Below are positions 1 to 64,000 of a stretch of DNA of 64,000 bases, piece after piece (the first letter of the stretch is position 1; each line of letters opens with the position of its first letter). A program made the translations under genes and the position numbers. The DNA is taken from positions 61,400,501-61,464,500 of the forward strand of contig NC_133024.1 in NCBI RefSeq assembly GCF_048771995.1, in the 5' to 3' direction. The notes under the pieces are model-generated. The model was not told where the DNA came from. It was given only the letters and a program-made list of their open reading frames with translations, and did no database searches. The DNA is from Taeniopygia guttata (taxonomy: Eukaryota; Chordata; Aves; Passeriformes; Estrildidae).

Positions 1-3000
1 CTCTTCCAGACAGGCTGGCTCCTTTCCGTAGTGAAACTGAGGTATGGTGACTCTGCTGTTAGTACAGAGGTCTGAGCTAGCTATCAGGTATGGGATTTCC
101 AGAAGCCCCCCACCCATCTCATCTGCATCCGGGTGTCTCCAAGAAGACTAGGAGTTCCTGAACTTTTTCTTGGGCTGCCCAGCCTGGCTCTTTCAGGGTC
201 CTGCACCCTGGGAAAGCTCTGGGCAGGATTCATCCCCGCCAACACATGGACCAGTCGGTAGGGGGAAGGACATGACCATGGAGGTAAGATTTGGATCTTC
301 AAGGGGCTGTTGAAGCTATTCTTCACAAGGACCTCTTGGTTGGTTCCAGAGGAAGCTTTATGTGAACAGAGTTTGCTGCTATTATTTTCCCAAAGCCACC
401 CAGATGAAAATGCCCACTTTGACCGAAGCTGCCCTTTGCTTTAGATACGCAGACAGATGGTGGACAAAGGTCTCAGTGAAGGTAAGTCACCCTAAGTCTG
501 CTCCTTCTCTTGCAGTGTAGTCCCACATCTTTGGACATCAACTTTTCCCCATTCCTGCCTACCACTGCTTCAGGATCTTGCTTCTTGGAGAATGGGGAAA
601 TCCTATTCAGTTATGGAGAAAAAAGGGATTTTTAATTCCATAGTACAGGGTCTGGGCTTCCCTCTCTCTGGTGCTGGGCCCTCATTTCAGGTTACTGGAG
701 CAAAGACATGATTGCTGCAGATCTTGGTGGAATGCCAGGAGTGTGCTGACAACTTTTTCAGAAAAATTTTGCTGCTTTTTCTTGTAGTCCTAGAAGCTAC
801 ACAGTAACCCTGGCTGTGAATATTTTGTGAAAAATAGATTGGCTCCACAGGGTACATAAAAGCTTGAAAAGTCAGTGAGCCTCTTTTCACCCCCTAGGTT
901 TGTAGAAAGCACCAAAAAAGAGCACAATTACAGTTAAATCTTGGGATTTCTTTAGGAAGCAGATTTCAGGAGTCTGACAAACACCAACCTGCAGCTGGAT
1001 GCAGTGGACTTACTGGCTTTTCTCCTTAACATTTAAATCTCATTGAACTGGGAAGGTTGCCTGCCAGGTGTGTCTGTCAAAGCTCTGAAATATTGATTTT
1101 CAGTCTGTCGGTATTAAAAGCAAAACATTTCTTTCATGTACCCAGACACTGTATCAGAGCCCACAGTGGCTTGCAGGGTATTTCTGTGCATGGTGGCAGT
1201 GGAGACAATAGAACATCCTGTGAAGTAACAGACTTAGCAAAACACCAAAGAGAAAATTGTGAAAAACACACTTCTCTGTTCCTTTTTTTTTTAAACAAAG
1301 ACTTTTGGTTAGAAACACAAATATACTGCATCTGAAAAGGCTTTCTCTTGTGATTTGGCTTCTTTTTAATCCTCAAACCATTTAAAGTTCCACTCCCCTC
1401 CCTCAAACCCTGTTGAAGCTTGATGTGGGAGAACACAGGCTTTTTTCCCTACTGCTTTCAGTCACTGTCTGACATATTCTGAATGTGCCTTGATGTGTCC
1501 GCTGCTTTTAATATTGCTGGCTTACAAAGAACACTAGATTTGTTTCTTCCTACTGACACACATATTTTTTATTTCTGTAGAAAAGTATTACTGTATTTTG
1601 CAGGGGGATTATATGGGAGAGCAATGTAAAAACCTCCATAAAGTCACTGTTTGATGCTGATTTAGTCAATCAGTTTTACTATGGCATTGCATACTCATAG
1701 ACTGGGGCATCTTGCATGCTAAGTATTGTGCTAGTAGACCTTGATGCTTGTAAGCAATAGGCTTGTTCCTGCAGTTGTGGCTTTGAAGTCAGTGGAAACT
1801 TTATTTCTTCTGTTAAATTTATTAGTGCCTGTCTCCAGTGCTCTTTGGGACACAGCACCACTGGAAGTGTAGCCTAAGAAGTGGGACTTGGTATTGAGGT
1901 GCTCCAGCCTACACAAACAAAATCACTTTTTTTTTGTCTTTTTTTTGACTTTTCTTTTTTTTTTAGGGATGCATAATGCCTACATCAGGATGAGAAACAT
2001 CCTTCTACCAACATACATGTCCCCTGTATTTTGGCACATGCAACTTCCTTTGCTACTGCCTGGCCTAGGTCCATGTTCACTCTTGCTATATTTATATATT
2101 TAAAGTTTATTGCACCTCTCTCAAAGCTGGCTGAATTCTGTTGGTGGGGGACATACTTCCTTCAATGTCTTCTAAGTTTATGGCTGCAGCCACCAGTATT
2201 TTAATAGGTTTGGGAATGGATGGTGCTCTATGAAGAGAATGATCTGCCAGCAGTTCAGGGGAGGTATTGATCAGCCACATTGCCCACTCATGCAGACTTT
2301 GCTGGGGTATCAGTATCAAAACAGGAAACGATGTGAGAAATGTTAATGAAACTTGACAACAACAACTCAAAAGGTGTTTGATCCCCCATTTGAATGTACA
2401 TAACTATTACAGGATGAGGAAACAGGAAATACACTGAGGGGGAGGAGATAAGAACAGAGAACTGTAAAAAGAATAAAAATACTGAACTTGAAAAATTCCA
2501 AGTCACCTTTTCTAAGTCAGCTGGCATGCACGAGGCATTCGTCACAGCACACAGCTCCTCATTTAGGCATTATGCACATAAAACCCAAGAAGCCCAAACT
2601 GAGATCCTTCAGCAATAATTTTTATCATCTCACTGATTGTGAGACCAAATTAATGTCAAAAAGAAAAACTCCAAATGAAAAAATAAAAAACAACTCAACC
2701 CAGCCCTGAAACTTATTTTCCAGCAAGGGTTTTAAAATTTTCAAAGCCAAATCAAGTCTCTGTGGTTCCTGTTTCTTCTGAATCTGCATTTGCCTACAGC
2801 TTCAATTAAATAAATACCACCGCGCTATTCTTGTTCAGGAGTATTGTTATTTTGTGATGACTTTTTTGTCTCCTTAAATCCCCTGCCCACCACCCCACAT
2901 TTTTCCATAAGACTAACACATAAACTAAAACTGAGTCAGGAAGAAAAAACCAAAAAGGGCACATACCCTCTGTTCTCCTGCTGTGTTTTATGGCAGTAGG

Positions 3001-3210
3001 TTCTCTGCTTTCTTCTTGTCAAATTCCCTACTAATCCACTCCAAAGTGTTACTCAATGAAGCTTAGAAAATGTGTTAATTTGAAAGAAATGTCAGGGGGG
3101 AGGGGACAAGGGGAAATGGATTTGAATGTAAGAACAGCAAATACTTCCCTGATGTCACCTTTTATTTACAGCACTGAAAGCATTTTGACCACATAAAGTC
3201 ACCAGTTACA
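1..3210. other. Unannotated non-coding DNA
   Basis: I see no gene here. The reading frames are at most about 100 codons, lie on both strands and resemble no family I know. The stretch contains a perfect donor-type hexamer at 482-487 after a 37-base open segment (see findings) and a long interrupted T-tract ending in AG at 1926-1966. No recognisable interspersed repeat was found before 3211. Confidence 0.6.
1926..1966 (+). repeat. Interrupted T-rich tract ending in AG
   Basis: Runs of T broken by single G, C and GAC interruptions fill about 40 bases and end in TAG at 1964-1966. It is low-complexity DNA. The form, a long pyrimidine tract directly followed by AG, is also that of a strong 3' splice site, but no supported exon follows it. 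Confidence 0.75.
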
Positions 3211-3323
3211 GTTTTTAGACAAAGAAATTGGGCTCCAAAGTTGATACTTGGTAATTAGTAAACTAATTGTGGAGTTCAGGTCTGCTGATTCTTAGCCTCC
3301 GGTCCAAGTCCATTGGATGATAC
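3211..3323 (-). mobile_element. Decayed MIR-like SINE remnant
   Basis: Read on the plus strand this resembles the reverse complement of the MIR/CORE-SINE consensus as I remember it. A 'gaaattgggctccaaag' block stands where MIR has its 'gaaactgaggctcagag' block. It is followed by a segment matching the 'agctagtaa' region, and then by 'caggtctgctgattcttag', close to the antisense of the tRNA-derived part. Several blocks fall in the right order and spacing, which is the main support. The copy is old and diverged and has no visible target-site duplication. MIRs are known to persist at low copy number in birds. Confidence 0.5.
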
Positions 3324-4525
3324 AATTTCCTGTTTGAATTACTCTGAAAGGAACCATTTCTAAAGTGAAAGACACCCACCAAGGTCCTTAAAATGCCCTT
3401 TGAACTCTGGAAAACAGGGAGCACTAGTTACAGATCACATACTTCCTTCTAGTCTTGAGCAGTCCGATGGGGCTTTGTGTCCTCATGGGAGAGGACAGAG
3501 AGGAGAAGCCACTGTGGTATGAAGGCAAGGAAAGAAGGAATGGCCTGTGGACCAAGAACAAGAACTTCCAAGGTGTAGGAGCAAGGCAGATTGCTAAATG
3601 TTTTCTGATTCTTGGGGTCTACTCTTTTTAGTCTTAAAAGTGCCCCTCCCTTGGGGCCATTATATCATCGCCTGGCATTCCATGAACTTCCTCCAAAATT
3701 CTTTCATGTCTTTCTGTGTTAGAGACAAATATGAATTTTCTCCTAAGTGGAGTGAAATACCGCCTGTACATTGACCTGCCATGCTGGAGACAGTGTGGCT
3801 GGTGATGAGTCTCCTTTTCATCATCTCCCAAAGGCAGGAAAGATAATTCAGTCACCTATTATGAAACAGGCTTTTTATAGAAGATGATTTCTCTCTGACA
3901 CTGTCTTCTCATGTGTGATTAACTATTCTTTGGGTAGGGATAAAGAAAATAAAGTAAACATGTGGCTGATGTAATATCATGATGCCTTTCTTTAAGACTG
4001 ACTGAAAGTGTTGAGAGCACTCCCACTAATCTCTTTTTTTGAAAAGCAAAGAGAGCTATATCCAGTTTGACTAATGAGTCATCTTTCACTCTCCTGGTCC
4101 AGTTCATCAGTTTTCAGCTTACTTCACAATGTCTGTACTTTGCTGACCACTTACTTGCTATGAACCTGGGCAAAATGTGTTTGTGGGTGCCTTGGGAAGA
4201 CATTGGGAACTGAGAAATGTCCTTAACACTGTGTGTCCTCGTGGGCTCTTAGAGGGAAGCCTTGTTGGTTAATTTAGGAAAGATACAAAAAGGTTAAGTG
4301 CAAGTGGGTTCTATGCCAGCAGAATGCAGGCAGTCACTGGTGCTGGGAGCAAGAGGAAAGGGTTGGTGTGGAGTAACAAGAGGTAAGGTGTGGAGGGTGA
4401 TGACACATGCAGGATGCAGGGTGAGGTAATTCTTTCTAGTTGCCCTTGGTCCTCCATTTTTATCTTGGTGCTTTCCCAGCAGCGGTCACTTCTTTGAAAT
4501 TATTTTCCTCCTTTTTTTTTTTCAG
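3324..4525. other. Unannotated non-coding DNA
   Basis: No gene is seen. A short stretch near 4148-4180 faintly recalls the MIR core but is too short to call. Immediately before 4526 lies a pyrimidine tract (4508-4523) that could serve as a splice acceptor for the candidate exon that follows. Confidence 0.55.
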
Positions 4526-4660
4526 ATAAAAAGCTGCAGTGGAGGCCAGCAGTCTCAGGAGGACCGTCTGCTGCTTTCTTTGTAGACAGAGGGACTTTCT
4601 ACCTTGGATGAATGATTTATGAAATAAACGAGCCCAAACACCACCAAAGCAAGCTGTGAA
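4526..4660 (+). other. Candidate 3'-terminal exon of a non-coding transcript
   Basis: Three RNA-processing signals appear in the right order. A run of pyrimidines at 4508-4523 ends in CAG (4523-4525), a textbook 3' splice site. An AATAAA hexamer follows at 4623-4628. A T/G-rich downstream element lies at about 4674-4690, so cleavage would be expected near 4645-4660. The resulting exon of about 130 bases has no useful reading frame, so any product would be a long non-coding RNA or a 3' UTR end. No upstream partner exon can be identified. AATAAA and pyrimidine-AG strings are common in AT-rich DNA, so a chance alignment remains likely. Confidence 0.2.
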
Positions 4661-6393
4661 AAAGCTCCAAGGGTAAATTGTTTTTTTTTGAATGGGAGTA
4701 ATAAAGAATATTTAGCAAGAGGGACCTTCTATGAACACTTTCCTCTTTTTGTTCATCTGTTCCTTAGAAAACAAGAGTAGATGTAAATGAGCCCAGAGAG
4801 CGCTGGTTGAGGTAAAGGCAGGACATAGATGAGCAATTGGCAGAGAGAAGAGGAAAATTCTGGGGGAGGTGAACAACCTGCAAGGCTTTGAGCGACACAG
4901 GCTATGTTTAGGGAGGTGCAGAATGTAATTTGTGCCCAGCCTATTACCAAGGTCAGCTAAAGAGGTAGCAGTGGATTATAATTTTCAACAGTGTACAAGG
5001 CCTTAGGGAGTGTAAAAACCAACCCCATGGCATGATATGAAATATAAACCACTGACTAATGGAGACCTTGACCTTAACCATCTCTTTTCGTGTCAAAAAC
5101 CACATTGCAGTGAACCCCTGGCTGTGCTGGCCTGGTGCAAACCATCAGAGGGAGCACATAGCTCTAGTGAGTTGGCACAGGCAGAAGAGACCCAAGTATT
5201 AAGGCAATCTTCCCCGGTTCTGCTGGCTACTGCTCAGGCACAGAATGCAAAAAGAGTCAAGGTGCAGGATAAGCCTGGAAAAAATCCAATGCAAGTGTGA
5301 AATTCTCATGTGAGAGAACAGCAAGTGATGCAGTCTTCTCAGAGGCTTCAGACTTGCATTTAGCCAGAACGAAGCTGGTGGTGCCTGGCAATGTCTCCTC
5401 AGGTGCCAGTGGCCTCCATATACTACAAGTGCAACTTCTCTCCTTCCTTTCAGAGCCAGCACCACCTGGACTGCACTGTCTGGGATGGCAGTGTGTCACC
5501 TGGCTGGGCTGGCTGGTGGCCTGGTGTGAGACGGCAGCTCTTTGTTCCTGTGCAGAAACAGGTCACTGTGGTTAACCATGCTGACTCCTTTAGGTGCAAA
5601 CAGTTCTTCCTGAGATTGTGTGTATTGATCTCCTCTGTCACATCAACAGGACAGTACGTAGGAGGAGAGATGCGCTGACTTCAGTCATCCCAACTTCTGA
5701 CAAAACCCTGCATCAGGAAGATCTGTGGGTACAGAAGTGAGAAGTTGCTAAAGGCAGACATTGACGTGTGGCAATAAATGGCCACTTGATAGACAGCAAA
5801 TGATGGGGCTCAAGAAGTGCCCTGTTCTGTGTAGGGCATGCCTTAGGGTGGGGGCAAAATAAATGGGCAAAAAAGAAGGAAATTTTTTGAGATGTTATGT
5901 CATTACCAGATCTTTTCAACAGTTCCATGAGATGCCTGTGCTGCCCCACATATTTTAACCAGAAGAGCCATAAGCAAACTGTGCCTTAGACTCTGTAGAC
6001 AAACCCAAGGTGCTACAAGACCCTTCTGGTAACAGAGCTCCAACAGCCTCTGTGCTCCACAGCCACAGAAAATACCTGGCAGTCAAAAGGAGGTGAGGAG
6101 GCCTGGGATATGCACCCATCCTGCTGAAGCTCCAGACAGCCAGGAGAGGTGACAGTGAAGCAGGGTATGGTGTCTGTGGTCAATGAGCTCCAAGAGGCTC
6201 TGCAGTTAATGCTGCCAGAAGACATGTGGAGATAGGGAAGGAAAGCACAGTGACAACACTCTGAAGGTCTTGTGTCATACATCAGTGCAGAAGTGCCACC
6301 AAGATGAGTATTGGGCCTTGTCACACTTAGCAAAAGTGTAAAAACTGATTTAGTAGAATTCTTTTATGTAGCTCTTTCTCAGCAGTTATATTA
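4661..6393. other. Unannotated non-coding DNA
   Basis: This holds several overlapping short frames on both strands between about 5037 and 5678 (up to 95 codons), none recognisable. Open frames on opposite strands over the same bases point to a locally higher GC content with few stop triplets rather than to a gene. Confidence 0.55.
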
Positions 6394-6458
6394 ATCTTGC
6401 AAGAAAGCCCTATAGAGGTAAGCATTCCCACTATCTACTTCTAGAATAAAGGCACTTA
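6394..6458 (-). mobile_element. Short MIR-like SINE remnant
   Basis: The plus-strand text includes 'gaaagccctatagaggtaag', followed by a short spacer and 'ctagaataaaggcact'. This parallels the antisense of the MIR 3' half, where an 'aaccctatgaggtaggta' block precedes the 'ttttacagatgaggaaactgaggc' block. Order and spacing fit. The piece is only about 65 bases and diverged, so identification is tentative. Confidence 0.38.
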
Positions 6459-9400
6459 AAATTTTTGTTTCCAGATTTATGAAGGACAAGTTTTATGCCA
6501 ACAATTAAATTGTGAAATACTCTGAAGATTTAGGAAACTCTAACAGGAACAAGCACTGTACATTTTGTCCATTTTTAGGACAAAATGTTTTTCCTGGAAT
6601 AAAGCGATTTCCTGGAATAGTCTCTGTTTTATACCGATACAGCCATTTGATTGTTTCTGTGTGATGAGGAACTTGCATCTCCGAATCAGGAGTGCAGATG
6701 TCTGGGTGAAGTTGCTGAAAAGCCATCAATATCTGTGTAAAAACCCATGGATTGGAAAAGTAAGCAACTGATTGATAAAATTTGTTGAACTAGTGTTTTG
6801 CCTGTGACCCTGATGATATGTGGTATAAATTATGCTGAAGACTAGAGTATCCTGCAAGACAGCTGCATTTTTTAATGCTTCTTGGAGAATAAATGTTCAG
6901 CTTGCCTGACTGGCTTGTGTCATGCCCTTCCCAGAAGCTGAGTCTCCCAAATTAGGGACAAAACCTGGTCACTGAAATTCAGTAATTTTCTGTTGAGCTG
7001 GGATATAAGAACCAATCTGATGCAGTCTGGTCTTCTCCTGACCACTTTTTTCCCTAAACCTGTTCTTTTCCCCTGCTATTTAATAAATATGATGCTTTAC
7101 ATCCCTGTGCCACTACATCTTGCAAATGATCACATGTAGTCCACGGCTTAGTGCTGCATAGGAGAGGTAGCTGGCTCACCTATTCAGTGTTCCCTCATTC
7201 AGCTTTACAGAGGAGCTCTAGGGAGATTAGCCCTCTGGATCTGACATGCAGGTTTAGGCTTGAAAAGTGGGAACAAACCTTCCACTTTGTTGGGATGGAT
7301 AGAGGACAGGAGAGCTCAGTGCATCCAGACCCATCACAGCCTCCATCAGCCAACCAGCCAGCACTCAACTCCAGGGCTTGCAGGTGTCTGTTACAGGATA
7401 TCTGTGCAATGTTAACTTCACAGTTTATTAACTTGGAAATAAGTTATTCACCTGGATAAATTCCATATTATCTGTAGTTTTATTGCTTATGTTAGTGTAT
7501 AACACACTCCACAGCAATTCTGGAAGAAAAACAGTGGTGAAATAGCAAACGAAATTGTGGGAAATTCGCTTTCTTGATGTGTACAGGAAATGGGTGAAGT
7601 CAGCATTGTACAAATAATGAGTGGATGAACTATACTTACCTCCATCTATGCTGCACTACCGAGCAGGGTGTTACTGTGTGGGTAGAAGTGATAAAAGGAC
7701 TGGATCTCATGAGGGAATGAAGAAAAGACTGCAGAAAACTGGGGACCAAGCCCTGCTTTCCTCTGCTCTAGCACCAGAGCACCTTTTCATGGTTCAGGCA
7801 GCAGTGAGAACAGGATCTGTTGCAGAGTTTAATCTCACGCCCTCTGCCCAAGGGAGAAGTGTGTGCACTGGACTGTGTTGCTCTGCTGGGGATGGGGGTG
7901 GCTGTTGATGGTAGATGTGCTAAGTGTGATCACATTATAGAGGGAAAAAGTCAAGACATGGGATGTATTCATGCAGGTGGAGGTGGTGTGAACAGTGATG
8001 GTGCCCAGACCCTGGGAAGGCCCTGACACAGCTGTGGGAAATGTCAGAATCTGTCATAGACAAACTTCATCTTCACTACTGTGCCCTCTGAAGATGCTGA
8101 GGCCAAAGCTGGCCAGTGGGACAGCTGTCCGGGCTGCAGCGTGGTGCTACTCACAACACTGAGCTCTCCTTGTAGGGGAGCACAACTCTTTTAGGCCAAA
8201 ATATGTTCACTTTGTGTCCTTAAGTGGCCCAAGTCACAGGCTGTGGACATTCCAGACCTGCATGAAAAATGGCAAACCCCACAAGAGCCTCTCTGGCTTA
8301 TCTGTGTTCAGCCTCTCTCTTCACAAACCCTCAAAGTTTTCTTTACCTTTTTTCCCCTTACAAAAGGGTATAATAAAACAATTCTGAGGGCTCAGATGAC
8401 TTAAAGTGCACTTTTTTTTGAAGTTTTCTGCTTGCAATCAACAGAGAATTTTGCTGCGTAACCATCTCATAGAAACGAGTGGCTGGACATTTGGTTGTCA
8501 TATGGCTGCATTGTATAATCATAGAACATGTTATGGTTTGATGGATGAAGTCATTAAGAGCATAGTAATTAGTACCAGCTTGCTACTTTGAACTGCTGTG
8601 TGGTGTCACATATTCCTTGCAGTGAATTACATCTGTGCACACACACAGAATACAGCTTTCTAACCATCTGATGCCTCAGGCTTACATATTGTTACTCTGT
8701 ATCCATCCAGAACATTTTTCATTCTGTTTCAAAAATATACACACAGCAAACCAGACAGCAGTCTGTAGCTTCCTACCTCCTAGAAATGACTTCTTTTTTT
8801 CTTTTTTTTTTTCTTTTTTTTTTTAAAGGAAAATTCCCAAAGGAGAATTTAGAGGTTTGACATGGCATCTGTCACAGGCTTGGCACAGGAAATGAAATCT
8901 AGCAGTGGAAAGGTGAAATTTTCTGCTGCCAAGTGTAAGACCTTGAGCCAGAAATAATCCTGGTGTTCCTCATTTTGACTTGGCAGGGTGTGTGAGCAGT
9001 CTCTGAGGAGCAGTGAGTGGTGTGCAGCCTTTTACCCTTGGGACACTGGGATTTCAGTGATGATCTAGACGGAAATCCCAAATGGATGACAAAGGTTTTC
9101 ACTGTGAGAGCAGAACACTTGCAGGAGTACAGAGAGGATGGGAAGACCAGCCTTGCAACAGGGACAAGTCTAATGGCTCATCATGTGAGCTGCTCGCTGG
9201 TGGCCACATCTTCATTGTGTGAGGCACTTTGCTGCAGCCTCCTCAGTTAACATCCACTTCCTGCCCATTTTCCTCTCTAAGCCCCTGCAGCTGACCTGGG
9301 GTGATCTCCACAGTGAGCAGATATGTTTCCCTCCCCTCTTCTGCCCCACCACCAATGACCTAAAACAAGGTCTCTCCAGCGGGACCAACTCACTGTATTA

Positions 9401-12400
9401 CACAGGAGACACATGTCCTTACATGGGGCTGCATCATCTTCCCCCAGAGGACCTCAGTAGGTGTGAAAAATCAAAATACGACTATTTTCAGCTGCAAATG
9501 ATAGCTCTGGTTTGTGGCACAGCATGTTGGTGCCTCCTGGGAATTATGGTGTGGTTAAAGGCATACTGCTGAAGCTATGATTTCTCACTTTTCCATTAGA
9601 GTCAGACAACCCTGCCATGCCACAGATCCCAGGGTGCCTTGGTGTCTCCCTGCATTAAAAGTCACCTTACACTGGGGAAGAGGTGGCTTGAAATAGGTTA
9701 GCCCAACTCAGAGAGGATAATACTCAAAGTATACTGAATTTGAGCTGGATTTGGACCAAACCCACTAAAATGCTATGGGTTTAAGGACTTTTTTTTTAGA
9801 TGAAAAGTTGAAATTTAATCTGGGAAACAATCGCTTTTAAAGGAAAAATAGAACTGAACAACCACAACTAAAAATTCCATTTCCTGCTGAAAAACTATCC
9901 GACAAGAACTGCGCTTAATCCTGAAAACAAGAAGTCCTCTTTGCTGACAAAAAAAGAGGACATATGAAAGGAAAAAAATGTTTGCACAAATACCCTGGGG
10001 AGTATTGAGTATATAATGGTTGCATCAATCTCAGATTTCCATTCTCTGACCCATCTTTGCAAGGGCCAGAGCCGCTGCCTACTTTAGAAATTCTTACTAC
10101 TGCTTGCATCAGTCTTGGAACTCATTTGTGGGGGTGGCAGGATAAGAAATGGCCTTTGCAAAGTGACATTTGTTTTGTCTGCCACTCCTTTTCTCAGCTT
10201 GATGAGCTATTTCTTCAGCTTTTTTATTCCTTCTGAATGTGGTATTGCTTTGCAGACTGTGCTGAACTGTGCTGTGCACGTATCAGTGCCCTGAAGTCTG
10301 ATCTGCCCCGTGCTCATTTTGTTGTCATCTGCCAAACTCTGGTTGCTGGTTGCCACAGGAAGCTTGAGGAGGATAAACGACTTGCTTATACCCACTGTTC
10401 CCATGGACACAAACAGGCACAGACAAAATTTTTCCCCTTTTCATCCTTTTCACACTTCCCTGCCAAATGTGCTGGGCTGTCAGATGAAGTCTGCCCACCT
10501 TGCTCTCACCTCCAGCACTGGTGCTGAGTTGGAGAAGACCTTCTATAGAGGTGCCTATCCAAGCTGAGTGGTAGGCAAATGAGGATTTTTGAACCAGCCT
10601 TTTGAATTCTGATTCAGTTCTGTGGGTTGGGGGATAAGGCAGCATTAGGAGTCTGTTTTGAAACATGGCTTAAGATCATAAAGAAGTGTCTTTACATGAC
10701 AGGCAGGCTTGTGCCAGTAGGATTCCATGCACAGGATGAGTGCTTTGGGGTGGTGCTCTCCTGTGAAGATTTGGGCTTCACCATGATCAAATGTAAGGTA
10801 CAAATCTGACGTGCTTTTGCAGTCAGTGGAGGGAAACTGGCTCTTCTGGATCAGCGTATTTCACTCTGCAGTAGCTTTCTAAGGTGGGATTTTAATAGTA
10901 TTTCAGTGCCTTCTCTTGAGAAGAAAGTACATTTTTCTTTGGAGCAGCTGACCTTCCCACTGGCAAATGACTGCTGTCATCCATCTCTGGAGTCCCCGTT
11001 ACCACCAGGCAGGAGGATCGACATGCTGGAACTAATTAACTAAGGTCCTTCATTTAAAAAGTATATAATCCACATGGTTTCATCTCAGCGCAGGTTAAGG
11101 AGTGACAACCAATTCCCCTTCTCCAAAGAAACTGAATACATCACGAATTTCAAGTGTTTCTGCTTTGGTTTATGTGAGTATTTCTAATGCCCTGATAGGC
11201 ACTGGGTGCTGAACACCAGGTAGCTGGTGGGGCTCTATGTGCAGTGACCTGGAACCCTTCCCACACTCATGCCCCAGTGTTGTGCAGCAGAACAGTCAGC
11301 TGCTTTGGAGCTGTTGTTTTAAGGATTAGTTGGAAGAGCAAAGATTTTAATTTGCTTTCTGCAATACAATTTGTGCTCATTAAATTCTGTCCCAGCCTGT
11401 GCATTGCATTATACTGAAAGAGAGAGGAGTTACACAAAAAGCTTTCCCTTCGTCTGCCTGGACAGCCACTTTGTACATCACTTGAGTGACCTTATCAAGA
11501 CTGGGAATAAGTCAGGAGAGTGTGCATGATCTTTTTGATCCAGAATCAACATCTTGGTCTGCTCAACACCCCTCCTCAAAGGGGAGCAGTGCCCAGGTTT
11601 GAGTGGTGTTTGTTCTCTTCGTCCATACAGAATGCCATGGCAGGTGTGTCTCTGGATGAGTAAAGCAGGCCTATGGCTGGCTGGGAAAAGGCTGGACTCA
11701 TTCTGGCTTCTTTTGTTCTTCTCAGAGGTCTCTCAGTCTGCATCTGTTTCCCACACCTGACTCCCCAAAGGGGTCCTCCTTGAAGAGCTTCTGGCTGTAC
11801 GCACGTCTCTGCTGAATCTGTTATCAGACACAACTTTATAGCTGTGACTTACATAGCTTGTGGCTTAAGCCATATGGTCATTCTTTTATGTAGTATTTCT
11901 GCTTGCTTATTTTTCGTTTTCCCACACCCACTCCATTTATTGTTGGCTGCTTTCCCAGCACCTTTCCTCCAGAGAGGGAGTTACATAAATAGATCTCTGT
12001 AGGCTTTTGAAGGCAGATGCTGATGGATAGATCTTCTCAGATAGACTGCAGAGCAGTGTGAAATGCACATCACCTACATACCTACAGCCATGGGAGTCAC
12101 AAAACATGGTCCCCTGTGGCTGAGGAGCTTGATCAAGGCAACAGTGCCACCATGTTGACAGTGCCAAGAGAGGGCCGGTGACAAACTCTGGGTTTCAGCT
12201 GCTGCATCTTATTAAATGGTGTCCTGCTTTGAGTGATTAGTCTGTCTACAATCACTGGGAATGAATGTAGGGCTCAGGGGGAATTAGAAATAATTGAGGA
12301 AATGAAAATCAGCATAATGTTTGCATTTTCTTCTTTATATGCCTTTTATAATGATTTAATATTTATGTACCCACTATCTGGAAACATGTGGTTGATTTGT

Positions 12401-14400
12401 TTTCCTCACTTAATTTGCTACTGAAACATTTAATTACATTTAAGGCTAAGCATACAAATATATTTGCTTTGCATGGTTAATTAAAACTCAGTGTTGATTA
12501 ATTGACTGTCTTGATTCCTCACACACTCAGGACTCCCCTTAGTTTTTATACAGGCTGTGGTAGGAATGGTCACTGTGTCACCTCTATAGGGTTAGCACTT
12601 GGTTTTAGTGAGGCTTCTTTGTAATTAAATGTGTTTTAATCATAGCTAATAAAACTAAAATCAAGAGAAGGGTCCCTCTAGAGGAAAACTGGGAAAAGAT
12701 AGTAACTCTGCAGATGAATTCTTGGGGAAACAGGCATGTTATCTGGAAAGGGGGAGGGTGATGATAATAAATTGAGGTTTGGGCATAATTTATGTGTTTT
12801 GACAGGGCAGGCAGCAGGAGGAAGTACCCTGAAGATAGGACATTGCTCCAGCAGTTAGAGTCCTGAGTCATGAGTGCCATGTCTCTGCCCAGAGAGGGCC
12901 AGATGACACAAGGAGTGGTTTGGGGGACTTGCTGACACCACTCAGTTCTGTTTCAAGGAAGGGAGGATCTTGTGCTGGGCAGTGTGAGAGGAGGGTGCAG
13001 CAGGGAAGGTAATTATTGGGCTTGGGACATGTGTAAATAGGCAAGATAAACTGATACAGCTGGCTTTGGATCCCACACCCTGAAGGCCCTTCATGTAGCA
13101 TCTATTCCATCCAGCCCTCAGTAAGACAACCCTACACCAGCAGCCCCTGTGTCCACACGGAAACCACCACTGAGCTGCACTGCTTCCATGGAAGGGACTG
13201 CTTGTTGCCAAGCCTGTATGACTGTAGCCAAGGGCAGCTAACAGCAAGAAATGGCCCTTAATCAAAGCCCAGATGTGGACATTTCCAAATTGAAAGAGGT
13301 CTGTGTCTGGCCTGAACTTTCCAGCTCATGCTGCTTCCTGCAAAAGCAAGGCACTGGCTTCCCCAGAGCTACTGTAGAGACTGAACTTACACAGTGTGAG
13401 GGAAAGAGCCGTGAGCACCTGGACTACAAACTACACCCCAGAGCCCCCCAAAAGCCATGGGGAACTTGCACAGAAAAGCCAATGTCTCTGAAGAATTGCC
13501 AAGCTAGGCCAAAGCACAGTACCTCCAGCCCAGTTCCCTTCCCTGTAGACGTAGGAACAAATTGTTGGTGGTTTTGTACTGCATTCAATGGGTCGTTAAC
13601 ACCGCCCATAATGGGAACAGCACTGAGAGTTTGGTGATAGCAGCATGATGCTGATGAGGGAGAAATACAGGCCTTGGACTTCAGCCATGAAATGCCCCAG
13701 TGCACCTTGAAGACATGGGGAAAAGTCAGACTGTCTGTGTGAGAGGTCCTTGCTGAGGGATTGGAATATTCCACCAATTTGGGAAGTGAAGTGCCTCTCC
13801 ATGCTTCAGAGTAGATGCCTAAGCGCACAAGAAGCCCGCCTGGCTGTGCATCCTTCCTGCCTCTCTTCATGGCGCAGTCTGGAGACGTTTCACATTCATT
13901 AGCTTTTGGCCAAGGGAATGGCTCCATGTGCAAAGAGGAAAGTTCCCCAGGGAAGCCACTGCATAAACCACTGTCTGGGAGATAAGACTGGACCTCAAAG
14001 AAGAAACTGATCTCCTCTCAGACCATATTATGTCTACATGTCTGAGACGAGACAAGCGACGAGACCAGGAAAAGCTATGTGCAGGAGGTTTTCATCAGGC
14101 GGAGAATTCCGTGGGCAGATAGAGCAAGTTGGCTAACAAGATAAAGGCACAAGAGCATGAGGAACTGGAGAAACACACTAAGGGAGGATGGGCTGCATGG
14201 AGCTGGATCAGGGTGCTAAGACAGCGGGGATTTCTGGCTCTGTGCTGCTAGACATCCCAAGAGAAAACTCCCAGAGAGCACTCATTTTGCAGAAAAGAAA
14301 GTGGATTAGGTGCTGGCATGCCACACACAAAAATGTATTGCTCTCCAGAAAAATATTTTCTCCAATGAACTGTCTAGAACTTTAATGAGTCCTCTCCTGT
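6459..14400. other. Unannotated non-coding DNA
   Basis: No gene or interspersed repeat is recognised. It includes a TATA-like and AATAAA pair at 7003-7087 (see findings), a polypyrimidine tract at 8791-8824, and the longest reading frame of the window (169 codons, minus strand, 13424-13933). That frame has no recognisable domain and is overlapped by other open frames on both strands, so I do not call it a gene. Confidence 0.55.
8791..8824 (+). repeat. Polypyrimidine tract
   Basis: Thirty-four bases of T interrupted only by single C residues, reading as three T-runs of increasing length. It is low-complexity DNA. On the minus strand it would be an A-rich tail, but no retroelement body is recognisable next to it. 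Confidence 0.9.
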
Positions 14401-17400
14401 GCACATTAAAAAAAAAAAACCAAAACCACTAAAATTACCCTGACTGGTCACGGACATCTTTGAAGTCTGTTCATCTTGTACGTGAAAGTGGTACACTTTT
14501 AGTGTAGCAAAGGAAAAGCTTGTGTACTACTGGCCTATAAGTAGTTAATGTTCAAGAAAATGTTGCTGTAACTTACTAAATTCTCTCTCTTTAGGGTTTA
14601 CCCTTCCAACACTTTCTGTGTGTAAAAATTTCTCTGCTTAATCCATTGTGGAATCACATCTTCTCTTTCTCGAGACCACTCTCCATTTCACTTGGCTATA
14701 AAAACACTCATCCCTCTCTACACCTCACTTCCCGTAATCACACACTTTTCAAAAGCAGTGGTCCATGAAACAGTCTGAAATTGTAAAATAAGGATTGAAG
14801 GGTTTTTTTAAATTTATTTTTTTGCTTTCTTTTATGCCATCTACTGTATCACAATGGATTGGCTTTTTACTGGCAGAACAATGCCACTTCTAGGCAGTGA
14901 CCTGTTACAGTTGTTTAAAGCATGATTCTGTACGTGCTGATGCAGTGTTTCACCAACATGTTTGAATCTGGTTCAGCCTCTTATTTTCTTTGGCTGTACA
15001 GGACCAGAGTTTTAAAAATCAGGTAGTAACATGAAGAGGCTCAAAGGACAGTTGTAGAGGAGGTCTGCTAGCTGAGAAGGTGTTGTGATGCCAGCAAGAT
15101 TCTCACTTAAGTCCATCTCTTCTTGACCTGCTCTGTTTTCTAACTAGAGAAAAAGGTTGTTTCAACCCCCCTCAAGTAGCACACCTATTTTAGGTGTGAG
15201 GGAAACCTGGACCTAAGTTAAAGAAAGGGAAAAATATGGATGGAAAAAAAAATCCTTGGATCATATTCAGACAGATATTCTGCTTTTACTGTCTGTCTTT
15301 TTCTTTTGAGGTCTTGCCACCCTAAGTCATCAAGAAGCTGTTTTCTGGACTTGAATATTGCCACTGGCATGTAGGCAGTGAGATGAGGAGGAAAGGAAAT
15401 GTCTTTTTTTCCCTCTGCCATAACTCACCTGATGTTCAGAGAGGAGCAAATCAAGGAACGAGCTCAGTTTTCACTGAGCTGGATACAACAACACGTCAGT
15501 GGAAAGAACTGTGCTATCTTATAGGAGGAGAGGAGCCCCTGGGAACCCTCACACTAACAGGGACCTGGAAGGAAAGCTTGAGTCACTCAGTCCTGTCTCT
15601 TTCTGCTGTCGTCACCACATCATATGGACCTTTCACACACCGATCACATTCCATCGTAAAAGCAGATAGTGGTTTTGCCCCTGTTCCTTATGTTATGCAG
15701 CTGTTTGAAAGCCTTGATTCTAACAATGAGGAGAACACAAGTTCAACTGTGCTAACAGTGGAGAGGGTTTTTAAAAGGAAAATTCTCACGTGCCATAACT
15801 GGATGGCTGCAGTCACAGGATTTTTGGCCTCTTTGACAGCATGGTGCACATGAGCAGGGTAGGTGATGCATGTATACCACAACACCCAAGGCAATCTGAA
15901 AGCAGGGTTAAATTACGTTTTATGGATGGCATGGATGAAATTGTTCCCCTCAAACTACTTTCGGGCTTAAAGATGTGGAATCTGAGTTAAGGTACTGGGG
16001 CATGACTAAGTTTTGGTCATGCTAGAAATGTTCCACTGTTTGGTAACCACATCAGAGAAAAGTCAAGCTCTGAACGCCCTGGCAGGTTGGATCCCAAATG
16101 TGGAGGCAACCACTTAACAGAGCTTGAATGCAGTCTGTTAGACTGTTTTTCAATGCTATTGCAATCATTAGTGTGAACAAGACCTTAACTGCAACACTCC
16201 GATTCCAGACGTATTTAGTTGTTCCTGAAGGCTCTATTTTTAAAGACTTGGAAGTGAACTGCCCTGTTTCGCACTACTGCGGTGTTTGCAGTGTGACAAG
16301 TGTCATCTGTATGATGTCTATCTTGTTTCTCTCATTGTTCTAATGCTAAATAAGTGCAACTAAACCCATTTAAATGATCACATTTAAGGGAGGTTCATTT
16401 GATGAGAATAACTAAAGAATATTTTACAAAGCAGAGAAAAGCTGAACATAAATGAAGTGCTGCACCCAAAAAACCTGGGAAGATGAGTTGTCAGGATGGT
16501 TCCCCACCATTACCAATGACACATTGACACTATTAAATGGAGTTGGTGCAGTATCCTGCACACCAAATAGGCACCGCTTATTTAGATACAGATTGAATTG
16601 GAATGAATATTAAAACTTTGCACTTGAGAGGGAGGAGGTAGAGTGATATAATGGTTGTAACATGATTTCCTACACTGGCAGCAAGTCAACCACAAACATA
16701 AGATTTGTTCTGAGTAATATTCATTATTAGCTTACCCCAGAAATAATGTGAGAATTCCTCCATAACCAGAGAATAGGCACAGTGCATCATTAACAGCGAT
16801 GTCAGCCAAAAACACAAACACAGTTTTACAGCCTGATATTTAAAGCAAATGGGTAACAGACTGAAACTCCCAGTATGCCTGTCGAAAAGAGCAAATTATT
16901 TACTCCTTAAGTAGTTTTAAAATGTAAGCAGATATGCCATAATGCAAGATGAATTTACGAAGAAAATAGAGCACACTGAACTTAGATCAGAGGCTAAATG
17001 AACCACTGGCATAAACACTGGTGTGGCAGGAACTTACCAGGGATATGTCTCAGAACTGAAACTCGGAAACAAATATTCTATTTAAAACTCAATGTGCTCC
17101 CTCTTTCTTTTCTTCTCCCTGCACATGTAGCTTTTGTCACCCTTCTTCTTGCTGTGCTTGCTCCACCAAAGAGGCAAGGCTGATGCCACGCTTCTTCCAG
17201 GAACAGGTATCCCATGCGTAAACTGAGCTAACACATAGTTTTATTTTCCACTGCGTGGTGATATTTGGATATTCAGCACTTTTGACAAGGGCTGTCAGTG
17301 ACTCTTGTCCTCTGGGAGAGAAGGTCTTGTCTGTTCATCTCCTTAAGGGTGGAGAACTGCTTTAGGATAGTGAAATACTCTTCTACCCCTTGCCCTTCTG

Positions 17401-18695
17401 AGCATGGTGTTTTTTTGAACTCATGGGCACTTTTACTTTTCCTCTGGTTTACAGGCTCAAAGATGCCCAAGTGCACAGGCACAACCTACTGTAAGGAGCA
17501 CCCTTTTTGTCCCCCTCAAATTCCTCCTTTTTGACCTGTGGGAGATGGTGCTGCTAGTTCTACATGCCTGCCTTGTGCACTAGGACAGAACTAGAGGAAC
17601 TCTGGGAAAAAAGGGACCGAAAGATTGGGAAACAGGAATTCCCTGAGGCATCAAAATCACACCACAGGCTGGCACCCAGGCTGGGTGTTCCAGCTCACAC
17701 TACCAGCTGAGCAGTCTGTTGGTTTGCCTGGTGCAATGGGCTGCTTGCAAGGAGCTGGTTTTGGCTCTTGCTGTTGCAGGCCAAGGTCAGCAGTTCCTTT
17801 CCTTTCCAGGAGACGGTAGAGGCACATGTGCACCTGTGCACTTACACCCACCAACTCACCTCATGAAACAGTAAAATACACATTTTTGTCTCCTTCTCTT
17901 TTCCTCCCAACAATTATCCTGGCTCTCACTCCTTCCTGTCTCTCTCCCACTTTGTTCTGCACACCCCCTCCAGAACACCTCTATCTTTAATTGTCTTTAA
18001 TTGTTGGAAAGGGCCCATGTGATTTATTATATTGACATCTTCCCAAGGATTCATTAGGTCCTTGACATTGGATGGGGTGGCTGTGGTGTTTGTCATCTTT
18101 GGCCGCAGATATGTGCCAGTCAGATCTTTTCTTTTGCCAAGAAAGGCAGGATATGGTGTAGATACAGGATGATGGACTTTTATTTTCCCAGTGCATGAGT
18201 GATGTTATATATGGCAGAGAGCAGGCTATTTAACAGGATATTAATTTACATCTGTCTTCAAACTCCATTGCATTAGAAAAAAATCTTAAAAAAGAAAAGA
18301 GAAATTATTTACTGTGGGACATAGCAGGAATGAGTGGCCTCTTTCTGATGTTAAAAATATATAGACAAAAGATTTTCAGATGGGATGGTTTGGTGATTTA
18401 AGGACTTACCACACCCAAGAGCCCATCATGACGCACTCTTTGAATAAAAGAATTTTTTCATGTGTTCTGAAAGCCAGGCCTTTTAAGAGGCTTCACATTT
18501 GGACATGAAAGATGAGTCATTCAGAAACAGTATTTGCCACAAACTTTGTTAGCTTCCGTCATTCTGCTTTCCTTCCTTCCATGGTATGTCTTGGTGTCTC
18601 AAGTATACCTCAATCTGCTCTGCAGTGCCTGGGTCTTATCCCTATAATGCTGTCTTTGTTTATTGTATCTTCTTTCTTTCCCATAATATTTCATA

Positions 18696-18711
18696 CCCCC
18701 CCGCCCCCCCC
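18696..18711 (+). repeat. C-rich homopolymer run
   Basis: Seven C, one G, then eight C. The complementary G-rich strand could form a compact quadruplex, and runs of this kind are prone to length change and sequencing error. Confidence 0.9.
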
Positions 18712-21700
18712 ATTTTATTTTATTAATTGTCACAGGATGAAGCAGAGGAAGAGGAGTCACCCTAGTGGAAACACGCATGAGCTGTGTACAGACCTGGCAA
18801 CACTGCATTCTCATTGTGGCACTGAGTGTGTGACTTGTCACCTGGTACTGACACTTAGCACTGTGCCACGAGTGAGTTAATCAGCCTGAATCAACTGCTG
18901 CTCTCACTTGCAATCCTGAACATGGCTGTTAGGGTGGACAAATTGTGGGAGTGTATACTTGCAAGAACAAAATGACCTCCTGTGTCTCTGAACCAAAAAG
19001 TGAATGGAGGATCCAGCAGCTGTCTTCCTTATTAGAACAGGTACACATCTGCTTCCTGCTCTGTTTGTCCAGATCAAAAATCTCCTAGCCAGCAGTGTTT
19101 GACCTGCAATATCTCTGCATTCAAAAATGAGATTTCATTTTACTTTCATAAGTTTAAGTTATTTAAAGATTTCAATCTCCTGCAGGAGTTCAGATTCTTT
19201 TGTTTGTTTTGTTAACCTGCTATAAGTGTTGCTAAAGGTCATGCATGGGCATTTTTCATGTACCTGAGTACACCTGTCTGTATGTGAAGAGTCCAGTCAC
19301 TTTGGAGAGGGTTTGGTGGGGCATTATCTCTTTTATTGTCATTTCCTTTAATGCAGTATAATAATGTGCAGATCGCGTGTGGATGTGTGCAGGTACATTT
19401 AAGGTTGTGTGGAACAATAAACATGATCTTTCAAGCAGTCACTGCAGAGCAGAGCAACAGGGAGATGTGGCCAGATACCCACTGTACAGACAGCAATGAA
19501 TTACTTTACTTTTTATGGTGTAATGTGTGTATTCATTACATTTAACAAAAATATAGAGTGACAAGAGACAAAATAGGAACCTTGTGTCACTTTCTTTGCG
19601 ATGTGTCCAGGTGCTAGGCTGGAAGCACTGGCAAATCCAGGGCTAAACTCTTTTGGTCAGGAGATCATTTGAGCTTTTCAACTTTCTCTGCCAAAGTTTG
19701 TTAAACTATTTTACTTATTAACTCTTTTGCAATCCCTTTCTTAACTGTGCCTGAAATTTTAATGTTAAACCACTAAATCCATTTTACAACCAGAGATTAG
19801 AATGTCAAAGAGGACAGATTTGTGAGTTTAAGCACTGACCCTTGAAAGATGAGACATGGAACATATTTGCTTCCTTTGAGACTGTACCCTCTTCCTACAA
19901 GAGTCAGTGGGAGCAGGACAGAGCCTGTGCTGGGAAGTGTAAAATCCCTATGAGGAGTGGTACCACAGACAAACTGGCTGTGGGCATTGTCTATGCTTGG
20001 CCTGAAAGCCCATGTTCCAGTGGTGCCTCTGCAGCAGTGGCTGTGAGCATCACATCACCCTGTTCCTGATCTTACACCTTTAGGAGCGCAGAAAGGGCTC
20101 CTATGAAGGACTGAATGCAAGCGAAACATTAAGGCACTGCCTGTGAATGTATTCAAGTTGGTTGTGCAAGGGTCTTCAGCAAGTTTGGGAGCATAACCTG
20201 AAAGAAAACTGATGTGCTTGTGAGCACAGTTTCAAGCTGAAAGAGGGGGTTATTAGGTCATATTCAGAAAAAACAGCTTATTGGGAAAAAATACCAAGCA
20301 ATGGATGCAGATGGAGAATGGAGATGTTAGAGCAAGCACGGACTAACAGAGGAAATTTCAGCAACCACCATTGGGCATTTAGGGGCATAGTAGAGAAGTG
20401 GAGGCATCTTGTGGGAAGCAGGCTACAGCTGCTACATAAGTTCAGTGGTTTAATTCACTTAAAATCTACTAAATATTAGCAATTACTGTTAAAAATGAGT
20501 AATTCCAGTAACTGACAAGCATTATGTCACATCATCTTCCTGGGTTTTGAATAACAATCATGGTAATTTTAATCTGTTTACTTCTACTTCATGCATTACT
20601 AAATGTAGCAGCCTCTGGCACCACCTCTTCCTTGCTCCCTAGAAAAGGGAAAGTGAGAAATGGAGGAAGATTTAAGTGTTGCAAGCAATGATTCGTTCTC
20701 AGGCTGCACAACCCACCAAATGATCTCCAGAGTGGCACTGCTGTTTGGCCTGGGAAGAGTTTTTCTCCTTCCCTGCCCTCTTAACTAGAAGGAAGGAAAC
20801 TGATACTCATGGCAGACAACCAGGATGGCTAGAACAAATGTTGGAGAAGTTCAGGAAACTAAATATGGGATCCAGGGTCTGGAATAAATACCAGAAGAGA
20901 AAAAAAAAAGGGATAAAAATACAGAAAAAACTAAGGGAAGGAAAGAAAAAAATAACCAGAAGAGATTCCAGTACCAAAAATCAATCCCTAGGACAAAGTA
21001 CTCATTAAAGGCCTAATCTTTCCTTCCCTGTGCAGGGTCTGGTTCTGTAATGGATTTCTAGAAGCTGAACAGATATTCTTCTGCAAGAAAGCAAAATAAG
21101 TGTCTTGAAGTGTTTTTCTACATAAAGATTTTCAGGTCTCAGGGAAGCATAGGAAAATTATTAAATCCTAGGTTAGGACAATCTGGCCAAGGAAAAAAAA
21201 TGGTTAAAGTTTCTCCTTGTTTCCCAGAAGTCAGGGAAACATGTCATCCTAACCCCACTTCAGACTCAGCAAGAACTAATTTCAGACTGTTCTTGGATCA
21301 TATTTGCAATTACACCCTGCTAATTTATGCAGTTTTTAGAAGTCCCAGGGCTAAATGGTGCAGCTGAGAGTTCTCAGTGGGATGTCAAGTACTAGCTGAT
21401 TCACCAAGGTGCTGCTGAAACACCCTTTGGATCTTCTCCTTCATGCATGAATAGCTACCAGGGCTATAATTCTTAGTGTCTTCCTAAATGCCAAGATGAG
21501 ACCCTGCTTTGACTCTAATACAGAAATTGCACTGGGCAATTGTACTTCTGCGATATTTTGATTGTATTGATCAATTGACGCACTAGAAAAACATAAACTT
21601 TGCATATTTTTCCTCTGTTCCGACCTTCTTTGATGTTTTTCAGTGATAATGAGGTAATGTTGCTTTCAGAGACCCGGTGCACACCAGCTAGGGAGCTGCA

Positions 21701-23071
21701 GTGCTCACTGCTCTGAGACTTACGGAGTTGCTCTTTTTCAATGTTTTAATTTTATTTTTTGTATTTATGTTAATATCCTTTTAAAATCTGAGCTTTTATG
21801 TACTGCTTCCTGCTTCTGGTTATGGCAGAAAAGTTTTGGCATTGTTATTGCATGCCCAAGTAAATGAAACTTGCCTCAGCCTGTCATAGAGATGTTTGAT
21901 TTTAATCCATTGGAGGCTTTGTTGATTAAGATAAAGGCCTTGATCAGGCACTGGCAAAGATCTGAGAGCTGTGGACGCCCTGGAGGTTCATTGTAAACCA
22001 CTCTTAAAGCCTGAATCCCTTGGGAACTTGACTACTTTTTTCCATGATACATAAGCTATTACAGCTGGGAGAAAACTGTTGCCATATTGATTAAATGCTG
22101 GGCCTTTATGAATAATAGTCCCTCTTACATCAGTACAATTTGAGTTCCACTTCTCAGCTCTGAGGTGATTTTTGTATGGCTTTCTTCTTCAGGAAAAGAA
22201 GAGAAGTAGTGCATGAGAGGAGCTCAGTTTGATCTTTGGTAAGGGCATTTTCAGTTTAACATAGATAGTATTTGCAAGGGTCATATAGGAGGCTGAATTT
22301 TCCTTACATAGCAAAACACAACTTCTCCAGCTGTCGCCTTTTGCAGTGTCTGTGGCAATCTTTGTGCTGAAGAGAGAGAAATATTCAGTTGATGGACTCA
22401 AATGCACATAGGCCATGGTGTACTAAAAACAGATAAAAAGGTCTTTTCTGCTCTTGCAAAATCAATCTCTGCCTCTAATGTTGGTCACTGGTGGTAACCC
22501 CCTTCAGATCAGCTGATGAATCTTTTCTTTGGACACCTTCCTCAAGAAACAGCTGCTTTTGTGTGAGCTCTTTCACCCCCAATAATCAAGGTCTGACTCT
22601 GTGTCTTCTGCAATGTATGCCCCAGCCTGCCTGTGCTGTGGCCAGCATTACATAGTACAGGTATATTCAGGCATCTTTCCACTGGCTTCATTTGTGAGTG
22701 CTTAATGTTTTGGACTTCTGATTACCAAACTACGCAGGCAGGAAAAAAGGGTGCATTAGTGAACTCAAGTGGCAGGTTTAGTCTTGTAAATTTGACATTG
22801 CACAGAAAACCTGCAGCAGCAGCAGGGATAGGTATAGATATCTAAAGCTGAGTTCAACAGCTTGAGCTGTTAGACCAATTTTTTTCCTCTTGCCTCCAAA
22901 AGCTGCGAAGGGTTTCACCCAAATTCCATTGGATGGCTAGCCATCAACACTGCTCCAGCCTGTTTCCCATTTTGTTCGTCACAGCACAACATTATTAATA
23001 AAATACAGAAATAGGCGTAGAAAGACAGAGCTACATCTTCAGATGCTTGCTGACAGCCTGTCCTTGCAGAG

Positions 23072-23101
23072 GTGGGATATGCAGCTGTGGGATATGCAGC
23101 T
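23072..23101 (+). repeat. Exact 15-bp tandem duplication
   Basis: The 15-mer 'gtgggatatgcagct' occurs twice head to tail without mismatch and runs into a short GT repeat (about 23102-23110). Two copies without divergence suggest a recent slippage or micro-duplication. Confidence 0.95.
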
Positions 23102-23599
23102 GTGTGTGTGATGTGCACAGCTGACATAATGAACTCTGTTCTAGTGCAAACAGAATTTGCTCCAGTAAGAACTCAGTAAAAATTAGGCAACTACTCAGAA
23201 GTTCGGACAGAGTTCTGGAAATATTCCATACCCTTAGCAGTCTAAATGCAAGAGATTGACTGATGTGATTCTTGCATTTTCCTTTGATTGTTGGTTTATT
23301 TTAAACAGCTTCTAATGGAAAAAGTTTTCATGTTGCTCCAGGAGAATTGCTGGTCATGCTGAGTAAATTTATTTAGGTTACGTCCTGTCTTGCAAGCCCA
23401 TTCTGAAATGGGACATGCTAAAGAAATTCCTTCTTGCTTATCAAAATGAGTTGTTCTCAATCAGAACCTCCACACCATAATTAAAGTCCACATTGATTTT
23501 TAGGTTTTTTTCACTTTACAGCATTATAATATATAAAGCCCAGCTTTCACTTCTCATCTGAGCAGTTTAGCTCCAGAATCAGTGTAAGAGCAAAGGTGG

Positions 23600-23862
23600 A
23601 ATCATTTAATGGTTTAGGTTGGAAGGGACCTTAAAGATAATCTAATTCCAACCCCCCAGTCATGAGCAGGCACAACATCCACTAGATCAGGTTGCTCAAA
23701 CTCCCATCCGACCTGGCCTTGAACACGTCAGGGACGGGGCATCCACAACTTCTCTGGACAAACTGCCAGTGCCTCACCACCTGCACCGTATTTCTTCCTA
23801 ATATCTAATCTAAACTTGCTGTCTTTCAGTTTGAATCCATCTCCCCTTGTTCTATCATATCC
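23600..23862 (-). mobile_element. CR1 LINE, 3'-end fragment (minus strand)
   Basis: CR1 is the dominant non-LTR retrotransposon of birds and is normally found as 5'-truncated copies that keep only the 3' UTR. Here the plus strand begins with 'aatcatttaatggtttagg' and continues into a 'ttggaagggaccttaaagat' block, the reverse complement of the CR1 3' terminus. It then runs through the typical 3' UTR blocks (near 'gggacggggcatccacaac' and 'tttcttcctaatatctaat') and ends near the block corresponding to 'ccccttgttctatcat'. The insertion is therefore antisense, with its 3' end at 23600 and its truncation point near 23862. Divergence from the remembered consensus is moderate. CR1 leaves no clear target-site duplication, and none is seen. 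Confidence 0.92.
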
Positions 23863-25788
23863 TACAATAGATATCCACACAGCTGCATGTCACAGTGCTA
23901 GTCCACCTTAATTATTGTATTTGAATACAGCAAGCAGGATGCACACATATGTGAATATGCACTCTCCATTGCATTTTTTATGTCTATAAGAGGTCTATAC
24001 TAGATGCCAAGAGAACACACAATCAAATGTTAATTTAATTGTTTCCAATGAGAATCAAAATGTGTCAATGAACAGAGATATAAACAAAAATAGTTGTAAG
24101 AAAAGACAGGATTCAATACAGCAAAAGTTCTCAGGGAAGGTATTTTATTGTACAAAGAGGATGAAGAAATGAGGAAAACAATCATTACATATGTGACTTC
24201 AGGAGATAAATAATCAGCAAATATTTTTTTAACAAGCACCAGCATTAACATGGAGCAATTTCACATTTGTAGGCAATTTACAGCTGAGAAATATTCTGTC
24301 AATGTTTCCTCATATGTATGGTTTGATTAAACTTAGTGAAAGACACCTCCCATCAGATCCGGAATGCCTCTGAGGTTTTAATGATTTTCCACATGGAAAG
24401 GGCACTACTTGGTAGAAGAAGCAGACTTTTTTTTTCAGTATGTCTAAATGAAGCAACTCATGAATATGGGTCAATGAATACTATTGCTTTAAGGCAAGAA
24501 TGCAGGTCTGAAAGGAAAACAAAATCCAGTGGTGCCTTGCTTCTTCAAGGGATGGATTTTTAGTCTCCCTTTAAGCATACACCCTATACTGGAACAAAAT
24601 GTTAGAATCTTGTTTTTGTTGGCTGTGAATAAATTCATCATGGGATACATCGTTTAAATATGATCTGATGTAATTCCCATTCTTCTACTACTAGCTGCTA
24701 TCTGGTGAGCCAATTTCAACTTCAGCTCTGTTTCTTTTGAGCAAAGATTGCAGACAGACTCTTGTCTTAATTTGTTCTGTCCAATTCAGGATGCAAAGCA
24801 CTCCTGGACACAAAATATAGGGTGTTTTTCATTTTTGTACTGTGTGACTCAGTTTTAGCATATGAAACTAATCTTTGCTAATGCATTGTGTTAGAACTGA
24901 CTCATTCATATCGAAGGTGCAAAGTCCTTGAGTGCTTAACCAATTGCTTTAAATTTTAGAAAATAAATATTACGCATTCTTGGGTTTCACCTAAATTTGT
25001 ATTTGAATTTTTTTGTCTCATTAATAAGTCATATACACAGATAACTGAACCTTGCAACTTAGATGTAAATAAGTAATTATAAAAAACATAGTAGCTTTCA
25101 AAGTTCAGTGGCCAAGGAAATCCTTAGGTTGTTTTCATTAGTAACAATTTAAAGCTGTGGATAATTACAAAACATTCAACAATTACATAGTGTTAAGGGA
25201 CAGGTTTTCCCAAAGGACTCAGAGTACTCAACTGTTTTCAGGTATTTAGAATTGCCCAGATCCTGCCAAAGCACCGATGTGAGAAGGCAAATCCACATAC
25301 TGATTTATGAAGTCCTCTTAGCACTTGGATACTCCTTTTCCTTATCCCTACCTAGGCACTAAGCCATTGAAAACCTGCCCATCCTCTAGGTAGGAGAAAA
25401 CAAAATGAAGACAAAAATCCAGGATAAACTTAATATTAGTGACTTATCTATACATGATCCCACAAAGGAGCTCCCATTTTGAAGTCTGAGAGATATCCAA
25501 GCAGTGATACAAATCCCTGAGATTTCCAATAGGCTTTCTCCTTTTGACATGATAACCTGTGTGAAAGGGCACACATAAGTCACATATTTTTCCCTCTGAA
25601 GGGAATGTGAAGCTGGAATCTAGCCCTTTCACTAACTGCTTGGCACTCTGGAGACCAGCCCTCTGCTCCCCTTGGCACCTGCAAATGTGACACCTCAATT
25701 GTCCCAGATCTCTTGAAGATTTATACTGAATTTGTGTTTCAGAAACATCAGCTGATAACCTTTGCACTGGCTTGGAACGCAGAACTTT

Positions 25789-25823
25789 TATTATAGGATT
25801 GTTAAGATAACAATCCTATAATA
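25789..25823. repeat. Perfect 16-bp inverted repeat with 3-nt loop
   Basis: The left arm (25789-25804) and right arm (25808-25823) are exact reverse complements over 16 bases, separated by AGA. Pairing stops at the next position outward (T opposite T). The stem is AT-rich with four G-C pairs. It is too short for a microRNA precursor and has no T-tract placement suggesting a terminator. Its most economical origin is a local template-switch that copied one arm from the other. Confidence 0.95.
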
Positions 25824-27803
25824 TCTTTGAATGTGTACTGCTGCTTTGCTAAGAACTAAGTGGTAACAACACTCTGCTTATCTCCTCAGCTACCTGGATT
25901 TTAGCAGTGGCCAAGGGTAGGAAGCTCTTACACGGCCAGTTGGTTGTTTCCTGGCATTCTTGTTTTGAGACAGTCGAAGTTCACTTGGCTTTGCTGCTGC
26001 TTTGTTATCTAAGGAATTCATATACTACTTAATCTCCATAAAAACCCAAACCATGACTGTACCGTGCGAGCTCTGCAGGGAGCATCAGCATTCCAGATCT
26101 GGAGCCATAAGGCCTGTGAGCAGATTCTGGGATGCACAGAAAACTGTATTTTTTGGCAAGCAGTATCATAAATGAAGGGAAAGGCTGCCTGAAACAATTT
26201 GGAATTTTTTGTGGGTAGTTTGGACTTTTTAGACCTAAGATATTAGGTGAGAGACCTTTATTTTGTGCAATGACAACCCTAAAAGGAAGAATACTAGATG
26301 TGGCTTCCATCTGCCTTGCCATGTATGCTTAATAATAAGCCTTTTGCATGAATCTCAAGGAGCAGTTGTATTCTTGGGATCTAAAGTTGTTTTTAGATAA
26401 AAAACCGAATAGAGAAATGAATAGAAAAAGAAAATGTTATCTGAGGCAGATTCTGTACAAACTGAAACTAATATTCAGAAACCTGTATTTTTTTTTTTCA
26501 TAAATTATGAGAGCATGACAAAATATGATAACAAGACACACTGGAATGTTTATTTTAAAGTAGATAAGAGCTCTGAAAACCCCTTGTCTAGTTCAGTATA
26601 CTGGAACATCCATGCAGCTTAACCTCCTGTCAATGTGAGTCAGAGCAGGGTGAGGAATGCTCCTTGCTTTTCCCAGGCAAACCCCTCTGAGGAAATTCAG
26701 AGCACACACTGTGTTCAAACTCCTTTTTTTCCTCTTTAGACTTATTATTTATTTCAGGTTGATGCACAAGCCCGAGGCTGGGCTGGATTCTTTCCTGGAC
26801 ATCTGCCTTAAATGAGTGATGTGCATCTGACAGATCTCCCAGCAGGTCATCATGTATCACAGGACGCTCCCCTCATGTCCTGTATACCCGCAAATCACTT
26901 CCAACAACTGGTATTTCCACACTATAGAAAATACAGAGATTTGGAACAGTGGGTCCCCACGCTGAGCAGGACTGAGCAGGGAAAGGCTGAAGCACAAACT
27001 CTGGGCTTTGCCCTGCCTCCCTTACTTGGGTTTTAATCAGCCAGAACCCCTACTGAGTCAGCAAGATTTTCCACTTCCAAAAGTGCTATGTGAAAACAGA
27101 GAGAGGGCTTCAGGCAGATCCAGTACAATAGCTAAAAAATAACATGACAGAGTAAAAAGAAGGAAGATAAGCAGAGCACACAGCTTAAGAAAAGCATTTT
27201 TTCTAGACAGGGCATCCAAGATCCAGCTGCTCCTCTGAAGGAGATTGTGGCTAACATGGTCAGTATGATGGGATCTGAGGCATTTAACAAAAATATTCTA
27301 GAGTTTACTTTTTATGTTTTGGGGGTGAAGGAGAGTTTGAATTACAGATAAGGGATGGCAGATGTTAATGCCAGTCTCTCACTTCTTACTACTGGGTTTC
27401 AAGCCCAGGCTATTTGCTTTCTTTTCTCTCCAGGACAGTAGCTATCTTTTTTTAAAAAAGCCCTTCTGTTAGTATACCCAGTTTTGTTTGTGCACAATAC
27501 TGTCAGCAATATCAGGATATGTTTAGATAAAAGATCTACTAAATAGACTGGCTTGGGAGTTTGAGGAGTTTATCTCAGCAGATAACACTCCAGTAGATTT
27601 TTGTAGTGGCTCTCATTAGTTGACTCTGTCTTATCTGATCAGCCTCTGAGGCCAATCAATACAGAAACTTGCCAATCAGTGCTGAAGCATTTAATGTGGT
27701 TGTATTCCTGAGGCTCGCAGAAAAAAAAAGGGAAAAGAGCATGGAAGTACTTTTTGTTTTGTTCTGGTTAAAAGCTGTTCTGAACAAACTGTTACTGGAT
27801 GAG

Positions 27804-27829
27804 ATCTGATACTGGGATCTGATACTGGG
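27804..27829 (+). repeat. Exact 13-bp tandem duplication
   Basis: The 13-mer 'atctgatactggg' appears twice in a row without mismatch, and a related 'agctgat' follows. It is a short recent-looking duplication in otherwise unique DNA. Confidence 0.92.
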
Positions 27830-28634
27830 AGCTGATCCTTACTAGGTTTTCTGGCAGTGCTTGATGCATTGGGCTGTAAATGTCTTTATTTCTCCTGAGG
27901 TAGGATTCTTTTCTGTCTTCCAGATGAACCTTCAGTACTTGGTTGCAATGTATTAACTCAGCCTACCTACACATATTTTGGTGCTCAGGCATCTGAACTG
28001 TTAATGTTTATGGACAGCTAACATCAGCCATGAATGGTGGCTTGAAGAGAATTTGACTGATATAGGCTTTGGTGAATCATCTGCAGGGTGTGTTCAAGAA
28101 TGGAAGTGACCTGGGTACAATTTTCTAGCCCATCATAAATGAGGTTGCGTCTTCCAAGGATGGTGTCTCATGACTTATCCTGCATGGTGCCAAATTTGGT
28201 CATCCAAACCAGTCCTCATTTATATCCTTGATGAGATGTGAGTCCATGAAGACACTGGTGTAAAGTGTTGAGATGAGCCCTGAAGTTCCTTATTGTAGTT
28301 CAATATTGTGTATTTATCTTCACTGTTCACTTGGCATGCTTTCAGAGCTTGGAAATTACAGCATGCTGAACTGAGAAAAACAGATGAAACCCATACTTCT
28401 CACTTCTTGAAGCACACCTGTGTATTTATAAATGCAAGCAAGACCATCTGCATCTTCTAATGCTGCAGGTGTCCATGGCAATGTTACAATTTTGATCTGA
28501 CTGTTTTTTTCTGTGAAAGCTAAATGAGGAGTGTGAAATATTCCTGATTTAGTTTCTATGTTCAAACCCAAGAGATATTTCAAGCATTTTCAAGCACGAT
28601 GAATGAGGAAAAAAGCTAAAAGTGGGGTATGTGA

Positions 28635-29200
28635 GATTGCTCAACTGCTTCAGTCCCTCAGTCTAAAGAGAGGGAGTCTGGCAGCAGGCTGTTAAGAGAG
28701 GGTGCAAATCCCACCAACATGATGTACATCTGGTCCTGGTTGAGGAGCATAACTGAGGCATTCAACAAACCCCACATCACTTCCACAAAAGTAGGAGTTG
28801 TTGTTGGTATGATTTACCATACCACTGAATTGATGCCTGTCTACAGGGAAAATGTACAAGGACTGGACATCTCTAAAGCCAATTTGTCCTACCCCTGGCT
28901 GAACTATCCAAATGTAGCCTGGTACATTTGGTGAGGGAGCAGCTGGTGCATGGCAGAGCACAACCAGGTGTACATCAGTGTCAGGTTATGGGAACAGCTG
29001 AGAGTTTGGGATTTGAGCACAACACTGGTGGTATGGCAGCAACCTGCACATACCCATGAACAACGGAAGAAGGCCCTGAGGGAGAACACTTGTGCAGAAA
29101 GCATAGCTGCAAAATGTGCTATGGTGAGAAAATTCACATAGGAGGTGCAGCCCGGGGACATTTTCAGACCTCCAAAGCTCCCTCCAAAAGAAAGAAGTAA
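28635..29200 (+). pseudogene. Unidentified partly open stretch, possible decayed coding relic
   Basis: One forward frame stays open from 28635 to a TGA at 28932-28934, then to a TAG at 29139-29141, then to a TAA near 29200. That is about 185 codons interrupted by two stops. The conceptual product has an N-terminal tryptophan-rich part ('IWSWLRSITEAFNKP'), a short hydrophobic VGVVVGMIYH-like stretch, and a basic C-terminal part rich in lysine and arginine. I do not recognise the protein. Two overlapping minus-strand frames (28692-28961 and 28904-29263) are open over the same bases, so low stop density may be the whole explanation. No introns, poly(A) tail or flanking duplication is visible to prove a processed pseudogene. 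Confidence 0.15.
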
Positions 29201-30280
29201 AAATGCTAAAAAATACAGAGGAGTCTCTGGCCAAAAAATGAGATCAGCAATGCATGATGTCAATATATTGCCTCTGTTAGTTTGCTCTTTTTCTTACACA
29301 AATATCAATGATTGCCATTGAGACCAATTCTGGAATAAAATCTGTGCATCCAGGCTGAGGATCTATCTTGTTTTCTGTCTGAACTTTTAAATCAGTTTTT
29401 TCTGGATGTGCGTTAGGGCAAAAGTCCTAAATGTAAATGGTTACTGTATTTGCTTTCCTGTTTTATTGCAGTTGCAGAAGTGAGCCATAATGATTTTTAT
29501 AGTACATGATAGAATTTGTCAGCTATGGGACAGAATGAACTCACACGATAGCGACTGGCTCAGCCTCAAAGTGATAAACATGTCAAGATAACAGCAATCA
29601 TTTTTTCCCTGAACACGAGAATACAATGCAATTTAAAGCAGCTTTTTTTTTTCTTTTTCTGCATTTTAATATTCCTATAATCAATCACCAACCATAACGG
29701 TTTTATGATGACTATGGACACAATAGATCAAATTTTTATGGCCTGGTCTTAGTTTTCCATATGTAATCTGCCAGCAACAGCAATTGCACAGTTTAGATCA
29801 TTTGAGTATGCGATTACCCTCACAAATCAGGTAACTAGACATCTATGCTGCATGCTGACATAACTGAGAGAATAAACTTGTTCACAAAACTTGGCACATG
29901 TAAGGTAGAAAGTCATTATTCAGGCCAAAGTGAAAATTTTGCTTTGCTTGTTTATTGTTATGATTCCCCCAGGGACTATAGGAAGACAGAAAATTTAAAA
30001 ACATTTACTTTAAATGTGCAGTTTCTTTCAAGACTCTGGATAAAGCCAAACCTAAAATTTAGGGTTTCTTGCCCACAGGCAGGCAGCAGGTAAATCCTGT
30101 ATGATTAAAATAGTGGATTGAATTTTTCAAAAACCTTAATTCACAACTCACAAAGCTGTTACAGAATCAAGTGGGGACCCAGGTTGAAGTTTGATTAAAA
30201 GCTGAGAAGGAGGACAAGGAAAAGTTATTTATTTACACAATGGAGAAAGACTACCTGAAAGTATCCATAGGCACTTGTGT
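29201..30280. other. Unannotated non-coding DNA
   Basis: AT-rich sequence with a T-run near 29644-29652. No gene or recognisable repeat is seen. Confidence 0.55.
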
Positions 30281-30790
30281 AGGTCATCATCTTCATAAAT
30301 GACCTAATAAAAGGTATGGTACAAGGTATCAACACTTATCAGTGATTAAAGATTATACAAGATAGTAAAACTAAAGGTAGCTGTGAAGACTTGAATGAAG
30401 GTTTTAAAATGTGTGTGACTGAGTCATGAAAAAGGTAATGCTTGCAGAAGAGCAGACGCACAGGGACCAGGAATTCACTGCAAGGTGAGGCACACAAGAG
30501 GAAAAATAAGATCAGTAATGTACACATGTACAAAAAAAAGTCTGTACCTAACTTCTGCCTCTCAAGAGAGAGTTAGTATTTATTAGCTCTCTGCTTATTA
30601 GTGGTCAGGAAGACAAAGGGTGCATTGAGTGTTATTACAAAAGGAGTACATAATAAAGGTCAATCTGTCATCATCCACCTGTATAAATCCTCAGGACGTC
30701 CACATCTTGAGGTGTCAGTGCAGACCTAGTCCCCTGGGTGACTGAGATGGGACGGGGAAAGCTGCAGATGTCCCATGGCAAAGGAAATTT
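30281..30790 (+). mobile_element. Ancient L3/CR1-like LINE, ORF2 C-terminal fragment
   Basis: Despite heavy decay this keeps several landmarks of the reverse-transcriptase C-terminal half of CR1/L3 elements, in order. At about 30290-30310 'catcttcataaatgacct' translates to the IFINDL-type motif that precedes the catalytic ADD region, but the aspartates themselves are lost. At about 30620-30680 there is a block resembling the 'gaatcattaaaaaaggcatagagaataa' part of L3. At about 30682-30714 the text 'ctgtataaatcctcaggacg' and its continuation translates to LYKSSGRPHLE, close to the family's LYKSLVRPHLEYC motif. A 'ggaaagctgcagatg' block then matches the LEKVQ-like segment. Frameshifts and stops make it non-functional. 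It is older than the CR1 copies elsewhere in the window. Confidence 0.6.
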
Positions 30791-33700
30791 CACCCTGTCC
30801 CTGCTGGAGACACTGCTCCAGTTGGCCTGAGTTCTTGAAGCTTTTCTTATGCTACAGAGGTAAGAAGAACTTGTTACAAATACAATGCCTTTTTATTAGT
30901 CTGGCAGCACGCCTCCTAGTAGAGTCAGGGTCTTTTTGGATGGGACCCACTGTGGGGATAGAATCCTGGGAAGATCAGCATCCTAGCAGATGTCCTTGGT
31001 CAGAGTTGCCCTCACCTCATGGTGGCCCCTCATTCCCCATGCCTCACTGACATGAGCTCCTAGAGGTCTCAACATTTTGAGCTGGAGCTGGTTTCCCTCC
31101 TTGCTGCTGCAGCTCCATCTTGTCACAGACTGGAGACATTGGAGGGGAGGCAGGCACTGCCCCCAGCACTGAGGACGTTCACCCTTTTCTGGGAGGACGG
31201 CCCCTGGGAAGAGGGAGGAGACAGAGGAAGGAATGGAGATTCCTGTTCTCATTCTGGGTGCAGGTATGGCTCTTGGCATCCTGTGCTCTTGTGCTTTGTC
31301 TGCCTCTCTGTGCTGGTGATGTCTGCAATGGCACTGCTGCCTCTTGTGCAGGGGAAACGCACGTATGAGGCAGAGAAGGGCTCAGACATGCTGTCAGAGA
31401 GCACCAAAAGCACACACTTGAGTAAAAACTGGAAGAGCTAGTCAATTGCTTGTTTTCTGTTTGATATGTTATCCTAAAGCATTTCTGCAAAATTATCATG
31501 GTCATAAGCTAGCCAAGGTACAGAACTCACTGCCTGTCCTTTGCTATGATAATGAAAACACTGCTGATATTTTCAATTAAAAAAATACCCCAGGGAGGTA
31601 AGATTTAGTAAGGCTGTCCTAAAACTTTTCTTCATGTCCAACAATATGTACGTGACTCAGTTACTAAATAGGCATCTAAATAAAGAGGCTTCTCTTGTGC
31701 TTTATGTTCACAAAACTCTCATTCTACTGTGCAAAGAAACACTCTCCAGCTTTTCTACATGTTCTTTCTTTGATCTGCACTGCTAACGATAAAGCATGTC
31801 AGCATGAATCATAAATGGAGAATTGATTTCTGAGTCTGATTTTTTTAGAAATCCTGCTCATAGTTTAATATGACACAACTACATAATTAAATTATAAGTG
31901 TATACAGTTCATTACATAATTTTATTTAATTTAGGCTTTAAAATATGCTTAGCAGAAGCACAACAGTCCTGAGACATTGTCATTTTAACAGAACTCAAAG
32001 GGCCTAATACTATTGTGTTATGGGAGAGAGCTTTAAATTTACTGTGTCTAAGATGAATGCGTGTTGTCATGCAGAGACTTCCCAAAGGTATTTCAGTGCA
32101 TTATCCAAGTGGTAGATGCTTAGAAAAAATGCTTACAAAGTAATCTCCAAATACAGCATATTCAGACAAAGTGCAACTTGCAGATTACTTTTAACACTGC
32201 TGTGCGTATTCTTCTGTGCCCGTATAATCCTCACATAATGGGGATCCTAGACCATTCCTGGGGATTTTTGAAATTACCAAAACACGAATAATTCATAATA
32301 ATAATACAAAACAAAAGTCATACAAGGAGGTGAAAACATACTGTATAAAGTTGTTACAGCAGACAAGGCCCTCTCAGCGGCCTCAAAATTATATGAAAGT
32401 TGTTTCAAAATTCAGAAGTCTTCCACAGTATTCACAGCAATTCATCCTTGGCAGAACAGCTAAATGGTTTTTCATCGGTAAATTACATTTACATACACCC
32501 TCTGTCTGCTTGAAAATATATTGGAAATTCACAGTAATTTTCAACAGAGCAAGCATCTTCCAAGTGTTTTGGGTATTGCTTTCAAGGCATGTACTGTTCA
32601 TTTTATTCTGTGTGGCATTTTGATATTCTTTATTTGTACAGTGCAGATGACCAACAGTTATTTCAGTCTTCCGATTTGACAAATCAAGATTTTAAGCAGA
32701 GAAATGGTCTGAGGTGAAGAGCAAAGGAAGGTTACTGGCCAGGGCCTCATAGGAGCACTGGCATAAATAATGACACTGAAGTGAAGGAGTTAATTTGTGT
32801 GAATGCTGCTGATGGGGAACTATGATTGTTAATGTGTACAATGAGGACGTCTGCTCTAGAAATGAATGCACTGGACTTTCTATGTCATGTTCCATCAGTT
32901 CCAGGGACCAGTTAGGAAAGCGTTTAAGCACATCACCAGCATATGAGCTTACACATTAACAGCTGGCTTTTTCAATAGGAATTTGTTCTTATATCAAAGC
33001 CTTAGTAGCTTGGAATAGAATGCATGGTGGCAGTAATACAGGGAATGACTTCGAAAAGGTATTAGATCGATGGATTTGAACTGAGACAGTTGCCAGTTCC
33101 CAATGGTGTCACATCATGTAAAATATTTTCCTGTAAATGGAGATGGAGCTGTTTCTTTTATTTTCTTTGTAACTTTCATTTTATAACAGAAATGGGATGA
33201 AGCACACTATGTTTCAAAGAGATCAGTGTAAATCTGTTTACCTGCTGGCCTCATGCCTTTTGAAATATCCATACACCTAAGAAGTCAGACTTAACACTTT
33301 CAGTGCTGCAAGTCAGAAGTAGCTGTATTATAGTAAGCTAGCATCGCATCAGCATAAAACCAGTGAAAAGGTAAGCAGGCCCAACCCCAAAATGTTCTAC
33401 ATGATAACACATTTCTTGTGTCTCACAAGTGAATATTTCATTACATGCTAATTTTGTGGAATTATCACACTTACTGGCTTCCCCGAGGGCGAAGGGAGAA
33501 TTTTGTCTGTGCTGAGTTTTCTACTAGCTCTTAGGAGAGAAACATTTACACTTAATTTTTTAGCATACAAATCACCTGTTCCATAATTGCTGTAGTTTCA
33601 GAGGTCCTCAGGAAAGGTCACAGATTTGTCTCTCCTCCAACGAGGAGCATCCTTCTGATGTTCTGCCCAGCCTTGATCTCTGGCCTCAGTTTTGCGGTGG

Positions 33701-34681
33701 TCTCATGCCAGTCACTTAGACTGTGGATGGAGGACTGAATCTCACTCACTCCAAAAACAGTTTAGACTTAAAAGTTTACCATAAGAACTGTGCCAGTTGT
33801 GATCTGGCCAGTTTTACTAAAATATTTATACTAGTAAAAGGCCAAATGTAAACTCAGGTTACACCAGAAATAAGCTGTGCTTCTGGGAACGCTTGTATTG
33901 CAGGTTAACTGTATTCCCACAAAGATAAGATTTATATATCAACAGCCAGATGTCTTTCCTAATGCTTTAAGTAAGTTTTTTTTTACACCCATTTTAAAGA
34001 TTTTAGGCTCGGAATTTAACCTAGACTTCCTATAGCATTTGCTGACTGTATCTGTATTAGCAGGCAGTGCAGATCAACAGGAGGTTTGTAAAGCAAAAGA
34101 GTTGTGGCTGAGGTCCTGACACCCACACCAAACATGATCCAGGAAGGTTTCCTCCCCACTGGCTCTAGGCTGGGTCATTCACAGCACATCCATTGGCTGA
34201 TGGAGCAGGCTGGCTCCACAGGCACAATTTCTGCAAGCTTTGTTTGAAAGTTCATGTGCTCTGAGCCCATTCTGTGATGTGAACCAAGGCACATTATGTG
34301 GGGACAGACTAGAGATTCACTTCCAAGCATGCTCCTAATCCAAACTGAAATCCTAAAGTAGATGTATCCATTCAGTCAGAAGAATTAAGAACTCCCTGGA
34401 CCCATGGATGTAGAAGGATTTCCCTCAGGACCCACTGATGCATGGAGAAGCAATATTGAAATTGAATGAATTCTGGGCAGCAGCCACTGTAAAAGGACTG
34501 CAAATGCAGGTTTCCAAGGGGAGGTGGAGTGCTGAAAGACATGTCAGAGGATGACACAGTAGACAGGAGTCTACAATGCAGCATGGCAATAGGAAGAACG
34601 GTCAGCTTTATTTGGCCCATAGAAAAGCATTGTGCCATGCACAGCCATCCTCTAGACTGCTGAAAGTGCACCTGGACACTG

Positions 34682-34697
34682 TTTTTTTTTTTTTTTT
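34682..34697 (+). repeat. T16 homopolymer
   Basis: Sixteen uninterrupted T. It could be the reversed tail of an unrecognised minus-strand retroposon, but no body can be identified downstream or upstream. Confidence 0.95.
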
Positions 34698-36110
34698 CCT
34701 GGGGCTTAATACTTCCTCCCCAGACAATCCCCAGAGAAGCAAAGCAATTCAAACAGTAAAACTTAAAACACATCCAGGAAAGAGCTGATCAGTGCAGAAC
34801 AACTTCATCTTGATTTACATGATTGGTCTTTACAAATTTTGGGAAAAGTTAGGCAGATTAAAGTGGTGCTTATGAAGCCATATACAACTTCTTGTGCCAT
34901 CTGCTAGTTCTTAATTTCCTCTTTAAGTTATTTAGCAGTCACATGGATGATTTGCTTTAATGGATCTGTGTTGATTTTTCTGATTTGAAACCAAAGAATT
35001 TTCAGACTGAAATGGCTGAAGCAGCCAGAACACTTCTTTAATTTTGCTACCTTAAACTGGCTGTGCAGTGTGACAGGGAACTGAAAATCCACAGAGCTCT
35101 CCAAAATTACATGAGCAGATTTAGGAATGGGGAAATAACTAAAAATCCCTGAACAGAAAAACTGCGCTCGCTATCACATTTCAGATAATCATGGTTCCTT
35201 CCCCTGTTAATGTACACTTCTTGGATAAGCTGCAATAATAACAGTTGTATCAAGAGCATGGACATTTTTGATACTATCAGCACTTGTGTATCATACATAT
35301 AAATCACAAGAGCAGCTGGCATGAGAGCAGGTAAGGCAGCTAGAAAGTTGGTAGTTCTTCCTCCAGGGTCTCATATTATATTTTACAGTAAAAACCTCTT
35401 AAGTGGTTCCTCTCAAGAGACATATTGCTCTCTTTCCTTGTAGTCAGCTAGCTCAAGAAGAAGGAAACAAAGGCAGTCTCATTCTCTACAACTCTCATGT
35501 GGTGCTTCCAGAAAATTGCTTTTTGGCTTAATATTATTTTTTTCATGTGATGAGCACATTGAGAAAGTGTGGATGTAAAAGTAGGATATGAAACAGAGTC
35601 AAGCATGGTCATGCTTACAGAAATGCAGAGATGCAATGACTTGAAAAGCTGATCTGAATCAGAGGATGAACTGGTGCAAAGTGGTAAAAGTACGGCTACA
35701 TTTTCTAGCTAATGAATCTAGCCATACAATGGGATTCAGTGCTAGAAGTAATTTGTCCTTTGCTCTCCTGTTTTTTTCCTCCTAATTTCCCTGTCTCCCA
35801 GGCTGCCTCTCCTGTGCTCAGCTGGATAGCAAAGAACCTGCCTCAGCTGCAAGCTCTTGGCTGGAAGCCACAAGGTAATTTATGATGGTCCTCATGCCTC
35901 TGGAAGTAGTCCAGGTGGCATCATCTTCACAGTTGTGAATTCATTTTATGCCTCTACAGGTTGAGGGTTTTCTCATTTCTTGAGGCCCATTCCTCTATGG
36001 TTTCTGAGAGCACCTCATCCAGGCTTTGTAGTGAACATAGTTCTCTCCACTGTAAATTTAAAACAAAATATTTTTGAGGATCTTTTTGTATGAAGATGGT
36101 TAGAAATGCA

Positions 36111-36140
36111 CATATATATATTTGTATATATGTATATAAT
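36111..36140. repeat. TA-rich low-complexity tract
   Basis: An alternating A/T stretch with occasional G and C (CATATATATATTTGTATATA type). It is ordinary low-complexity DNA, possibly polymorphic in length. Confidence 0.85.
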
Positions 36141-37740
36141 ACTAGTGCTGGCAATATGGCTTAGCTGGTTCCATCTACATTTAGACACCTGATCTAAGAC
36201 AGTTGGTAGGGGTTTTCCAAAGCCTGCAGAGAAAGCTAGGTGCTTTAGGATGTGATCTACTTTAAATTCCAGCCCCTAAGGCCAGGCGTTGCTCCCAAGC
36301 AAGCTCCCACTGTCTCAATTCAGTGACTCTAAGGGGCCCATAAGTAAAATTCAATGGGATGAACTGGCCTTATGATGTCCCTGTGCAAACACATAAACGG
36401 GGGGGGGCTGAGTTTGTTCTTGAGTCCCAGCTCACCTGCCAGGCCTGCTGTTAGTGGGGACGCCCAAGCACAGCCCTTGGGCATGGCTTTTGTCCTGGGA
36501 TCTACAAGGAAGAAGACAGGCTGGCTTGAGGTCTTGGGCCAGGCACATGCACTCACCCAGCCCTTCCACAGTGCATGTGAATGCCAGGATCTCACCCGCT
36601 AGCAGGTGGTGTGGCCATGGCCCGTTCCTGCATACATTAGGGTGTCTCAAATAAAGACTGCATCAGGTTATCCGGCCACCCAGCCTAACCCAGGTGATTT
36701 GTCTTCATATGCCTTTACATATCCTTTAAAATATGTACTGACCTGTTGACAATGTAATCTGAACCTGAAACTTTGTTTTTGAGTGTCCTACCAACCATAT
36801 CTACATGAGTCACACTGCTCATGTAATATTTGCTGTAAAGAGGGATTTGGGTTTTTTTCCTTCCCCTCTCCTGAATTGGAAGCAGTTAAAGAAAGTGGAC
36901 TGAGTGAGCAGGAGCCCAGGGCTTGGTGTAAGGTGCTGTCTGAAAGGAAGCAGATGTCTTTCCATCCGTTCTCAGGTGGTGAGATGTCTGGCACAATTAC
37001 TGGTGCAACATATGGGAACAGACAGGAGTGTTTCAGTTCTGGCTTTGAATGTTTGGACTAGCTCTCATCTGGGAGGTGCTTGTTGCAAACTATGTTTTCT
37101 ACTTTTCATTAACAGAAGCTGTGCATTGGATTCCAACATAAATGTGGCAATCAGAGTGAAATTATTCTTCTGTATCTTTTTAGAAGGTATAAAATATTTG
37201 CTGGTGTAATTTCCTTAAAACAGAAGGCAACACCTTGACTGGAGGTATTGGGAAGTCACACATGATCATGGAGTACTCCGTTATTTTTAAAAATTAGGCC
37301 AGATTTTTTTGTTTAAATAAATCTTTTGAGGGTGGTGGTGTCAGGAAACAACAAATTTCATTTTGCTCTACCCCTTGTGTCAAAACATCTGCATCAAACA
37401 TTCGGTGCATAGTGACATAGCAAAACAAATGTAGAGCAGACAGTACAGATAAATGGCTTGTTGACAGATTAGCAGATGAGTTTCCCGTATGTTTTTGAAA
37501 AACATAGCTCCCTAGACAAAATGTACAAAGGGTAGAGCTGGGATTAAAGATCAGATAACAAATAGCAAGCTTTTCTTTTCAGTGTTTACTATTCAAATTC
37601 CCTAATATCATGAAAGATATAAAGAGCAAGTAAAGAAAAATATGCGTTCTCCAACACAGGGAAGTGAAAAATGAACCTCTTTTAGGACTGAAGCTGCAAC
37701 CAGAGCTGAGAGAAATGTTTTGGTCTTTCAATATATATGT

Positions 37741-37786
37741 AAAAAAAAGAAAAAATAAAATTTAAAAAAAAAATAAAAAAAAAAAC
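37741..37786 (+). repeat. A-rich low-complexity tract
   Basis: Forty-six bases composed almost only of A, interrupted by G, T and a TTT triplet. It may be the degraded tail of an old retroposed sequence, but the preceding bases match nothing I recognise. Confidence 0.9.
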
Positions 37787-40700
37787 AGATTTGGGTTATT
37801 GAAGGTGCTGGCGAAGTTTTTGTTGACCTCATCAAATTATTTTGGCTGAAAACCAGCTGATTACTTTAAAAAATTTTAAAGGTTGTTTTCTAAATAAAAT
37901 GCTTTTTTTTTGTTTCCAGAATGTTATTTTGTTTATAAAAGTACCTAACTTCAAGTACAGAAATAAAATTGCACTTCAAAATTAATATTTTTTTGACTCA
38001 AAATGGTTTTGTTCCTGTTCATTTTTGTTTATTTTTCAAGGGACTGAAGAACAGATTATTTATACAGATCTGGATACAGTACGAGCTGTGGATAATTTTT
38101 AAGTAGCTCTGTTAATTAAGGCATGTTCTAATAATATAATTGAAAACCTTCTCCTGAGTCAGAGTGTAGAGACATCTGGCTGGGCTTTTTCTACCATTTC
38201 CAGTTCTCCAAAATCTTACCAGCAAAGCAAGGTCTATTGACTTGCTTAACCATTTTGGTGTTGCCTTCTCAAGCACACATGCTATCAACTTTACTGGTTG
38301 TGTGTAAGGACTGGGAATGAGATGATTGCAGCAGTCAAAAAAGATGTTCCTTGTGCTGCATGATGTGCAGTGGTGTGTACTGCATCCTGTTGGATCCATC
38401 AGAGACCAGAATGGCTGAATTTGTTTGTGAGATTTTTGTTTGGTGGAGATTGGATAGTGTCACCCATTGGTAGGTTAAATAGCCTGATGTGGTGGGTAGC
38501 AAGCTCTGAGAAGAACACTGCTAAGGCATCTAGGACAGACATTTATAGTTCTGCTCTGCTACATGAAGCTTGAGGTAGTGGGGAAGGAGAAAGAGGAAGG
38601 GAAAGACATCCCCACAATAATTTCCTGGTGTTTCTCTGGCTAATCTCAACCAGTCAACATGGGCAAAGCCTTCTGACAAATGCATTGGAAGAAAACACAG
38701 TGTAAGCTTCTCCTGCCAGTTACCCTAGCTTTGTGTATTTAAGGTGGCCAAAATCTAGAGCCAATCCTTTACAGTGTGTGAGCACTGCTGGTAGCAGGAA
38801 ATCCCCAGTTCTCCCTGGTAGCATAAAACTGAAATTAATGGCCAGGCCTTGCATTGCTCTGTGAGGGGCTGAAGACCTTGTCTTTTCATTCAGTTATCCA
38901 TACATGGGCAGCCCAAAACTAGCTGGTGGGTTTTAAAATACCTAATATGAATGGAATTATTTTCATGTATTGCTTTAACTTTTTTTTAACTTCCTTTTTA
39001 TTACACGCTGACAGAAAAATTTAATATATAATCCACTGACAGTCAGCAAGCACCAGAGCCTGAGAAGTCATCTTACAAAGGAGGATATGCAATTTTGTAT
39101 TTCCATCAAGCGTGCTACAATAATAAGTCAGCTGCCACAAGCTTGAAAACTGGCTAGAATTGGACCTCCTACAGCAAATTGTAATTAAGATTGTAGAAAT
39201 TTCCCTTTTTGGGACTTGATTTACAGAATATAAGGTCTTAATATTTTTTTATAAGCTTCCAGTACGGGTTGCTTCATAAGGCACAGTAGGATAACGAGAG
39301 AGGTAGAATTACCGCCTCTCTTCCCTTCACTCCAGGAGGCAGATGGTCCCAACAGAGTTCTCTATTAGAAGGAAAAGATCAGTGTCTCCTGAGGAACCTG
39401 GCAACCATAACGCCTTGTCCCAGTCTGTGAGAGCAAAGTGTGTGCTGGATCCTTTCCCAGGGCAGGAAGTGCTGGTCACCCCCCATCAAACTTCAGGTGC
39501 TTCCTGTGCCACCTCCATCAGGAGCTCAGTCCCTGACAGACCCCTCTGCAATCGCTGGAAAGAAATAGGCACCTTCAGAGGCTGAGGAAGCCTTCTGATG
39601 CACTGAGCTGTTGAGGAGTTCCCTCACCTTCACTTGTTGTAAAGGGAGCTCAGGCCACTGCACTCTGTCCAACCATGGCATTGCAGAAGCTGGAGGCTCT
39701 TTTTTTCATTTGATTGTATAGCACTAGATCAGAGCCCTAATAAAGTGGGGTTCTAAGTAGAGATTTGTAGATGAAGCATCCAACTCTGCTAGTTCAGTAA
39801 GCCCTACAGGAGCACTCTCCTTTGGATAGGGACTCAGGATGGGTTTGGGATGAAGGCATAGTAGTTTCCACTCCTTGGAAACTAGCAATACTCTTAGCTC
39901 TACCCTGATCTGTTGTTTTTTTGTAAGCACGTTATGCAGCTCAAAACTTGCCTCTTGAACACTGAGCAATTTGTCTTCCCTTCAGTGCCATCAGGAAAAC
40001 AGATTCTTTGCCTGGGTAAGAAGAAAATGTAAGCAATGTAATGTCAAAATAGTGCAAAAACTGAGCTACAGCCCAATCCATGGATTCTTAATTTCTTCAA
40101 AACAGTATGAGGTACCTGTGTGGAAGATATCTTCTACTACTGTGCAAATGACTATGGGCAGTTCATACTTAGTCAACCCACTTTCAGGGTGGAGAGATTG
40201 CTTTGAAATTGATCTGCCAGGATGGAGAGTGAAGTGGAAAAGGAAAAGAGGAAGGATATTATATTTACCTGCAGTATACTGCTGAACCACTCAATATTTC
40301 TCTGTCTGGTACTGTGTGGGTCCTGTGAAACAAGGACAACCCGGTCCTAAAATCCTGGAGTCCTTTTGTCTGCAGCTGCAGATTTTTTTCTTGGACAAGT
40401 ACTTCCTGCTTGGGAAAACATGCTGTTAAATATGAGGCCATTTGAAGATAAAATATGGATCTTTTAAGTGCAGGTGACTTCATTTTGATGGCCAAAAGGG
40501 CTACAAATTATTCCTGGGATTCCCTTCTCCTTGTGAACTGCAGCAACCTGGCCAGAGGAACTGGCAGCCCTGGCTTCTCTGCCTGTTTTTCAGAAGCAGG
40601 CTGGAGTCCCACATATCTGTGGTGGTGGCAGATCTGAGAGCTGGGCAGGCAGCAGGGAGATTTGCCTCTGCCTGTCGTCCAAGCAGCGACTCTTTAACTC

Positions 40701-43700
40701 CTTCATGGAAAATATGATGGACTAACCTACTTAACAACATCTGGCCTACAGGCTGCCAGCTGAGCCATTCTGGAAAGATCATAATTTAAGTTCTTTTAGG
40801 ATTGATAGGTCATACTGGCTGGACTTGTGCATCTCCATATTTATAATTCAACCAGCATGTACTGTTAGAGGACCTTTCATTTAACCTTCAGCATTTCAAC
40901 TCAAAGCGTAGACTTGTTTTGTGAGAGAATGCTCTTCTCTTTCAAGCTTTAAGAAGTAAATTAGTTACAAGAGTGTTGCAGAGCAAGAGGGGGTTAAAGA
41001 AAACATGTGGCTTTAAAACATGAAAAACATTTCAGATAGACAGAGGGCCAAGTCCTAATCTTATTTCCAGGGAATCGAGCAGAGCAGAGCAGATCTGGTC
41101 TCATTAGAGTTGGAGCCCACCTGGGCTCTGCAGCTGTGCGTGGAGCTGTAGCTTGGTAAGGTGGGGCTTGGCGGCTCTCTTAAATGCTGCTAATGAGCTG
41201 CCTGAGGTGCCACATGGACTGTGTGCATCGAGAATATCCACGTCAGTGCAAAAGCAGCCTGCTCACCAGCTTGGCAGAGGCCACTTGACCACACCAGCAA
41301 ATCCTTCCTGTATGCTCTGCTTGGGGCACCGAGCCCAAGTGCAAGGAGCCAGTGAGCTTTGTGGCACCCAGGGTCAGGCCCACCTCTTGGTTTCAGCTCT
41401 CTGTCAGATGGTTTGTGCTGTGCCCGAGCTCAGTCGCCAGGGAGTGGCACTGCCCGCACCATTTGCTGAAGGAGCGGGGAAGCAGGCTTGTCACACCTCG
41501 GTATTCACAGGCTGGAAATAGAACAAGCTCACACCACTCCCACACAGGCACACATTACACAGTCAAACAAAAATATCTGTACTTTCCACGATGACTCCAA
41601 TCGTTTTTAATGCCACTGACTCTAAATCATGTGCTCTGCTATTACCTCAGGAAGACACCCAACACGTGTTGAGCTGGCATAGCTGCCTGGTATGGCTTGC
41701 TGTCAGCCCCACCACGTGTGGCTATGGGCAGCTTGGTTTGCTTGTCTGGGGAAAGCTTGCCATAATCACCACAGGCCACGTCTCTGTTCTAAATCTTCGT
41801 CTCTAATGAATGTAAAGCTGAGCCCAAGTCCCCTTGCCGAATCCGCTGTGTCAGTGACCTAAAATGAGCAGGAACTACTCCCATGAGTTAGTGTTGCTGG
41901 AATTGACTGTACATCACAAAATTATCCCCACAGCTTACTGCCAGTTTTCTCTGTCTTGAAATTCTACTTGAATTCAGACATATGGCTTTAAAATTTCCAA
42001 ACAGCGATCACCAGCCACACAGTAGGAAGGAGATTTCATTCCCTGTCCCCATTAGTCAACTGCAAGCTTTTCTGTGCTAAAACCCACTCAGGAAATACTG
42101 CAAACAAAAGAAGTAAATAATTCTCAGCATTCCTTGTTGCTTGGAAGAGGTTAAGCTCTTCTCAACAGACTGATCGAGTTTTTCTGGCATTTTCCCATTA
42201 GCTTAAGTCATTGCTGATGACTTCACCCTCCTGGTGACATCAGCCTCTAATCTTGTGAAGGTGAATTCATGTGAGATTGTTTCAAAATGATTACTGCCTG
42301 AATTGTAGGTCATTTCAATTGATATATGGATTCAACGTTCACTTTTGCAGATTGTAGCCTCTCTTATGCAGTGTGTGTGCACATTCTCCATCTTGTATTT
42401 CAGCGTGTGTCTTATGTTACAAACTGGCACTGCCTGACATCAGCAGGAAATGTGCTTGTTTTAAATGCAAAATAAAAGAAACAAACAAAAATCAACCCAC
42501 TGATATTACTATTTTTATAGGTATGATTAAGAGTTCTCTTCAGTCATATATGTGGTTTGTTTGATTCCCTCTGGATGCTCCCTCCCTCTCTGTCTCTTCT
42601 GGAATATTCTGCTTTGTCTAGGCTGTGTCTTTGCTTAGGAGTGCTCTAGCTATTTCAGATTCTCTTGCTTTTAGCTGTACATGGGGAAAAATGGAGACAG
42701 ATAAACACCCAGAATGGTTACTGAATAAATCACAATTTTTAATAACATTAGATGTATTTTTTTTCATCCCATACCAGGTTAAATATAGATAAAAGTGCAT
42801 AAAGAAGATAGATCAGGTCTTAAAAGATTTTCTGTTTTTCTCTTTCCTCTGAAAAAAGTGACTCAGAGGAACATGGAGACACAGCCGACACTTGTAAGAA
42901 GTGGTTTTAATAAGAGGAGACAAGTCATCATCCCAGCTGTGCAATCCTTGCTGAAGTCAAAGGGTCTGAAAAGAAAGGCCCCATTTGTCCTGAGGAGCAG
43001 CACACACATGTATACCGAAGGAGGATAGGGATGTATTTAGACTAGAAGTTCCCCAGACCTAGACGAGACATTTGTTTGCTTAACTTCATTGTTCTTCCCT
43101 TCTCTCATCACTTGTCCTCAGCTGGCTGCAGCAATCCCTGTGGAGCTCTGCAGCGGCATCCACCTTAAAACCAGGGAAAAGAAAGTTCCTGCTCCCCAAA
43201 ACCTCTCATGCTCCCAGCTGCTGGCACAAACCTCTCTGAGCTGCCCTGTACAAGCTGGCCACAGCCGGGGAGGGGGGTGACAGGGCACAGGGTGGCACCA
43301 AAGGCAGAAGGGCTCAGACACTCTCGTCTCTATCTGCCGTATTGTGAAGAGACTTTTTAATGTGACTAATAGCTCTTGGCATTGAGCTGCAGCTCCTGAA
43401 GTGCAGAGCTGGCATGTCCATGTGCTAATGTTTAAAGTAATGTGTCAGAAAAGTTTTATAGTAGCATCACAGTATTGTTGGGGGAGAAGAAGCCTGTTTA
43501 AATAAAGCCAATAAAATTCTACTATCATCACTTTTCTCTCTTTATTGCTGAGAGGGTGGAAATGACTAAAGTTTTTTATTTGGTGCTAGCAATGTGATGC
43601 TAGATCTTTTTCCACATTTGGAAGTGAACAAGGTAGTGATAAAAAAATCATTAAAAAGTGAACCATTGTCTTCAGCTCCTGGATGCTTCAGAGGGGCTCA

Positions 43701-43890
43701 GCCAAAGAGACAGCAAACTTAGTGTAGGCAACCAAAAAGGAATTTTTTCCTCCTTACAAAATAAACCCTGTTGTGCTACTCCTTGAGGAAGGAAATTGAG
43801 TTTCTGGATGACTCGCAAATACTTTGCTCATTGTAGTGGCCTGTATGTTTCCTGAATACCCAGATCTGATTTAGATTAGGGCCTTTTGGT

Positions 43891-43915
43891 GGGTGGGGGG
43901 GGAGTTGGGGGTGGG
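43891..43915 (+). other. Potential G-quadruplex motif
   Basis: Four G-runs of 3, 8, 5 and 3 bases separated by loops of 1, 4 and 1 bases satisfy the usual intramolecular quadruplex pattern. No promoter or gene start is recognisable next to it, so a role is unknown. Confidence 0.7.
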
Positions 43916-46065
43916 AAGGACTGGCTAAATAAGAGGAAATTTGTAGTTTTAGTCCAAGGTCCAAGCACTGTTACCAATTACATATGTATAAGCTATAAGA
44001 GAGGGACTGCATCTGCCTTAGCTACAGTTAAAGTTGTCCAGTGCTTCCTCCTTTTCCTATGCCCTTTCCTCCCCTTTCAGAGGGAGAATAAGTAAGAAAA
44101 ACAAACAACAAAGTGTCTCCCCAAACTGCTCTCTGTGCTTTAAACCTGTATCAGGGTTAGAAAAAGTTTCTAAAATTTAAGGTAAATGAAAAATAGGCAA
44201 GAGAAATTGGATTGGCTAGTGCTGCTTAAACTGATGTTATTGTATCTGGCTTTCACGTGGTTTTGTAGTGAAGCAAAGAAAAGCAGAAAAGCTAAAAGAG
44301 AAAGCACAAAATCCTTTCTTGTGTTAAACTCCAGGGAAAATGGCAGCTTTCCCCCTGTGCCAGCTTCTTGCTAACTACTCCCAGAATGCCTGGTACTGTA
44401 AACTGACAGTAATAAATCCCTCAGTAGCCGGCTAAAATGTTGAAGGTGTGGTTTGCACCAAACAGTGATGATGTAATCTTTTTTGGTACTGGGAGCTGAG
44501 GAGAGGTTTGGGAATGGGGCCAGAGTGGTTCTTCTAGGGTGATGCACAGCTCTGTATGCCAGGCATCTCTGGGCCACGGTGTATGCATACACCTGTGTAT
44601 GCAGTGGCTGCTTCATCACAAAGAACGTTGGAGCTGCTGTTGGAGCTCTAGAGGGCTGGGATGATGGGTCAGCCACTTTCAACCTCCATATCCTGATAAT
44701 CCTTCTCTTCTCCTGGCTGAAAGAACACATCGCACCCAGTTTTTCTTCTCTGCCTGCTGCTTCAATGATTGATGAGATGCAAGGGAGCAAAGGGCACAGC
44801 CCACCAATTTTGAAGAGGGTATCCTCTGTGATTTGCTTTTGTGTTTACCATGTGGCTACCAGATCATGCCCTCTTCTTTTGTCTTACAGGAAGAAATTCC
44901 ATTATACGCACTAAAAAACCCAAAGCTGGCATGCAAAAGACCAGTTCCATACAGCCAGCTGTGGTTTGTTTTGCCTTTACTAGTAGGGTAAAAATCCTTT
45001 GCCTTTCAAGAGCCACCTTCTTTTCCCACTGCTTACCAGGTCTCTGTAAATCTTTTGCTACTGGGTATGCTAAAGTTTGGCATTGGCATAGGAACCTCAA
45101 GTATACAAAGGTACATTCAAAAGAAACAAAAACACTCTCCAAAAGAACAAAAAGATAATTAATCTTTGCAATATCTGTTCTGCCACAGTATCTGCATTAT
45201 ATGAAGGACTTCATCTATCCTCATGAAGTAGTACTTGGACCTGGAGCCTCCACAGAACAAAAGTAGTCTAGAAACTTTAGTACCATCCTTAAGAGAGGTT
45301 TGTTAGACAAATTCCAGTGTCTGTGACTGCCTGTGTCACAAAAGGATTTAATTTATATTCTAGATCTTAAATTAGTGCCTAATTCTTGGATCACGTTATT
45401 ACTTTTCTGTGAGCACTTCCTACCCATCCCACTTCACCAAGGGCAGCCTGCATTTCAAATTGGTGCCCTTGGACAGTGTCAGGTTCCAGAAATGCTGATG
45501 AGCTCTGCAAAAGTTCGGTTTCTTTGGAAAAGACCTCATATATCTCACTGTGGCACAAGGTTTTAATATTTTACCAGGTATTTTCCTATGCTTACAGAAA
45601 AACCTATTCCTCATTGAGGTGCCAGGAACTGTGGCAGCCTGGTTAACCACAGGCAGCTATCTATGTGTATTGATTTCCAGGGAAATTTGTTGCTTTCATC
45701 ATGTGTTGATGGGACTGAAGCCTTAGGAGAATTCAGTGCTGTGCACATTTTGGTATAGCAGAGTGCTGTACCAAGATTGTTATGTCCAGAGCACATTACA
45801 TTATGAGACCAAGGGATGGGTTTTGTAACTCCTGTCCTATTCTGTTCTCTCCATTTTCCTTCTTGGGATGCTTCTGTAGCAATATGGAACAGCTCAGCAG
45901 TATCCATTATTTTCCAGCTGCTAGATCTAGACCTGATTTGCCAATCAGGTACCAGACATGGATGCTCAAGTACAAGTAAGGTGGTCTCTGGATTTGTTAA
46001 GATCAATGAAGTTCCCTGTGAGCTGCAGAAATTCTTCTTGACTACTTTTTATGCTTTCTCTTAAA

Positions 46066-46089
46066 AATATTTTGCTAGAATATTTTGCT
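46066..46089 (+). repeat. Short tandem duplication, 13-bp period
   Basis: 'aatattttgct' followed by AG is repeated immediately as 'aatattttgct' and then diverges. It is a two-copy micro-duplication. Confidence 0.85.
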
Positions 46090-46727
46090 TAAAACAGGTG
46101 GTCACTGTATATTTGGGGTGAGGTGTGGCATGTGCTCTTTGTGGGCAGATGTGCATGGGTCTGGAGAACAGAGCTAGAAAATAAGGCATGAAAATTTTTC
46201 CCATTTCTAAGTGAGGCTCTCGTTTTCAGATAATAATGGAAAGTCACGCAGTTGAGTGGCTATATCATAGCTAAGATATCTATGGTCTAATTCAAAGCTT
46301 GTCAAAATCTGTGACTCTTGAAGGGTTTTTAGAGTGGGCTGCTGACGTGGAGATAAATAAAAGATAGATAAAGTATGATATATGTATATTATGAAGGGGT
46401 GTGGTTTCAATACTGTGCATGAGCAGACTGTTGACTAAATGACTGTATGGAAAAACAATTAATTTCCTTTACTTCTCTAAGACAAAAATACTTTGCAAAC
46501 AGTGTCTTCTGCTTGTCTGCTACAATGTTCAGTGGAGCTGGGGGACTGTATTCATGTGTTAGAGGAACACAGCCAACAAAATGTATTATCTTATTTTGTA
46601 GAGCCCACTTTCTCCAGGAAGAAATAAATTGGGCAGGACAGCTGAGAGGGTAAAAATGAGATACACAGCTACGTACTTTTCATATGTGATTTTGAAAATT
46701 CTTTCTTAAGTGCAGCACCTCCTAGCT

Positions 46728-46814
46728 TCATTTTACAAACAGAGTATGTTGGATACAGAAGATTTTAACAAATTGCACAGGTTCATGGAGTGAATCTGCA
46801 GTTGCAGGAACAGG
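46728..46814 (-). mobile_element. Decayed MIR-like SINE remnant
   Basis: The plus-strand text starts with 'tcattttacaaac', where antisense MIR has 'ccattttacagatgaggaaa'. It continues through 'atacagaagattttaacaaa', corresponding to 'gcacagagaggttaagtaac', and then 'ttgcacaggttcatggagtg', corresponding to 'ttgcccaaggtcacacagct'. Three blocks in correct order and spacing over about 87 bases support the call. It is diverged and lacks flanking duplications. Confidence 0.5.
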
Positions 46815-48344
46815 CTACTGCAACAGGCTTTGTTCATTTGGGTAGATGACCTCTGAGTCAAAAGATAACAATGATGAAGAGGTCCCAACAGGCTCCACTG
46901 TTTTCCCTTTTTCTTTCTTTCCTCTTCCTCCTTTGGACAACAGTACAGCCATGGGGCTTTCCTTTCTTTTCACCACACCCATTCCCTGGCTGAGATGATG
47001 CAGGAAGAAAGGCAGCAACAAAAGAAAGGCACCAGCTGTAGGGATGAATAAATGGTTTCATATGGCACAGGAACCTTCCCTAACCAAGCTACCTCTGTTT
47101 CAATATACTCATTTATGGCAAGATAAGCATTGCCACAGTGAAACTTTTTTTTTTTTTTTTGTTTCTGTGCAAGAAGTTCCTGAGATAGCTACCCTCTGTG
47201 ATGTAAGGATCAGATGCTGTTCCTTTCTGCCTGTCCATCAGGGCTGGATTTATACCTTTATGTGATTAGGCAATAGCTTTTCTCTGGGTGAAGACAATTC
47301 TGCTGTTACTTTCCTAGTAACCTCATCTAGCACCCCTCAGAAGTTGCTCTAACAATAGCTCTGGAAATTAAAATCCTTCATGTCTCCCCCTAGTAGACAT
47401 ATCACTGGCTAGAAGAAACTTTCTTAATTTCTGCATTAAGTCAGCTTGAGCTGAGGGCAAAACCAGAAGAAATACCGAAGAAAGATAATCTCAGAGATTA
47501 TATGGATAACACAATGTTCTTCAACTTAAAAATATAGTCCTAGTGATGGAAAGGGATTTACTATGTGGATTCCTTTCTTCTGTCAGGAGAACTCCCAATC
47601 TACTACTTATAAAGAATGTAGATAAGATATTAAATGTCATTTCTCTGTCATTTATGAGCCATCTGGATAAGAGGGAAGGGAAGGAAAGTGATTAACTAAA
47701 GCCCTGAAAGTGTAAGGCTGGCTCAGAGCCCCAGCTGTGTCCTGTACCCACTTCAACTCAATGCAGGGTAAATCTAAAGAGGGCTGTCAAGCTGTTAAGA
47801 AACAGCCTTCCCACAGAGCAGAAGAGACAGAGAAGGAGCAGGGTCTGAAAATCTTACCAAATATGTCCAGATATTTGAAATAAGCTCAAACATTCAGTGG
47901 CTGCTTAGCCATACCTTTTACATTCAACCCACAACAATTAGTTTAAACTGAACTCTGATTTATATAGAGGAAGAAAATAAATTTTGAGAAGTCAAGCTTG
48001 TATTTTTTATGGCATCTACATTCTCCTTATTTCTTTATAAGGTTTGATTAATGGTTTTTCATTGTTGAATGTCAATGAACATTGAACTTGTGCTCAGCAC
48101 ATCACTATGGATAGCAGTTAAATGACAAAGAACAGAATAGAAGTACATATATTTCAGATGTATTGAATGTCTTCTCCAAAATTTTACTGGATTCCATAAT
48201 ATCTTTTCCATACTTAAGTCTTATGCACTTATTTCTGTAAAATAACTGCAGAGATGGAAAGAGCATGAAGGCAGCCTCTTACGAACCTGACCTTGTACTT
48301 CTCTGAAAAACCACTCTTATGTACTTACATGTGTGACTGACCAG
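46815..48344. other. Unannotated non-coding DNA
   Basis: No gene is seen. It includes a pyrimidine-rich patch near 46901-46935 and a T16 run at 47145-47160. The sequence just before 48345 may be further diverged CR1 but cannot be aligned by eye. Confidence 0.55.
47145..47160 (+). repeat. T16 homopolymer
   Basis: Sixteen uninterrupted T preceded by AAAC and followed by GTTTCTG. It is low-complexity DNA; no retroposon body is identified. Confidence 0.95.
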
Positions 48345-48621
48345 GGCAGTGATCTGTACATGGCACTGGTGAGGCTACACCTTGAGTACTGTTTTCAGTT
48401 TTGGGTCGCTCACTAAAAGAAGGACATGGAGGTGCTGGATCATGTCTTGAGAAGGGCAGTGGTGCTGGATCATGTCTTGAGAAGGGCAGTGGTGTTGGGG
48501 GAGGGTCTGGAGCACAAGTCTGATAAGGAGAAACTGATGAAGCTGAGATTTTTTAGCCTGGAGAAAAAGAGGCTCAGGAGGACCTGAGTATATTGCTCTC
48601 TTCAACTACCTAAAAGGAGGT
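48345..48621 (+). mobile_element. CR1 LINE, ORF2 end/3' region fragment (plus strand)
   Basis: The sequence from about 48353 translates to LYMALVRLHLEYCFQFWV, the conserved CR1 C-terminal motif (LYxALVRPHLEYCxQFW). It then carries the CR1 blocks for 'aagaaggacatggaggtgct', 'agggtctggagcacaagtct', 'gataaggagaaactgatgaa' and 'ttttagcctggagaaaaaga', ending at the 'ctacctaaaaggaggt' block. Both ends are truncated: the start lies inside ORF2 and the 3' UTR terminus is absent. A stop (TAA, 48413-48415) and an internal 30-bp tandem duplication break the frame, so it is inactive. It lies about 520 bases upstream of the solo LTR and has the opposite orientation. Confidence 0.9.
48431..48490 (+). repeat. 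Exact 30-bp tandem duplication inside the CR1 copy
   Basis: Positions 48431-48460 and 48461-48490 are identical over all 30 bases, and the following four bases (GGTG) begin a third copy before diverging. Standard CR1 copies carry this segment once, so the duplication happened after or during insertion. Absence of mismatches suggests it is young relative to the element. Confidence 0.97.
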
Positions 48622-49140
48622 ACCTGCAGAACTCATTGATTTCTCCAGAGAATATGAATCTGCAAAATGTTAAAACCATGCCATAGATATTTGGGGAAGC
48701 ATTGTGTTGGTCATGTTTGTCTATTAGAACCTAGAAAAATTGAAAGGTCACAAGTAAACTGAAAGTACAATTTTATTAATCCAGGAGGAGAACTAGAATT
48801 GCAAGAAATTATGGGGCTGGATTAGGACACAATTAAAATGGAGAAAAGAGTAAGTCAAATAGGACTTAAATTATTGCTACACAATACCACAACTGAAGTG
48901 CTTCTTTGCCATTCACTCTTTGGGGATGCCACCTCACCCCATATTATCACCTACAACATGGATGTGGTATGAAGCAGCATTTCCTTGTTTTTTGTGGTGG
49001 ATTCAAAGGAGTGATACAGTGATGTGAGACTGTAGAAACATGGCTAAAAGCTCTGCTTTTAGTTTAAACTGAGAGATGTATAACAACCTATAACATTCTC
49101 AGCCTACAGTCTCATGCTTCTTACAGAGCAAACCAGATTT
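48622..49140. other. Unannotated non-coding DNA
   Basis: About 520 bases between the CR1 fragment and the solo LTR. I see no gene or repeat in it. Confidence 0.6.
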
Positions 49141-49145
49141 CCTGA
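49141..49145. repeat. Target-site duplication, left copy
   Basis: CCTGA directly before the LTR matches CCTAA directly after it (49692-49696) at four of five bases. A 5-bp duplication is what ERVL-type insertions leave. Confidence 0.6.
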
Positions 49146-49691
49146 TGTGGTGGGTTGACATTTGCTGGACACCACCAAGTCACTCTATCATACTCTCTGC
49201 CCTCAGCAGGACGGAGGAGGAAGAAAGTAAGATGGCAAAAACTTGTGGGTCAAGATAAAATCAGTTTAATAAAAGCAAAAGCAAAGGTTTTAGGCAGAAG
49301 AAAAGGAATACAGAAGATTTATTCTCTGCTTCCAATAAGCAGGAGATGCCCAAATTGCCCTGGAAGACAAAGCACTGTAATAATGAATGCCCTGCCTCCT
49401 TCTCCTCCTCTCTCTTAGCTGTTGTTGCTGAGCCAATGTTACATGGTATGGAATATCTCTGGTCCGTCGGGGTCATCTGTCCTGGCTGTGTCTGCTCCCA
49501 AGATTTTGCCACCCCCAGCCTACTGATGGGAGGCAGAATTTTGGAGAGACAGTGCTGGTGCTGTGCCAGCACTGCTCAGCAGAAGCCAAAACACTGGTGT
49601 GTTATCAACACCTTTTTAGTTACAAATAGAAAGCACAGCACTGTGAGGGTACTATGGGAAAATGCGCTCCATCTCAGCCAGACCCAATATA
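49146..49691 (-). mobile_element. Solo LTR of an avian ERVL-type endogenous retrovirus
   Basis: A 546-base block matches, from end to end, a long terminal repeat I recognise from bird genomes. Plus-strand landmarks are the terminal 'tgtggtgggttgac', 'cttgtgggtcaagataa' leading into 'cagtttaataaaagc', 'acatggtatggaatatctct', 'cctggctgtgtctgctccca', 'cactgctcagcagaagccaa' and 'gtgttatcaacacc'. In such elements the transcriptional direction is the reverse, with the promoter side near 49690 and the polyadenylation side near 49270, so I place it on the minus strand. It is flanked by 5-bp repeats (CCTGA/CCTAA). No internal viral genes or second LTR occur nearby, so it is the product of LTR-LTR recombination. 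The small frames inside it are not genes. The subfamily name would need a repeat library. Confidence 0.85.
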
Positions 49692-49696
49692 CCTAA
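49692..49696. repeat. Target-site duplication, right copy
   Basis: CCTAA follows the degenerate LTR terminus (ATA where CA would be expected) and pairs with CCTGA at 49141-49145, with one mismatch. Confidence 0.6.
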
Positions 49697-52600
49697 TCCA
49701 ACTGTGCCTTGTTAATAAATGTAACTGATCCTTTCCTAAATGTGTCGTCTTCAAGCAAGTGCAGTAGGAGCCAGTTGTCACCTTCATTTACTCTGTTAAT
49801 TAGTGATCAGTGTCTGAGAAGGCAGTAACCAAACTTTCTGAAGAGCGAGTAAATGCACTTGGATTCCAGAGCCAAGACACATTTCATAGATTTTGCTGAG
49901 ATTATGTGCAATCTTCTGTTCATCACAGTCACATTTTAATCACTTTCCAGGATGAGAAAGAATATTCTTCTTGCCAAAACTCAGTGCTGTCGGCAGAGAA
50001 TGGGAAGCTTCTTGTCTGCTGTGACTGTACAGTTAAAGGTTGATAAGTGTTGGTGCACTGCACCATGGGAAGCAAGGACAGTAAACTTCCCCTAGCATGG
50101 CCAGAAGAAATCCTGTCCAGTCCTCAAAGCTGTTGAGTCAAAGTTTATGAAGGCACTTGATAAATACAACTGAAGCTTGAAGCATGAGTCTTAGCTGTGG
50201 TTGTTATCCTAATGTGGAGCTAAAGGTTGCTATCCTTATGTGCAACATCAGCATCCTCAGGCTCCAGAAGGGATGGGTGAGAAAGAAAGGTTTACATCCA
50301 TGGGTCCAGAATAGGTTGTCACAGCCATCACTGCTTGGAGATGTTTTCCATAAAAACCATAAACATATCTGCATGAAATAAAGCATATCTATATGTTTCC
50401 TAAAACTGGTATCTTGTCTAACTTAAAGGCTCTAAATCACAGTGAGACATGACCTTTGAGGATTATATGACAGCCTGTTACATCACATCACTTAATGATG
50501 AATTGTTAACCCAGGAACATGATTATGAGATGTCTGTCAAAAAATATTTCTTTACTTTAACATAGGTATATCTGGAATAACAAGAGTGATTCTGGAGCAA
50601 AGGTTTAATGATAACTTTTGAGAGGGAGGTCCGCGGTTCTTTGTGAAGTTAAGTGCATTAATTCTTTAGAACACAAATTTATTATTTTGTACACTTGTGA
50701 AGTGGATGAGATGTTGGAGTTGCAAGTCTCCTTGTTAGTCCATTAGTTACGAGATCCTTACAAAGGGAAGACTTGGCAGGTCTCTGGCTAAGATGACACT
50801 GTGATGTAGAGACTAAGCAAATCTGGGATCACTCATTAGAAAAAGGAATTTCAAGGCTGTGGCATACACTACATATATGAGAAAGTTTTTAAAACTAAAA
50901 AGAACACAAATAGTTAAACAAGGAGCTGTTTCTGCAAGAGTTGAATTTTTGATAAGTCATTTGATTCTTGCAAAGTCACTGAGTTTGTGAGTATAACATG
51001 CTGGAGTTTCAATGCCTTTTTGATTTTACTAATAAAGTGTGTTAAATGTATTTCCTGTTGTTCCTCCTGTGTAAGCATATGCCACTTTCTATGGTGACTG
51101 TTAACTTTCATATGACTGTTTTGAAGTATTCATTACACTGAAGACCAAAATATTTAATGGATCACTTGTTATCTAACACTCATCACCTTCTCTAATAAAC
51201 TGCTGTGATATTCTGTCTTGATTTTTGCAAGCTGTTTGGGTGTATTTGAGCACATTTAATATTTGAAAACTCTCTAAAAATAAAGCACTGTTTTCAAGGA
51301 ATGCAGTTCAGAAAGCAGTATTTTCTGATGGCTCCTAAAAACATATCAGGGATGCTGATTTCAGAAAGAAATAAACACATTTTGGACTCAGTTTCATGGG
51401 CTGTTTGGGCTGTGCCCAGCAGTTCTTCAAGAAGAATATCTTTGCATTCTGAGTCTGTTAAGGGAGTTTTCAAGTGTGGCTGGTGGATACTATGGTTTTA
51501 CCCAAAGTAATGCAAGGGCTAGGTGAGGAAATGAGGTATGTAAGGCTTCATGCCACTCAATGCTTTTCCTGCACTCTGTAATTTCCTAAAGCTTGTTGTA
51601 AGTTGAACTTAGCTTTTGTGACAAATCCCACTTACCTCCTGTGTCCTACAGATATTTCTAATGTGGCATGGAAGATGGATGGCTTGTAGTATCTCTTGCA
51701 ATATATTTTAAAATATTTTTTTATGCCACCATTGGCATAAAGGCCAGGGAAAGGCCAAGGAAAGGCCAAGGAAAGGCTGAGATTCTGGAAAACAAGGGAA
51801 TATTTTTTTAAACTATTATCAGTGTGAGTGCTGAGCAACACTGCTACTGCAATAATTACAAAAAATTAATTAAAAGAGACAAACCCAAAGTTAACAGGAA
51901 ATTGAATTGTACTCACTTCTCATATTGTAATGACTAAATTGCCCATTAGTATAATAACTAATACAGAATATTTTTGTGGACATCTCAGGTTGTTTGTTAG
52001 AGGTGGTGGGCTGGATTCCTCTCACATATCTTCATCTGATAGTAATGAAAAAGCAAAATACTTACCAGTGCTTGTTGGCACTTCACAATGACCATTTTCA
52101 GAATGTTGGTGTTTCAGTGAAACCACTCCTTTGAAAACACCAGTTTTCTATGTGAGCTTCTTATTCATTATTTCATTAGAAGACCAAAGTGCATTGACCA
52201 GGACTGAAATAATTTCAGGTAAGAAATAGTACTGCTGTAATTCAGGTTAGCTAAACGAAAGCTTTTAAAAATATTTTTTCATTGCATTCTGAATTATTAA
52301 AGAGGAAAATAGTAGGAAGAACTTCCTCTTATATCAGGGACCATAGGGGATTTTCCTTTTCCTTATCTGCAAAGCAAAGTCTGCGATCTATGTGAAATGC
52401 AGAATAATAAGGGAATTCAGAGTACAGAAGAGGAAAGAGTCACAGGAGACATGCATTATGGCTCCCACAAAATACTACCACAGTGTATTTTTCCCACAAT
52501 TTTGTTAACCATTTCCCCCCTCCCCCACATTTGCTTTTTTTTGCAAGGGGAAAATGAATTTGACTTGTACTCTTATTGCTATAAATATTGACTTCTAGGT

Positions 52601-55600
52601 TTGATCAGGAGGATGGATCCCTATTGGTTTCAAAGACAACAAATACGAAATCTGCATTAATTTTGCTGCAGATTATTTTAAAATTCATCTATGTTGTTGT
52701 ACATTTTAGAAGAGGTGTTTCACAATAATGTGATGAAAGCACAGCTCTATGTTTCTCAATAAAGTTTGAATATCACAGAGGAATTTTCCCCCATAATCTT
52801 AGGAAGTTGAGGCAGCGACGCTGGAGAGACATGACTTCACAATTTGTCTCACCTCGCTAAGGTGACACTCTCCTTCCTTTATAGCCAAGTTTTCCCACTT
52901 AGAAAGCGACTAAGGTTTGTGATGCCCCTCTACTTCTGTTTTCTTTATCCCCAAGTCCCCTTGTGTGATGCTCCCACATGATTGCTCAGTATATATTCCC
53001 TGCCTATGGCTCTGACTGTTAAATTGTCATTTTTATTCCAAGAGTGTGCTTTCTTTAAATACTAGGAGAAAAGCTTTTCTCCTTGTACCCTCTAGAACTC
53101 CTCAGCTCTGCTGCTGGCACCAGTCTCGACGGTCTCTTCAGTACCAGCTTTGTGCTCTGTCTCTGCCTCTTTCTTGTTTGTCCCTTAAGAATGGAATGAT
53201 TTTTTTACCTGAGAAGACTCCGTCGTATTTAACAGCAGACTGAAATCCCAGTGCTGGCAGACTTGTGAAGCACTCAAAAGCACAGGTGGTGGGTTTCATA
53301 TTTTTGTGCCTGTTCTGCAGGGAAGGAAGGTGGAAAGAGGTTTTGCTTTAGTCCTGGCTTTGGCACAGCAGCAGGTATGCTGTCAAAGATGACAAACAGC
53401 AGAAAGGGCAGAGTATTAAGATGGTATCCAGCAAACCTGGTTTTAATCCTTGGCTCAGTTTCCAGTACAACAGGTATGAAATTTTCCTTCCTCTCTAATG
53501 TGTTGTGAGAGTAAAACCAAGTTAATAATTGTGAATTTCTGGCATCTGTGGGGTGACGGGCAAACTGCAGTTTTCCAGCTCTGTGCTTAAAACTGCCACA
53601 GAACAGATCTGTGTGTTGAGTTTGGGTGCTGTCCTGTGAGCAGCAGATGTGGGAAGCAGCTCACTGCCTCCATGGGTGCTCCTGGGAAGACATTTGGGCG
53701 CCTACATGGTGTCAGAACATGCAAAGGACAGAAATGCGGTCTCTGAGCTTAGCTCTCCTGCTGTTAGTCCACTTCTGAACTTGAACATCTGCAAGAATTT
53801 TCAACCACAAGCAAAACACAAAACTGAAGAACATTTTGGGTTTCTGGGTTACAAGATACATATTCTTTTTGGAAGTTCAAAGAAAGGCTTAAATAATTTT
53901 TGTTAGGAGGAAAAATCCCCCTAATTAAAATCTAATTGCAGAGTTTAAAATTTTTCTTCCTTTTATAAACTGTGTTAGAAAGAGGGTAACTCCTACACCC
54001 CTGATAAATAGCAGCAGATGTAGCTCAATGGACTTCAAACCATTCCAAAGCCTTTGACAGGACAAACAACACTAACACACTTTCCAGCCTCAACCATCAA
54101 TAAGTGTTTACAAATTAGGATATAATGGCCATTGCTTTTCTTCTTTAAAATACAACAGGAAAAAAAAAACCAACCAAACTTGAAATTATCAAATCTGTCA
54201 TTGAACCTTAATTAGCTCTGGCTCTCTGACATTCTGAAACCTACATGAAGAAAAATAATATTTACATTTCTTTTGTATGCAATAAATTAATGCTTACAAA
54301 ATGCAAGGCAGTATGAAATTCTCTATTCTCTCAGGATGCAGACCGCATAGCAACCAGGGTTTCAGTCTCAGTTGGTGATTCCAGTGGAATAACTGGAACA
54401 GAGCATTATGTGAGCACAACCAGCCACAAATGGTAAAATGTTTAACAATGTCTCAGTTCCAGGGCACTGTCCCCAGGGCTTTTTGTTCAGTCCTATGGCT
54501 CTTAGTGCCCCTGTGCAAGTGTTTGCATAGCAATGCTGCTGGGCTAAATACAGAGATGGACTTGCCAATTAGAAATGGGAGAAATTAACTCAATTTTATG
54601 CTTTGCAAAGCACTGGGGAACTTGATAGTTATCTTTACGTTAAAAAAAAAAATCTGAAGTGAATTACCCTTCAATTTGTCAAATTAGTCCAATACCAAAT
54701 AAAATGAATTCATGATCAGAACAAATGGAATCTAGAGTTCTATCAGTGAATCAAATTCTGCAACTGACATATTATGTTTCATCTTCTTCCAAATGAAATG
54801 CAAATAGAGAGGAACTGGCTTGAGATTTATTTAAATATTACTGATTTCCCTAGAAAAATGCTTGCATGTAAACTTGATTACTCCTGATTGCGCCAGGATT
54901 TAGTTAGCAAATGAAATAAATCTCAAGTACGTGACTTCATTGGTTCAATGAATCTTAATTGATTTGATTAATATCATATACTAGTATCGACCCTTTCTTG
55001 GCTTTCTGGATTTTCCTCTTTGTTTTATTGATCAATATCACACTATTTCCTATTTGTTTTTGCTATACAGTGCATGTGTCTTTTACCCAAGGAAATTAAA
55101 CAAAATTCCTTGCTATAGAAAGAAGGCTCTGTCAGTCCTTCCCATTGGAGGGTGCCATATGCCAAATTAAACCTTTCTTTTCACCTTGATGATTATTCTT
55201 TTGTTAAAGATACAGACATCCAGAATGTGCAGACTGAGCTATAATGTTGAGGCTGGACCTGCACCAGCAGAAGACTCATTGCTCAAATCATGTTGGTACA
55301 GCTTGAGCAAACACTCAAAGCATCTGGTCAGCTCCAGATGGATTTCATCTCCAGTCAACCATTGTGTGCAACCTTGATTCCAATGCCTTACCTGTCTCTG
55401 CCCATGCCCTATGCCTATTCTTTTCCAGAAATTCTCATTCTCATTTTCCATCTTCTTTTGAGCAGCTAGATTTTGTGGCTGTTTCTTCTTTGGCAGGAGA
55501 AAGGTTTTATTCCTCCCTACCATCTCCTGGAGAAAAAAAAATGATGTGACAGTCCCAGAGATCTCCCCTTCCCTTCAGTCCAGTTGCCTGATTTTTTTTT

Positions 55601-57178
55601 TTTATTTCAGTGGAGAAAGGCAGAGCAGAGAGAAATGGAGAATATGAAAGCAAAACCACGCTTGCCTCTGAAAACAAAAACCAACCAATCAACCAACCAT
55701 CAAAAAAAAAAATCTTTTTGAAATCAAGATGTAAATTACTTTTACATATCTGTGTGTAAAAGTCATTTAGTAGCCTTTCAATGAAGAGAATTTTCTATCC
55801 TCAGTGAAGTCCACTCTTTAGTTTTGGAAAATGTTTTATTTATTTTTTTAAAATCATCAAGTATTAAGCATATCTGCTCTTTTTTCATATCTTCTGACAA
55901 CTTTAACCCAGCTTTTTCTTCTGGGAGTTGAAGCTGTGTCTGTGTTAGTCCACGAAATGTGCTTGGGTCTGACCCCCATGAGGCCAAGCACAGAGTGCCT
56001 GGGCAGGCAGAGGAACTCAGCAGTTGGAGCAGGGTGGCTGCCTTTGGACTACCCACTCCTGGACACCCTCTGCTCCCAAACTGTGCCTGGGAACTGCAGG
56101 GGGACACTCCAACTGGCACTGGTCCAAACTGTGCTGTAATCAGGTCATTCCAACATCTTAACAGTAGGGATGATCCCTCTTTCCAGGACACAGGACTTCT
56201 TCTAGGCACTGGCCATCTTAGCAATATAGACACAAACAGAGAGTATTCATGATTTTTTGTAGGTCCACTAACTCTCTGGGTCTTAGAAACGGACTTTAAG
56301 TGTTGAAATTATGAGGAGTAACTTTTTGGCTAGTTTTAAGAAGCAAGGCATCCCCTTTTATGTCAGAGGTTGTGCAAACATCAGCTGAGACTTGAAATAG
56401 TGAGACATGCAGGTCACAAAACCCCTGGGATGAACATATGAGTGCGTCAACTCACCCAGGAAGAACTCTGTGCCCCAGTCTTTGTACTTCAGGGCAGTTG
56501 CAGCATCACTGAGAAGCCTAGGCACAGTGGGCTTAGGCTGAGGGTGTATCTTTCCAAATCATACAGCTCTGAGGTACCATACCAGTAATTAGAAAAGCAC
56601 CAACTGTGAAAACACAGTTCACATTTTACCTGATCATCCTCTCCTGCAGAGCTGCAGACTGGTTTGCTGTTCCTTTGAGTCAATCCTGTGTATACGTTTC
56701 TGATGTTTACATCTCAACTAGGAGAATTCCATGCTGGATGTACACCATGTGGCTGCGCTGCCGGAGTCAGCAGCCACTAAAATCCCCAGTCTCCAACATG
56801 GGCCAGAGCCAGATATGAGCAAATTCTTCTCAAGTTACAAGCTGGTTACAGCCAGAGGTTTAATAATGTGGTTTCACTAGGTAATTGTGCTATCCAAGTT
56901 AACTATTAATTAACCTCCCATTAGATGATGTCAGACCTTGCTGCACAAGAAACAACTGCCATAATTGTAACAGTTTTTATTTCTGTGTTGACTGTATTGA
57001 GTATGCACTAAAAAGATAAGCAGGGAAGGATTAGATTGCATTTACTGACCATTGAGCAAATATTTCTTCTATCTTCACTCAGATCTTTAAAAAATCTTAT
57101 ATCTTTGTGAAGGGATTTTATTTTGATTTTTAGCAGAAATGATGATATCCCATACTGCTGTGGCAAGGCCCACATACT
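49697..57178. other. Unannotated non-coding DNA
   Basis: No supported gene in about 7.5 kb. It contains the 11-bp tandem repeat at 51739-51780, short A/T runs (54642-54651, 55590-55601, 55700-55711) and a 151-codon minus-strand frame at 55778-56233 that resembles no family and overlaps plus-strand frames over 55936-56252. Confidence 0.5.
51739..51780 (+). repeat. 11-bp tandem repeat, about 3.8 copies
   Basis: Units start at 51739, 51750, 51761 and 51772. The second and third are identical ('aaaggccaagg'), the first differs at one base, and the fourth is partial and diverging. It is a minisatellite-like micro-expansion. Confidence 0.92.
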
Positions 57179-57234
57179 ACTTCTTCAAGTAAACTCTGTA
57201 CTTTTTTCCCCTCTATATATTCAGTTGATAACAT
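57179..57234 (+). repeat. 56-bp perfect inverted repeat, left copy
   Basis: This segment is the exact reverse complement of 60627-60682 over all 56 bases. It begins 'acttcttcaagtaaactctg' and ends 'cagttgataacat'. Similarity stops at once on both sides: the base before (57178, T) and the base after (57235, T) already fail to match. Comparing further outward and inward by eye gives no alignment. It has no coding potential and is not CR1, MIR or the LTR seen elsewhere. Its nature is unknown to me; options are the terminal inverted repeat of a DNA transposon, a templated insertion, or a constrained non-coding element. Confidence 0.97.
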
Positions 57235-60200
57235 TTTATTTAACAATCTTGAAATGAAATTTTACCTCTTTCTGGCAAGGGCAACACATGCTTGATCTGT
57301 GAAGTGGCAGGTAGACTTTTTTCAGAGATACAAAAAGCCTATTCAAAACATTCCCTTTTCTGATATAATGGGAACATCAAACTTTGCAAGGTAAGGTTTC
57401 TGCTTCTACAACCAAGCTCTTAAAAAATACTAGATCAACAGTTATCTGTTGTTTCCTTCCACTGCTGGGACTTTCTGTAACACAGCTGTATAAAATAAGA
57501 ACATTGTTTCTTCCTGTGTCTGCACCAGTGGCCTTTGTGGTGACCTTTTAGAAATTACAAGGCAGGGTGGTCTGAATGTCACCATTAATTCAGGTTAGCC
57601 AAGAAGCTTCAATGTATGTTACTTCATATGCCCGGCACGACCACAAAAACTCACACTGCCTAAGTCCTGGAATCCCAGGGCTTGTGTGGACAAGTAGGAA
57701 CCAATTTTAGCGGTGCTCCCACTATCCATGTTAGCAGGTTGTTTACCAAGTTATTTTGAGAAACTCATGGGAAGTCAAAGAGCTGAGACAGATATTCAAA
57801 ATAGATGTCTGTCACATAGCATTTGTAGAATTCATTGTCTGCCAGTTACCAGGGAAGTTCCGTAAGCCATGCTGGCAGCATCAGACTTACTGACAGAGAG
57901 ATTAAATACTCATTTTGTAATTAGTGGGAGTATTGCTTTGTTTTTATTGCAGTTATACATAGATGTTCCAACAGAGATTGAGGGCCTCTCTATGATAAGC
58001 ATTAGATTTATGTACCATAATAATTAAAGTTCTTGCCTCACAGTCCTATGGAGGTCATCTGAAGGATGCTGAGAGATTTCAAAACAAATAAAGTGATTAT
58101 GAAATGGATCCACCTTGAGCTGTTCAGCTCCCAAAGTTGCAAGATCAAGTCAAGACCACACACAGAGCTCCCTCTCTCCATGTTGTTTATGAATGGTTTA
58201 CAAGGGGCTCTTCCCAGGGGGCCACTACCACAGGCACTCCAATATTATACCCACTTCTAAAACGGCCTCCACAGAATCGTTATTATGAACATTTTTTCAG
58301 ATGTTATAAAATAACGGCTTCACAGCGAGTTAACTACACTCTAGCTTAGTCAGATGGGGAACAATATAGTTTATGTGCTCTGAGCTTTCTCATGGATTAA
58401 ATTTACCACTTGGTCAGTGGTAGTGCCCCTGTTTGACAGATGTAGGCCATTATTGAACAATTTGGCCTTCAAAACTGTGACTGTATTTGGAAAAGTACTT
58501 TTGGCACAGCTAACCTCAATTTTAGCAGTCCATAATGAAACATGGGAGACCTTCCTTATGCTGACAACAACATGGAATAGGCTACTTCTGAAAGTATTTT
58601 AAAAAATTTGATGAGGAGGACATTATCAGTAGAAAAAAAGGCCCGGTTTGGACTCTACCACACTTCGCTCACTGAGGTGACGGCTTCTGTCAGCTCCTCC
58701 TGAAGATCATTTAATTTACCTGTGTAAAATCCTAGAAATAAGGAGTCATGTTGCTACAGAGTCAAGAGGTGACAGTGCAGTAGAAGCCGGGAGGGAGTGC
58801 TCAGGTGTGACCTCTGGGCAAAAGTGAAAGGGTGGGGCATCTGCTCGTAAGCTGCCTTGTAAGAAAAGACTTTGGCAGCATGGCAGTTTTGGGATGGTGT
58901 TTCAGTACAGAAAACTTGTCATGTACACATATACTTGTATGTACATTGGGATAGACAGGAGGGTCACACATTTGATGGAGACACTTTAGCAGACTATCCA
59001 GTGTACAGAGTACCATGTCTGTGTCACATAAGGGTGTTGGAAAGAGAGGAAACCACTACTCCTCCAGTATACAGGAATCTTCAGCCAGAGCTGGGAAAAA
59101 ATGCAGGCGAGAGCACAGATTTTTTTTCATTTTAATTCACAAGAAGATGTGTTTCTGACCAGAAAGGATGGGGACATCCAAAAATTAGTGGACATGTTGA
59201 AGATGGGCATTTGTAGTCATGACAAGGGGCTATAGAAGGTATGAAGAACAGGGAAAGAAGAGCTTGTGAAAAGTGTTAATTTCATAGTGGGTGTTAGTGA
59301 AACTTGGAAGTACTGGAAAGGAAGAATGAAGACTCCAGTGTCTTAAGGCTAGGCAGAGATGGAAAGGAACAACTGACTGTAGCCAAGGACTGGGAAGAAT
59401 GTGATGTTTTAGGAATGTGACATCAGATACATCCCTGTCCTTGCAGGACACATGTTGACTCAACCTGTGGCCAAGGTCAGCCTTGGTTTGACAAGCACAC
59501 TCCATCATGCATCCTTCCCCCAGTCTTGAAGTGGAAGGAGTTTTCCCTTTGTGATATGTTCTGTGAAAGCTGAAGCTCTCAGTGATCCTGACAGCATTCT
59601 CTCTGAGCATGACCCAGCCTTGTCAGTGAATGCTGAGTTGCAAGGCATGAGGGATGTGGAAGCTAGTCCTGGTCATGCTGGAAAAGGCTCCTCATTGGCT
59701 AAACAAGGCATGGTGTTGAGTATTTGGCATGGAATTCAAGCCATTGACCTTGGGTCACAGCCCCAGAAATAGTCTCCTTCCCATTGCCTTTCCCCAATCC
59801 TCACGAACAACAGCAACCTCCTGGGGTAGAAGATGGGCTGGAAAACAAGACCAGAGTCTTCTGGGATGACAAGGGCAAAGCAGCTCTGGCTGTGCCTGAG
59901 GATATGTTGGCCAGCAGCAGTATTACCAGAGGCCACCCAGGCTGGAGATGTCCTTGAAAGGGTGGTGTGAATGTTAGCTTGAATGTTTCCCCTTCTAGGG
60001 GAGACCTTAATAGCCAGACGTAATCCTTCTATCTCCCTCCCTAGGATTTGACAGCAAAAGGGCGATTTTTAATGCAAACAATTCACCTTTTCAAGTTAAA
60101 GTTTGGGACCAGATCAGCTCCAAACAGTTTTAACATGGTGAGGTGTGTGCATGCATTTAGACATCTTTGTGTTCCCAGCCTCTGACCTTTTTTTTTTTTT

Positions 60201-60626
60201 TTTGCCTATGAAGTATAAGACCAAAGACTCTCTATTGACAATGATTAGAATAAAAGATTAAACTTATTTATATTCACATCATCTTTGTTCATGAGTGCTG
60301 GCTAACACACTGCCACTCTTGGGATGGAGCACAGCAGCCATTTTGTATGCAGGAGATCTTACCAATAATTTTCAAGGAGTGGTAGAAGTGGCAAATAACT
60401 TCCTTAATTGAAAATTATGTGGGAATTTCACAGTGTGCAGAGTATAATTAACCACACTGGAATCTGGCCAAGGAACCAAGGTTAACACCGCTGTACTTGC
60501 AGAAGTGCCACTGGTAAAGCAACACCTCCTGAAAACTTTAGAACCTAATCCATTCCTATAAAATAAATAAAAAGCATGTATTTGAAAGGTGATGTACAGC
60601 TTTTATTTATATTTGGCCATGCCTTC
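57235..60626. other. 3.4-kb interval between the two inverted 56-bp copies
   Basis: No transposase-like frame or other gene is visible between the copies. Frames are short (at most 126 codons, minus strand 59230-59610) and unrecognised. It holds a T16 run at 60188-60203. If the flanking copies were transposon ends, this would have to be a non-autonomous or badly decayed element. Confidence 0.5.
60188..60203 (+). repeat. T16 homopolymer
   Basis: Sixteen uninterrupted T after 'tctgacc'. It is low-complexity DNA; no associated retroposon is identified. Confidence 0.95.
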
Positions 60627-60682
60627 ATGTTATCAACTGAATATATAGAGGGGAAAAAAGTACAGAGTTTACTTGAAGAAGT
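60627..60682 (-). repeat. 56-bp perfect inverted repeat, right copy
   Basis: The reverse complement of this segment equals 57179-57234 at all 56 positions, including a 4-base G-run and a 6-base A-run that would be expected to change quickly. The bases just outside (60626 C, 60683 C) do not continue the match. The flanks on the outer side read 'catact' at the left copy and 'caatga' at the right copy, so there is no convincing target-site duplication. Confidence 0.97.
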
Positions 60683-61395
60683 CAATGACTGAAACAGTCA
60701 ATCATGGCTGTACACTAAAATCAGAGGTATATACAGCTCTTAATGACATACTTTTTTAGTGAATCAAAGTTGAGTTAGTATATTGCATTATGCCAGTTCT
60801 TTATAAAATTGAGCCAAAGTCCTCTAATGTATGCAGCACATTTTATCAAATGTTTAAGAAATATTTGGAAGAGGAATATTGTTTATATAGAAGGAAGGGG
60901 GGAAAAGTAAAGTTGGCAGCATATCACGCAAAAATTAGTTCAGTAAAAGGGGGAAAAAAAAATCAAGCTATGTGCCAGAGTTTCAGTCACAGTCAGATGA
61001 GCTTTTCTGAGCTTGCAAGTACTATACAAATGTGAAAAACACACACTTGGTGCAGGAGGAAGTGAAGAAGGAAATAGCTGATGGAGAAGTTGTGGCTGTT
61101 TATGCCAATGGTGACGCTGCAAGTCAGATAGAAAAAAAGAAGCAAGAAATGAAGTAATGCCTAAAGCCTGGGTTAATCTCTCACATTGCTGGAGCTGTGT
61201 TGCAGATTCTTTAGGCCGTGGTATGGGACAGCTATGGGTCTTGTGGCACAAGTCGTGCTGCTTCTTTTCCAGAGGGAGCATGATTCTCATCATGGCTGCA
61301 ACTCAATAAGCAAGAAAATCCTATGGAAACCATAGGACTTACATTTTCCTGTTGTGTAAAACCTGGACTGGTCATGCAGAATTGGGCGTGACGTG
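60683..61395. other. Unannotated non-coding DNA
   Basis: About 710 bases with two short opposite-strand frames (60790-61035 and 60940-61293) that resemble nothing known. No repeat is recognised. Confidence 0.55.
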
Positions 61396-61622
61396 AATCA
61401 CAGAATCATAGAATTGTTTGGATTGGAAGTAACCCTCCCATCATGGTCATCTTACATTATACCAGGCTGCTCAGTGCCCAGTCCAACACAGCCTTGGACA
61501 CTGTCAGGGAAGGGGCATCCACAGCTTCTCTGTGCAACCTGTCAGGGCACCCTCACAGTAAAGAATTTCTTCCTAATATCCAGCCTAAAGTTACTTCCCT
61601 CAGTTTGAAGCCATTCCCCTTG
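61396..61622 (-). mobile_element. CR1 LINE, 3'-end fragment (minus strand)
   Basis: The plus strand begins 'aatcacagaatcatagaatt', the reverse complement of the CR1 terminal repeat of ATTCTATGA-type units. It then passes a diverged terminal block and shows recognisable 3' UTR segments: 'cagcttctctgtgcaacctg', 'aagaatttcttcctaatatc' and 'gtttgaagccattcccctt'. The copy is antisense, 5'-truncated near 61622, and lacks any ORF. It resembles the copy at 23600-23862 but differs at many sites, so the two are independent insertions rather than a duplication. Confidence 0.9.
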
Positions 61623-64000
61623 AAGATCCTTAAGAACCACTCCATGTGAGCCAAGAAAGACCTCAAACTTTCCACCCTCAGGACTAAAACCTGAAAGACT
61701 ATCAGAGTGACATTTTAGAAAGTTCAGTGAAGCAAAATTCCTAAAAGATGGTGTGGTGCACATGTCTTTGCAGCTGAAGTGATGCTGCAGGGTTAGAGCA
61801 GAGGGTGAAAAACTTTTGCATCTCATGAATGCCTCTGAAAAAGTCCCTTCTCTACCCTGGAATGAAGGACTGCTTGCAGCACGGTGTTAATTTATCCCTA
61901 TGACAGGCCAGATGGCTGGTGGCCAGTGCAGCAGCCCAGTGCCTGGGGTGTGGAGGGGCAGAGCAGAAACCTGTGGGGCTGAGGCTGCTGCCCTGGCTGT
62001 CATTGACAGTACTGGTGCCAGATCTGCCCTTCCCTTTTTTGGGATCAATCTGGGGAGGTGTATTTTGGGCTGAGGGGGCTGAAACAGCAGGAGCCTCCGC
62101 CCAGCGTGCAGGCAGAGTTTGGAGCTGCCAAGCCACTGTCCTGGGGTGGGCTGCCAGCCCTTTCTGGGGAATTTAGGCTGATTCAGAGTGCCACTGCTCA
62201 GCACCTGGGAAGCAACAGCACCTCGAAGAAGACAAAGGGATGTTGCTGGCCTGACAAGAAGATGTAAATCATTTTTTGTTTTAATATGACTGAAGAGAGG
62301 CTTGATTCCCAGTTTGTCCCATGAAATAAGCCTGTATTTGCAGTCTTTCAAACTTAGTAGTATTGCATCAAAGAAATAACTGACACTAGAATTAATTTCT
62401 CCAGCTCACTTGGAAGATTAGCTCCCTGAATATTGACTGATTGCTTTGGTCAATAGGCAATGTACAGCTTGCTGAATGAGTGTTTTTTGTTTTGTGTTTT
62501 GCATTCCCTTGCTGAATGCTTCAGATTTTACTGGTGGAGATTTCATACTGACTCTGCTTTTTTTGTTTCCATTATAAGACTTTTAAGTTGCTGATGGAAA
62601 CTTCTGCCCTTGACTATGAGCACAGCCAAGGGTAACATCCCCATGCCAAATACTAGAGGGGATGCCATCAGCCCCTTAAATCAAGAAAACGACATTTGCT
62701 ACTAATGTACTACAAATTGCTAGTCTTCCTGGTCCCTGATGCTGTGGGAGTGGGTGCCAGGGGCACTGAGGAGCTGGCAGGGTTTAGGAGAAGGATAGGA
62801 AGCAGCTCTTGCAGCCACTTGCTGAACCCTGTCCCAGGGAGGGGCGGGCTGTGGGGCTTTCTGCCCCAGCAGCAGACACACAGGCAGGATTTTGAGTCAC
62901 ATCATAACTATTGCAGATTTCCATCGAGCAAAAAAACATATAAAGAAACACTCCAAAGAGGCTAAGCCCTCTGGCTGGGCTGGGTGATGGAGGGAGTTAA
63001 ATGGCTGGAAAACATTGCTAAACAGTTAAATCCAGCAGTGAGTGTTGAAGCAGCTGATTCTCTAAACACATAATTTCCCTGCAGCCTAAGCTGGATTTGA
63101 GGGGAGTGTTGCCCTAGCAGGAGCTGCAGGGCTGCTGGGGAAGAGTGGGGCATGGAGAAGGGGATCGGAATGTGCCCAGAGTGCACAAACCTGGAGCCAT
63201 TGCTCAGGCAAAATTCCAAGAGACCAGCCCCTTAATGCAATTTCACTGGGGCTTTGAATGCAATTTTTACATAGCATCTTTCTCCTTGACAAATCCAAAT
63301 GCTTTCATCAGTGATGACTGGCACCAGCCCCCTGTGGCTCCTCTTGGACTGGATTCAAGCTATATGTTGTTTTTTGCTATAAATCTTTCTATTCCACTCC
63401 CATTCCCCTGTTTCCCTCCCCACCTTTTAAATTCTTCATTGATTTAGTGCTCCCCCTTCAGAGGCTATCAAACAGCTTTTCCCCGAACACTTCTGGTTGC
63501 TCCAGTGAAATAGGCTTGGAAGAAAAGTGGTTCCAGGCTGAGAACTTGAGGTTATACATGAGCTCTGTACAGAGATTGAAAAGCTCTGAGTTGTTATAGC
63601 AGCTGTCCCAGCTGAAAAAATGTCAGGGAGTGGGATCATTTTCTGTGTATTTTATGGACAGGGAATAGGCCAGGTTCCCTGGTATTTGAGTTACTCTGGG
63701 GTTGTTCAGCCAACCCCTACACTTTGTAGGATAGTAATCAGATCCTCAGTGCCCTTGAAGTGTGCCAACACTCAGGGTAGAAAGGAATAGATCTATGCCA
63801 AGCTCTAAGTGGACTTTTAAGTGTGTAAGCCATTTTTCTACTTGTAAAATCTAGGTTTCATTCCGTAAAAGGACTTGGACACCTTTTCTTCTGGGGAGTT
63901 TGATGCAATTTTTCTCTAAATTAAGGCAGAGCAAACTGTTCTCAGGGGCTAACTCCCTCTCCCCCTCTGTTTTTCTGTTTGTGATTAAGACAGGATTTGA
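61623..64000. other. Unannotated non-coding DNA
   Basis: No supported gene. A GC-richer patch at about 61910-62230 produces a 154-codon minus-strand frame (61887-62351) overlapped by open frames on the other strand; no domain is recognisable. A second GC-richer patch lies at about 62730-62880. Confidence 0.5.

Follow-up and report, generated by a model that had tools for sequence, protein, structure and literature searches.

An exact 56-nt inverted pair in zebra finch DNA is probably a recent, two-copy mutational scar

How does a 56-nt sequence come to stand twice, in opposite orientations and without a single difference, in otherwise unique chromosomal DNA? In the 64-kb stretch of zebra finch DNA analysed here (the window; C1:61400501–61464500), copy A lies on the plus strand at 57179–57234 and copy B on the minus strand at 60627–60682. 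The two copies are exact reverse complements at 56 of 56 positions and are separated by 3392 nt (57235–60626). The complementarity stops abruptly at both ends of the match, as the initial annotation had described: when the 150-bp flanks of A were aligned with those of B, neither the outer nor the inner flanks scored above shuffled sequences (of 500 shuffles, a fraction of 0.974 did at least as well for the outer flanks and 0.37 for the inner ones). Under a low-complexity filter, no other exact repeat in the window, direct or inverted, reaches the length of this pair (the next is a 34-nt direct repeat), and no other inverted one exceeds 20 nt.

Chance had been discounted for a match of this length, and the expected numbers bear this out, with approximately 1e-24 such matches in 64 kb and approximately 3e-21 genome-wide within a distance of 5 kb. 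Chance origin is excluded. As an empirical control, 25 stretches of 10 kb were drawn from the same genome, 15 of them from the contig holding the window (C1) and five from each of two others (C2 and C3). With the low-complexity filter, these stretches contained 34 inverted exact pairs of at least 14 nt, the longest being two simple palindromes of 18 nt, with none above that length. Pairs like A and B are uncommon within 10 kb, the 250 kb of control being too small for a rate. The control also contained tandem structures of its own. One stretch, C1:20000001–20010000, is a tandem array over its whole 10 kb with units of approximately 695–717 bp, in which a shift of 8430 bp gives 99.7% identity over 1570 bp while the other 13 shifts give 92–96%. 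This array is probably a centromeric satellite, and we take it to resemble the zebra finch 716-bp satellite, for which a literature search under that name found no paper. At approximately 20.009 Mb on C2 (8818–9255 of the control stretch), a tandem duplication spaced at 219 bp contains five exact blocks of 20–72 nt.

The number of copies in the genome bears on whether the pair belongs to a repeat family. In the assembly (1,140,912,852 bases in 41 contigs), the 56-mer, searched on both strands with up to three mismatches, has two matches, copies A and B, whereas the initial annotation had named many genome copies as the sign of an ordinary repeat. A search with 57000–60900 (3.9 kb) returned only itself and the two arms; this search skips very common words, so that its counts are lower bounds for repeats and old, diverged repeats could be missed. 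With two genome matches in unique surroundings, the searches gave no sign of a family of repeats or transposons, in keeping with the view that the copies belong to no recognised repeat. A search of viral contigs with a 28-nt core gave no match.

DNA transposons can have terminal inverted repeats of about this length, and the two 56-mers could be read as the ends of an undescribed non-autonomous element of this kind. A DNA transposon or MITE family would be expected to show multiple copies with the same ends, but only the two arms were found, even when the first 24 nt of the 56-mer were searched with up to two mismatches, and the interior has no other match in the genome. The outer flanks carry no matching target-site duplication by eye (the left one ends in CATACT and the right one begins with CAATGA), as had been noted, and the suggestion that no transposase is enclosed agrees with a six-frame Pfam scan of 34–64 kb, which found no domain. 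We therefore consider the transposon, which the initial annotation had put forward, extremely unlikely. A LINE-mediated (Class 1) templated insertion was also considered and rejected. It needs a target-site duplication of at least 5 bp together with poly(A), whereas the slip-ambiguous duplication measures 0 nt at both edges with B as the insert and no more than 1 nt with A, and no poly(A) run was seen by eye at the ends of the copies.

The Pfam scan, in which stops were read as X, gave no match at an E-value of 0.01 (in 49–64 kb, two of the six frames were scanned at 0.001), and Rfam at gathering thresholds gave none in the whole window, from which the locus looks intronic or intergenic. No transposable element or exon was found to cross a boundary of either copy or of the segment between them, as judged by the DNA search of 57000–60900 and by Pfam over 34–64 kb; a crossing feature of this kind would have decided the orientation of the segment. 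Elsewhere in the window, a dispersed repeat occurs in two copies (23673–23849 and 61448–61622) that are 74% identical over 178 columns, and the sequence from 61400, just before the second of them, resembles a CR1 retrotransposon at its 3' end. A short minisatellite at 48431–48498 consists of 2.3 copies of a 30-bp unit with 97% matches.

Given that the copies are identical, their age can be bounded from above. With 0 differences at 56 sites on two copies, and assuming neutrality and no conversion, rates of 1.5, 2.3 or 3.3 substitutions per billion sites per year give 95% upper bounds of 17.8, 11.6 or 8.1 My, respectively. If neutral at these assumed rates, the pair is probably younger than about 8–18 My. 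The initial annotation had attributed the perfect identity to a recent event, gene conversion or selection. The first of these is favoured; the age bound is compatible with zero differences, so that the identity needs no selection. An older inverted pair that conversion or selection has held identical, for example as a paired structure or a binding site, would also show no difference in 56 nt, and template switching is reported in PMC7954356 to perfect near-perfect inverted repeats. Against such maintenance, 56 nt would be short and 3.4 kb far for conversion, no RNA family, protein domain or further copy suggests a function, and identity is expected anyway of an event younger than about 8–18 My. 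We regard maintenance as quite unlikely. An assembly artefact, which the initial annotation had also listed, is less likely still, since an isolated 56-nt flipped copy in unique DNA of a 41-contig assembly would be an unusual assembly error; we consider it very unlikely.

What remains are mutational events, and the pair is most likely the scar of one fairly recent accident, neither a mobile element nor a functional device. With slightly more belief than doubt, we read it as a scar of repair or replication: template switching (MMBIR, FoSTeS or polymerase-theta patching) would have made an inverted copy of 56 nt. During germ-line replication or break repair, a DNA end near 60.63 kb would have switched to the strand 3.4 kb away, copied the 56 nt of 57179–57234 in reverse orientation, and then returned, leaving the inverted copy at 60627–60682. 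The copies would still be identical because, on a neutral clock, the event was fairly recent. Of the four readings that the initial annotation had offered, templated insertion during break repair is the best supported one, by the exact inverted copy, the abrupt ends and the unique surroundings. The pair also has the defining anatomy of such an insertion, an exact reverse complement of a nearby template at 3.4 kb, with one copy probably being the insert; bases shared at the junctions would be hidden inside the 56 nt. For the human germline, PMC8421209 reports inverted templated insertions of at least 25 bp, 103 in one person and 99 in another, from a search for templates within 100 bp, and the template-switch fragments of great apes in PMC7954356 have a median of 12 nt and a maximum of 128 nt. 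Because the template here is 3.4 kb away, well outside that 100-bp range, the rates cited from PMC8421209 do not extend to this distance, which counts against the reading.

The two copies can be compared as candidates for the insert. When the flanks of B were joined without B, eight of 200 shuffles folded at least as well (the join folded better than 192), as against 107 of 200 for the flanks of A joined without A. The 171-nt stretch with copy B in place is unremarkable, with 20 of 200 shuffles folding at least as well. At the outer edge of B, local repeats occupy 60680–60702 on the plus strand: AGTCAAT at 60680–60686, crossing the edge, returns at 60696–60702 as a 7-nt direct repeat, and a hairpin, TGACTG-aaa-CAGTCA at 60686–60700, overlaps both. 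Its 6-bp stem is matched or exceeded in 104 of 4000 random 25-bp stretches. These repeats may be a template-switch scar, being a post hoc observation that is not significant after all tests are counted. Flank similarity was assessed in 48 comparisons, covering the real edges, both empty-site joins and both inversion joins, against 4000 positions chosen at random in the window and in 24 control stretches, the satellite stretch (C1:20000001–20010000) being left out. The smallest p values came from direct comparisons over 60 bp, 0.040 for empty B and 0.045 for empty A, followed by 0.076 for the inverted comparison of empty B over 40 bp, and nothing went beyond multiple testing. These post hoc and weak hints lean toward B (60627–60682) as the inserted copy and A (57179–57234) as the probable source.

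The main rival is an inversion with a duplicated end, a serious though somewhat less probable account. Breaks, one of them with a 56-nt stagger, would have let 57235–60626 flip, and fill-in followed by end joining would have left the flipped segment with the 56 nt at either end, in inverted orientation. Only under this account is the segment inverted relative to its ancestor. What we observe here, single-copy DNA duplicated in inverted orientation at the two ends of a segment, is the signature described in PMC3355041, where the overhang of a staggered break is filled on both sides. Staggered-break inversion thus yields the same anatomy as templated insertion, which counts against the latter. 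Balanced inversions of this order of size are ordinary as well: in 1,019 people, PMC12350158 reports 733 inversions that did not belong to mobile-element events, of which 257 were balanced with a median of 1,565 bp and 277 were inverted duplications with a median of 284 bp. Together with the published templated insertions, these counts make both kinds of event ordinary.

On the other side, we found no positive sign that 57235–60626 was flipped. The segment has a GC skew of 0.066 and an AT skew of 0.019; the GC skew is 0.033 in the rest of the window, 0.075 in the right flank and -0.058 in the 3.4 kb to the left, so that the segment falls within the spread of the window and the skew is uninformative on its orientation. 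The joins rebuilt for two variants of the inversion showed no notable flank similarity (lowest p 0.16) and a microhomology of 0 or 1 nt, which counts neither way because end joining does not require any. The initial annotation had proposed that the pair is a substrate for inversion. That proposal is sharpened here into an inversion that would have produced the pair through a duplicated end, the main rival described above.

Templated insertion is preferred to inversion because one local event suffices for it. In addition, the flanks of B, which are quasi-palindromic, would have lain side by side in the ancestral sequence only with B as the insert. This preference is slight. It is rather unlikely, at the present state of the evidence, that the footprint of the 3.4-kb inverted template switch or small inversion is still segregating in the species; if it is, both haplotypes, ancestral and derived, could be sampled, and their junctions would reveal the mechanism directly. 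By itself, the pair is one neutral-looking scar. More generally, inverted templated insertions over kilobase distances leave identical pairs that are detectable in a single assembly without a relative. Counting such pairs across the genome would yield a rate of template switching at distances beyond the 100 bp searched for the read-based catalogue of PMC8421209.

How the pair compares with known systems follows from these features. The template-switch insertions of MMBIR type (MMB-TIs; PMC8421209, PMC7954356) resemble it in being inverted copies of nearby DNA, tens of nucleotides long, that arose in the germ line. They differ in the distance of the template, approximately 3.4 kb here against the 100 bp searched in PMC8421209 and the short-range switches treated in PMC7954356, and any junction microhomology of our pair would be visible only in an empty site. 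Class 2 templated sequence insertion polymorphisms (PMC5110952) share the templated patch without target-site duplication or poly(A); as described there, their sources are distant and may be copied from RNA, whereas the source here lies 3.4 kb away on the same chromosome. Staggered-break inversions in Drosophila (PMC3355041) likewise carry inverted duplications of single-copy DNA at both segment ends, but those duplications are kilobase-sized and lie in chromosomal inversions, whereas ours are 56 bp around 3.4 kb and the inversion is only a candidate. Microinversions in primates and birds (PMC8755829, PMC3123225) also have inverted repeats flanking a segment, in 59 of 59 human-chimpanzee cases in PMC8755829; the segments of those human-chimpanzee cases measure 17–33 nt, and their flanking repeats are taken as the cause, not the product. 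A literature search with bird terms, judged by title and opening of the abstract, found nothing pertinent. Since template-switch insertion and inversion are both described in animals, copies A and B would be a fresh case of a known mutation kind, and the pair is real, two-copy, probably recent and a scar of that kind.
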